Part shown: piece by piece, positions 1 to 64,000 of the stretch
Position numbering within the stretch: the stretch's first letter is position 1
Layout of the letters: the number at the start of each line of letters is the position of its first letter
NCBI GenBank assembly: GCA_947172415.1
Contig: OX359198.1
Location: forward strand, 7,272,401-7,336,400
Length of the DNA: 64,000 nt
Source of the DNA: Chondrosia reniformis
Taxonomy: Eukaryota; Porifera; Demospongiae; Chondrillida; Chondrillidae
Direction of reading: 5' to 3'
Made by a program: the position numbers and the translations under genes
Notes under the pieces: model-generated
The model's input: only the letters and a program-made list of their open reading frames with translations
Database searches by the model: none
Told to the model about the DNA's origin: nothing

Positions 1-119
1 AGGGGTGGACTCTTTATTTTACTTTTATTGTATTACTTATATAAAGGAAGAAATAAATATTTGCTGCAGATATGTATTTCTTATATTTGCTGTATGGATA
101 AATTAAAAGGTAGACTTAC

Positions 120-2857
120 TTTGGATAAACTAGCTGTAAATAATACGCACTCAAATAATTCTCCCATTCTCTTTAGAAACTCATCCACAAAAGGCCTCTT
201 TAGCACGTACACTTGATGTATCACCCCATCAATCTCAACAGGAACTATAAAGTCTGCATTACTGACAGGCTGAAAAAAATAAAGAACAATTTTGTAGTTG
301 TATTATTATTTAGACTCAATTTTATGTTTAATTACTAGACTCAGAACTTTATTAAGTAGTTAGCATTAAAACCTTGACCAACTGAACTCTTAGTTGATTA
401 AGAAAATGGTGTCCTATTTAGTTAATAAACCTTAACAGCTGATGATGCACTTGATATTTTAAAGATGACATACAAGATTTATAATTTTAAAATTTGCCAA
501 TTTAAACCAGTGCTTCACATTATACGTAGTCATACAGTAGTCACTTTTTCTAATTGAATAATGGTTGAGACACCCTTTAGATTTCCAGTATCCCTGTGTT
601 ACCTAGCATGTACTAAGCACAGGACATGACTAAGCACAGGACATTGATACTCAAACTTGATACAATCACAAAAATACCACTGTAAGTGAGTATTACCAAT
701 TGTATGAGATTGTGAATAAAGAAATTCAATACCTATTTACCTTAATTAGTAATAGCATGCAGCCTGACACAAGGGACATCCCCCATACTTAAATACACAC
801 ACAAATATAGTATTGTTGAATGCATTGTGAGCACACTAAACACTCTAGGGCTACTTGCCCTATATTATTACTAATTTGCCACATGCTCACCAGCACTAGG
901 GCCAAACTGCCCTTTGAGGCACAAAACAACAATAACAAACATGTGTACAATAATACATAACCATATACTTAATTTAATAGTCAGTTCAGCAACAACAAAA
1001 AATATTAACTAAACAGGTAAAGTAGTAAAATACATTAAATTTAAAATTCAGCTTACACAATAAAATACTGACCGCTCTGGTCACTTTGAGCTGAGCATAT
1101 ATAAATGTATATATATGTAAGTGGGGTGATGTATAAGTTGGAATGTGGACCTGAATTCCTATAGGAAACCTCCTACAATAACATTCTAATGTTTCATAAA
1201 TACATGCTATACACAACAAAGAAGCGAAAGAAAGATACAGAAAGGTGACAGAACTCAAGCTTGCTTACTTTGAACGAGCTGTGAACTAATGTTTCATCCA
1301 AGTCAATAACAACACATTTTTTATGTTCTTCCCCAGATCTCTGCATCTTTAGCAAATACTTTCCATCAGAATTGGGGACCATCTAATACAAAATGTTCAA
1401 TATTTAGCTGCATGAAAAATCCAATACACCATTTTCCTACATGTTGCCTACACTGTGAAAAAGCCTTTAGGGGAACTAAACCTGCAGAGAGCTTTGGATG
1501 AAGATACAGGAGTCTTTTCTTTCTTCTTTTCCTCTCTTCTTCTCCTCCATGTATGAATGCATGTATGAAAAAGATCTTTAGATCCTAATTATCTGTTATA
1601 TGTCATAAAAGATTGCCAAAGCCTAAAAACTGTCTCACTGGAATAACCCAGACACCCTAGGAAGTCTCGCTGATCCACATATCCCAAACAGGGTAAGTCC
1701 CTATAATATACAAAAAGTATGTTCCACATACAAGGTAGACTGACTCACTCTAGGAGAAGGTGGAGCTTCATTCTGAAAGGCAGTCCTCAGCTGTCCAGGT
1801 GGCTGATCTCCCTGCCTGACACAACACAGCATGCCCCATAATCCACCCTGTTTCTGTCTCTGCTGCACTGCAGTACCATTACTAGTGCTATTTATACTTG
1901 CTGATAAGAGGAGACAAAGGCATATCCAGTCAACAGATACACTTGGGCTCCACATCACATGGTGGAATGGTATGAACAAAAAATAATAATTACATTCAGT
2001 GACACATATAGTCTGGTCAGTCAGTTTAATGGTATCTGTGGCAATTGGTAGTGTTAGCCATTATCATTGTTTGGGTAAAGCTAGAATATTTGATTGAAGA
2101 GATTTTAGGCTAGCTATTATAGAAGGAAGGCTGATTGGAGTGAAATGTAGAGAGTTTGACTGCAAAACATTCAAGCCATGATGACAGAGTATTTCCAACA
2201 TAAAGTTTTATATATGGTCCTCAAGTATACTGGTATGGCTGCAGGTCTATATTGGCATGAACTACTGTAACAATAACAAAGTCTGCTAAACTAACCTCAA
2301 ATTTCAAAGAACACTCTAAGACTTCATTCATTGCAGCAAGGAAATACTAATTACATCTGTTTGGATAATGACTATTTTCAACTCAGGGCTCTTATAGACT
2401 GTCTATTATTGTAAGGTACTACCCATGATGTAAGCAAAGGTTACACTTTATGCTAACTAAATTAAATTTTGCAATAAGCAGAGAAATAAATTTTAGTACA
2501 CAGAAATACATTTAGACTAATCTAAATGAAAAATAACTGAATCCGAAACAAGACAAATTACTGGATTGTAACTTCAACAGCTCGCATTACAGCCAATTCT
2601 TATAAATTTGAAATTTCTCTCTCTCGCACACTTTAACCTCGGATGAAGCCTTACAACTGACAGCTTCTTTCTCGCCAGTAAACAATTTCGAATAAGGCTT
2701 TGGAGCACTATACTGGCTTCTTTCCTCTTTGCAATAATATTTTACAGATGGTACCAGAAATGCACTGTCACTCACCTGACGCTTGTCGGTATGTGTTCAG
2801 TTGGTCGTCGTCCCGCGAAACTTGAGTGATAATGGAGTGTTGATCGACAACAGACAT
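120..2857 (-). CDS. CTDSP-like: CTD small phosphatase-like protein (SCP/CTDSP family), 5' part, truncated by window edge
   Basis: HAD-family Ser phosphatase of the SCP1/CTDSP group, which in animals dephosphorylates the RNA polymerase II CTD and other nuclear substrates. Four coding exons read in phase on the minus strand: 2776-2857 (start Met, [12 protein letters not shown]), 1749-1900 (GGLWGMLCC, matching the family's N-terminal Gly/Cys block), 1269-1382 ([18 protein letters not shown], containing the DLDET catalytic motif) and 120-269 ([18 protein letters not shown] then [13 protein letters not shown]). The exon lengths 82, 152, 114 and 150 keep the frame, and every junction has GT/AG. The DxDxT nucleophile motif is intact. 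The remaining C-terminal part (from about YADPV in relatives) lies beyond the left edge. The paralogue (CTDSP1, 2 or L) cannot be assigned. Confidence 0.93.
1414..1550 (+). repeat. Dispersed repeat family, copy A
   Basis: Begins near TCCAATACACCATTTTCC, then has the family core GGGAACTAAACCT, GAGAGCTTTGGATGAAGA and TACAGGAGTCTTTTCT, ending in a TTCTTCC-rich stretch. It sits in the intron between the second and third listed exons of the CTD phosphatase gene. Other copies lie at 9036, 40645, 43113, 44703 and 49131 (inverted), with a short stub near 62638. Confidence 0.75.
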
Positions 2858-3231
2858 GGTCGGGTCGCTGGCTGAAAGTGAAGATTGGTTACTTTACCAG
2901 TTTTTCGTATTCGCTAGCTAAATCAACAGATCTACATATACCAATTTCTTTGGGGGATCAAAAAGCTAAAACTTCTTTGAATATACTGAAATCAGAAGTC
3001 CAGAGATTTGGAAATGCTACATACATATAGGTGGGGAGCAACTTTAGGAATCCACGCCCAGAAGACCCATATTTGGGTTGCGGCTAGCTATGAATGTCAT
3101 TACGAAAGGACCCAACCCAAGGGGGATTTACCTGTGGCTAAAATTAGAGGGTTTACCTCATATCATTGTTCCAAAAAATTATGGAGAAACGGATTAGCAG
3201 ACAAGGTAGTTTTTCTACCCAGTCCGGGAAG

Positions 3232-5796
3232 ATGATTAAAAGCATTATTCTCATAGGAGGACCGCAGAAAGGTATTCGCAATGGTTTTGTATTTGCAATT
3301 AATTTTTATTTTACTTTGCAAGCGATATTTGTTAATATTGAGCTATGCATTATGCGAATGTATATGTACGTAGAAATCCAGTCTAGTATACTAGATGCAG
3401 CAGTCCTTAATATACTGAAATGACGCCTAGTATAACTGTACTGAATTCTGTACTAGTGTGAAATTGTGCTATTTTTATGTTGTAGGAACCAGATTTAGAC
3501 CGCTCTCATTTCAAGTTCCAAAGCCATTGTTTCCTATTGCTGGATATCCTATGATCCAGCATCAGATAGAGGCGTGTCTAGAAATACCTGATTGCAGGGA
3601 GATACTCATTGTTGGTTACTACCAGCCTACACCTGAATTGAAGAGATTTGTACAAGCCATGTACCAGCAACACAACATATCATTAAGGTGAGGAACAGAA
3701 GCCATCATATGGTACCCATCCATCCATCCACCCATCCACCCATCCATCCACCCATCCACCCACTCCTTTGCAGGTATCTCCAGGAATATTCCCCTTTAGG
3801 AACTGCTGGAGGTTTGTATCATTTCAGAGATCAAATTCTGAGGGGAAATCCAAACTCTTTCTTTGTCTTCAATTCTGACGTTCACTGCGACTTTCCATTG
3901 CAAGAGATGCTCACATTTCATGAGGAAAAGACAAGTGGGCGTGGCCATGTCATCTTGGGGAGTGGTGCTAACTCCAAACAGGCTGGAAATTATGGTGTGA
4001 TTGGGCAAAATGAAGAAACGCAAGAGGTCTTGTATACTATAATGAGTTCTAGTATACTACATTGATATTTAGTATCCTAGAATGAGATCTGGTGTACAGT
4101 ATGGTAACGGAGTATAGTAAATATAAATGAGATTTACTGCTGTGAAACCTAGATTTACTGTTATAGAAGGCTGAGGATATAGAAGGATTTTTCCATCTCA
4201 TCTTTAGGTGATTCATTATGTTGAGAAACCGGAAACCTTTGTAAGCAATGTTATAAATGCTGGAGTGTACCTCTTCACTCCTGAGGTGTTCAAGGTGATT
4301 GGTGAGACCTTCCAGTCCAACCACGCTGACCTGGAGGACACTTCACTGAGGTCAGACTATATTCATCTTGAGAGAGACATTCTCCCCAAACTTGCTCGTT
4401 CTGGAACGTTCTTTGCTTACCAGCTCTCACAGGACAACAAGTGGTGCCAGATTAAAAATGGAGGGTGAGTGGTTGGCTTGACCAAGCGGCAAGTGAACTG
4501 TGTCTGCAAACATTCCTGTAGCTCTACTGTGTCTGTATTTGTAGTTCGGCTATTTATGCTAATCGACTGTATTTGAGACAATGGAGGAGAAAATATCCTG
4601 AAAGATTAGCTGTCAATGGTGATGGATTACCTGAAATTGTTGGTAAGCTGTTTATGTAAATCTATATATGTTTAATGTTATTTTACCATCCACTCACTTT
4701 CACTCTCCCTCTCCCTCTCACTTTCACACTCCCTCTCCCTCTCACTTTCACTCTCGCTCTCACTTTCACACTCCCTCTCCCTCTCCCTCTCACTTTCACT
4801 CTCCCTCTCCCTCTCACTTTCACACTCCCTCTCCCTCTCCCTCTCACTTTCACACTCCCTCTCCCTCTCACTTTCACTCTCCCTCCCCTCTCCCCTCCCT
4901 TTTCTACAATCAGGTGATGTCAGTATCCACCCCGGTGCTCAGATCCACCCAAGTGCCGTGCTGGGCCCAAATGTTTATATTGGCAATGGTGTAGCAATTG
5001 GTGCTGGGGCTAGGGTGAAGGAAAGTATAATTCTGGAGAGAGCTGAGCTAAAGGTATTTGCTTTTAGATGATATCAGCTGTTCTTCCTAGCCTTAAAACC
5101 AGTAGAGAAAGATAATTATTATAATTGCTCACTGGCAACCAATCCAGTAACCCCTCCCCCTCCCCCTCCCCCTAGGAGCACTGTTGTGTACTCCACTCAA
5201 TCATTGGTTGGGATTGCATAGTGGGGGCGTGGTCCAGAGTTGAGGGTTACCCTAGTGATCCTGATCCTAATGATCCACTGGGTAAGTCATACAGCCTACT
5301 CAATACCTGTCAGTCTGTGACAGCCTCTTCCCTATTACAGCTCTGGTTGCAAGTGACTCTCTTTTCAATGAGGAAGGCAGATTAAACCCGAGCATCACCA
5401 TTCTAGGTGAGTTGGTTTGTGTTGAGTGACTGTTATAGTCTAGGATACTTGTACTGTATGTAGGTGAAGGTGTGTCTGTGTGCTGTATGTAGGTGAAGGT
5501 GTGTCTGTGTGCTGTATGTAGGTGAAGGTGTGTCTGTGTGCTGTATGTAGGTGAAGGTGTGTCTGTGTGCTGTATGTAGGTGAAGGTGTGTCTGTGTGCT
5601 GTATGTAGGTGAAGGTGTGTCTGTGTGCTGTATGTAGGTGAAGGTGTGTCTGTGTGCTGTATGTAGGTGAAGGTGTGTCTGTGTGCTGTATGTAGGTGAA
5701 GGTGTGTCTGTGCTGGGAGAGCTAATGGTGTTGAATTCAATAGTCCTGCCACATAAGGAAATCAATTACAGCTTCAAGAACCAAATTATTCTTTAA
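3232..5796 (+). CDS. GMPPA: Mannose-1-phosphate guanylyltransferase alpha (GMPPA)
   Basis: Regulatory subunit of GDP-mannose pyrophosphorylase, cytosolic, acting in nucleotide-sugar supply for glycosylation. Nine exons: 3232-3271, 3486-3687, 3774-4026, 4208-4464, 4545-4642, 4914-5053, 5176-5281, 5341-5406, 5696-5796. They join in frame to exactly 420 residues, the length of human GMPPA. The N-terminal nucleotidyltransferase signature is [17 protein letters not shown], with the PQK insertion typical of the alpha subunit. A left-handed beta-helix of hexapeptide repeats follows ([19 protein letters not shown]). The C-terminus [20 protein letters not shown] aligns with the family end. An upstream in-frame Met at 3181 exists, but 3232 matches the family start. 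The donor of exon 3 (GTCTTG) is weak. The final acceptor is the last unit of a minisatellite. Confidence 0.95.
4680..4908 (+). repeat. CT-rich microsatellite/minisatellite filling GMPPA intron 5
   Basis: CTCCCTCTCACTTTCAC-type repeats occupy nearly all of the intron between exons 5 and 6 and run almost into the acceptor at 4913, so they double as a very long polypyrimidine tract. Long open frames here are repeat artefacts. Confidence 0.85.
5451..5710 (+). repeat. 29-bp minisatellite spanning the last GMPPA 3' splice site
   Basis: About nine copies of a 29-bp unit that starts GTGAAGGTGTGTCTGTG and ends TGTATGTAG. The last copy supplies the real acceptor (TGTAG at 5691-5695) and the first coding bases of exon 9. 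Every earlier copy carries the same AG|GTGAAGG junction. Confidence 0.9.
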
Positions 5797-6100
5797 TGTA
5801 TTTTAATTTCCCATCTAAAGCAATTTCTCAATATTTGTTAAAATTTATGCATGCATAAAAACAATCAGTTAATGGTTCATACTTTATTGACAACTAACAC
5901 TATCAGATATTAGCATGCAGTGATCCAGGAATATACGGACAATTGAGGTACTGAATATGTTGTACATGGCAACGTGGGTTTCATGCACAGTCAAGTTATT
6001 CTCCAAATTATAGAACATGTTTAAGGTAAAACAAAAAACAGTTGAATCAGTAGAAGTCAACACAGCTGTACATCGCATTATTCATCAGTAATCACTGTGT

Positions 6101-6341
6101 TTACTTGGATCTTTGCCTCATCTTTCTGCGTTTCCGTTTTAATCTACATCAAGTTTAAATAAAATGACAATAAACTTTCATTCTTGGAAGGCTACATAAA
6201 CCTAAGAAAGTACACTTGACCAACCTCCGCACTCGCTTCTTCTTCCACTAGCAAGGGGAAAAGGAAAGTTCGCTATAACACACCATTTACTGACAACAAC
6301 GCGTGTAAACCTACGGATGGTTAACATACCTTTTCCCTCAT
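6101..6341 (-). CDS. RPL41: Ribosomal protein eL41 (RPL41)
   Basis: Very short basic ribosomal protein of the large subunit. Three mini-exons on the minus strand: 6330-6341 (MREK), 6225-6247 (WKKKRVRR) and 6101-6143 (LKRKRRKMRQRSK then TAA). Together they encode 25 residues differing from the vertebrate protein at only a few positions. Donors GTATG and GTTGG and acceptors TAG and TAG are at the expected places, and the 12+23+43 bases keep the frame. The gene is far too short for ORF-length cut-offs and is easily missed. It faces away from RAB5, sharing the interval upstream of 6341 as a probable divergent promoter. Confidence 0.95.
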
Positions 6342-6655
6342 ATTGTCGACTTAATGCTCGCTCGCTAGGGTTGTGTATATCCAATATAGATTGTTACTAA
6401 CGGGAAAGGAAAAAGACGTACACTAATGGAGTACCCACAAAGTAGGTCGGAGAGGATTCGATTTACAAACTAATCATCAACTCACCTTCTTTCTAAACAG
6501 GGCGTCTAATGACATCACGAGTGGTTTGAATCACGTGATCAATTCGTCGTACCATCCTCTATAGTAGTATAAATAATTCATCTGGGCAGCTCAAAAAGCG
6601 ACCAGGCTCCAGTAGTGGCTTTAATTTTGCTTACAAGTACTTGCAGTTATTTAAG
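6342..6655 (+). promoter_or_regulatory. Divergent RPL41/RAB5 promoter and RAB5 5'-UTR exon
   Basis: Interval between the RPL41 start (6341, minus) and the RAB5 transcription unit (plus). It contains a palindromic E-box TCACGTGA at 6531-6538 and a TATA element GTATAAATAA at about 6567-6576. A likely non-coding first exon follows, from roughly 6597 to 6655, ending in AAG|GTGAGT, a strong donor. The exon would join the RAB5 coding exon acceptor at 8092. TSS position is inferred from the TATA spacing. Confidence 0.6.
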
Positions 6656-7136
6656 GTGAGTCAGAAATCAAAAACAACAGAAGAACTCTGAAATTGAGCC
6701 ACGATCAGTCGACCGTTTTGTGGGTACGTGGTCGTCTCATCGGTCATGTGAGTGTGTGTCGCGGCCAAGGAGATTGTGGCGGTTGTAAAGTAGTTGATAT
6801 AGTTTAAAAGGCTTGAGTTGGACGTGTATTGTCGCTAAACTGTACATGCTTTTGAAAGAACGCAAAATTTATCCGAATTGGCCAAGTAATACTTTGTGTG
6901 CTAACTTTTATAAAACCCATCGGCATATAGCTTAACAATTAAGATACATTGTATTAGTATCTCTCAAGTTTTGTTATAAATTATTGAAAGCATTTGAATT
7001 AGAAAACATATACATATGGGTCAGCCATCTTGTTTCACAGCATTTCCATTCCTTCATTGGTATGCTAATTGAAAGATGATTGCTGATGCTGTATATCTAT
7101 CAGGATGCCATTGAAGGAGAAATTCAGTTACCATGT

Positions 7137-7575
7137 TGTTGCAATCTGTATAGGAGCAGTCTTTATAGAGAGGTAGTCTCTATATAGGAGCAGTCTTTAT
7201 AGAGAGGTAGTCTCTGTATAGGAGCAGTCTTTATAGAGAGGTAGTCTCTGTGTAGGAGCAGTCTTTATGGAGAGGTAGTCTCTGTGTAGGAGCAGTCTTT
7301 ATAGAGAGGTAGTCTCTGTATAGGAGCAGTCTTTATAGAGAGGTAGTCTCTGTATAGGAGCAGTCTTTATAGAGAGGTAGTCTCTGTATAGGAGCAGTCT
7401 TTATAGAGAGGTAGTCTCTATATAGGAGCAGTCTTTATAGAGAGGTAGTCTCTGTGTAGGAGCAGTCTTTATAGAGAGGTAGTCTCTGTATAGGAGCAGT
7501 CTTTATAGAGAGGTAGTCTCTGTGTAGGAGCAGTCTTTATAGAGAGGTAGTCTCTGTGTAGGAGCAGTCTTTACT
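7137..7575 (+). repeat. 34-bp minisatellite in RAB5 5'-UTR intron
   Basis: About 12-13 near-identical copies of a 34-bp unit (TCTCTGTATAGGAGCAGTCT followed by TTATAGAGAGGTAG). Units with TCTCTATA carry a perfect 8-bp inverted repeat TCTCTATA/TATAGAGA, so the transcribed intron would contain a ladder of small hairpins. Each unit also contains AG|GTAG. Confidence 0.9.
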
Positions 7576-8094
7576 GCATAATATCAATTGTACAAGCTGT
7601 TGTAGTAGTATAGCATCTATTGTTGATTGCTTCATATATGTAGATTTGTCGGCCATTTTGGCTACATTCCTTTTAAATTCCTCTTAAAAATAGCTTCCTC
7701 TTCACATCGTCACAGTTTGTACTTACTCCTAATTGGTAATTTCTTATGCATGATGACATAAGTACATACTTGAAGTGACTGAGATGTGATATAGAGATAG
7801 TATGAAATGACCTCAAGTGGTCAGACTTGTATTTATAGTGTATGTAAATGTGCCACTACTTCATCCATCATGTATTTGGAGTGTAAGCTAGCACAGGCAT
7901 CCATCATATGTACACAATGATACATTTACACAAAGTGGAGATTGCATAATAATGTAGTGTGTGTTCAAGTAAGTTGTAGGTTTGTACATACAAATGTGTT
8001 TGCATGCCTTTCTTAAGATGTGTTCCTTATGTTTGTCAAAAGTCTAAATTCATCACTTTTTCTGTTAATCTGCAATCTTTTACTGTATGCAGCA

Positions 8095-9871
8095 ATGGCT
8101 CAAAGAGGAGGTCAAAGGTCAAACGGAGGACCCCGAGCAAATGTCTGTCAGTTCAAACTAGTTTTACTTGGTAAGTTAGGGGGGGGGGGGGGGCTATCAG
8201 ACTGTATCTAGTGTATGGAGACAAATATCCTTATGTGTGTCAAGCATTATAGGAAAATGAGAAATAGTGAAGTGACTTTAAGTGTAATAATTTCGTACGT
8301 CTTCCCTGTAGTAAACATATTAACACTAATTATTCTGGTCAAGTTGTATTCCTCACACCACTCTTGATTTGTCTTCTAAACATACTGCTGGTAGTTTGGA
8401 TGACAGTGGAGTAATGAAGCCTGTTTTATGCCCGTTTCTGTAGGTGAATCTGCTGTTGGGAAATCTAGTCTTGTCCTGAGATTTGTGAAGGGACAATTCC
8501 ATGAATATCAAGAAAGCACAATTGGAGGTTTGTTAGAAAATCATATAAAATGACATTTACATCCACCCTATACTTATCAATGTACTCAAGTATTGTTACA
8601 TTAGCTGATCACATTAAATTTCAGGTCAATCTGGCTGATTTGACATTTTACTCTGATTTACCTCCCTCTGATCTGCCCACTCTTTAGCTGCTTTTCTGAC
8701 ACAAACGGTGAATTTGGATGACACTACGGTAAAGTTTGAGATATGGGACACTGCTGGTCAGGAGAGGTACCACAGTCTGGCACCTATGTACTACAGAGGG
8801 GCACAGGCGGCCATTGTTGTCTATGACATCACCAACCAGGTATACCTTATCTACGTCTTCTACAAACTTGCACACCAAATTTTTAGATCTGGCGTGTTAA
8901 GAAATACATAACCTATCTGTCATCCATAATGCCTACAGCTTTAAATGTAACATTGCTAGCATAGCAGTCTCCTTTATTCACAAGCGAAATACATGCGTCT
9001 TATGCTTGATAAAAATGGTGACATTTGATTATTCATGAATAATCTAATACACCATTTTCTTATATGCTACATCTACTTTAGAGTAAAGTCCTATAGGGAA
9101 CTAGAGAGCTTTGGATGTAATGTTTACTGTTGTTGTTGCTGTTTGATCTTGCAGGATACATTTTCTCGTGCCAAGAACTGGGTACGAGAACTACAGAGAC
9201 AAGCTAGCCCTAATATTGTGATAGCCCTGGCTGGCAACAAAGTTGACCTTGCAAGCAAACGGGCAGTTGATTTTGAAGTAAGTGACACCTCAAAGAGAAA
9301 GGAATGTTGCCTAGCAAACTCTCTTTTAGTAGTCACATTACCAATATAGAGCTGTCCTTCAGTAGTCACATTACCAATATAGAGCTGTCCTTCAGTAGTC
9401 ACATTACCAATATAGAGCTGTCCTTCAGTAGTCACATTACTCATATTCTTTTCTGTGGTCCTCTCTCTAGTGAAATTTAGGGCCAATAGGGTTACCACTA
9501 AAATGTGGTTAATTGGTTGATCTCTTTCTAATTTCTAATCCAGGAGGCACAGAGTTATGCTCAAGAGAATGCGTTACTATTTATGGAGACATCAGCCAAA
9601 ACTGCAATGAACGTCAATGAGATCTTTATAGCAATTGGTGAGTGAATCTCTTTCATGTGAATAACAATCAAGCGAATGGAAGTGATGTGAGATTAGTACA
9701 TTGTATATAATTGGTTCACTGAGCAACTTGTTGGTATTATATTCTCCAGCTAAACACCTACCAAAGAATGACCCTTCCGCTCCAAAAGGCACTGCAAATA
9801 GTGGTCAAGGAAAGATTGTGAATATTGACCAAGAATCTCATGAGAGTGGCGGGTGTTGTGGCAAGAAATGA
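8095..9871 (+). CDS. RAB5: Small GTPase RAB5
   Basis: Early-endosome Rab GTPase controlling endosome fusion. Coding exons 8095-8170, 8444-8527, 8688-8839, 9155-9277, 9544-9637, 9750-9871 join in frame to 216 residues, the normal length. Visible motifs: P-loop GESAVGKSS, switch I ESTIGAAF, switch [22 protein letters not shown] (the RAB5-specific [12 protein letters not shown]), NKVDL, ETSAK, and C-terminal CCGKK for geranylgeranylation. The start is the first Met after the acceptor at 8092. All nucleotide-binding residues are present, so it should be active. It is the only obvious GTPase here and is not linked functionally to its neighbours. Whether it is nearest to 5A, 5B or 5C cannot be judged. 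Confidence 0.97.
9036..9120 (+). repeat. Dispersed repeat family, copy B (short)
   Basis: AATAATCTAATACACCATTT through TATAGGGAACTAGAGAGCTT; a 5' part of the family found at 1414 and elsewhere, inserted in the RAB5 intron after exon 8688-8839. Confidence 0.7.
9339..9445 (+). repeat. 33-bp tandem repeat in RAB5 intron
   Basis: Three full copies and one partial copy of a 33-bp unit (ATTACCAATATAGAGCTGTC CTTCAGTAGTCAC) in the intron between RAB5 exons 9155-9277 and 9544-9637. Confidence 0.85.
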
Positions 9872-10318
9872 TGTAAGGAACAGAGTTAACAAGATTTCAA
9901 GCATGCTATTGCATATAACACCTTTTGCTGTTCAATTAGTGACCAACTGCCATGCACTGCAAACAGTTTTGAATCAAGTACGTACATTTATTATTATTGT
10001 ATTGAAATACCCTATAATTGTTGTATTTCTTAATTTAAAATATCTAAAGTAAACGTTTGCTCGCATGTTGATTGTATAGTTATACTTTAGTAGAGACACT
10101 ATATACATTTGGAGATACCGATTTAGTTACGATGCCTGTATAACCAGCGAGATGCCTCACAATGAAAATGGCAGCCGAAGGAACTGCAACTACAATAACC
10201 ACCAAATGTTATCGCATCTCGCTTACAATTAGCCGTTCGAACTGTACTGCAGCTAGAGTTAACAGTAAACTGTGTGCTAAGGACGGCCATTTTACGTTGC
10301 TAAGCGAAAGTAATTACA

Positions 10319-10425
10319 TCACGTGATACACTCGCGAGGTGTGAAGTATGACGTCAGATTTCACGTGATACATTTCCAAATTTGGTATCAATGGCGGCCT
10401 AATTGAAATGAAGCCATATAAAAGG
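10319..10425 (+). promoter_or_regulatory. TATA promoter with duplicated E-box and CRE for the orphan unit
   Basis: Two copies of TCACGTGATACA (10319-10330 and 10361-10372) flank a consensus palindromic CRE TGACGTCA near 10350. A TATAAAAGG box follows at 10417-10425. The segment CGCGAGGTGTGAA also occurs twice, near 10333 and just after the TATA box. The arrangement looks like a strong RNA polymerase II promoter, yet no protein gene of ordinary size follows. Confidence 0.65.
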
Positions 10426-10444
10426 ACGCGAGGTGTGAAAATTC

Positions 10445-11275
10445 ACACTTTACCCCCAGTGGCTTACTTGACGCGTGAGATTGCTAAAGTTTCTGTGCCT
10501 GACGGTGGTCTTTCCTTATCCCGAGTAGTCCTGTTCGGAGCGCTAGACAAGTAGACCCAGGATTCCCCTCGGCTCCGCCAGCGAGCCGAGAATGCGGCCT
10601 GGTGTCACGTTGGATATGCAATCTGATCAGGAACTCAGTGGGAGGGTTGGTGCTTGGGATTGGTCCTCACTAGCTCTGGCTTCGGCTGGGGTCTGACGGC
10701 ACGGAGATTGAGGTGATCACGTAACTATGTAAGTTGAAGTCGGTTGTCGACACCTGATTTGGGCAGTTGTTTCGCCAGTCCCCACTTCAAGGACGTCATC
10801 CGATCCTGAGGAGTTAAAGGTGTGGCAACACACTGATTCTCATCGGGGCAGTTTGCGGTTCGGGAGGGTCGGACTTGGCATAGGCTGAAAGTGAGGCTAA
10901 CGCTGATCGATTCCTATGTCATGGCTAGTAACTCCATGAGTGCAGATTACTGCGCAGTTACAGCTTCTGTTACACAATAGTTAGTGTCAACGCTGTGGGG
11001 TGGGGCACGATGTACTTTCACCTCCTCGTGGTGTGCCCTGGGGCAACTCTACTTGAGTTGTGCTGAGAGAAGTACATGACCAGTTTTATGCAGTGGTTCA
11101 ATCAAGTAAAGTTTAGCTAACAGTTCTCCTGTCTTTGTAAATATGTTTATATTGATTTTCTCGTGTAGGATGATCGAGGAGGATAAGATGGATCTTTCGA
11201 CTTGTTGAGCGTCTGATGAGAAGTGCTGTTTACAAGTGAACTGTTATTTATAAATAAAATACTTTTCATTTGTAA
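10445..11275 (+). ncRNA. Orphan polyadenylated transcription unit, probably non-coding (possible snoRNA host)
   Basis: GC-rich stretch between a TATA box (10417) and a poly(A) signal AATAAA (about 11253). No ORF over 60 codons exists; the longest Met-initiated frame noticed (from about 10592, MRPGVTLDMQSDQ...) is 34 codons. A plausible intron runs from donor GTAAGT (about 10729) to acceptor TGTAG at about 11169. Within it, ATGTACTT (near 11010) and AAGTACAT (near 11072) could close a long stem enclosing a CAACTC/GAGTTG hairpin. The last exon holds GATGATC and CTGATGA, which resemble C/D-box elements without proving a snoRNA. Splicing here could create ATGATGATC, giving a 13-codon ORF. Function unknown. 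Confidence 0.4.
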
Positions 11276-11366
11276 CTGTAACTGCTCTCCAATAATCTGT
11301 ATCTTCGGAACTTATGGGATACGCTAAAAAGGATCATTTATATCTGATACACAACACGATATCAGG

Positions 11367-11462
11367 AAGATGCGACTAGAGTATCTTGATTGATTGAAGA
11401 TGCGACTAGAGTATCTTGATTGATTGAAGATGCGACTAGAGCTAGAATATATCTTGATTGAT
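11367..11462 (+). repeat. Three tandem copies of a ~30-bp unit
   Basis: GAAGATGCGACTAGAGTATC TTGATTGATT repeated three times, the last with a 6-bp insertion. Each unit contains an AAGAT/ATCTT inverted repeat. It lies between the orphan unit and the CASD1-like gene. Confidence 0.8.
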
Positions 11463-11568
11463 CTTTTCTAATGAGCTAACACATTTACTTCTAGCGCCGA
11501 ACAGATTCTCGTTCTAGTCGCGTTTACTGTAGTGCGCCAGCGTTTTGTAGTAGAGACTACTAGCAAAT

Positions 11569-14500
11569 ATGCAGAATCAGTTTCTAATGGAGCATGTTAC
11601 CAAGAGCAAGCTAAAACACAGACTATTTGAGTGGTATAAGGAGTTATTGTTTTACGGGAAATATGTAGTAATTGTAACATTAATAGGATTCATCCTTTAT
11701 CGAGTAGTGGTCGTCAATTCTTCAGGTAATTGTTTATTGAGTTTCAAAATCGGTATTAAATGTGCTTAGTTATAATTGATTCGCAATATAAGATACTCGT
11801 TATTGTATTATGTATGTACTATGTATTACAGCTATGTTCGTGTGCCTATATGTATGTAGGGCATACAAGTTGTACTTCTATGGTGGCATCAGGGGAATGG
11901 GTGGAGTTTTCATGGACCACGCCCACATGCCTCATGGAAGAGTACACCTCTTCAGCTGAGTACGTGGACCAATCCAGGGGAATTGTACCAGTACTTGGGG
12001 TCCAATTAACTTATGATGCCATTTTTCTGTAGTTTAATGAAGACGTGTGTTTCTGCTGGTGTGCGTGTCTTGATGATTGGAAACAAGCACATGAGAGAAC
12101 TCTTTAGCGGTCTGATACACAGTCTTCAAGGCCACAGTCATAGCTTCTCTGTGGTTAGCCCCGCCCCATTGGCCATCTCATCACCATGGTGACCCCATTG
12201 ATACATAGGCCATCTCATCACCATGGTGACCCCATTGATACATAGGCCATATATTTACAGTAACCCCAGTGCTGTATAGGCCATCCTCGTGACTGTTACC
12301 ATCCATTCTGTGTGGAGATCAACTTGTATAGATTTTTTGTTTTTTTTTCTCTTTTTAAAGGGAGGCCAGGTACTTGAGCAGTTGTTGGACAGTGATTCCA
12401 AAATCAATGTTGTAAGTTATACTATACTCCACAGCATAATGCAACAATTTACCTTTTTTGGTTGCAACTGTAGTCATATTTAGAAGAGAGTGCAGTTCTC
12501 ATGGAAACGTTTAAAGCTTACCAAAGAGTACTGGAGGTAGTTAATTTGATGGGACAGGTAGTTTGTTTTGGATTGAAGTAGTCACTTGTTCTCTTTCTAT
12601 TAGGACAAGGATTGGTTGAAGAAGAAAATTATTATATTTCAAAATGGCTGCCCAGTAAGGTGTATTTTGTATCATCAGCATTTTTGTTATTTAGCACTGT
12701 ATTGTATGTGTTTATAGAGTGCATTAATCGAAGAAAAGGATGTACAACAGTTTAAGAGTGAGTTTACAACTCTATTATATAATGATTGAGTTTATAATAC
12801 CTGTGGATCAGATATTGTATGTCTATAATTATCAGGATAATTACGTACCAGAACAGAATTAGAGCACATTTACTTTTTCATCAAACACTTGTGACTTGTA
12901 ATGTATTCACAATGCGTTGTGTACTATAGAAAACATGACTAGACTGTTGCAAGTTCAAACACTGTTTCTTCGCAAAAGTAAGAAGTCAAAGGTTGTTTGG
13001 CTTCCTCAGAGCTCAGAGGATGTTGGAGCAGAAAGGACAAAGTGCAACCAAATTGCTGAAGAAATCTAGTATGCTCTTCTAAAACTGACACTTGACTCCA
13101 TTAACATATGTAGCTGTCACCAATATGCTTGTACAGTTCAGGAAATCAGGTGATATACTTGAAACCATTGGAAGATGTGGAAGGACAGTCTAGTGGAGTG
13201 TTGGAGAAACATAAAGCAATACTTCAGCAGGCAGTGAGTGCCATATTGTATGTTGACCTACGTAGGTCATGCTGTTTAGTTGATTTGTGCTACCTCCTAA
13301 AGAAACTGAATCTGGTGCTGAACACGTTCTGCAACGACTTGGCTCTTCAATCTAAAGGAACCTGCTGTGTCAGCAAACTGAGAAGTACTTTTACAAATGT
13401 TCTGGTCGGATTTCTTCTTTTAATGTGAGTGTGTAACCATGGTAACTGCAGTGATACAAAGGTGTATTTGTTTCCTTTGGTGTAGCGTGGCTTTCTATTT
13501 CGGAATGCAAATGATTATAGTCACCAATACTGTCAAAGGTACGTATACACATAGACCTCTTGAACCTGTTTCTCTTCCCTGGGTATCCTTCCATACGTAG
13601 ACCTCTTGAACCTGTTTCTCTTCCCTAGGTATCCTTACATACGTAGACCTCTTGAACCTGTTTCTCTTCCCTAGGTATCCTTACATACGTAGACCTCTTG
13701 AACCTGTTTCTCTTCCCTAGGTATCCTTCCATACGTAGACCTCTTGAACCTGTTTCTCTTCCCCAGGTATCCTTACATACGTAGACCTCTTGAACCTGTT
13801 TCTCTTCCCCAGGTATCCTTACATACGTAGACCTCTTGAACCTGTTTCTCTTCCCTAGGTATCCTTCCATACGTAGACCTCTTGAACCTGTTTCTCTTCC
13901 CTAGGTATCCTTACATACGTAGACCTCTTGAACCTGTTTCTCTTCCCTGGATATCCTTCCATACGTAGACCTCTTGAACCTGTTTCTCTTCCCCAGGTAT
14001 CCTTCCATTGTTGGGAGTGCAACTGCCAAAGGACCAGAAAGGTCTAGGTCAATATGCTGAGCACGCTGCCATAGTTCTGCCCAGTAAATTGGGAGTGATT
14101 GCTCTAACACTCGGATACATTATCATTATTGAGTGGTAGGCGGCTCCACGTTGGTCCATCTTAGAGCAAGATAAACCTGTGTCCATTTGTCTCCCTCTCC
14201 CTCTCAGTACTCAACTCTTTGTGGCTGGTAGATATAGATTAAATGAGCAGTACATTCAAATCACCTTGAGCCTTGTAGCTGTTCTGGGGTCCATTTTTAC
14301 CATCTCTTATACTGATGAGAAGGTATATGAGTACACCTCCTATTCCCTGCATGACATCGTGTACAGATGTGTTTCTTGTTGTCATAGGATACTGCTATGT
14401 CAAGAGAAATAGTTTCTGAAGGCAAAGGAATGTCAATCTCCATTCTTGTGCTGGTTGAACTACTGTTATTTGATCAAGTATGTTATATATATTTGATTAT

Positions 14501-16523
14501 TACAGAGTAGGTGTAGCATGTAGGAAAATGTATTAGATTATTCATATATGTACTATGTACCTATGTAGCATGCTGTACTGTATGTGTGTTTGTTACTGCA
14601 GATGAACACCATGGCTGTGTATGTGGTGTTGCGTTTCTGCTGGTCGCTGTTTCTCTTTCTTTTTGGATATGAACACTTTGTTCATTTTGTATCATCTGGA
14701 AAAATTACAACAAAACGAGTCTCACAAGTAAGAATGAGCTAATTATTCCATTCAACCTTCTTGACTGACTCCCTTCCTCTCCTTCCTCTCCCTCTCCTCC
14801 CCCTCCCTCTCCTCCCTCTCCTCCCTCTCCCTCTCCTCCCTCTCCTCCCTCTCCCTCTCCTCCCTCTCCTCCCTCTCCTCCCCCTCCCTCTCCTCCCTCT
14901 CCTCCCTCTCCTCCCTCTCCTCCCTCTCCCTCTCCTCCCTCTCCTCCCTCTCCTCCCTCTCCTCCCTCTCCCTCTCCTTCTCCTCCTCCTCCTCCCTCCA
15001 CTCTCAACCCTTCCCTTCCTTCTCTCTCACCCTCACCCTCTCCTTTGCCCTTCCCTGCCGCCACTCTCATCCTCCCCTCTCCTCACTCATTGTTATCTCC
15101 ATTTCCGTGCTATTAGGTGTTGCTGGGGCTTGGCCTGTTACCAATACTGTTTTATATCGGAGGAGTTTCCTCATTTTTCCCCATAAAACTGTTTGTTTGG
15201 CTACTGATCTGGTGTGTACTCATTGCTGCACTTGTCTTTGTGTACATCTCAAGCAAAGCAACTCACAACAATAGCTCAAGTTAGTAATTCAGAAGCCAGT
15301 GACCTCTCATAGAGTAACTTTTCTATTGATTGTGAAACAGTTTCTGTAGCTTGTTTATCATTCACTGTTCCATGGTACTACATGTAGGTAACAAAGTGTG
15401 TTTCCAACACCGGCTGGCAGCTGGCGCTGTTACACTCATTTTAGCCATTCTCTTCTCCCTGGTGAGTCACTGACCAGCTACAGTGGTTAGCAATCCCCAT
15501 TCAACTTTGAAGCCATTTTGTTGTGTCATTTCTTCCATGCAGCTCAATTACCTCTATTCTGAGGTAAAGGGCAGTTCTCTCCAATGGGAGGCAGACATTT
15601 TTTCTGATTCAATAGTTAGTCCCAATCAGATGATGATGGTTTTCTGATGAGACTAATTAATATAGATTTGATCCTGTATCTCCGTAGTGTCTGATCATGG
15701 GAGCCTTGCTCGGAATGACAGTGTCTACCTCCCGCGAGATGAAACACTTGAGTACTGCACTAAAGGGAATCAAGAAATCAACTGTTTTCCTGTTTTCAAT
15801 CACCGTGGCAACCTTCTCCATAGTGGTCTGTTTCTCACCATGTGCATGAATTTCCTATCCTCCCATTACAGACCATACCTTATAGTACTATTTCCTTTCT
15901 TTATTGTCTCTCTCTTTCTTTCCCCTGACTTCTCTTCCACCTTCCTCAGGTTTATGTAGCTGGCGTTGCAGCCTCCGGTAATGCAGTCACTTTTGCCATA
16001 TGGCATCCTTATGTTGTCTCCCTAGTAGTGAGTGTGCATGCATTATATAGAATCTAGGCTGTTGTGAATCCTCCAGATGTGTCTATTGGAGTTACTTGTC
16101 TCTGTAGCTGTGTGGGTTAGTTATGCTAAGAAATTCTACTGCCTTTCTGAGAAGTGTTAAATGCTATGCATTTGAAGTTATAGGAAGTATTTCATATGAG
16201 GTAAGTATGGACTAACATGACTTGAGATGTTTATCATGAGAGGTGAAATAATACATTAAACACAGTAATAATAATCCTTGTATTTATTCCTAGTTACACT
16301 AGAGTGTCATCATACAGTTTTGCTATTCCTGTAGGTATTTCTACTGTACAAGTTTGTTCTATTCCACGGCCAGCAAAAGACAATGTTGTACATATTTCCA
16401 GAGCAGCCACTGCTCAATGTCATACTCATGTTGTTGAATGTCTACTTTATCGCTCGAGCTGTCAATGGCATTTTTACCCCCGCCTCTCAAACTGATAATT
16501 CTGTCAATGTCAGACAACAGTAG
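11569..16523 (+). CDS. CASD1-like: CASD1-like Cas1p-family membrane protein (sialate O-acetyltransferase family), catalytic residues apparently lost
   Basis: CASD1 is a Golgi enzyme with a luminal SGNH domain and a multipass Cas1p acyltransferase domain. The N-terminal TM (YVVIVTLIGFILYRVVVV) is followed by CTSMVASGEWVEFSW and then VLMIGNKHMRELF, aligning with CEYLLSSGRF and the GDSRIRQLF block of CASD1. The Cas1p domain is clear: YVVLRFCWSLFLFLFGYEHF (14602 on), then KRVSQVLLGLGLLPIL, and a last exon 16335-16523 reading FHGQQKTMLYIFPEQPLLNV. About 20 small exons span the gene; several junctions in exons 2-4 (11860-12153) are tentative. The nucleophile motif GDS reads GNK, and no DxxH is visible near 13200. 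The protein may therefore be a pseudoenzyme or have a different role. Introns are full of minisatellites. Confidence 0.78.
12163..12265 (+). repeat. 37-bp tandem repeat at an exon-intron boundary of the CASD1-like gene
   Basis: GGCCATCTCATCACCATGGT GACCCCATTGATACATA is present in two full copies plus a partial. Each has the palindrome CACCATGGTG. It directly follows the exon ending near 12153. Confidence 0.8.
13541..13997 (+). repeat. 46-bp minisatellite made of intron-exon junction copies (CASD1-like gene)
   Basis: Roughly ten copies of a 46-bp unit that begins GTATCCTTCCATACGTAGAC and ends with a pyrimidine tract TTTCTCTTCCCTAG or CCCCAG. The true exon after it starts GTATCCTTCCAT, so 12 coding bases and the acceptor are repeated in each unit. 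The intron is essentially a chain of GT...AG cassettes. Confidence 0.92.
14761..15000 (+). repeat. CTCCCT microsatellite in CASD1-like intron
   Basis: Pure pyrimidine CTCCCTCTCCTCCCT repeats lie between the exon ending at the GTAAGAATG donor (about 14729) and the acceptor near 15116. Long Leu/Pro or Glu/Gly frames through it are artefacts of composition. Confidence 0.9.
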
Positions 16524-16853
16524 CTCATAACCATATTATTTGTTTTGTATTAATAGCACGACAGAGGGCAATTAGAAATTACCTGGACATGAAATTAAAC
16601 AAATATTAAACCACAAAAGCTACAGTTTCCATATATTACATTTCAGCTTCAAGATGGGCGGTGCCTGTGTGACGTAATTCGGCGTCACTACCCTTTCGCT
16701 GGAGAAATCGAAGTTGTAATTGTGTCTCCTAACTGTTTTCTTTTGCAAGCGACTGGTGAGTGCCTTAGGCTGCGAATGGCCGTGTATTCTGCAGCAATGA
16801 GGTTGCGTTAACGAGATCTTTCTTTACATTTAGTTTTGATTTGATAGAAGAGC

Positions 16854-19800
16854 ATGTCCGTAGACGAAGCATTCAAGGGTGCTGGGCAGGAGGCCGGCCT
16901 AGAGATATGGCGAATCGAGGTAAAGCAAGAGTGTGCGGATCTGACGCTTAGGATGTAAAATATTTTTGCACGAATGCTTTGTTTTTCTGCTGTAGAAACT
17001 CAAAGTCGTTCCGTGGGACCGGAAGAAGTACGGCAAGTTCCATTCGGGCGATGCTTACATCTGCCTCTACGTAAGTAATGCAGCTAGTAGCGAGTGTATA
17101 GAAGTGTAGCGACTGCGCCGCGCTATTACCACTGCGTACCGGCGCCACGCTGCTGTTCCGTTAGCTGGTGCCATATAGAACTGTGTAATAGATGTCGCAA
17201 ACTTGATATATCGATGTTGTAACAAGATATGTTAATAATGATGGGAGACCAAATCAGGTTTTGAAAATAAAACGCTCTTAATATTTTTAAACTGCATTTG
17301 GTAATCTTGCATACCTTCTCAAGACAAGATTAAAATTCCTCCCACCTGTCGCCTGTGTCTAGGTGGATACTATTAGGTAGTTTAGGAATACAGGTGTACC
17401 TATTGAACCAATTTGTGTTTCTATTGAAGTCTACTTGAAGGAAATGAATTTAATGTCGTTTCATTTAGACAAAGAAATCAAAGAGTGGTGGATTTGAATG
17501 GAGGGTCCATTTTTGGCTTGGCAAGGAATGTTCCCAGGTACTTGAATTTTTGAATCTGTTCCAAATTTGTTATTTGTATATATATAAAACTGTTCATTTT
17601 CAATATAATTGTAATTGTAAGTATCAATTGTTTGTGTAAACTCTAGAATGGTCCAAAGATCACCATTTATTGCTAAATAAGGTATTAAAGTGTTCTGAAT
17701 GTATTCATAGTTTGTTCAGCTAAAGTGGGCGGTGATATTAACTGTAGGTGACCTTACCTGGTGTCTGCTTTGCAGCCCATCTGGTTGCCCTGGAAACCTA
17801 ATGCCCACATGTGATGTTCACATATTATATGCCACAGAAGTGCTGTGTTTCTGATCTAATGCTCAGAGTACTGAAGCCTTCAACTGCTTAATAATTAGAT
17901 AATTCACACTGTATTAGGCTTCAATAAGCTACTAATTGAAAACTCACAAAATGACAGTCTGTTATTTTATTTAAGCTCTCTTCAGCTACCAATCTGTTTG
18001 CATACATATATACTGTATCCAATGATTAATTAAGGAACCTTTGAGACTGAGTGTTGTTTGAGTACATTCACTGCCCCGCCCATCTAGGATGAGCAAGGCG
18101 TGGCTGCTATCAAGACAGTGGAGTTGGATGATAGTTTGGGAGGAGCTCCAGTTCAGTACAGAGAGACGCAGGGACACGAGTCTCAGTTGTTCACCAGTCT
18201 CTTCCCCAAAGGAGTGCAGTGAGTCACATGATGTCACATGATGTCACATGATGTCCTTTCTAGCTTGCATCTTGATGTATGTTAGGTACTTGGAAGGTGG
18301 AATTGACACTGGTTTCAAGAAGGTGGACCGTGATGCTTTTGATCCCAGACTTTTGCACATCAAGGGAAGGAGAAACATTCGGGTCCAAGAGGTAAACTGT
18401 TTATCAATCTCTAGCATTAATTATGGCACTTTTAAGTCTTTCAGTGCAACCTAATTAGTGCGTCTTGTGTACATACTTGTTAGGTCAAGCTGACATTCAA
18501 GTCCATGAACCATGGTGATTCCTTCATCTTGGATGAGGGAAGGACTCTGACTGTCTGGATTGGGGAGGGGTCAAGCCCTGTGGAAAAGAGGAAGGCCTTG
18601 GAAGTGGCAAGAAGAATAAAGGATGAGGAAAGAGGAGGAAGAGCTACTATTGACGTTATCAGTAAGTGCACCATTGCTGCTACATTACCATACTACTTGA
18701 TTGTGCACCCCTAGTACCTAATTGAGGGTTTCACCCCTAGTACCTAATTGAGGATTTCACCCCTGGTACCTAATTGAGGGTTTCACCCCTTGGATCTACA
18801 TTGTGTTTATTTTTGTTTCTCATTTTGCTCATGCACAGACGATGGAGAGGAAACTGCTGAGTTTAATAGAAGAATGAATGAACTTGGAGAAGGTACAAAG
18901 CATGATATTCAACCCGCCACTGATGACATGACATTTGAGAGGAAGTCAAAGGAGATTGTCAAACTGTACAAGTATGTCCAATTAGAATACTTCACTAGTA
19001 GTGTGGCTTTAATTAGCTAATCTCACTTGGCTGAATGGCCCTGGCATAACATTTAATAAAGGACTCAACATTTCTCAGATGTAGAGATAGCTAATGTTAT
19101 TGTCAGTGTTGATTGATGAGTCAATAAAACCCTCAACCTGTAGGGTATCTGATGCAGGTGGTGAGCTGGAAGTGATGGAGGTTGGACAGTACCCTCTGAA
19201 GATGGAGCTCCTGGATACCAATGTAAGTCTACCACTTGATAACAGTGCAGTTCTGGTTGCCATGGAGTTGCATTTCCTGTTTGTGTAGGATGCCTTCATC
19301 CTGGACACAGGAAGTGGCTTGTTTGTGTGGGTGGGCAAAGGTGCAACCAAACAAGAGAGGAAGGGGGCGTGGTCCAATGCTACTGTTAGTTATAATCCTT
19401 GTGGTTGATCTTATCACTTTTAGAGATTAATTATTATTAATTAATTATTAGAAATTCATTACTGAGAAAGGCTACCCCAATTACACTCCCGTTACCATGG
19501 TGAAGGAAGGCACAGAAACGCAGGTCTTTAAGCAGAACTTTTCCAACTGGTTGAACAAGGGAGAGATTACAGGGATTAGGACTTATCAGCAAAAACAAGG
19601 TAGCTTTAGACAGAACTTCCAGTCTCTTTAGAGTACACTATCGTAATTCTGTTGTGTTTTTGAGTGAAATGTGTCTGTTCCTCAGTCAAGGAAGAGATCA
19701 GGTTTGAGGCTAGTGCTCTTCACCAGGTGGTGGAACGAGAAGCTGACAAGTGCGTCGATGATGGAAGTGGTACTGTACAGGTAAGTGTCGCTACCTCTGT

Positions 19801-21950
19801 ACACGATCTTACCAGTTCACCTACGGACAATCCTCACCATACAGATTTGGCGTATTGAGAACTTTGAGCTGGAACCAGTACCAAAGAACATGTACGGACA
19901 TTTCTACGGTGGAGATAGCTACATCGTGTTCTACACTTATGTAGTCAATGGCATAGAACACTACATCATCTACTTTTGGCTCGGACAGGACTCTTCCCAG
20001 GTACCTTGATAACCGATAGGACTGGCTGCCTGCGGTCCTTAGCACGTCCTCCACTGTTCTGTGTGTTGTCTCCCGTACAGGACGAGCAGGGAGCGGCAGC
20101 TCTGCATACTGTGGCACTGGATGACAAGTACGGAGGAGCACCAGTGCAGGTGCGTGTGACCCAGTTCAAAGAGCCAGAACACTTTCTCCGCGTCTTCAAA
20201 GGGAAGATGGTCATTCACTCTGTAAGCATGAATCAGTTCTCTCTGGTCTGGTTGTGCATGGTTGTTTTTGTGATTTAGGGAGGTAAAGCCTCGGGCTTCA
20301 AGAATCGTTTTGAAGGTGATTCTTACGATGTTGATGGTACCAGATTGTATCAAATTAAGGGGACCACCAGCTTCAACACTCGTGCTGTGGCAGTTGAAGA
20401 GAAGGCCGCCTCTCTCAATTCCAATGACTGCTTTGTCCTGGAGACACCTGGAGATACTTACGTGTGGTACGGCAAGGTAAGTGGTACTACCATCATCCTG
20501 TAACCTAGGTAGGTCCTGCCCACAGCCCAGTGATCACTGCTGCCTTTCTCTTTAGGGATGCAGTGGAGATGAGCGTGAAATGGCCAACCACGTTGCCAGT
20601 GAGGTCACACCTGGACGTACACCAGTGAAGGTGCAAGAAGGCAATGAACCAGAAGCGTTCTGGGAAGGACTTGGAGGAAAGGGAGAGTACTCCAGTGACA
20701 AGAAATACGAGGTACAGGCTCTTGTGTGCATTCTGATTGGCTACTTTTATAATTGGTACCTTGTCTACATCCAGGAGGTGATCCCCACCCAGCCGCCACG
20801 CCTCTTCCAGTGTTCCAATGCCTCTGGAAGGTTTATTGTTGAGGAAATCTTTGACTTTACACAGGAAGTGAGAAATGTGATGTCATGGGGGTGTGCCCTT
20901 TCATGTCATGTGACCCTGTTCTGGTGTAGGATGTGATAGAAGATGACGTGATGTTGTTGGACACATTTGACACAGTGTACATCTGGTTGGGTCACGGAGC
21001 CAATGAGACGGAGAAGAGGGAATCAATAAGGATTGCCAAAGTGCGTGGGCTGTCAACAGATGTGGCAATCTTACTGTATAAACACAAGTCTCTTTCAATG
21101 GTGACACTTTTGACATTACTCCATGTGTATTGATTTCTGTCCACTAGGAGTACATTGAAACTGACCCTTCTAATCGCAAACCAGAAGAAGTCAGTTTTAT
21201 TATCGTCAAGCAGGGCTTTGAGCCTCCCACCTTTACTGCCAACTTTTTCGGTTGGAACCCAGAGCTCTGGTCCAAAAACAAGTCTTTTGAGGAGTATCTT
21301 AGAGAAATCAAGGAGAGTGGAAAAGCTGGTGTTCAGAGCATGCAAGAGGTATAATGTCAAATATACAGATCAAAAAATGGCTACCTTTTAAAGTAGTTGA
21401 CATATCCTGGGAAATATTTAATCAAAACTAGCTGTCACTAAGCAACCAGCTGTTCCGTCTTCTTCTATTTGCAATTGCATACCACTTCCTTCCTGTTCTG
21501 TGTGATTTCTTTCTTGTGTGGAACTAATTTATTTCTTTTCTTGTTAGCATGAAACGGCTGCAAAGGAGTTGCAGTCAGCCATCTACCCTCTCCAGAGACT
21601 CCAGGAGAAGCCAACTCCAGAAGGAGTGAACCCAGCAGAGAAGGAGGTACATTGTACAGTTGCTGTCTCTCTCTCTCTCTCTCTCTCTCTCTGCTAGTTA
21701 CATCTGCGTGTGTGTGTACACGTGTGTTAGGCTGCAGATGTAACTAGCAGTGTAGTTAGTTGTAAAGACATGTTTTATTAGTTGCATCTCAGTTGTGAAA
21801 GTATATTTGAATATTCTATTTTGTTGCTATATATAGAAACACTTGAATGATGATGATTTCCAGAAAGCCCTCGGAATGAGTAAAGACGAATGGAAAAAAG
21901 TGCCAAAGTGGAAACAGCAAAATATAAAGAGGAAGGCAAACCTCTTCTAG
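16854..21950 (+). CDS. VIL1-like: Villin (six gelsolin domains plus villin headpiece)
   Basis: Actin-severing, capping and bundling protein. Twenty coding exons (first 16854-16919, last 21837-21950) join in frame to 814 residues, close to vertebrate villin at 827. Domain order: gelsolin repeat 1 ([30 protein letters not shown]), repeats 2-3 ([30 protein letters not shown]), repeat 4 ([34 protein letters not shown]), repeat 5 ([10 protein letters not shown]), repeat 6 ([18 protein letters not shown]), and a C-terminal headpiece from [20 protein letters not shown] to [13 protein letters not shown]. The headpiece separates villin from gelsolin; its end differs from the usual KKEKGLF. Calcium-coordinating Gly-Asp positions are retained. 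The start follows an acceptor at 16850. Advillin is an alternative name, not distinguishable here. Confidence 0.95.
21691..21750 (+). repeat. Perfect 17-bp inverted repeat (hairpin) in the last villin intron
   Basis: CTGCTAGTTACATCTGC at 21691-21707 is matched by GCAGATGTAACTAGCAG at 21734-21750, with a 26-nt GT-rich loop. It follows a (CT)n run. It would form a strong stem in the villin pre-mRNA. Confidence 0.85.
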
Positions 21951-22303
21951 AGGGACTGTATAGGAAACAAGGAATATAGGAACTAGTTCTCGTTCTCTTT
22001 AGTCATTTGACAATATAACAATTTAGTTTACCAAATTAAATTGTACTAATTGTAAAATGTATTAGTTAATAATCATATAACAAGACTTGACCACTTCTTT
22101 GTAGATTAGGAGATTAGACATGATCAGTGGTATGCATGGAGAGCTGCATTTTGCCATAATTACCATATATACATATATTATACTATTTCAGTGTATGCAC
22201 AATTGGATTATGGTGATAATGAATAATACATTTATTTTCAATTTAAAATTACAAAATTATCATTACAAGAAAACATTTTTGATTCATGTAAGTATAATTG
22301 ATT

Positions 22304-25300
22304 TCAGACCCAAAACACTGCTTTCCTATTGTGTCCTACGCTGACAAAATATTGTCCGCTGCTGTGCCAGGAACAGGCAGTAACAGCTTCCCTAAGTGGG
22401 AGGAGGAGGGGAGGAGGAGGGGAGGAGGAGGAGGAGGAGGAGGAGGAGGAGGAGGAGGGGAGGAGGAGGAGGAGGAGGGGAGGAGGAGGGGGAGGGGCTG
22501 ATGTGATGGCTGCTCAGTCTAATGCAGAGAGTGCAAGCTACTCACTTATCAGAAGCAAACGAAGTTGCTTTATTGTGTGTCTTTGCGTCCCAGACAAAGA
22601 TCTGTCCATTTGCTGAACCTACGGCTACATACCTATTATCAGGACTGTAAGGAACACTTTATCAACTACACAGATCATACTAGCACAGAACCTGTATCTG
22701 TTAACACAAACACTTTATCAACTACACAGATCATACTAGCACAGAACCTATATCTGTTAGCACAAACACTTTATCAACTACACAGATCATACTAGCACAG
22801 AACCTGTATCTGTTAGCACAAACACTTTATCAACTACACAGATCATACTAGCACAGAACCTGTATCTGTTAGCACAAACACTTTATCAACTACACAGATC
22901 ATACTAGCACAGAACCTGTATCTGTTAGCACAAACACTGTATCAACTACACAGATCATACTAGCACAGAACCTGTATCTGTTAGCACAAACACTTTATCA
23001 ACTACACAGATCATACTAGCACAGAACCTGTATCTGTTAGCACAAACACTTTATCATCTACACAGATCATACTAGCACAGAACCTGTATCTGTTAGCACA
23101 AACACTGTATCAACTACACAGATCATACTAGCACAGAACCTGTATCTGTTAGCACAAACACTTTATCAACTACACAGATCATACTAGCACAGAACCTGTA
23201 TCTGTTAGCACAAACACTTTATCATCTACACAGATCATACTAGCACAGAACCTGTATCTGTTAGCACAAACACTGTATCAACTACACAGATCATACTAGC
23301 ACAGAACCTGTATCTGTTAGCACAAACACTGTATCAACTACACAGATCATACTAGCACAGAACCTGTATCTGTTAGCACAAACACTGTATCAACTACACA
23401 GATCATACTAGCACAGAACCTGTATCTGTTAGCACAAACACTGTACCTGTAGGCACATCTGATGCCATTTGCATTTACAAAAAAGTCATCATCACTATGT
23501 TGTGCAGGATGAATTTAGTTTAAGGAGATACATAGTAGACAAGGAGGAGATGGAGAGGAGAGGAGAGGGAAGAGGAGAGGAGAGGAGAGTGGAGGGGAGG
23601 AGAGGGAGAGGGAAGAGGAGAGGAGAGGAGAGGAGAGGGAGGGAGAGAGAGAGACAAGTAAAGAGAATTGAATACAAGATGTGGTTAAAAAGGACACACG
23701 TACCTAACTTAAGACTTGCGGAACAACTGACCTTAATTGTGCTTCAATACGTCTCTCTCGAACATTAACAATTACAACTGGTTTTGGTTTACAACAGCAA
23801 ATGACATGTTCTCCATCTGCAATGGACGGATACATACAAACATAATGTATTATAGGTAGTCAAAAGGCTTACTTGATGATAAATCCAACGATGATATCTT
23901 TTCACTGAGTTTGATTTGAATATCACTCTTTGACCTAAATGAGTTACAGAATGGCTGCAAAATAACTAACAAATCTAAACAAACATAACAATTAGACTTC
24001 ACCTGACATCTCTGATCCGCAGGACCTTATCAACATGGCCGCTGATTATAGTTTCACTAGAGGTACACAAATGCATATACCTATTTCAAAGAATTCCTTG
24101 ACATTTTAGGTTATAAATGTTGTTAAAGTCTTTAAAACTGTCAATTTTCAGATTATAAGTTTATACATATTATGTAGGGTTACTTCTTCCAAACAAATAA
24201 CAGACACAGGAAATAGCAATAACACAGAATATTGTGATTTTGTCTTTATATGTGCAGTGACCTGTATACAATGTATGAAATACTATATTGCTGAAGTTCT
24301 TATGCATCATCAACCATACCCATTTCCTGGAACCAGGTCATTACACATAGATCCAACTGGAATGGTCTCGAGGATTTCTAATAGGGAGATCACACTCACA
24401 AACATACTACACATCTGTTGTTCAACTCACTGCCAGCTCCACTAGATATATCCCATAGTTTAATAGTCCTATCATGACCGCCGCTTACCTAGGAGTGAGC
24501 AGTTCAATTACAGCTCCTCTGAATAAAGAGGTTGGTCAACTTACCACTCTCCTAGCATCATGGAAGAACTTGGCAACCAGAACTGCGTCATAACTGTGGT
24601 TCAGGGTCAGCTGCAGAATCATTAGTGTTACACATAAGAGCGGTCCCATTCAGGCCACAAGTGTCTAATGTGACCAATCAGGACCCACCCTCATTCGATG
24701 GTCTTGAAGAGACCACAGCCGTACAGTGCCATCGTTGGAAGATGCCAGCATGTTTCTTTCCTTTAAATATGAAATAAACTTGTGAGGTTATCAGAGACAA
24801 CCAGTTCACTACATCTTACGCACATCAAAATCAAACTGGGCAGAGGTGACCCCCTTTCCACAGCCTCTGAGGGTGTACAAGTTATGAGGATCAACTATGC
24901 AAGTGAGGAGCAGAAAGAGATTAAATACATGAGTAATAGCTACTTTAGACAAAAAAATGAATATTTGTTTTTAAAACTTGGCAATTTGATTTTCTTCAAG
25001 GGGAGATATTTACTTCCCCTCCCCCCCCAAAGAAAGCCTGCAACAACAATTAAGTGGTGGCCCTTTGATCCACCCACGCACCAATAGTTTTATCCACTCT
25101 CCACACATGCAACAGTTTGTCGTCTCCTCCAGTTGCCATGTAATTGCCGCCTGAACTGAAGCACAGAGCACTCACAGACCCAACGTGAGCTTCCTGCAAA
25201 CATCATCAAACATGAGACTGAGGTGGCACCTACCTACCAGGATGTGAAGCATGCCACATATCTCTCAAACTTACAACAGACAACTCCTTTTTGGCTGGTA

Positions 25301-27003
25301 AAATGGAATGTTCTACTACTAGTGGCATAGGAGAGGGGAGTGAAAGTGAATCCTGAGAGTCTATTTTGGATCTGATCTTGTCAAAAAACGTTCGTCTGCA
25401 GAGAATACATACATATATGGAATATTGAATACTCACATTATTCACTGCATTTGATAATATAGTAATAGTAATAACATTAATATGCATATCAGTGTGATGT
25501 GTGCCACGTCAATGATTATACTTATATATGTTATATATTGTCAGATGATCCAATCACACAATTACTGCCAGCAACCTTGATCATTTATCATACAAGTTAC
25601 AGGATAAAGTAATTAGACAGTATTGTTTACCCTGTTCCTGGTGATCCCTTCTTCCTTAAATTCTCCAACTCCTTAGTTAACTCTTCCACTTTCTTTTTGA
25701 GTTCTTTATTGCTGCACAAAAAGTGATTACGTAATCTACTGTCCAGGGCTCCTAGTATCCTAGTAACTATAAACACACTTCTTAATGAGGGTTATATTAT
25801 CATTCAAGTGGTCCCCTAACTTTGACTTGTACTCCAGCACTTCTGTTATCTAAAGTAATGGAAGGAAGACATATAGGGACAGGTAGGCAGGTAGGCAGGT
25901 AGGTAGGCAGGTAGGCAGGTAGGTGGGCAGGCAGGCAGGTAGGCGGGCAGGCAGGTAGGCGGGCAGGCAGGCGGGTGAACCTTACATACTTACCAGTTGT
26001 TCATTTTGATGTTCGGAAGCTTTATACTTGCTTTGAATACTTTCGTAAGTCATTGATAAAGTGGTCATTTCGTCCTGTAAGGTCTGCAGAGGAGACACCA
26101 TAGACTAGCCACTACAACACACAGGTACAAACAGGCACTCACTTGACGAGCACTCTTCTCACTTTTCAGTTCACTTTCTTTCCTCTCCATAGCAGAACGT
26201 AAGGTCTCCAAACTGGAATCTAAATCTTCTATTCTGTGTATAGTAAAATATACAGTGTTGCAATGTACCACATAACTCGTATACAGTCACATACTTTACA
26301 TCACGTTCTGCAATTTGATGATCTTTATTGGACAATTCCTTGTTCAACTTGTTGACCTCTGTACTCAGCTACATAAGAGTTCAAAGGTCACCCAACAGAC
26401 AAGAGACAAGACATACTTCCATAGCTACAATCCAGTAGTTGCTTCAGGATATGGAGTGACATGTATTGAGAGAGAAGAAGGACTGTTGGACAATATTGGT
26501 CCTACCTCTGATTTTTCTCTCAATAGCGTTGTCAATTCGTCATTTTGTTTCTCGTACTTCTGTTCCCTTTCCCTCAGCTTCATCTCCAGTTCTGCAGCCT
26601 TAGCGTTGGCCACTGACAGTCCAAGGTCCCCACCCCCCTCCCCCTGGGGGCTCCTCGCACTCAGGTCCTATTTAGATAGACATTCAAAATAAAATTGGTT
26701 CAAGTACACTTTTTCCGGAATCTAAATTAAACCCCCATGGAAGAGAAAACTAATCAATGTCGCAGAGATATTATCGGGGCTTACCCTCTGCAAGCGGTTA
26801 CGTTCGTATTCTAGCTGAGTGCAGTCCTTCTGAAGGTATTCCCACTTTAGCCACAACTCGTTGTCTACAGCAAAGAGACCATCTGGAGTACGGCTAAAAC
26901 CAAATTCAGCGCGATACCTACAGTTTTTGATAGTCTCTTCCAAGGGGCCGGGCTGGTTTCGCAAACGCAACCTGGAGAGTACTTCGACTTGCCATTCCGC
27001 CAT
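22304..27003 (-). CDS. ATG16L: Autophagy protein ATG16L (coiled coil + WD40)
   Basis: Binds ATG5-ATG12 and directs LC3 lipidation to forming autophagosomes. Exon 1 (26785-27003) encodes the N-terminal ATG5-binding helix (MAEWQVEVLSRLRLRN). Exons 26506-26667, 26295-26368, 26143-26233, 25994-26083, 25821-25849 and 25631-25711 encode a coiled coil (AELEMKLREREQKYEKQND; LKKKVEELTKELEN). A linker exon (about 25275-25398) leads into WD40 blades: EAHVGSVSALCFSSGGNYMA, LASSNDGTVRLWSLQDHRM, SGGHDRTIKLWDISSG, ISGHVDKVLRIRDVR, YVAVGSANGQIFVWD. The last exon is VSVGHNRKAVFWV then TGA, matching the ATG16L1 C-terminus (HVVSVDKGCKAVLWAQY). The start lies just 97 bp beyond the SAXO stop on the same strand. 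Frames were checked for the N-terminal half only; blade boundaries are approximate. Confidence 0.93.
22398..22497 (+). repeat. GGAGGA microsatellite in the last ATG16L intron
   Basis: (GGA)n/(GGGGA)n purine tract; on the coding (minus) strand it is a pyrimidine tract running to the acceptor of the last ATG16L exon. Confidence 0.9.
22640..23452 (-). repeat. 56-bp minisatellite constituting a whole ATG16L intron
   Basis: About 14 copies of a 56-bp unit. On the minus strand the intron starts GTACAGTGTTTGTGC at the donor after RCAY and ends GATAAAGTGTTCCTTACAG before SPDNRYVAVG. Array sequence reaches both splice sites, so donor, body and acceptor are all derived from the same unit (internal units read GTGTTTGTGCTAACAG at the acceptor-like position). 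Variants TTTATC/TGTATC alternate along the array. Confidence 0.92.
23541..23655 (+). repeat. GGAGA purine microsatellite
   Basis: GGAGAGGAGAGG-type repeat in the ATG16L intron upstream (coding sense) of the exon reading DDDFFVNANGIRCAY. Confidence 0.9.
25880..25980 (+). repeat. GGTAGGCAGG short tandem repeat in ATG16L intron
   Basis: Imperfect GGTAGGCAGG/GGCGGGCAGG units between the coiled-coil exons 25821-25849 and 25994-26083. Confidence 0.85.
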
Positions 27004-27100
27004 TTTGATTACGTTCGATTTATTGACATGAGGAAATTATTATACAACATTATATAGAATCAAAGTGTATCAATCTAGTTGACAATTGGGGGAAGCCCTG
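27004..27100 (-). promoter_or_regulatory. SAXO 3' end overlapping ATG16L leader
   Basis: Only 97 bp separate the SAXO stop from the ATG16L ATG. On the minus strand an AATAAA hexamer lies about 14 bp before the ATG16L start codon, embedded in CAATAAATCGAACG. It is a candidate SAXO poly(A) signal, so cleavage would fall at or inside ATG16L exon 1. Confidence 0.6.
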
Positions 27101-28865
27101 TTAATTAGTCAACTTGGCATTGAGCAGAGCATGTGCAAGACATTGCTGGGGTTGTTGGATTTCTTGAGGTTGAAACATATCTTTATATGAAGTCTCATTT
27201 GCAAATGGAATCTCTTTCTGATCTTCTCCCTTGCCAAATCTCACATCCAGAGGTCGACAGATATCAGCAGGTTGTCCCTTCAAGGGGACATAGGTGGTCT
27301 GGCTGACAGACTGAGAGAGAAAGGGCAATTCAGATTGCTTAAAGGTCCTTTCTGTAGCATCACCGTACCTGCAGAGTATTGAGATATTATTGTGTAAATA
27401 CTGCATGCTCACAAGTAGAGCTCTCACAAGTGCACTTGCACACTGATACACACGTACCTTCTCCTTTGAATAGTGTCCTTCTTTGAAAAGTGTGCCTGTG
27501 ATGTTGTTTCTGAGTAGAAAGGTCCAGCGAAATGTTGAATCTTCTTCATTCTCTCCCCCTGCTGCTGCATAACACTGTTTTTGGCCGCTGCCTCGTCCAG
27601 CTGAACCATATCCCTCGCCTTCTCCTCTAATAAAACTGGCTTGTAGCAGACACTGTTTGTTGTGACACCTTCAAAAGGAATGGAGCACTGTTTCCAATCT
27701 TCCTTTGACTTGCAGGAGGTGCGAGGCTTTGGTTGTTTGGCCCAGGAGTGCTCGTAAGTCATCATGCTGACAGACTTGGCCGGATCACTTTTAGATCTTT
27801 GCCTGTGAAAGAGATTGAGTGAGTCTTGTACTGGCAGATGCATCAACCTTCCAGGCACCCGACCAGTCAGTGTAAAGGGAATTCCCCCCTCCAAATACTG
27901 AGTCTTTGATCTCAACAGCTCCCTAGGGTTCCAGGTATGTACGTTCTCCAGTGCCTTCTCCTTCCTGCCGTCCCACTTTAGCTGCAGGTCTCCGCTCTCA
28001 AGATGCTTCTTTGTGAGAAGAGGGAGTCCGTATTTGGGTCGCTGTAGCTTCTTAGGCTGTGGCATAGGGTAGTCAGAGTTATAGCCGGTCTCATCAGTCA
28101 GTGAAGCATGAGACTCATGGTATGTATCAATGGGCTTACAGCTCTACAGAAACAACAAATATAAGATGTATACATATGTCTAATGTATATTATACAGATA
28201 CTACATAGTATACATATACGTACGTACATCTAATAGAGACCTCTGGGTCAATATGTTCAATTGAATAATTGTGTTGCTGAGCCTCGTTTATTTATACTAG
28301 TACCATAGATTATGTTATTATAATAATGGAGATTGTAAGTACATATAGGTATGCCTCATTGCATAGGATATAGAGCTAGATCAATACAGTCTACAGCCAG
28401 TCTACAGCATGATTACCTTAACCTTTGATACTCCTTGGTGTTCCTGATAAGAATGGATGTGCTCTGTAGCCAGATCCTGTGTGTCACTGGTCAGGTGGCT
28501 GATTGAAACAGGTACCTTTAATCCTCTTGGACGTGTGCCAATCGGAGGGGCTTGGAATGTCCTTTTATAGTCTGTTTCTGTTGCCATGCCAACCTCTGGT
28601 GGGTGGTGTACAGCAGTTGGCCCATGATGGATGGGACAGTGATGTTGTCTACATGATAGCAGTGGTTCATACAGTGAGCTATTACCGGGTGTGAGCGTAA
28701 TAACAAGATGGCGTACCTGCAGCTGCATTTTCCACAAATGCATACTTTTCTTTGGCTAAGAATTTTGCTTTCTCTTTTCTCTGTCCATCTGTCACATGCT
28801 CCTCTGTCTTGCACAAGAAGTGAAGTACTGTCAAGATCCTTGTAACGAACAACCTTCACAGGCAT
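27101..28865 (-). CDS. SAXO-like: SAXO-like stabiliser of axonemal microtubules (FAM154 family)
   Basis: SAXO proteins decorate ciliary and centriolar microtubules. Exon 1 starts at 28865 (MPVKVVRYKDLDSTS) and ends in the family's Cys-rich box CICGKCSC. Exon 2 (acceptor near 28650) continues RQHHCPIHHGP, completing the CICxxCSCGRHxCP signature, and then EVGMATETDYKRTFQAPP. Exon 3 (27458-28143) carries microtubule-binding Mn-type motifs such as WKQCSIPFEGVTTNS. Exon 4 (27101-27368) carries TSYKDMFQPQE and ends LNAKLTN. Unlike human SAXO1, about 35 residues precede the Cys box. It is divergent from the LRRC20-like gene (179 bp between starts) and lies immediately upstream of ATG16L. An ATG16L-side AATAAA suggests its poly(A) signal overlaps the next gene's leader. 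Confidence 0.85.
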
Positions 28866-29044
28866 CCTTTAATTGGCGCCAAATCACAAGAGAATCGGCC
28901 GTGATAAGAAAAGTTAGTCTCGCTTTGTCACGGATTGTTTTCAAATGGCGACAGACGTGGTTGCTGGGATAGTCAATTTCCATCTCGATGTGCAAAATGC
29001 CTGCTGGCCAACCACAAGTGTTTTCTTTATCAATTACCATCAAA
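28866..29044. promoter_or_regulatory. Divergent promoter interval SAXO-like / LRRC20-like
   Basis: 179 bp between two head-to-head start codons (28865 minus, 29045 plus) must hold both 5' leaders and both promoters. No TATA box is evident. Confidence 0.6.
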
Positions 29045-30884
29045 ATGGGCGACGACGTAGCGCGAGTAGCCGAGAGATGTGAACAAGCGAAGCAAACTGC
29101 CATCTTGGATTTATCCGACTGTAGAATGACTGCTATACCTCAAGCTGTCTTTTTCATTCTCAAAGAAATTGAACTCAGGGAAGTCGATTTATCGAAAAAT
29201 GATATTAAGAAGTTACCTCCAAAACTGGGCTTCTCAATTGCTTTTCGAACAATCACAAGTAAGAAGTTTTTAATTCTTCCTTTCCTTGTTGAATAGTAAA
29301 CCTTTGTATTTCCCTGTGATGCTGACATTTGCCCGGGAAGTAATATAAATAATTATGGTAATATTCTTCACGCGTTGTAACGCAATCATTGCGTGTAAAG
29401 ATGGGTAACGTATTGACAAGGAGCGCAGTCGGCAGTTTAGGGATCAACTGGGCTGCTTTCATTGTTGCTAATGCACTAAAAACAGAAAAGTTTTACGATT
29501 TAACTGGATCTCTAAGCTTTGTTGGAATAATCATTCAATCCCTTCTTCACAGCAAGACCTTTTTCCCGCGTCAGGTAATCCAATCCAATTTGGTCATTGC
29601 GTGGGCCGCGCGGCTCGGGGCATTCCTATTCATTCGCATCCTACAGTCCGGAAAGGATGGAAGATTTAACAAAATCAAAACCAACCCAAGCTCTTTCTTC
29701 ATTGCCTGGACTTTGCAAGGTATGCATGTAGAATTGAATTAATTTTTTCTCTTTTTTCATCGGAAATACCACTAGCTCAATTACGTATTGAGGCATCCAA
29801 ATATTGCTAATGTAGTGTTTATTTATCTTCTCAATCCGTTAGCTATCTGGGTATGGACAGCTCTCTTGCCAACACTGATCCTCAATTCTAAGAAGTCTGA
29901 CCGCCAAATCGGTTACCGTGACTACCTGGGTTGGGCCCTGTGGCTGTGTGGAATGGTGCTCGAATCAATCAGCGACTACCAAAAGTACTCCTTCCGATCT
30001 GACCCTGCCAATGCCAACAAGTGGATCAGTACCGGACTCTGGGGAGTAGTGAGACACCCCAACTACTTGGGAGAGATCTTGCTATGGACAGGACTGCTCC
30101 TTTCAGCCTCCAGTGTCTTCCGGCCCGTTGATTACATTGCCACCCTCTCACCCATCTGCATCGCTCTGATGCTTGTAAATGTCAGTGGAATTACTTTCCT
30201 TGAGAGGCGAGCCCTCAGGAGGTGGGGAAGTGATCCAGAGTTCCAGAACTTTATGGCATCAACTTATCGGCTCTTGCCTTACATTTATTAAACTACTGTT
30301 TTATAATTAGAGACACCTTAGAATTATAACTAAGCCATTTTGATTTTTCTGTACCACAGCTTTTTAGGCTTTGTAGTAGTGCTTGCATCACACAAGGCAA
30401 TGAATTCATTATCCATAGCATTAATGGTTGTAATGCCTGCTGGTGTCACTATACGCAGTATGCTGTACCTTATTACTATATAAATGTGTACGTGTGCATT
30501 AAGTATGTATGACTGTCCTTCACATTAGAAATGAATTTGAGTCAAAACAAGCTCGTCTCTCTTCCAGACAGCATTGTTCAATTTTCAGACCTTACAGAGC
30601 TAGATCTATCAAAGAATGACTTTGTAACAGTTCCTGAGGTTTGAATTGGGTTTTATCTGGAGAAAACTTTTTTGACAATCCTTCACAAATATGTTTATTA
30701 GGTAATGAGGTCCTTCCAGAAACTTGAAGTTTTAAACTTGTCTTTCAACAAGTTAACTCATGTAGAGATTGAAGACTTCAGAGGAGCCCCATATCTGAAA
30801 GAGGTCATCTTGGAGGGAAATCCCCTAGAAGAAGCTTACCTAGGCCTGCTACAATCTAGTGTTGGTATACAGTTCAAATTGTAA
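29045..30884 (+). CDS. LRRC20-like: LRRC20-like leucine-rich-repeat protein (host of a nested gene)
   Basis: Small LRR protein of unknown biochemical role. Exons 29045-29258, 30529-30638, 30702-30884 join in frame to 168 residues. The N-terminus MGDDVARVAERCEQAKQT resembles LRRC20 (MGEAVARVARKVNE). LRR motifs follow: LDLSDCRMTAIPQ, EVDLSKNDIKKLPPKL, MNLSQNKLVSLPDSI, ELDLSKNDFVTVPE, VLNLSFNKLTHVE, VILEGNPLEEAY. The 1.27-kb intron 1 contains an entire second gene on the same strand (29401-30291), so splicing must skip it. The 3' end converges on CD2BP2, with about 100 bp between the stop codons. Assignment to LRRC20 rests on the N-terminal block and overall length. Confidence 0.85.
29401..30291 (+). 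CDS. DUF1295 / steroid 5-alpha-reductase-like multipass membrane protein, nested gene
   Basis: Two exons (29401-29719, 29843-30291) join as WTLQ-A-IWVW and give 255 residues. The acceptor at 29842 is preferred over the upstream AG at 29775, which breaks the frame. Several hydrophobic helices and the family C-terminal signature are visible: SISDYQKYSFRSDPANANKW, then GLWGVVRHPNYLGEILLWTG, and a C-terminal ERRALRRWG. The RHPNYLGE block is the NADPH/substrate-region hallmark shared with 5-alpha reductases and ICMT-like enzymes. The true substrate is unknown. The gene is complete and nested on the sense strand inside intron 1 of the LRRC20-like gene. It starts only 142 bp after that gene's donor and must use its own promoter within the intron or host exon. 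Confidence 0.92.
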
Positions 30885-30986
30885 AATAAGAGCTCTAATT
30901 TGTTTAATGTGTCTGAACAATTTATTTAGCAGAAATTTAGTTGTGCCTATTTTTATTAATTTTTGATTTTCAAAACTAAAGGTTTG

Positions 30987-32716
30987 TTAAATGTATAAAT
31001 CAAAATCAATTCTTTTAGAGTTGTAAAATCGTGCATCTTTGCTGCCACACTTTCTCACCCATACAGACTCCTTGAAATACCTACGTACATACAAACATAT
31101 CTAATAATGTATGGATCTGATCAAACATTGAACCATACATTGGCTTACCCCTCCTCAGCCCATGTCAACATCTCTCTGCTACCATAGGGACCATACAAGT
31201 CAGCATCATCTTCATTTTTCCACTTAAACTCCCACATGACTGTATCCATGGCAACCTGACTGTTAGCAGCATTGCGAGTGGATATAGAAGAGAGTTCAGT
31301 TCCATCATCAATAGCATCACCCAAACGATCCAATTCATCAACATCTGCAAACAAACAAAGGATTACATCTAATCACACAAAATAACTTCTTTAAATTAGC
31401 CACCAAATGCTACTAAATGCTACCTGCTTCTCTTTCACTTTCTTCAAGGGTGTACTTAATCTTCTCATAAGTGTATTCATAGACATCGACAATGCCAGTA
31501 CTAAGCATTTGGTCGGCCAGAGAGGTTAACTGCTCTAAATTCTTTTTAGTGTCAGAGGAATCTGGCTTATCTTCTTCCATAGGATCTGCCTTCTTGTTCT
31601 TCTTTTGACTCCATCTCTGACTAGCAGAAGAACTGAAAGAACTCTTTCCAAGTCTTTTCAGAGCCTAACAACAAATTTGGTACAACTATTAAGTGTATTC
31701 CAAAGGCTGGATTCTCCAACTAAACAGACATAGCCCTATGACGGATTTAGGGGGCAGGGGTTTTTGTGTGTTGAACAACCGCTCTGAGTTTCAATTGGTG
31801 TTCTTTCTGCACCCCATTTACAAATTTCTAGCCCCACCCCTGCAGCCCCACCCCTGCAGCCTCACCCCTGTAGCCCCACCCATGCAGCCCCACCCCTGTA
31901 GCCCCACCTTTAAAACTGTTTCTCCTGGTTGCAGAAGATCCAGGATCTGTTGTAACACAACCTGCTTATCAACTACAGCCTCCTCATCACCTTCCTTCTC
32001 TTCATCTCTCTCCTTCTGGGCAGACATTTCATGAAGCTCTTCGACCTACAACAGCAATAATATTCAGCACATGAAGAGAGGCAGTGGATGAACGATGAGT
32101 ATTCTCACCTTGTTCCAATCCACACTCTGTAACCAGTTGTCCTGGAAACTATTTGGGTCTGATTTCTCAAAGTAGTTGCCATCAACATCAAAGTAGCCAT
32201 CCTCCAGTTCTTCTCGGAGGTTAAATGGAGTGATCTTTATGCCATCATCAAAAGTCTGTTTTGTACAAAGGAAAAAATCCACTAATTACTACCAAAAGCA
32301 ACCTTGCTAAATTTAACCTGAAAATATGTAGAAACGCCTTACAAAGGTAGATTACCAGAGACGAACAAACTCCGAGAAATAAGACAATTAACTTACAACA
32401 GTCTCGTCCTCCTGTCCTTCGATCTCGTCTTCGTCCATCTGTGTAGTATCCTTCTTTTCATCTTCTTCATCGCTGTCTAAACTATGCTTCTCCTTAAACC
32501 TAGAGCCTTTGACGGAATAGCAAGACAGAGAAAACCAAATGGCAATTCTTCCTCTTTAGCTTTTGGCAGTAATAACTGCTAAATCAGAAGAAACTTACTC
32601 CTTTCAGCTTTATCTTCTTCATCAAGGTTGTCTTCCTCCTCAAAATTGCTTTTGGTCCTTTTCTGTACAATCTCGACGTCTTCCTGAAACGTAACTCGCT
32701 TTCTTTTGGAGGCCAT
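30987..32716 (-). CDS. CD2BP2: CD2BP2 (U5 snRNP 52 kDa protein, GYF domain)
   Basis: Component of the U5 snRNP that binds proline-rich ligands through a GYF domain. Exons on the minus strand: 32599-32716 ([20 protein letters not shown]), 32397-32506 ([20 protein letters not shown]), about 32111-32255 ([40 protein letters not shown]), about 31910-32045 ([10 protein letters not shown]), about 31425-31664 ([31 protein letters not shown]), about 31150-31345 ([23 protein letters not shown]) and 30987-31080 ([24 protein letters not shown] then TAA). It covers the whole length of the human protein. The GYF hallmark W-x-Y/F...GPY..MxxW...GYF is complete. A small GCAGCCCCACCC repeat sits next to the donor at about 31909. 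Confidence 0.94.
31838..31912 (+). repeat. Short GCAGCCCCACCCCT tandem repeat
   Basis: Five copies of a ~14-bp unit (GCAGCCCCACCCCT and variants) immediately beside a CD2BP2 donor site (reads GGTGGGGCTACAG on the coding strand). Confidence 0.75.
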
Positions 32717-32959
32717 TTTGGTACCAAAATATTAATTAAAAATGGCGTCTTATAGACACTCCCATCCGGCCTCATCCTCTTTCGCTTATATCTTACAATA
32801 CATGTAATCCATTCTGGGAGTGGTGAAGGCTAAGAAGAACAGTGTGGCCTACTGGCTTGCCATGGAGGTATATTGCCCAATTTGTATTGTAGAAAATTTA
32901 GAAATTAACGTCGTAATTATATTCTTAAACTCAACTCGGTATATATAGAGAGTAAAAAT
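32717..32959. other. CD2BP2 upstream flank without a recognised gene
   Basis: Contains the CD2BP2 leader and promoter side. No TATA box, ORF or repeat was recognised. Confidence 0.5.
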
Positions 32960-34085
32960 TTCTAACCTTCATGAAGTATGAGTTCTATTATTCAATTTAT
33001 ACACTAAGATATGTAGAGGAGGAACTACCAGATGAACAATGACAATACATTATGAAAATATTTCTTTGTACACATCTGTAAAAACGAAATTGTTAAAGAA
33101 CTTTGAAAACTAGAATTTATTAATAACCTCAAATTTGACACCAATAAATACGAGGACAGCAACAACAGCCCCTACTACCACGGCTGCTATTGGCATGAAA
33201 CCTATTTGAAACTTGTTGAACAGCTAGGTTTCAAAGGGTACTCAAGTATGCATTAATTTCACGAGTTTCAAATTTTAACAGCCCCCTTTCCAAGTTTATA
33301 CATACTTTCATAGCTTTTGAAGCCCGGCATTTCAAAGAGTTTCAAATAGGTTTCATGCCTTCTGATAGCTGAAATTTGATCCTGTGATATGTTGGATCAT
33401 CTAGTGCTGCATGCATACAGTTTAGCAAACCTCATTTTTGACATCTTCCAGGTACAGTAATATGAACCATCTAAGGATAACTTTTGAGGCTGTAAAATTC
33501 CTTGTCCTGCAAGATTTTATATTTTACAGAGAGTTCGATGAATTACAAGAGGAAAAATAACAATTCTCCAACCCATTTGCTATTCTACCATCAACAGGAG
33601 ATAGGGCATATATTTTCATACAGGAGGAGACTTAAGTGTGTTTCCTATTAATTAATGTATGCATAAACTGTTTACGTATTAGGGACAATATTACATCAGG
33701 GTATAGGTAGAGTGATTTGTGCTAGGGTATATATATAATGTCTGCTAAGGTGAATTGTGTGACTGTAGCCTCATTATATATATAAACACTTTCTTGTTTC
33801 AATTCCATAGCAAAGCATATATAGCTTCAAACAATGCCATCTCTTACGTAATTTTATTTTTTTATTTTTTAAGAGATCTTACCTTGATCCAATGCACCTG
33901 AAGATATAGAAGTTGTAATTGAGAAGAAATGACATACTAAAGCTCCTGCAAGGATTATCCTACTAACGGAAAGTGCCACCATCCTTGGCATATCAGCATA
34001 GCTACTGAAGAACAGCTAACAGCTGAAACCCATTATATATTGGATTTATCAATTAGTCATACCTTCTAGTGGCGTATATACACTA
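32960..34085 (-). pseudogene. Collapsed duplicate of the VWA-sushi gene: promoter + signal-peptide exon + TM exon only
   Basis: 33887-33995 nearly matches the first exon of the complete gene ([20 protein letters not shown], ending LDQ|GTAAGATC). The upstream flank also matches, including TTTCAGCTGTTAGCTGTTCT and a TATATAAT box. 33123-33197 matches the TM exon (VVVGAVVAVLVFIGVKF), but the K-K-stop end is replaced by EVINKF. The VWA domain and all sushi exons are missing between them, and a MITE-like element (33192-33359) interrupts the start of the TM exon. The flank 32960-33135 is also a copy of 34140-34330, with a 59-bp segment inverted. It may be a dead remnant or a tiny two-exon membrane peptide gene; the splice acceptor for the TM exon is not evident. 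Confidence 0.82.
33192..33359. mobile_element. 168-bp MITE-like element with 22-bp perfect terminal inverted repeats
   Basis: Left end GGCATGAAACCTATTTGAAA (33192 on) is the exact reverse complement of the right end TTTCAAATAGGTTTCATGCC (ending 33359), extending to 22 bp. No coding capacity. It lies exactly where the TM-exon homology of the pseudogene stops. A clear target-site duplication is not visible; at most TT flanks both sides. Confidence 0.8.
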
Positions 34086-34331
34086 TATTGCCCCACCCTC
34101 CCAATCATTAAATCACATTGGTAAGCATATGATAATAACCTCAACTATAATTACATTGTTAACTTTATATGAAGCATGAGTTCTATTTATAGATATGTAG
34201 GTTTGTAAATTTTTATGTACAAAGAAATATTTTCAAAATGTATTGTCATTATTCATCTAGCATTCCCTCCTCTACCTGTAAAAACAATAAAATTGTTAAA
34301 GGACTTTGAAAGATAGAATTTATTAATAACT

Positions 34332-37300
34332 TCACTTTTTTGCAAATTTGATACCAATGAATATGAGAACAGCAACAATGGCCCCTACTACCACAGCCGC
34401 TATTGGTACTATGACTGCATATATGAGGGCAGGGTTGCATTCAAACACTGTAGAACATGTCTGCTCATCCACTTCTGCTGTGAAAGGTAGCGTAAAGTCA
34501 GTAAAACCAACAGTTGAATTGCAACGGATCTGTATATGGAGAAACAAGGATGAACAACAATTAGTGATCCACTATTATCCTTTGAAACTGGAGCATTTCA
34601 TATACATCTAACATGTACAGTTACCTGAAATTCATATGTTCCAGATTCACTGACACAAATCTCCAATTCATTTTGACCAATCAATGGAGTACTCTAGATA
34701 ATAGCATAAAATGAAGTATTTCAGCAATTTAATCTAAGTGGAACTTTAACCAGTGAACATTCTTACAATTTCCTCTCCACCTTTGTGAGAAATATCATCA
34801 GAAGGGAGTGCTGGTATATCCTGCAAGTTAACAAAATGTATAAGAAATTAAACAGTGCCTTTCAAATATATAGTTGATTATTAGCTATAAAGTCCAGTAG
34901 GAAACTGTTGACCTACCACGTTAGGGTCATCGCTAGGCAGTCTCCTGTAGACCACCTCACAATCTCTTCTGACACTGTGAGAATAGTTGAATATGCATTG
35001 GACGCAGGACTCATTCAGAGCAGAACAGGAACCATTGAAAGGTGGAAGAGGAACTACATGAGAATTGGAATGAGAGACAGTGTGTTCATGAGAATTGGAA
35101 TGGGAAACAGTGTGTTCATGAGAATTGGAATGAGAAACTGTGTTCATGAGAATTGGAATGGGAAACAGTGTGTTCATGAGAATTGGAATGGGAAACAGTG
35201 TATCCATGGGAACTGAATGGCATTTATTATCAAAATGATCCCAATATGTTGAGACGTGACTACTGACCAACACAAGTTGCAGCATTGCCACTCCAGTTCC
35301 CATCCGCCTGACAAGTTCTCATTTCTGATCCTCTGATTAGCTCATGATCAGGATCACATATGTATGTGGCATTTGACTGGTACACAGTACTAGTTCCATT
35401 GGAGTATTCAATTTGTGCATTTGCAACCATTTCAAGCATACCACAGTCCACAACTGCAAGAATATACAAAATTATGACCAAACCAGTTGATAGTTTACAA
35501 GTTTATAGTTTATAGTGAAATGCGGAGAAGCACTTACGTGGACATGTAGGATCTGGATCACTCCACTTTCCATCAGCCTGGCATGTTCTCACTCTTGCCC
35601 CGTTTAGTTCATATCCTACTTCACAGGTGTAGGTAATCACTGCCAGGTAGGTGTGTCCTGTGTCATTGTTTATTGCTCCATTAGCAATTACTGGAGGTGC
35701 TCCACAGTCTACAACTACATGGACAATTTAGAGAGCATGAGAGGAGAAGCTGTTTCCATGACAACAGTAGAAACATACTCTGACAATATGGATCTGATTC
35801 ACTCCATGCAACAGAGGTGTCATTGATTAAGCATGATCTCAGCATTGGTCCAATAAGAATGAAGCCAATGTCGCATTCATAGAATACGATAGACTTGTAA
35901 GTTGTATCCTTACTAATAGATACAGTTCCATTGGTCAACTGATTTGGCTGACCACAATCTAGAGCTGAACAGAAATACACTTACAGATTTATTGTGCAAT
36001 ATTGTGCAATATTCTTTGACTGCTTACGCATGCACATTGGTTCTGTTCCATTCCAGTCCCCACTCAGTTGACAAGTTCTTTGTTCATTCCCAATAAGCTG
36101 ATAGCCAGTGTTACAAGAATAACTTGCCACTGACTGCAAATTATTGCCTTCACTGAAAATAACATCTCCATTCTCCACAGGCGACAGAGGTTGACAGACA
36201 ATAACTGGATGGGATATTGTATATGACAAAGTAACCATCACCAACATATTTACCAACACAATGTCACATGGTACTGGGTCATAGCACAGCCAATAAACAC
36301 GTGTTACTTAACATACTAGAACACACTGGTTGCCTTCCACTCAATGTTCCATCTTCCTGGCAGATCCTCCCTGCAGACCCTACTAGATTGTATCCCATGT
36401 CACAGGCGTAGTTGACCACTTCACGATACGCAGTACCAGATACAGATACAGTTACATTTCCATTTTCAAGAGAATCAGAAAATCCTTCACAGACAACTCC
36501 TGTACCATACAATAATTGTGCTTGATAACGAGACTGTGGTTTATTAACACAAATTGACAATTAACATACGTTGACATTGTGGTTCACTTGGAAACCAGGT
36601 CCCATCCGGGAGACATTGACGGCTCAGAGGTGGTTCTAACAGAAATCCTGGCTCACAAGAGAATGAGGCAAACTGCCCAAATGTAGTTCCTCTACTTGTG
36701 TCCACTGTCCCATTTATTGGTACACTTGGAGTGCCACAATCAATGGCTTTAGAGGATAAGAATGAAGGAATCACGAATAGAACTATACAATTATCAGGAA
36801 GAACGTTTGTGTGCTACCTTGACAGATTGGTACTGAATCACTCCAGCTGCCATCGTCTTCACAAGTTAGAGCTGTAGAATTCATCCCTGAAGCTGTACCA
36901 TCTAGTGTATAACCAAAATCACAACGATATTCTGCACTGGACATGAATGAAGTTCCAAGAGTGTAGGAGAGCCAGCCATTTTCAATATTTGGAAGTGATC
37001 CACAGTTGACGGCTATAGTGACACACCAGCAATAAAATTGTACTACGGTTTAGTAGCTACATGCCTATCTATATACCTCTGCAATAAGGCTCATTGCTTG
37101 ACCAGTGGCCATTTGCAAGACATGTTCTGTTATCACTTCCGACAAGGTAATATCCCGAGAGGCAAGTGTACTTGGCCACAGAACCATAGTCAGTTCCATC
37201 ACTTGTGTTTACGTATCCATTTGTGATATCTCTCAAGCTTCCACAATCAATGACTAATGTCCGTCCATGCAGAAAAGAGATAAAATATAATCACAACTAT

Positions 37301-40300
37301 TGAATTAGTATCCATTGATATATAATACATAGATAGATAGGAAGATAGGTACGTAGGTAGGTGAGTGGGTGGGTGGATGGGTGGATGGGTGGATGGGTGG
37401 ATGGGTGGATGGGTGGATGGGTGGATGGGTGGATGGGTGGATGGGTGGATGGGTGGATGGATGGATGGATGGTTGGATGGATGGATGGATAGATAGATAG
37501 ATAGATAGATAGATGGATAGGTAGATAAATGGAGAGGTGGATGGAGAGGTGCTATAGATGGAGAGGTAGAGGGGAGAGAGAATCATTACCTGTACACATT
37601 GGTTGACTTGTAGGAGTAGACCAGGTTTCTGAAGCCTCACATGCAACCAACACATCACCATTTATTCTATAACCAGCATCACAGGTGTATATGGCAACAG
37701 ACTGATATGTTGTTCCTCTGCTTGTATCATCCATTCCATTTGTAAGCATAGAGGGAGTGCTACAGTCAGCCACTAGATACAAATTCAAATTCAAACATCT
37801 CATTTTTAGCCAGGAAAACCTTGAGCCATTGGCTACTATCCTAGGTACCCAGCAACAAAATATGAAGAGGTGGAGTTAACCACTAGATGTGTGTCACAAA
37901 GTTTACATTAGAAATCCATGAAATTAACTAGAGTATATCTATTGATATTCAGTTACCTTGACAACCAGGTGCAGAGCCACTCCAGGCTCCAGTATTCAAA
38001 CATGTCCTAGTGTTTGCTGAGTCTAACATGTATCCATCATCGCAAGAGTGCGTAGCAACAGAATTGAAGGCTGTGCCCGAACTATATGTAATGTCTCCAT
38101 TCTGAATAGAATCCAGCCCTCCACAGTCAATAGCTAGTTGAAGGAGAAGCAAGGACTGAGGTAATGTGACTGAAGTAGACCTCCTGAGGTCTCACCTTGG
38201 CAGGTTGGAGGTGTGGCACTCCAGAATCCATTTGACTGACACATTTGTACAGCAGTCCCCACCAGTTGGTAGCCAGGCATACAAGTGTACGTGATCTCAG
38301 AGGAATACCCTATTCCATTGTCCATATTGACTGCCCCATTAGTGGGACTAGCTGGTACTTGGCACCTTACAACTTTAGAGCAATAAATTGTATATAATTA
38401 TAAAATAGATCTCCATGGTGATTATGGAACACCTAGATATGAATTGCATACTTGTGCAATTGGGAGCATCCGACCAAGTTCCATCTGCCTGGCAGCTCAC
38501 AATGGAAGGAGTGTCTAGTGGCATTGTATAGCCAGTGTCACATGTGTAGTGAACTACAGATTTGTATGTGGACCCAGGACTGCTATCTGGGCTGGCATTG
38601 AGGACCACAGGTGCTGTACCACAATCCACAACTATTAAATTTTTGAGAAGGATTACATAATAATAATTAATCACAATAATAACAACAACAATAATTCATT
38701 GTATATAAGAGACGGATTTGTTACCTTGGCATTCTGGAAAGGTAGTCTCATTCCATGATCCACTAGAGAGACACATGACAACGTCATAAGCGGTTGTGAG
38801 CTCGTAACCAGGGTCACAGCTATATACAGCAGTGGATTGGAAAGCAGTATTCTCGTAGACAATATCTCCATTGGAAACTGGTGCCAGGGATCCACAATCA
38901 ATTACTACAAACATATTAAAGAAATGGAATACACTTTAGATTTTATATTGCCTTCATCTTCATTGTAGATAGTTGGGTCCTACTTCTGCAGTATGGCTGC
39001 TGTGAGCTCCATCTGCCATTTTCTTCACAGATCCTCTCGTTCACTCCCACAAGATCATAGCCTTCATTGCAAGTAAAATTGGCAATCGCTTCAAACACGG
39101 TACTGTCAACATCAACTTGTCCATTTAAAAGTTCTCCTGGATGGTAGCAGTCAATTCCTGTACACAACCAGTAATGTCCATAAATATAAATTTTGAGGAT
39201 TCTAAGTGATTCAGTTCACATGTCCTTACTTTGACATGTAGGAGCTGTGTCTGACCAATTCCCATTATCATCACATTGCCTAACTGGTGTGCCCTCCAGT
39301 TGGTAACCAGGGTTACACTCATAATTGATGATGGCAATATAATTTGTTCCTCTACTTAGATCTACTGTACCACTTGCAATTGGTCCTGGATCACCACAAC
39401 TTATATCTAAAGGGTAAATTAATATGTATTTGGTTACAAGGATGTCGTTAGCTATACAGTTGTCATTAGCTGAATTAAGGGATCTGCTTGAGAGAGATCT
39501 TCTCTGTAAATGCGTACTTACTTAAGCAAGGAGGCACCACGCCAGACCATGTTCCGTCTGCCTGACACATTCTTGTGTTAGTTACTGATCCAGGTTGAAA
39601 GTATCCACTATCACAGCCGTAGAGTACAGTATCTCCAAATGTTGTTCCATTCGGTATAGACACATAACCATTCTCAACAGAAGGAGGTCTTCCACAGTCT
39701 ACCACTGAACAGTTGAGGGGATCATATATATAATCATCACCAATGTGAGCTGTATCAAACCCTTCATTATATAGCACATACACAGACATAGTGGTTCTGG
39801 TCCACTCCACGATCCATCAGATTGACATGTCGTAGTTGCGCTGCCCACAAGTGTGTAGCCAGCAATGCACGTGTAGGTTGCTTCAGAGAGATATGTTGTT
39901 GTAGTCACCGAACTAGAGTAGGTTGGACCACTACCAGGTGCTCCACAATCCACAACTATGAATACAATTATTGAATATATTTAATGTAGTTGAAGAGTGT
40001 GCAATCTTGTTTTCACTCACGATTGCACATAAGTGGATTGGGAGACTCCCACATTCCAGTCAATGTTCCAGTGCACCTGAATAGACTGCCACTAGTGGCT
40101 ACATATCCTTCTTCACAAATGAGGACAGCTGAGGACCCGTATGCAGTGCCAGTATTGAACACCTCTCCATTAGGTATGGGTGGCAGAGTAGTACAAGTAA
40201 TTTCTGTTAGAAATTGAGAAAAAGAGCCACTACTCAATAATCTCTATGATACATACATAAACCATGGTTTAGCCTTGCGTACCACTGCATTCTCTAGTTC

Positions 40301-42971
40301 CATTCCATCCTGTGCTAGTACAAGTGCTCATACTATTTCCGATGAGCGTGAATCCTGTGTTACAATCATAAGTTACAGTATGTCCTATTTCCATTCCAGA
40401 ATTAGTGAAGTACCCATTTCCAATTTCTTCAGGATATTCACATGTAATTGCTATACATATTATGCAGAATAGGTAGGCAGATATACACTAATATGTTGCT
40501 CGTATAATATTTATAAGCTAAATAAAATTTAAAAACAACTGATTCCCATTCAATTAGGGTTAGGGTTAGGCATATGTATTTCTTTCAAACTGTGTCCTTG
40601 TAATCTACGTATATGCACAATATACATAGATTACATACATTGATAATCAAACACACCATATTTCTTACATGCTACATCTACTTTTGAGTAAAGGCCTATA
40701 GGGAACTAAACCTAGTGAGAGCTTTAGATGAGGATACAAGAGTTTTCTCCTTCTTCTCTTCTTCTCCACTGCAGCTCTTCCTGGGAATTCCATCCACTCT
40801 TAAGCCCTTCTAGATTGTTTTGTGAGTCCTTGGCTAGTATGCACGGATAGCACATCACTCACGTTGACAATACGGTTCCAGACCACTCCAACCATTATTT
40901 CCACAAGTTCTAGTTGGACTTCCAATCAGATTATAACGATTTGAACTACATGAATATGTTGCTATGGAACCAAAAGTTTGACCACTATTAAACGTGACCA
41001 TCAAAGGATCCTCTGGCTGAAGGAGGTCACAGGTGACAGCTAACATGTTAGAGTAAAAGGATAAAATGAAAGATCTCATATTCACATATATACATGTACA
41101 ATATACAGTAGGTAAATAGTTGCAGTATGCCACAGGAAAGTGAAGTGTAACTGTCTTTAAAATTATATCTATGTATATATGTATTAATACAATTAGCATG
41201 GAACAATGAGCTGGTTGCATGATTTCTAAAAATAATACTAAAGAGTTGCCGAGAAAAATTGTGAAATTTGTAACTATAGATCTATTCCACTGTGATGTCA
41301 TAGCTGGTTGACTCACCATCACATGTTGGGTCGGCCAGGGACCAGCTTCCACCAGCTGTACAATACCTAACAGAAGGTCCATCAATCCTGTATCCGCTAT
41401 TACATATGTATGTAACTACATCCAGGTACTCCTGGTTACCATGGTACTGGAACATGCCATCAGTAAGTGTTACACTTGGACAGTCCACAACTGAATGGTG
41501 ACGAAGAAGACAAGCTGTTAAAATAGAGATCAAATCATCTCAAATACCTTCTCTCACCATTACATTGAGGTGGGTCATCACTTGGTGTTATGGATTCATA
41601 CCAAACCACACCAGTGTCAAGGTATGTGCACAGTCTGAAAGGTACATCACTAGTAAAGTATCCAGTGTTACATGTATAGCCAATAACACTTCCCTCCAGC
41701 GTACGTGTGTTTGTAGAACTGAATATTCCATTGGGGATAATATCAGGATAATCACAGGTAGCAACTATATAAACACATTATTGTATATCATGTAGTATGT
41801 ACATATAAGATATATAGGGGGAGAAAGATTAAAAATTATTGTGAATGTTACAAACTGGATATAACATGTACGTATGTGTATATAATTGACTTGCCTACAG
41901 GATTTATATTTGTTTATACATATATTCTAAAAAACATTTTCCCATAGATACGTACTGTTGACAGAAATGTAAGGCTAAGACATATATACAAGGAACAACA
42001 TTAATATTTTAATAACATATTGTTGTAATCTATGTGAATGGTGTGTATGAATGTAGGACTACATAGCTTACCGCAAGGATAAATTTGAGTAAACAAAGTA
42101 TCAAAACTATCAGTAAAATCAAACACTCGAACAGTGGTTCCAGGCAACTCTGAAAGAGTGCCAGTTGAGGTGCCTAAATGATCCGCAGCAAACACTAGTA
42201 TACCATTTCTCCTGGCATTGATTGCTTCAGTAACAGCATCATCAAAGTCTGGTTGATCAGTATCAATATACATGATCATCATTACTTTAGCACTATAGGC
42301 TCGAGCTCCAAAGTCTGACTCAAAGATACTGGATGTAGCAACTTCTATAGCATTACTCAAATCAAATGTACCAGCTGTTGATCTACTCAGCATGGATATT
42401 GAATTTTGAATGTCACCCATGACGCCTGTAAATGGAACAGAACTCATTAGACTGACACTAAAGCCAACTATTCCCACTCTGATCTGATCTTCATTAATTC
42501 TTGCATCCAAATGAGTGACAATGGTTTCCATGGCAGCTGTCATATTACCAAAAGCAGCCAGACTGTCTGTTCCGAGTTGAACAGCAAACAGGAAGTCAAT
42601 AGGACCATGTGCTGGAGCTGTTCCACACGGGTCAATATCTACATATGTAGTTGAATAGGTTAAGATAAACTGAATGTATATACATCTAAATATATCTAAC
42701 ATACGTTGAATACTGTATAGATACTGGCACTGTTTATAAGTGTCTTCTCTATCTCTATCCCTGCATGTCCTTATCCCTATTTATCTATCTATCTATCTAT
42801 CTATCTATCTGGATATATATATTACTTGGATCCAATGGTTTTAATTTATAAAGAGATCTTACCCATATCCAATGGACTTGGAGATACAGAGGTTGTAATT
42901 GAGAAGAGGTGACATGCTAAAGCTCCTGCAAGGATTATCCTACTAATGGGAAGTGCCACCATCCTTGGCAT
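34332..42971 (-). CDS. VWA-sushi cell-surface receptor-like protein 1 (signal peptide, VWA, 22 CCP, TM)
   Basis: Type I membrane protein. Exon 1 (42863-42971) encodes a signal peptide ([20 protein letters not shown]). A VWA domain lies in about 42075-42640 ([32 protein letters not shown]). Then come 22 sushi/CCP exons, one domain each, between 41770 and 35265. Each has the four-Cys plan and Trp (for example [12 protein letters not shown]...[15 protein letters not shown]). Three short exons follow ([20 protein letters not shown]; then around 34800 and 34640-34690). The last exon 34332-34535 has the TM helix [20 protein letters not shown] and ends KFAKK. Single-domain exons allow exon shuffling. 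The VWA lacks DxSxS, so no MIDAS metal site. No cytoplasmic signalling motif is seen. The ligand is unknown; adhesion or allorecognition is a guess. Confidence 0.88.
35060..35220 (+). repeat. 30-bp minisatellite abutting a sushi-gene acceptor
   Basis: Units of about 30 bp (GAGAATTGGAATGGGAAACA GTGTGTTCAT), five to six copies. On the coding strand the true acceptor reads CCAATTCTCATGTAG, and the repeats read CCAATTCTCATGAAC. The array is therefore made from the branch/pyrimidine region of that splice site. Confidence 0.88.
37320..37550 (+). repeat. GGGTGGAT / GATA short tandem repeats
   Basis: (GGGTGGAT)n, then GATGGATG and (GATA)n runs, in the intron between two sushi exons of gene 1. Confidence 0.92.
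40554..40570 (+). repeat. Short interstitial telomere-like repeat
   Basis: TTAGGGTTAGGGTTAGG, just under three copies of the metazoan telomere unit, inside a sushi-gene intron and 75 bp from dispersed repeat copy C. Confidence 0.7.
40645..40830 (+). repeat. Dispersed repeat family, copy C
   Basis: ACACACCATATTTCTTACAT, GGGAACTAAACCTAGTGAGA, GATGAGGATACAAGAGTTTT and a 3' part CTGGGAATTCCATCC shared with copies E and F. It sits in an intron of sushi gene 1. Confidence 0.8.
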
Positions 42972-43045
42972 ACCAGCGTAGCTACTGAAGAACAGCTAAC
43001 AGCTGAAACCCTTTATATACTGGATTTATCAATTAGTTAATCACA
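42972..43045 (-). promoter_or_regulatory. TATA promoter of VWA-sushi gene 1
   Basis: On the minus strand AGTATATAAAGGG lies at about 43010-43022, roughly 40-50 bp upstream of the ATG at 42971. The box and the leader (TTTCAGCTGTTAGCTGTTCT) are conserved in the collapsed copy at 34005-34045. Confidence 0.7.
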
Positions 43046-43112
43046 CCTCCTAGTGACATAATATATACACTATATTGCCCATCCTCCCAATCAATACTAT
43101 TATTATACTCAG

Positions 43113-43222
43113 CATACATAATAATCTAATACACCATTGCTATGCCTACTCTGTGATATAAAAAGCCTATAGGGAACTAAACCTGGTGAGAGTTTGGGAT
43201 GAGGATACAGGAGTCTTCTCTG
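43113..43222 (+). repeat. Dispersed repeat family, copy D
   Basis: AATAATCTAATACACCATTG through TATAGGGAACTAAACCTGGT and GATACAGGAGTCTTCTCTGG; truncated 3' end, followed by the (CAA)n run. Confidence 0.8.
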
Positions 43223-43242
43223 GGTCATATGTAATCCTTAGC

Positions 43243-43281
<39 letters not shown>

Positions 43282-43852
43282 GCAACTGAAGCCTCTTTAA
43301 ACTATTAATGTAATCCATCAAATTTAGATACGTTTAGCATTCTACCACATTCAACATAAATGATTGCATTCAAACAGTATGATGTAGAAATGTAACTAGT
43401 ACTCTATACTCTCACAAGAAACAGTTACTATATATATATATAAATGTACAAAGATAATCAGAAGTAGTAAATATGTACTAAATGTGTACAAATACAGTAA
43501 CTAGCCCAATCCTGTGAAGGCCTATATACTTAATTTGATAGACTGTATACTTATCAGGGCTGGTTAACTGTAGGTTTTAATTTTAACTCAATCAATCGCT
43601 CATTCACTGATGGAAAAAATATACTTATCAAACTACATACTTATATATACCAAGATTACATAAGAGATATATACTATGTTTGCAATGTGTACGTATATAC
43701 AGCATGTACATATTTACATATACTGTAAAAAAACATTATTTTAAATCTCTATTTTAATTCCTTCCAATTGTGATAAGTAGTCATCATTATTTTGTGTATT
43801 AAATAAGTCAATTAAAGTGCTTTTGACAAGAAGATTATAGCAAATACTGTAT

Positions 43853-44066
43853 GCTAGCAACTATTGTACGCTAGCAATTATTGTACACTAGCAACTATTG
43901 TACACTAGCAACTATTGTACACTAGCAACTATTGTACACTAGCAACTATTGTACACTAACAACTATTGTACGCTAGCAATTATTGTACACTAGCAACTAT
44001 TGTACACTAGCAACTATTGTACACTAACAACTATTGTACACTAGCAACTATTGTACTCTAGCAACT
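43853..44066 (+). repeat. 17-bp tandem array
   Basis: About 12 copies of ACTATTGTACACTAGCA with variants (TACGC, CTAAC). Each unit has the palindrome TTGTACA-like core. It directly precedes the flank segment shared with 56742. Confidence 0.88.
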
Positions 44067-44069
44067 AGG

Positions 44070-44200
44070 TTTTACTGTTGCTATGCAATTGGCATTCACA
44101 GGCAATAGCAAGCATATCTTACACTAGATATTTAAATAGTGATCATATGCGATCAGAAACTTAATAAAGGAGGTGGATGAACTAATAGATTCCAAAGTTA
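44070..44200 (-). repeat. Duplicated 5'-flank segment of the VWA-sushi genes (copy 1)
   Basis: TTGCTATGCAATTGGCATTC and CAATAGCAAGCATATCTTAC ACTAGATA recur almost unchanged at 56742-56870, upstream of the second gene. This indicates that flanking DNA was copied with the gene. Confidence 0.8.
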
Positions 44201-44702
44201 CCAAGCCCGATATTCTTGTGATATATAATATGTATATACCTATGTATATATAGGTATATATATATAATTGTGAATTAATAAAAATGGCAATTAGGTGACA
44301 TGAAGAAAATAAGTAATAATTATACAATGATTATATGATAAATCAAATACATACCAATATATACAATAAATGTATACATAGAGACTATTATTACTGAAAT
44401 GTATGTGTATAGGTTAAGTGAAGACATTATTGAGATTGTGAGGAAGTGCTTTAAGTGATAAACTGTAGTTACAACCGTAAAATGTGCAGGAATATTTGTA
44501 AAATATGTACATACATACATCTACAATAAGAATCCAGTATATTTAAAAAGAGCCAGCCTCTCTCAGTTAACAACAACAATAGCAGATTTGATGTACCCAA
44601 GAGGAAACAAAGACCTCAAAGTTTCATTACATTCACACGCATACTTGCATTGGTTACTGGGGTCTTGTAACTTGCACACATGGAAGATGGTATGGAAGAT
44701 GT

Positions 44703-44936
44703 GAGATACCATTTTCCTACATGCTATGCCTATTCTGTAAAATAGCCTATAGGGGAACTAAACCTGAAGAGAGCTTTGGATGAAGATACAGGAGTCTTTT
44801 CTTCCTTCTTTTTCCTTCATCTTCTTCTCCATTGGTCAGACAGCCATTTCTGGGAATTCCACCCTTCATCAGTGATCCTGGGAGTTTTTGTCATTTTCTT
44901 TTTCTTTATCTTGATCTTCTGTGAATCCTATGGAAG
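44703..44936 (+). repeat. Dispersed repeat family, copy E (longest)
   Basis: Runs from ATACCATTTTCCTACATGCT through GGGGAACTAAACCTGAAGAG to TGGTCAGACAGCCATTTCTG, CATCAGTGATCCTGGGAG and a final ATCTTGATCTTCTGTGAATC. No ORF. It matches copy F (49131-49362, inverted) over the full length, so this is probably close to the complete element of about 230 bp. Confidence 0.85.
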
Positions 44937-45089
44937 ATGTAAGTTTTAATATAATGTTAACCACATCTGATGCAAGTGTTAATGTAATGTTAATCACATC
45001 TGTAGAGAAGGAACACTGACTTCCACATTCAATAATGAATTTGCTGGGAGAAATGGAATATGCTCAAATGTTAATAGTGTTAGTGTTAC

Positions 45090-45232
45090 CTTCAAGTTGA
45101 CATGTTGATATACTATACATACATATGTATACACTACAAATGCCATGCAAGTTAGAGTTGTAGACATCATCCCTGATACTGTACCATCTAGCGTATAACA
45201 AAAGTAGCTGCATTATATTATATACGTAATTG
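45090..45232 (-). pseudogene. Relic sushi exon
   Basis: CAAGTTAGAGTTGTAGACAT CATCCCTGATACTGTACCAT closely resembles the gene 1 sushi exon at 36870-36930 (CAAGTTAGAGCTGTAGAATT). The reading frame is broken and flanking splice signals have decayed. It marks a lost copy between the two full genes. Confidence 0.75.
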
Positions 45233-45689
45233 GCTTTTAACGTCAATAGCTGGCATATTTGACACTAGATATCATTACAGCAGGTCTTAATTACTCTTTT
45301 AGTATGTGTGTCATGTGACCATAGTCAACCTACAAGGAGATGGTATTTTAAGTAATACATTCCTCAGTTACCATGTCTGTTCTCCGACTAATAATTACTG
45401 TTTGCATTGAAGTACGAAGTTATCAGGTTCACTAAGCTAATTATGTACAGTAAATGTTAGTGAAGTATTGAAATGCTCTAGAAATCACACAATTCCATTT
45501 CTCTCAAGATTTGTACAAACCACCTTATATGTCTACATGTGTGTAGCACTGCCCTATATACAGGCATGTATGTACGTACATAGCTCCAGATACTAGTATA
45601 TATGTGCGTATATATAGGGTATAAATAGTATATATATGTGTGTATATATAGGGTATATAATAGTATATATATGTGTGTATATATCTTCT

Positions 45690-46125
45690 TCTTCTTTACA
45701 CCTTGTCTATCATGGACGTTGGGCAGGATCCAATTGTTATACTTCATCACAGATTAGGATTGGGTTGTTGAACTGGATCGTTGGATAGCAGCTCTCTATG
45801 CACTTCTGTCTATCACTACTTCTTGCCAGTTTGTGATTCCAGTTAGATCTCTGCTGATGAGATCTACCACTGCAGAGATGTCCCTCCTGGTTTCCTCTGC
45901 CTTCCTCTCAGTCTACACCTTGATGGTCTGGCATCCTCTGCGCAGGTGTCCAAACTGCTGGAACCTCTTCTACCTTAGTTATCTTCTACTGGTAGCTCCC
46001 TAGTCTCCTCCAATATGTCAACATTGCATGTCCCACAGAGTCACTCCCGAGATGTCACAAAGACATCTCATTTGGAAGGTCTTCAGTCTTCTGATGTCCT
46101 CTGCTGGGTTACTAGCCAGGTCTTG
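45690..46125 (-). mobile_element. Decayed 3' end of a non-LTR retrotransposon ORF2
   Basis: On the minus strand, interrupted frames read RCLCDISGVTLWDMQC, then a F-Q-Q-F-G-H-L-R-R stretch and finally TRRDISAVVDLISRDLTG. The GVTLWD...RFGHL(R)R pattern is typical of the region after the reverse transcriptase in animal LINE-like elements. Several stops and frame changes show it is inactive. Confidence 0.65.
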
Positions 46126-46449
46126 TTAGTGTATATGTATATATGTAGCTCTAGACACGAACAATTGCCGTATACTCACATTTATAGGTTATAATTAATT
46201 ACACAAACCCTGTACAAGGGTTATGAGTAAATGTGAACTTTTGGCATTACAACTTTCAGTGATTATTTATCTTTTACACATATTTAATGTAGCTGTAGAG
46301 ACTGGATTAGATTTTGTTATTATTGCAATTACTAATTACATATTATATACACTACTATGTACTGTAATACAGCTTGTGGAAATATATTTGTTTGTTCTTT
46401 TATTTATCTACAAATGTTTAGTGGTAATTCTATAAACATATTATTGTTC

Positions 46450-46620
46450 AGGCATCAGCTGCAGGTCCTGCAATGACCACTGCATAAAGAAATAAAAGAA
46501 GTTCATGAATTGTGTCTTAGATAACTACCTGTCAAAGTGCACGTTTTCTTAGCCACTTACATCCGGTTGGAGAATCAGTGTTTGGCCTGTAAAGATGCAT
46601 AAAAGTAAGAGAGTAATCAT
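46450..46620 (-). other. Possible alternative 3' exons of VWA-sushi gene 2
   Basis: Downstream of the stop at 46874, two exon-like blocks are visible: ACAG|GCCAAACACTGATTCT...CCGGAT|GTAAGT (about 46559-46590) and GCAG|TGGTCATTGCAGGACC...GAACAATAA (about 46450-46485). A cryptic donor G|GTAAAA overlaps the normal KK-stop. Used together they would replace the tail by GQTLILQPDWSLQDLQ and a few more residues. This is unproven. Confidence 0.35.
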
Positions 46621-46873
46621 TCAGATGTGTACATACACAATCAAGGTTAGAGGGTGGAGATCAATATTTCCCAAATCACTAACAAACTAGTCAGTGAAAT
46701 AGGTGAATGATGTATGCAAAGCAAAAATATATCGGACTCAAGGTGAAAACAATCATATAAGAATAGTTCACATATAGTTTTAACAAGGTACATACTATAG
46801 GTATGGTATCTTACATGTTTACATTATATATAAAGAACTGTATTATTGGTGAATAACTGTCTATTGCAACAAC

Positions 46874-49800
46874 CTACTTTTTACCAGCTTTAGACAGCTT
46901 TACACCAAGATATATTGCCAAAGCTGCGAGCACAGCGACGACAATTATGGCACATGGTATGGCTATAGCATAGATCAGGGCTGGGTTGCAGTCAAAGATA
47001 TCAGTACATGGCGGTTCAGTTGAGAGTTCTGCAGTGCCGGCTGCTGAAAAGTTAGTAAATCCTCCCTCCATATTCTGACAACGCACCTAATTGATTGGGC
47101 AAAATTCAGTCTCATTGATATAATTAAAATGAAGTGAAGTGATTAATTGCTGCATAATTACCCTGAACACGTAGGCACCAGCTTCTGGTATCTCAAGGAA
47201 AACACTCGTATCATTCTGTGGTAGGTCCACCATCTGTATATAAACAAAAAACAAATGTAAATACCTTCTATGTATATATTATATTTCCTATATTTAGTAC
47301 CTCGTATATGTGGTACCTCATATATGTAGTACCTCATATATGTAGTACCTCATATATGTAGTACCTCATATATGTAGTACCTCCTATATTTAGGTGTATG
47401 TAAATATATAATTATACCATCTTAGCACCTACAATGATGTCTCCTATTCTGTTCTCTTCATTTCCAATGACTTGATCACTGTCTGGAGGCAAAGCAACGA
47501 TTCCCTAGACATACGTAGATACGCAGATGTACACATTAATTAAATACATATGTAATGTATGAATACACCATACATTATGTCCATTGCATATATACGTATA
47601 TAGTGTATGTGTATATTCTTACAGAGCTATCAGCTTGTGTTGCCACTCTGTAGTACACTACTTGACAGTCCCTTGAGACTCCTTGTGAGTAATCAAAGGT
47701 CAGTAGAACATGAGTTCCATTGAAAACCTCAACAGAGACATTCATCGGAGGCAATGGTCCTTTATTAGCACGAAGAAGGAATGAGCGTATTACTCAGGTA
47801 GGAGGTAAGTGGGAGAGACTTGACTAAGCTTACTCTCACAAACTGGAGGCATCCCACTCCAGAAGCCGTCTGCCATGCATGTTCTTATCATTGCTCCTGC
47901 AATGATCTCAAATCCTGGACGGCAGGAGTGAGTCGCTTGTGAAGCATAGGTAGTCGTCCCCATTGGATACATTGGAGAACTAGAATTTTCATCCCTCACT
48001 GGATCCAGCAAGCCACAATCAACAACTGGCAAAGGAAAATAAGTAGAACTTAAAAATCAACTCTTAGTTAGATGTCACGTGAGTCATACTTTGACAAACT
48101 GGTGCTTCTCCGCTCCACATTCTAGTGTGCTGACAGGTTCTGACATCATACCCGATCAGGTCGTATCCAATGTCACACGAGTATACTATCTGGTCTGTGT
48201 AGTTGGTCCCGTCCGAATAATCAATTTGACCATTTTGAATATCGGGAACTAATCCACAATCTCTGACTAAAAATAATGACATTGTATGTGTATAATATAA
48301 CCTGTGGTACATATCATATATATTAACTTAAATACCAATTTAATCAGAGCTCACTTAAACAAAATGGGTCCACTCCACTCCATGTGCCATTCCCAAGACA
48401 GGTCCTGAGAGGGCAGCCAATCAAATCAAATCCAATGTCACACTCATAGAAGGCCACTCCCTCATATTCTGTATCCTTGTAAACTACGGTTCCGTTCTCA
48501 ACCATACTTGGGACAGAACAGTCAACAGCTGATAATAATTAGAAACACATTTTATAGTTTAGGAAGTTTTGTATTATACATATAAAAGTATAATAATTCA
48601 TGTATTTTGTAAGTTAGAACTTTCAATACCTACCATTACAAGTACTGCTCAACATCCAGTCACCATTGGTGGAACAAGTTGCGTCGGTTGAGATTGTCCT
48701 CTGATAACCAGTGTTGCACGCGTAGTAAGCGGTGGAGCCACTTGTGGTACCACTCAAGACAACGTCTCCATTCCTTTCTGGCATCAATCCACCACAACTT
48801 ACAACTAACAGAGGTTAGCTAGTATGAATATTTGATTTCACTAAAGTGACTTCCACACCAATCAACTTACTTTGGCAGTTCACTTGATACCCAGACAGAC
48901 AGCCATATGCCTCACACGTCTTGTTACTATCGCCTTCAAGTGTGTACCCGACATCACATGAATAGCTGACAGTCTCGTCAAATAGTACTGAGTCAGCAGG
49001 AGATGCAGTTCCATTCAAAGGTTGCTCTACTTTACAGGTACTGACTGCAGAAAATGACCATTACGAAATATTATAGATACATATGTGTGTATATACGTAT
49101 TATATGTATGTACCCTAGTATGTACTGTATATGAAGGATTCACAGGAGATCAAGATAAAGAAAAAGACAAAGACTCCCAGGATCACTGATGATGGGTGGA
49201 ATTCCCAAAAATGGCTGTCTGACCCAGTGGAGAAGAAGATGAAGGAAAAGAAGGAAGAAAAGACTCCTGTATCTTCATCCAAAGCTCTCTTCAGGTTTAG
49301 TTCCCCTATAGGCTCTTTAATAGGCATATAGCATGTAGGAAAATGGTATCTTAGATTTTTCATATGTGGTATATATATATAATTTTAGATTATCAAAATG
49401 CCATTTTCAGCTTACTGGAGCAGGTCGGCATGGTACCCACCAGTACATCACCAGCTCCACAGATCCTAAGTGCATTGCTCCCAATCTCGTAACCCTCATC
49501 ACATCGGTATTCTATCAAGGAACCATAAGTGGTTCCTCTGCTGACCTCGGCATATCCTGAGGGGACATCATCCAGCACACCAGCACAGTCACAGACTATA
49601 CACAATAAGAGTGTGATAACATATATAATATACATCAGTACTAGGAGTATCATACAGCTGCATGGCTATAGTTGTAATTACTTTCACAAGAGGTAGTTAT
49701 TCCACTCCAAGTGCCATCCGGTTGGCATGTTCTAGTTCCTGATCCAACAACCTTATAGCCTTGATCACAATAGTGAGTGGCTGTGGAGTTGTAATATGTT

Positions 49801-52800
49801 CCGCTGGAATATCTGATGCCACCGTTAGCTATCTCATCCAGACCGCCACAGGATATAACTAAAAAGATATTTTACATGTATAATCTTTATACGTATGTAG
49901 ATATGCATACATACAATAATATAACAATAACACTGAGGCTACATAAAATATAAAATTGCAGCTAATGAAGACCTAAAGGTTAAAACATTATTTTAATTGA
50001 ATTTTCCTGTTGCTGAGGTTCATGAAAGGTAAAGATTATCATAATGAATGCAACGAAGATCACTTCACAAAATAATTAGTGTTTCATACTTTGACAGAAT
50101 GGATCTCCAGAACTGCTCCCAGTCCACTTGCCATTGGCCTGACAGACCCTGTATTCCGCTCCAATCAGCGTGTACCCCTCACTGCAGGAGTAGTTGGTAC
50201 GAGACAGGTACTCTGTACTGTTGAAGGTCACATATCCATTCTCAGGATTCTCAAGAGGAAGACAAGTGACAACTAAAAATAAATATAGTGCATCAAAACA
50301 TAATTTGTAACCAGTGTTAACATGTCCAGCTGATGAATCAGCTGATGAGTCCTACTATTGCATGTGGGCGGAGTTGTCCAGGTTCCACTGTAGTCACAGG
50401 AAATTAGGAATGGTCCATCTAGATTGAATCCTTCGTTACATTGATATTCAGCAACTGATTTATAAACACTATTATTGTACGATGAGCTGGCATACATGAC
50501 TGAGGGAGGCATCAAGCAATCCAGAACTACATTAATTATGAGCAAATACTTGTTTATACATTTTGAGCAAATATACACTTATGATTACACTCACTTTGGC
50601 ATTCTGGTGCAGTTCCATTCCAAATTCCAGTATGCTGGCATATCCGAACTGGGTCCCCAACTAGCTGATAGCCAGTGTTACAGGAATAGCTCACCAGGGA
50701 ACGCCACTGAGTTCCGTAGGAGTAGAAAATATCACCATTCTCAATGGTGTCAACACCACCACAGTCAACAACTAATTAAGGAGGACGTGCATAGTGCATT
50801 TGAAATGAGACCTCTCTAATATATTAAAAATTGTCCTACTAACTTTCACAAAAGGGACTTTCCCCACTCCACGAGCCATCAGCCTGGCATGTCCTGGTAG
50901 GAGATCCCACGAGGGAGTATCCCGTATCACAGGTGAAGGTGATGCTCATCTGATACTGTGTTCCTTGTGAGGAATCCAGCATTCCATTGTCTGGAGCATC
51001 AGGCAAATATCCCGAGCAATCAACAACTACACAAAATAATATCAGTGATATGGAAGATCCAGCGCTGTGTGCTTTTATCAGTTAGTTACTTGTGCACTCC
51101 GGCTCGTCTCCACTCCACTGAGATGTGTCGAGGCATTCCCTGAGACTGTTTCCCTCTAGTCTGTACCCTTCTTCACAAGAGTATGAGGCAACTGAGAGGA
51201 AGGTTGAGCCGTGAGTTGTGTCCACTTCACCATTGGCAATGTCGGATAAAGGTCCACAATCAATCACTTAGCAATGAAGGAACAACGATGAAGCTTCATA
51301 CACACAAATAACAGGTTATCATTGGCCTACCCTGGCACGTTGGCGTGGAGCCACTCCAAATCTCAGTGAAGAGGCATGACCTGTCAGTGTTGCCACTCAA
51401 AGAGTATCCATCATCACAAACATGTGACGCTATAGACTGATACAGTGTTCCTTGATCCAAAACTAAGTCTCCATTGTCCACAGATGATAAGAATCCACAA
51501 CTGATACCTGTGGAGAAATTGGTATGTATCTAACATCAGAACTACCTGCAGCATTTCCAGTCTGTACTTACGCTGGCACGTTGGTTCATCTCCTCCCCAT
51601 GTTCCATCATCCTGGCACGTTCTGGTCTCCAGTCCCTGACGGACAAACCCACTCTGACAGGTGTAGGTGATTTGTAAACCGAAAGTGGTACCGGAAGATG
51701 TGTCTATGTTGCCATTTTCAATAGGAGGCGGAGCTCCACAATCAACAACTAAGAACATTTGAAATAGACCACAAACAATTAGCAGCAGGTTTAGGAAGCA
51801 TAACAAGTTATTTGAGTTGAACAATTAATTTGAACTGAAACACTCAAGGCTTCAGCCTCATTTGAATAACTAAACATCCAGCATATACAACTTCCATTTT
51901 CTTAACCTCTGTTTGCAATGCTTACCAATGTGTATTTAGCACTTATGAGTTTATATGTACTCTCTAAGTAGGGATGGTCATATATGGTCGATTATCAAGT
52001 CATACATCATTAACAATATGATTTTTGCTCTCATTTATAATAATGCACAAGTAGTTAATTGATGAGAGATACAGAAGTGGCACGTGTTGCTGATTTTCAT
52101 TAATACTATTAATACCTGAACAAGTAGGTGCATCCCCACTCCATAAACCAGTCTCCTGACATACTCTAGTGTCAATGCCGACCAGCGTGTAGCCAGTGTC
52201 ACACTGGTAGGTTACCACTGACTGGTAGATGGTACCATCGGTGAGGTCATTGGATCCATCCACCAAGTCTCCTGGATCTCCGCAATCAATCTCTGCAGAA
52301 GAAGGAAAGGAGTGCAAAGCATACCATCTCCATTTTCTTAAGAACAATCTAAGACAACTCATCCTGTAAACACGTATGGCATATGTATCATATAGGGTAG
52401 GTCAAGGTCATGTGTACACTGAAGGAGACATTCAAAATTTACAGCAGTATGTACACAGAAGAATGTAGCTTTTTACTAAACCTAATAACCAAGTGCTTGA
52501 GAATTGTGGCTCTAGCTGCAAGAGGAGGGTGGGGCAAGAGGAGGGTGGGGCAAGAGGAGGGTGGGGCAAGAGGAGGGTGGGGCAAGAGGAGGGTGGGCAA
52601 GAGGAGGGTGGGGCAAGAGGAGGGTGGGGCAAGAGGAGGGTGGGGCAAGAGGAGGGTGGGGCAAGAGGAGGGTGGGGCAAGAGGAGGGTGGGGCAAGAGG
52701 AGGGTGGGGCAAGAGGAGGGTGGGGCAAGAGGAGGGTGGGGCAAGAGGAGGGTGGGGAAAGAGGAGGGTGGGCAAGAGGAGGGTGGGCAAGAGGAGGGTG

Positions 52801-55800
52801 GGCAAGAGGAGGGTGGGAAAGAGGAGGGTGGGAAAGAGGAGGGTGGGAAAGAGGAGGGTGGGCAAGAGGAGGGTGGGGCAAGAGGAGGGTGGGGCACTTA
52901 CCGACACAAGTTGGCTCACTGCCAGCCCAAGTGCCATCAGACTGACATACTCGAGTGGGATTGCCTTGAAGTTCACTACCCGTGTTGCAGAAGTACGTTA
53001 TTACGGCTTGATAATTGGTGCCACCTGGAGTAGTTACACCTCCTCTCTCTATCTCTGATGGGATACTACAGCTCACAACTATTCAACAGAAATTCAAATA
53101 ATTGAAGGGAATTCCTCATCAATGTATCCAGACTGCTCACCTCTACAATATGGCATACTGCTTGTCCACTGTCCACTCACAAGACATTCTCGTGTTTCAC
53201 TGCCAACCAATTCATATCCAGTGTCACAGGAATAGGTAGCAATAGCTCCAATTGAGTTGTCACCAGTTGATGTCGCAACTGTTCCAAAATTAGGACTGGC
53301 CAGAGATCGACACATAACAGCTACATAAAACATGTTCTGTGACTCTGGAACTACTTGTATAGGTGGATGTGTCTACAACCTTCCAGGGTAACACTCTACA
53401 TAGCATGTCAACATCTTGTTTCTATGGCAACTAACCTGAGCAGGTAAGTGTGGCTCCACTCCATTGGCCAGCAGAGTCACAGGTTGCCAATGGAAACCCG
53501 GCAGCAGTGTACCCAGCAAGGCAGGAGTAACTAGCAACGCTACCAAAAGTGGTAGTAGAGAACCTCTTGTTAGCATTAGTAATGTCACCTGGTTCACCAC
53601 AGTCAATTGCTAGAATGTTTAATAAAGAAGGTACGTATATATATCTATATATATATACGTATATTGTAACTTGTACTATATATATACAGAATAATTGCAA
53701 TGTTACATAAAAAACATAAAAAACAATTTCTGGAATTGAACCCTGGATAGCTCACCAGTGCTCTGCCACTGAGCTACAATTGCCACAGCAATGCTCCATT
53801 TATGCTTCCCTCTTATATTAGCTTCAAACTAATTCCATACTAACTATTGTGGCTAAGATCAGACGTATGCACACATGCTCACTGGGTTACAGTAGGGGCC
53901 AATCAGCTTATTACATTTAAATATTGGTTTGCTGATGATATATGTACATTCATTGATGAATATACTGCAAATAGTGTATGAAGATAGTACATACCTGAGC
54001 ATACAGGAGGGGTTCCACTCCAAATTCCATTTGCCTGACAGATTCTCATTTCAGATCCAGATGTCCTCATAAAGCCTTTGTTACATGTAAAGTTTGCTCT
54101 TGATCCAACAGTAGTGCTGTCAAAGTACACACCTGCATTTCCTACCACTCCGGGGTGACCACAATCTGAGGCTGCATTAACATCACAATAGAATCTCGTG
54201 CCTTAAGGCAGATTGAATTTGAATATAACTTCTTACTAGTGCAAGCTGGATTGTATCCACTCCATTCTCCATCTTCTAAGCAGGTTCTTGTGGTAGTAAC
54301 CATATCCAGTGTGTTGCCATTGAAGCAGGAGTAACTAGCTACTGATCCAAAGTTTTGATCATCAGTGAATACTATGTCACCACCATCCACTGATATAGGA
54401 GGACATGTCACAACTAATCAAAAAACATAAGAGGAGATAGAAATCTAACTGATGTATAACATTTCATTTTGACATGAATCATACATAAAATATGTGGGAA
54501 CATGAAATCAAAATGATTACAAAACCACAAATATTCAATCTTCAAATATCAGGAAGATGCACAGACATTGATAGAAACAACTACGGGAAATGAATCAGCC
54601 AACAATGACTTAGCTATCAAAGTCACCCGCCCTGTTCTACCCTCACCGGAGATCCCCAGCCCACCTGCCTAGAGTCACCCCTGTTCTGCCCTCACCTGAG
54701 CAGGTTGGAGTGACTGTATCCTCCCAGGTCATGTCCGCCTGGCACATTCTCACCGGGTGCCTGTTTAGATTGAATCCCTCATCACAAGTGTAGATAGATC
54801 TGTCCTGGTAGGACCTTCCATTAGCAAACACTATAGCACCATCAGTGATGGATACTAATGGACACTCAACAACTGGAAAAGAAACAAATTAAGAAGTATT
54901 AAAACTATATCAACTGAATTTATGCCTTACTAAAATTACCATGGTAAAGCCTACAACCTCAAAATACATTCAGGAGAAGATGGCAGAGTCAGTGTGATTT
55001 ACTTACTGTCACATGATGGAAGTATAGGCCACGCCCCTTCTGGGTTGCACTGAAGGGTGGTAACGGCAGTGGAATTATTAGAGAATCCATCACTGCAAGA
55101 GATGGCCTGGGATGGATTGGTTATACCAATAGACCCGTCCACTGTCAGTAGATCAGTGTAGCTGATTTGCTGTGCTTCGGGACACTGTAAAACTGTACAT
55201 TCAATAGAAATGTGATTTATGTCAAGAAATCTAATCACATTAGTATTTAATTAAATGTGAATACTTAACATACCACACTGTAAGTATGCATCTTCGTATG
55301 CCAAATTAGCTACTTCCTGAGCAGCCTGAGCAGTGAGTCCACTTGTAGTTGGGGAAACAGTGTCGTCTATCCCATTTAAAGCATCACCCATAGGAATAAT
55401 TCCAACAAAAATGATACCAGCTGCTGATGCCCGGTCCACAGCTTCTTCTCTAGCCGTATCTGTTGATGCTGTATCACTATCTGATAGAAAAAACAGTAGT
55501 TTGGAAGCGTAACTTCTGGCACCAAAATGTCCATCAGGCTTTAACTCCATTATAGCATCAAGTATGACATTTTCATGGTTAGGGCTGCTTCCAGTGCTTG
55601 TCTCAGTTAGAGCATCAAGAAGGTTGTTAAAGGTAGCGGTGTCTGAAGTTGCTCCCAATTCTATAGCCTCATCAGCTTCATTAGCTGTAAACTGCAGGAC
55701 ACCAACCCTTATCCCGTCCTGATTGAGTGGAAGCTCACTCACTATATCCTCAATAACCAGCTTCCAGAACTCAAATCTTTGGGATCTAAATCCTTGAGTT

Positions 55801-56368
55801 CCAGCCGGTGGAGAGGTTCCTGCACTAGGCATATAGTTACTGTTCAGGAGAAATACAACGTCTACAGCTCCCGGGTTAAAAGGAGGCAGTCTTCGAGTAC
55901 GACAGTATACTAAAGGAGGCGGTGGTGAACCTTTTCCTATAACACACACAGAATCAAAACATTTGAAGATAAACATATCTAAGAAGCTGCAAATATAAGT
56001 GCTCGACTATATACTGTATTTGTATATATACTGTATATACGTATGATTGGATGTACTCTGTTATTAATGGAACTGGCAGTTTGAATAGTTAAGTTGCACT
56101 ACTGCTAAGGAGAAGAATATTGAATGAATACTTGGCAAGGGCAGATCTAGAATTTATAAGGGTGATGCTAAGTTTATAGGAGTGTAACAGAGAAAGGATG
56201 TGAAACACAGGTTGGATAGTATATTGTTTGAATATGGCTATTACAAACTGAAACTTAAAGGTGAGTACAGAGCCCAGATCACACGCCCCTAACTCCACCA
56301 CTGCATAAATTACCTTGTACTGTGCTTAGTGACAGGAGAACACAGATCAGAACTCCTAGCAACAGCAT
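46874..56368 (-). CDS. VWA-sushi cell-surface receptor-like protein 2 (signal peptide, VWA, 22 CCP, TM)
   Basis: Paralogue of the gene at 34332-42971 with the same architecture. Signal peptide exon ends near 56310 ([18 protein letters not shown]). VWA domain in about 55270-55940 ([60 protein letters not shown]). Then 22 single-exon sushi domains between about 55195 and 47830, e.g. [12 protein letters not shown]...[16 protein letters not shown]. Juxtamembrane exons follow ([20 protein letters not shown], 47630-47770), and the last exon 46874-47083 has the TM helix [20 protein letters not shown] and tail KLSKAGKK. The VWA again has no DxSxS. Sushi 1 and 18 are the most divergent. The domain count equals gene 1, pointing to duplication of the complete gene. 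Ligand unknown. Confidence 0.88.
47290..47398 (+). repeat. 16-bp tandem repeat
   Basis: GTACCTCATATATGTA repeated about five times in a juxtamembrane-region intron of sushi gene 2. Confidence 0.85.
49131..49362 (-). repeat. Dispersed repeat family, copy F (inverted)
   Basis: Reverse complement of copy E over its full length: AGATCAAGATAAAGAAAAAG through CTGACCCAGTGGAGAAGAAG and GTTTAGTTCCCCTATAGG. Sits in an intron of sushi gene 2. Confidence 0.85.
52512..52895 (+). repeat. 16-bp minisatellite beginning at a sushi-gene donor
   Basis: About 24 copies of GGGTGGGGCAAGAGGA, with GGGTGGGCAAGAGGA and GGGTGGGAAAGAGGA variants clustered at the 3' end. On the coding strand it starts six bases inside the intron, directly after GTAAGT. 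G-runs on the plus strand could form G-quadruplexes. Long frames here are artefacts. Confidence 0.92.
53723..53784 (-). repeat. tRNA-derived (SINE-head-like) sequence
   Basis: On the minus strand TAGCTCAGTGGCAGAGC matches a tRNA D-arm/A-box (D stem GCTC/GAGC), and GGGTTCAATTCC matches the T-arm/B-box. A TTTTTT terminator follows. The anticodon arm region is shortened (CTGG...CCAG) and the acceptor stem is imperfect, so it is not a functional tRNA. It lies in a sushi-gene intron. Confidence 0.6.
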
Positions 56369-56741
56369 CTTAACTGGAGTAGTCAGCACTTTCTGGAGTA
56401 CACTTGTGCAATAGAACACAGAATTAAGAGATTTATAACTGCATTGACTATATATTATAGAAGGCAGTGCTATATATAGCAGGCTATGATGTAACCTTAT
56501 TCACTTCCTGTTTCGGGCTCTGTAGCATACAAATGCTTAGATACATAAATATGGAGTCTCGCTAAACTGGAAACAGAGAATATGACTTACGTAAGACATG
56601 ACCATACAGTTGAAGCATTAACAGACTCATTCTTAAATTATTGCAGTGACTACTGATATTGTTGTTACTAACTTTCTGCATAGGCTAGCTTCAGTCAGTG
56701 CCATTTGAAACATTTAAATGTGTTAGCAACCAATCACTGCA

Positions 56742-56870
56742 TTGCTATGCAATTGGCATTCACCGTCAATAGCAAGCATATCTTACACTAGATAGTTGCA
56801 TGTGCTAAGAAACCTAATAAAAGAGCTAGATTCAATCAATAAATTCCTATGTTACTAAGTAAAATAAAAC
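56742..56870 (-). repeat. Duplicated 5'-flank segment of the VWA-sushi genes (copy 2)
   Basis: TTGCTATGCAATTGGCATTC and CAATAGCAAGCATATCTTAC ACTAGATA match 44070-44200; divergence increases toward the end. Confidence 0.8.
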
Positions 56871-56988
56871 ATTTAAAATATGAAGTTAGAAGTAGGGATG
56901 ACCAGTGATGTCACATCTGGAAAAGTATTCAAAACATGACAGTGGTCATAAGAGATACAGCTAACCATACATACTGAAATTTAAGTTA

Positions 56989-57080
56989 CTTATCCATACA
57001 TATCACTTCTGTGTTTGGGTGCACCATCCCTACTTCAGCCATCCATGGTGCACCACACAGAAGTGATGTGTATGGATAAG
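56989..57080. repeat. Long imperfect inverted repeat (hairpin)
   Basis: CTTATCCATACATATCACTT...GGTGCACCAT pairs with ATGGTGCACC...AAGTGATGTGTATGGATAAG. Each arm is about 35 bp with few mismatches, and a ~20-nt loop lies between (about 57026-57045). It may be a miniature palindromic element or a hairpin RNA precursor. Confidence 0.75.
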
Positions 57081-57420
57081 AATTTAATGTACATTTGGTG
57101 CTGCAACTCTGTCAAATGGACAGATATGAAGCTGAAACTTGGTGTCAACACTCGGACATCCACAAAATATATCCAAAGTTTTGCAATATTTAGTGTTCAC
57201 TCATATTTGCCCTGTCTCACACCATACATTTAAGTTTGTATACCAGAATCTAATTAGAATGTACAGCGCATGGTATTTATTGCATGTGTACAAAATAAAT
57301 GAACAGCTATACTATCAATCTCTTAACAACAAAGCTAACACTCTGACGCAAGGATACTACAAAGGTGATTATTAAAACAGATGAAACTACGTGTGAGCTA
57401 ATTCAATGTCACTACAGTTC

Positions 57421-60400
57421 CTAGTTAGTGCCGACTATGGCTATCAGCCCACGCTTGTAGTCTCCGGAACAGTCCCCTTCAATCATCTTTGCAAGTGATT
57501 TCCCAAACATTTCCAAAAAGCATTTCTTGATTTCCACCATGTCAAACTACATATAAAGACAGCAATATTCAACAACACACCAATATTTAACATAGCCTGA
57601 CTTAAGACTGTATGCTGGTCAATTCAGAGAACTCGGACCCTGAACCAATTACAATTGTATGGGGCAAATTATGAGACACTGCTGCAAGATTCAATAGATA
57701 AACTCGTCAGTTGTTCAAATACAAGTTTTCACAGAACCAATCACCGGAGACTACACTAATTAATCAACTAGCTAATATGTAACGCTCGCATGGCGAAGTA
57801 GTAACTTACTTCAGCTCTGGAAACGACCAATCGGATTAGTGTATCATCGTCAGTGCCAGCTCCTATCATGCTGCGATACAGTCTATCGGCAAAGTATTGC
57901 GGCCTGTTCTCAATGCACCAGGCTGCATCAAATGTACGCAGTAATATTGTGTGCCATGGACAAGACATTTAGACTTACCAACAGCCATAAATGCTCTCTC
58001 TACATCACCTGAAAACTCCCTTTTAATGCTGTTACGAATTGTTCGCTGTGACACCTGGTAAGAGGAAGGAGAGAGGGAAGGGAGAGGTGCAGGGGAGGGG
58101 AGAGAGAAGAGGGATGCAGGGGAGGGGAGAGAGAGGGGGAATGTGGTATTAGGTATACCTTTGTGTACTCCTCAAAAGTGGCTATGAGTTGGGCAAAGCT
58201 GCGGCTTGAGATGATCCTGTTAAACTCTGATTCATCAGTTCCCCATTTGGCCTCCCCCGCCTGTGGTAGCACATGGAATATAATTAACACTACACAATAC
58301 AATTTCAGATGAAATAACTCCAGAAGACACTGAATCCCATTTACTGACCTCATAGAGTTGCTTAGCTTCTGCAGCTGCTTTGGCCTGATCCACCTCTGGT
58401 CCTTCTGGTCTAGCAGCCTTAAAAGGAAAGAGAATGTGATTGGTCAATTGTAGTAGCTGTCACTGCACAAAACTCTTAGTCAATAATGTAAAACTAACTT
58501 GGAGACAGGAGACCAGAAGACGACGGAAATGTCCGCTTGTTTCACTCATAACATCTTCTTCCAAATCACGACCAAATGCTTTGCAAATTGTAAATACAGA
58601 GTAGAATAACATACAATTGACATGCAACACATTTCATATGTACGTATGTACTTGTTTTGTATGCCGTCTTTATGTCTTCAATTTCCTGTGGGAAGAAAGA
58701 GTTTGAACATAAGGCAAGAGACCAAATGAAAAGGAAAGTAACCTAATGTATTGCCTATATATAATATACAGAACAGAATGAGAAAAAAAGAAAAATGATC
58801 AACATGAACTGAGAAAAAAATAGAAAAAGACAAAATATAGAAAAAAGAAAATGAGTTCCACAAAATAGAAAGAGTTACATTTGAGTTGCTAACCTTATTG
58901 GTACGGGGACAGATGACTTCAATCAAAACCTCCTCATCAGTGCCAGCACCCTAGAAATAACAGTATACACAATAGTGCGCTAGGTAGTGATACCACCCTC
59001 TCCACCCCGCCTCCCTCTCCGCTCTACCACCCTCTCCGCTCTACCACCCTCTCCGCTCTACCACCCTCTCCGCTCTACCACCCTCTCCACTCTACCACCC
59101 TCACCGCTCCGCCAGCCTCTCCACCCTGCCTCCCTCTCTGCTCTGCCACCCTCTCCACCCTGCCTCCCTCGCCGCTCTACCACCCTCTCCACCCTGCCTC
59201 CCTCTCTGCTCTGCCACCCTCTCCACCCTGCCTCCCTCGCCGCTCTACCACCCTCTCCACCCTGCCACCCTCTCCGCTCTACCACCCTCTCCACTCTACC
59301 ACCCTCACCGCTCCGCCAGCCTCTCCACCCTGCCACCCTCTCCGCTCTACCACCCTCTCCACCCTGCCACCCTCTCCGCTCTACCACCCTCTCCGCTCTA
59401 CCACCCTCACCGCTCCGCCAGCCTCTCCACCCTGCCTCCCTCTCTCCACCCCGCCTCCCTCTCCGCTCTACCACCCTCTCCACCCTGCCACCCATGAAGA
59501 CCAGGGAGACTATTGGAGACAATTTGGACACCAGAGATACCAGGTAGACCATTGGTCTGCTCCGCCACCCTCTCAAGCCTACAGATTTGTATATCTAACT
59601 ATGTTAGGTTGGTGCAATACTACTAACAAGGTTAACTAATTAAATACCATACACACAACTATAGCTCATTCTTTGACAACGGTTCACTAGTCATAATTGC
59701 TCCTCCTGTAAGGAAGTTGGAACTGTCCTCAATTTTACTCAATAGACACTAAAGACCAGGAAAAACATTTCCTTTATGAGGGGAAGCTTGTGACAGGTAC
59801 ATTTTGCATGACTGAACCCTTTGTAGCTACATCACTCTGTTTATGCTCCACTATGCTCCACTTTACATTCTCACAAACTGGCCAATCACAAAAAATGAAA
59901 TCTATTCCAAACTATGACATACCTGTAATTTATATACTAACCCTCATTGCTTTTCTAAGAGATTTGGCAAGGAAGAGTGGAATAGGATCCAACATTGCAA
60001 CGATGAGATCTTCAAAGTTTCCCCCAAGTTCACTCTTCAAGTCAGAAATCAAATCCTAGAAAAGGAGAAGGAAACACCTTCTAAAACTAATTCGTGCTGC
60101 TTTACTGTAATACATAAACGATTCAAACTAATAGGAAACCATTACAAAACTACTTTATAACGATTCATTGGATATAATTGACAAGTAACGCGCTACTCGA
60201 CCGGGTAACTCCTTACGTACCTTTCCGTACATGAGTTTGAACTGCTTTCGCACTTGCTGCCTCTGGTCGGTACTGCACGATGTAAGAGCTTTAATAATTG
60301 CCTTCTCGTCCGTTCCCAAACCTTTCATCGCCTTGCGCAGCACTCCGGCAGTCTTTTCGGCATCAAAATTTGGGTCAGGGGTAACAGTACCATGGCATGA

Positions 60401-60543
60401 CTAAGATATAGAATAGAAGTGAACCAGCCAGTCAATGACTGCACACATACAAGTAACCACAGACTATCAATAATAACCATCTAAACTACTATACTACGTG
60501 ACGTAGAATAGACAGTCTATAATATACTAACGCCTTGAGCCAT
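57421..60543 (-). CDS. ANXA-like: Annexin 1 of the tandem pair
   Basis: Calcium-dependent phospholipid-binding protein with four annexin repeats. A tiny first exon ends MAQG (60532-60543). The second starts [17 protein letters not shown] and carries repeat 1 with [20 protein letters not shown]. Then [20 protein letters not shown], repeat 2 [33 protein letters not shown], repeat 3 [20 protein letters not shown], repeat 4 [20 protein letters not shown], and the final exon [20 protein letters not shown] then TN-stop (stop at 57421-57423). All four type II calcium loops (GxGTD, or KWGTD in repeat 3) are present. The N-terminal tail is short. Eleven or so small exons. The next annexin lies 336 bp upstream on the same strand. 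The subfamily number is not assignable. Confidence 0.93.
58988..59480 (+). repeat. CCACCCTCTCCGCTCTA minisatellite in annexin 1 intron
   Basis: Array of 17-bp-type units (CTACCACCCTCTCCGCT and variants with CTGCC, CCTCGCC) in the intron between the repeat 2 exon and the preceding exon. Higher-order blocks of about 85 and 170 bp recur. Long frames are repeat artefacts. Confidence 0.9.
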
Positions 60544-60879
60544 TTCAATCGTAGAGAAGAGAAAACTTTCACAGAGAATCAGTAGGTCAGAGGGGCGGTA
60601 CCTTACCATATAAGGACTGTCAATTACAGATTGTCCAAACCTTTAACGTGAATTTACAATATACGTGATAGGTTATGAAAGTGTGTACGTAGTGTACTAT
60701 CAGCATATTTGGGCGTGTCCCATTACTGCTAGACTGCACAACATCAGCATACAATTAACATCCAGGGTTACTACAGGAACACTAAAAACTGTAAATCATT
60801 CTACAAAACTTTTAACAAAATAACTACTCTGTTCAGCTAAGAGCTAATATTTATGAACCAAAGAGGACTCTATACAGCC

Positions 60880-63800
60880 TCAATGAGTTCCAACTATGGC
60901 AACCAGGCAACGCTTGTAGTCACCGGAACAGTCACCCTCGATCATCTTTGCCAAAGACTTTCCATATTCCTTCAAAAAGCATTCCTTTATCTGCACCATG
61001 TCAATCTGGGAAAGAAAGAGATAAAGAGTGTGAGTGTGGATGAATGTAGCAGGGGACAGTACATATCCCATGGATGCTGGAGCAGGATACCTGCCCCCTC
61101 CAAGGCTCACTGTGGAGTTTACCTGCCCCCTCCAAGGCTCACTGTGGAGTTTACCTGCCCCCTCCAAGGCTCACTGTGGAGTTTACCTGCCCCCTCCAAG
61201 GCTCACTGTGGAGTTTACCTGCCCCCTCCAAGGCTCACTGTGGAGTTTACCTGCCCCCTCCAAGGCTCACTGTGGAGTTTACCTGCCCCCTCCAAGGCTC
61301 ACTGTGGAGTTCACCTACCCCCTCCAAGGCTCACTGTGGAGTTTACCTGCCCCCTCCAAGGCTCACTGTGGAGTTTACCTGCCCCCTCCAAGGCTCACTG
61401 TGGAGTTTACCTACCCCCTCCGAGGCTCACTGTGGAGTTTACCTACCCCCTCCAAGGCTCACTGTGGAGTTTACCTGCCCCCTCTAAGGCTCACTGTGGA
61501 GTTTACCTGCCCCCTCCAAGGCTCACTGTGGAGTTTACCTGCCCCCTCCAAGGCTCACTGTGGAGTTTACCTGCCCCCTCCAAGGCTCACTGTGGAGTTT
61601 ACCTGCCCCCTCCAAGGCTCACTGTGGAGTTTACCCACATCAGGTCAAACAGAGACCCTGGCCCACGGGGAAGTGTTACATTGGGTTGCTTCTTGTGAGA
61701 TGTGTAGGAGTAAAACAACAGCATATGACCACTTACTTCACATCTCGAGACCACCAGTCTAACGAGGGTATCGTCATCTGTTCCGAGTCCTTTCATGCTG
61801 CGATAGAGTCTCTCGGCAAAGTAGGCAGGCCTGTTTTCCATGCTCCAGACTGCAACACACAATAGAAGAGGCAATCAGGATTTAGTGAATTAAGACAAGG
61901 AAAAACTTCAAGCATATGAATATACTACCCGTTTCATTAAAAGATAGATACATTTGGCTTACCAACAGCCTTCATAGCTTTCTTTATGTCCCCGGAGAAT
62001 TCTCTCTCAATAGAGTTAAGGATTGTTCTTTGGGAAATCTAGCACAGAAAGGTACGCCCATTGGAACAATATAAACCCACATCATCTGGTAATAGGTATA
62101 CCTTTGTGTACTCCTCAAAAGTGGCTTTGAGTTGGGCAAAGCTGCGACTTGAGACGATCCTGTTAAACTCTGATTCATCAGTTCCCCATTTGGCCTCCCC
62201 CGCCTGTGGTAGTACATGGAATATAATTAACCCACTTAAAACAAATTCATTATAATTATCTATTGAGCATGTAATTGGGGGAGTATTGCAGATATGGGGG
62301 ATCTGAACAGAAACCATTGCAAGTTTCAAACATGATCGTATTTAGTCTTGGCAGTCTCACATCAAAGAGTTTCTTAGCTTCTGCAGCTGCTTTGGCCTGA
62401 TCCACCTCTGGTCCTTCTGGTCTAGCAGCCTTAAAAGGAAAGAGAATGTGATTGGTCAATTCTTACAATGAGTGGCCAAATTGAGGAATCCCAGTCTCCT
62501 CCCAAATTGACACAGATCAGGTGAGAGGTAGTTGGGTCACATTCCACCTAGTTGTTTTAGGTATCTATGGAGACTGCACCAGATTAATTGACAAGGAACA
62601 TTACAGTACTACGACAAATTAGAGTACTTGACCCTGAGCAATCTAAAACACCATTTTCCTTCGTACTAGCAGCACCACCACATAGTATAAACCCTGAGGT
62701 ACATTTACTCATCTAGTCTCTCTCCATGTATATGTTAGCAGAATCTTAGATGGAGGTTGATGCATTAGATATCTCACTTGGAGACAGGAGACCAGAAGAC
62801 GACGGAAATGTCCGCTAGTTTCACTCATAACATCTTTTTCCAAATCACGTTTGAATTCTAATGGAAACAATTAAATCATTTCAACTTTTAGACTAATGAA
62901 AGGAATATTTGAAGTTTTCAATTTCAATGAAGATGCAGCCACTTCTACCACATCAGATCTCATACAATACCTACACTAATGTTTGACTATATATCTGATT
63001 CTTACCGCTTTTGTAGGCAGCAATGATGTCTGTGATTTCCTGCAAGTGTAAATGTGAAAACAGAAAACTGAATTGGCCTTATCTTAATAGTACTTGTATT
63101 TGATATCCAGAATACTTGAATCATGGATTGATGATCATTCTATACACTGGCAGCTTTAAATTGAAGCATATTAAAAATTAACCAATTTCAAGTCACTGTA
63201 ATCTTATTCTATTAAAAAAAAAAAGGTAGTGAATAAATCTTAGTGTCAGTTTCAAAACCAAAAACAAAGTTCTTATATATTAAATGGAAATCAAAACTAT
63301 ATACCTCTATTTCAATATATCAGTATGTAAAATTGCAGTTGCCAAATTCCAAATAACAAAGAAATAGTGATTCTGAAATTTGAAAGGCTTAAGTCAGTGA
63401 ATGTATGTCAAATACTGATGGTTTGCCATATTCAATACATAGCATACAATGTAGCATATAGAGTGGCAAGCAATTACCACAAGTGGACCTGAAGACCTAT
63501 CTTTGAAAGACTGCTAACCTGATTACTTCTTGGACAGATGACCTCAATCAGCACTTCCTCATCAGTCCCTACACCCTGCACATAGCATGGTCAAGGATCA
63601 GTCAACCTTGAAATCCTTTCACTAGCCACCTCAATGAGTGGAGGATTGTATAAAAATTACCTTCATTGCTCTCCTGAGACACTTGGCCAAGAAAACTGGC
63701 AGTGGGTCCATCATAGCTATCACCAGATTCTCAAAGTTTCCGCCCAATTCGCTCTTCAGATCCGAAATTAGATCCTATACGATTTGTCCATACAACTTAT

Positions 63801-64000
63801 GATCTAAATTCATACCATCATTGCACTAGCAAACGAATAGCAGTAGTACATCGGGCGCACCTACCTTGCCATACATGAGTTTAAACTGCTTTTTGATCTC
63901 TTGACGCTGAGTGCAGTTACATTCCGTCAGGACTTTAATAATCGCCTTCTCGTCCGTTCCTAGCCCTTTCATCGCCTTCCGCAACGCCGCTGCGGCCTTT
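60880..64000 (-). CDS. ANXA-like: Annexin 2 of the tandem pair, 5' end beyond window
   Basis: Second annexin, very similar to the one at 57421-60543. Visible exons from the right edge: [20 protein letters not shown] (repeat 1), [38 protein letters not shown] (repeat 2), [60 protein letters not shown] (repeat 3), [20 protein letters not shown] (repeat 4), and the last exon [18 protein letters not shown] ending CLVAIVGTH-stop (60880-60882). Calcium loops are intact. The start codon and N-terminal tail are outside the window. The intron before the last exon holds a large 32-bp array. Confidence 0.93.
61085..61640 (-). repeat. 32-bp minisatellite with GT...AG units in annexin 2 intron
   Basis: About 17 copies of a 32-bp unit. 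On the coding (minus) strand each starts GTAAACTCCACAGTGAGCCT and ends TTGGAGGGGGCAG, so each is bounded by donor-like GTAAAC and acceptor-like CAG. The true acceptor (CTTTCCCAG, about 61006) lies outside the array. Confidence 0.92.
62638..62668 (+). repeat. Dispersed repeat family, short stub (copy G)
   Basis: AATCTAAAACACCATTTTCC TTCGTACT matches only the left end of the family; uncertain because it is short. Confidence 0.4.

Follow-up and report, generated by a model that had tools for sequence, protein, structure and literature searches.

A minisatellite across a predicted 3' splice junction in a CASD1-like gene of the sponge Chondrosia reniformis

What should be made of an intron that, as predicted, consists almost entirely of copies of its own 3' splice junction? 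Such an intron occurs in a stretch of 64,000 nucleotides from the demosponge Chondrosia reniformis (hereafter the window; G000:C10:7272401-7336400), part of a genome whose 15 contigs total 117,379,552 bases. The initial annotation had described it as a chain of GT...AG cassettes in a CASD1-like gene, the second in the window after one in GMPPA, and had suggested a recurrent mechanism, perhaps related to intron growth or to intron birth by tandem duplication of AG|GT sequence. In our view the array is probably a minisatellite, lying across a 3' splice junction by chance and of the 'mirage' kind described in amphioxus.

The array (13552..14008, forward strand) has a period of 46 bp, 9.9 copies and 96% matches (TRF score 837), and aligns as ten in-register units separated by nine intervals of exactly 46 bp. 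In junction register the unit reads GTATCCTT(A/C)CATACGTAGACCTCTTGAACCTGTTTCTCTTCCC(T/C)AG, and each unit comprises a pyrimidine tract, an acceptor position and 12 nt of exon, which bears out the claim that this gene holds tandem copies of a 3' splice junction. The copies are less uniform than had been stated. TAG or CAG, said to end every unit, is found at eight of the ten acceptor positions (TAG at five, CAG at three), with TGG in units 1 and 9; GTATCC, said to open every unit, follows nine junctions, and ATATCC follows unit 9. The 12 coding bases attributed to each unit are exact after junctions 1, 4, 7 and 10, the other six carrying a single-base change, namely A instead of C at exon position 9 (after junctions 2, 3, 5, 6 and 8) or A instead of G at exon position 1 (after unit 9). 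The junction of unit 1 (13581..13584, forward strand) has lost its acceptor (GG|GT) and that of unit 9 (13949..13952, forward strand) both acceptor and GT (GG|AT), while AG and GT are kept together at the remaining eight (2-8 and 10). Only four columns vary, all near the junction: -3 (T/C), -2 (A/G), +1 (G/A) and +9 (A/C). The ten-copy array is no chance feature.

That the gene is CASD1-like, as the initial annotation had it, is supported by its predicted product, which carries Cas1_AcylT (Pfam PF07779, E 1.1e-17; best stretch, residues 490-629 of the modelled protein). Our self-trained gene model places an exon at 13486..13538, an intron of 458 nt in phase 1 at 13539..13996, nearly all of it array, and a downstream exon at 13997..14135, all on the forward strand; the first 12 nt of this last exon (13997-14008) are the end of the array and are coding according to the model. 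This donor (13539) and this acceptor (13996, in the last unit) were obtained whether or not coding scores were zeroed inside arrays. Because no PDB chain matched the product at E 0.1 and its best Pfam stretch is downstream of the junction, the exact position given for the junction depends on frame and coding potential. When the acceptor positions were tried in turn, only the tenth (13996) kept the frame, which is open to the exon end, and all nine upstream positions, seven of them with AG, ran into a stop no more than about 64 residues after the upstream exon begins. Judged by frame and coding potential, the acceptor in use would be that at 13996. From the donor, the distance is 44 nt to the first in-register junction versus 458 nt to the last, in agreement with the earlier suggestion of intron growth. 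By score, the donor ranks at the 94th percentile of the 532 modelled donors, and acceptors with AG retained lie near the 75th percentile of the 532 modelled acceptors. The modelled introns (n = 532) have a median length of 127 nt, and their acceptor consensus is approximately TGYAG with a modest pyrimidine bias upstream.

Of the acceptor-array cases, that in GMPPA is the best established. Its array (5450..5712, forward strand; TRF) has a 29-bp unit, 9.1 copies and TGTAG|GTGAAG junctions, and runs 17 nt into the last coding exon. AG is present at all nine in-register positions; the full-length protein is obtained only from the ninth acceptor (5695), which keeps the frame, and each of the eight upstream acceptors leads to a premature stop. 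The product predicted from this last acceptor and human GMPPA align over their full length, junction included (7d72_A, E 5.6e-154). Here again the claim of a tandemly copied 3' splice junction stands.

For the CASD1-like gene, the history that we favour would begin with a short ancestral intron of about 44 nt. A tandem duplication would then have run from inside this intron to 12 nt into the next exon, taking in the last 34 nt of the intron and the first 12 nt of the exon, and further duplications, in this presumed order, would have brought the array to ten copies by unequal exchange or slippage. We propose that the gene has survived thanks to its outermost acceptor, which adjoins the exon, is intact and gives an open frame, the remainder being removed as intron. 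The cell would mostly join the first donor to the last acceptor, perhaps through exon definition from the 139-nt exon, and any use of an upstream acceptor might be cleared by nonsense-mediated decay (NMD) or by a further round of splicing that starts at the regenerated donor CAAAG|GTATCC. What speaks against the minisatellite reading is that in a genome with short introns the first good acceptor, not the last, would be expected to be used. In the locus L003, two copies of a 34-bp sequence take in an acceptor and 13 nt of a predicted exon that starts with TT, which looks like the first step of such array growth.

Two such cases in one window had suggested a recurrent mechanism, and a comparison of arrays with splice sites against chance had been proposed. 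Arrays (period of at least 10, TRF score of at least 80, low-complexity sequence excluded) were compared with splice sites predicted by a home-made hidden Markov gene finder, with coding scores zeroed inside arrays. The finder was trained on, and applied to, the same 264 kb, made up of the window and 20 ten-kilobase stretches taken from a fixed grid on contigs C1 and C2 regardless of content; it may miss or misplace borders, and the masking of arrays may itself lower their overlap with exons. Tandem repeats make up 13.4% of the 264 kb, and the window alone gave 63 TRF rows. Among the 69 arrays of the 264 kb, an acceptor is contained in 4 and a donor in 7, against 18.8 and 18.9 on random placement. 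The deficit is seen both in the grid stretches (55 arrays; acceptor 1 and donor 3 versus 11.4 and 11.5 expected) and in the window (14 arrays; 3 and 4 versus 7.4 and 7.2). The four acceptor arrays are L003 and those starting at 5450, 7145 and 13552 of the window; that at 7145 (7145-7573; 34-bp unit, 12.6 copies), in which acceptor-like TATAG|GAGCAG and donor-like GAGAG|GTAGTC occur in every unit, is doubtful. Arrays thus steer clear of splice junctions, as they do of exons, although part of the depletion may come from the masking of arrays in the gene model.

A second comparison was confined to introns. With five further grid stretches from C3-C7 the sample came to 314 kb (0.27% of the genome) and 77 arrays, of which 41 are mostly intronic, and each of these was shifted to random positions in its own intron extended by 25 nt of exon. 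Intronic arrays reaching 5-25 nt past an acceptor number 3 (L003, L023 and the CASD1-like array) versus 4.5 expected, and the same sliding test gave 4 versus 4.5 for donors. GMPPA is absent from this acceptor count because the model split its array into false micro-exons, and adding it would raise the count from 3 to 4. Micro-exons modelled inside arrays, in GMPPA and likewise in L028, L030 and L035, are artefacts and were excluded as cases. An excess of arrays at splice sites is therefore rejected, both by this count and by the 4 versus 18.8 of the 264 kb. For this sample of 0.27% of the genome, and under a home-made gene model, the proposed comparison shows overlap that is not above chance, the outcome named beforehand as refuting the idea, and the claim of a special recurrent mechanism finds no support there; in a minisatellite-rich genome with short introns, acceptor-spanning arrays turn up at about the chance rate.

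The third array of the sliding count lies at positions 578-744 of L023. It has a 31-bp unit and 5.4 copies and extends 5 nt into an exon with a match to DNA polymerase gamma (POLG; E 3.1e-8 against PDB chains), and the five upstream copies, each tried as acceptor, all led to a stop. Its anatomy, like that of L043 (below), resembles the CASD1-like case and speaks for the minisatellite reading. The exon starts AG|AA, with no GT, and AG|GT is thus not required for an acceptor-spanning array. Beside a modelled, putative donor in the window lies a further array (61088-61635, minus strand), which has a 32-bp unit and 17.1 copies and extends 13 nt past the donor; a GT...AG reading of these units is possible as well.

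The strongest competitor of the minisatellite reading, unlikely as we judge it, is that the array works as a ladder for recursive splicing. Each AG|GT would be dual-specific, so that whichever acceptor is used first regenerates a donor that removes the next unit; growth by whole units would then be neutral, and AG|GT arrays would be the ones that survive at acceptors. The eight CASD1-like junctions that keep both AG and GT fit this idea, and so do GMPPA and L043, which are of like form. One 46-nt unit is a possible intron length, since 34 of the 532 modelled introns are 46 nt or shorter, and dual-specific AGGT sites are known in human tandem repeats (PMC10809524). The sequence of the regenerated donor (CAAAG|GTATCC; 34th percentile among modelled donors) would permit reuse, but it is hardly distinctive: 9.4% of all GT dinucleotides in the window match or exceed its score, and the donors that follow TAG units reach, in place, only the 10th percentile. 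Also against the ladder, AG has been lost at two of the ten junctions, and neither of the two acceptor-spanning arrays of the grid sample has an exon starting with GT (L003, TT; L023, AA).

Whether AG|GT is special can be asked of the whole genome. A pattern in which three AG|GT sites follow one another at distances of 20-50 nt, with a pyrimidine tract before the second and before the third, matched 1417 times, versus 392 for the reversed pattern; the same pattern with AG|GA matched 875 times versus 363 reversed, though GA is the commoner exon start at modelled acceptors outside arrays (74 of 480, versus 45, or 9.4%, with GT). AG|GT arrays may thus be over-represented, with an excess of matches about twofold that of AG|GA, in counts that weigh long arrays heavily and do not demonstrate splicing. 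This moderate excess is not explained by chance crossing alone, which counts against the minisatellite reading, and part of the recurrent-mechanism idea may still hold. The AG|GT matches listed, from C1 to C2:7.64 Mb, comprise by our visual count 18 tandem clusters and 2 non-tandem matches, and 17 of these 18 clusters were read (L027-L043), the one at C1:9491544, whose unit is as in L037, being left out. Among the 17, one (L043) clearly spans a modelled acceptor and two are in-frame coding repeats (L028 and L029, the latter with a 30-bp repeat); in L038 (RIC1) the array is most of an intron, the true acceptor lying, by eye, just beyond it; and none of the others could be placed on an acceptor of the right strand. 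The coding repeat of L028 (1014-1531; 42 bp, 12.3 copies) reads by eye in frame as 14 residues (HDSPDDLSPPRRGR-like), and we take it to be BUD13-like. One 44-bp unit occurs at C1:9478475, 9485030 and 9491544 and one 55-bp unit at C2:719827 and 1222763, so that some minisatellite units are dispersed.

L043 (G000:C2:7638000-7640700, minus strand) is a candidate ladder, a 32-bp array of 27 copies in which all 27 in-register junctions are AG|GT. It precedes a modelled exon of a kinase-like gene, the first 10 nt of this exon lying inside the array, and all 26 upstream acceptors lead to stops in the assumed frame. Later exons of the gene model, not the exon adjoining the array, match Pkinase (residues 75-154, E 3.1e-7, 30.5 bits versus a cut-off of 31.7); the adjoining exon presumably resembles the glycine-rich start of NAK-type kinases. 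Across much of the array the units alternate between GTGGC and GTATC, giving a higher-order period of 64 bp. The invariance of AG|GT was considered as a sign of selection and rejected: 5 of the 32 columns vary and none of the 4 core columns, as would often occur by chance (P 0.49), so that this invariance is uninformative. Having been found by an AG|GT search, L043 is likewise uninformative on the share of AG|GT among acceptor arrays. The broader proposition, that acceptor-spanning AG|GT...AG|GT arrays are true ladders of minimal introns removed successively, with growth by units costless, seems to us less likely again than the ladder in the CASD1-like gene.

A regulatory role is improbable. 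The array would be kept because graded choice among its acceptors diverts a share of CASD1 transcripts to NMD, and indeed every upstream acceptor position leads to a stop and those with AG lie, as noted, near the 75th percentile. Against this, the strength of acceptors on the sense and antisense strands is alike in the 41 intronic arrays (7 versus 6 arrays at or above the median acceptor; Wilcoxon P 0.62). Acceptors in arrays therefore look neither favoured nor avoided, and the same figures lead us to reject the idea that introns avoid acceptor-like units on their sense strand.

More improbable still is the birth of the intron by tandem duplication of an exonic AG|GT segment (the Rogers model) with later amplification. 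The intron length of 458 nt is close to ten units (460), and AG|GT stands at both the donor and the acceptor junction. The first 13 nt of the intron, however, are no closer to the unit than shuffled sequences are (P 0.24), 77 of the 532 modelled intron starts do equally well, and by eye the flanking exons are unlike the intronic part of the unit. On this point the suggestion of intron birth finds no support in the CASD1-like gene. That the unit is an introner-like mobile element is barely credible: GT...AG-bounded units do occur in two genes within one window, but the units of GMPPA and L043 differ in sequence, and there is no sign of a mobile introner since the CASD1-like array matches the genome once, in a search that skips very common words.

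With 8 near-identical AG acceptors in the CASD1-like gene, 9 in GMPPA and 27 in L043, all but one must be passed over or spliced through for an open frame. Such loci bear on how the spliceosome chooses among equal acceptors, on recursive splicing as a possible buffer of intron growth and on the lengthening of introns. If the ladder were true, introns could grow by whole units without cost, and L043 would hold 27 such junctions.

The open-access literature on sponges contained, among the matches listed, no paper on arrays spanning splice junctions, which is no proof of absence. Several known systems are nevertheless comparable. The human dual-specific sites in tandem repeats (UBC, VCX3A; 77 introns; PMC10809524) share with the CASD1-like array the repetition of AGGT at unit boundaries. 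An intron of the UBC type is a multiple of the unit, and the CASD1-like intron is 2 nt short of ten units; unlike in the UBC type, its first donor has a different sequence and its units are not coding. In human duplicated genes, internal tandem repeats also cross exon-intron borders and their copy number alters the intron, but they are described as forming novel introns (PMC2812944), whereas the CASD1-like intron would have been pre-existing and grown. Tandem duplication and AG|GT borders are also common to the intron gain by tandem genomic duplication in the potato RdRp gene (PMC4974935); in contrast to that case, there is no sign that the CASD1-like intron was created by duplication, its donor side not being a copy of the unit by the shuffle comparison above.

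The closest likeness is to the amphioxus mirages, which PMC3087553 describes as minisatellite-like duplications of intron-exon boundaries with AG/GT in many, though not all, units. Their units measure 150-160 bp in the globin gene BflGb6, 157 bp in BflGb9 and 10-72 bp in Adh3; RT-PCR suggests regular splicing, and two haplotypes have 6 and 3 units. The CASD1-like case differs in being from a sponge, in other genes, with a 46-bp unit, and known here from one assembled sequence. It is similar in that the minisatellite spans an exon-intron boundary, ending 12 nt inside the exon according to the gene model, and in that its units mostly keep AG (8/10) and GT (9/10). Judged by its sequence and the gene model, the array thus shares with the mirages the two features that can be assessed at this level, the spanning of the boundary and the partial retention of AG/GT, and it extends to a sponge a phenomenon known from amphioxus and, in part, from human.
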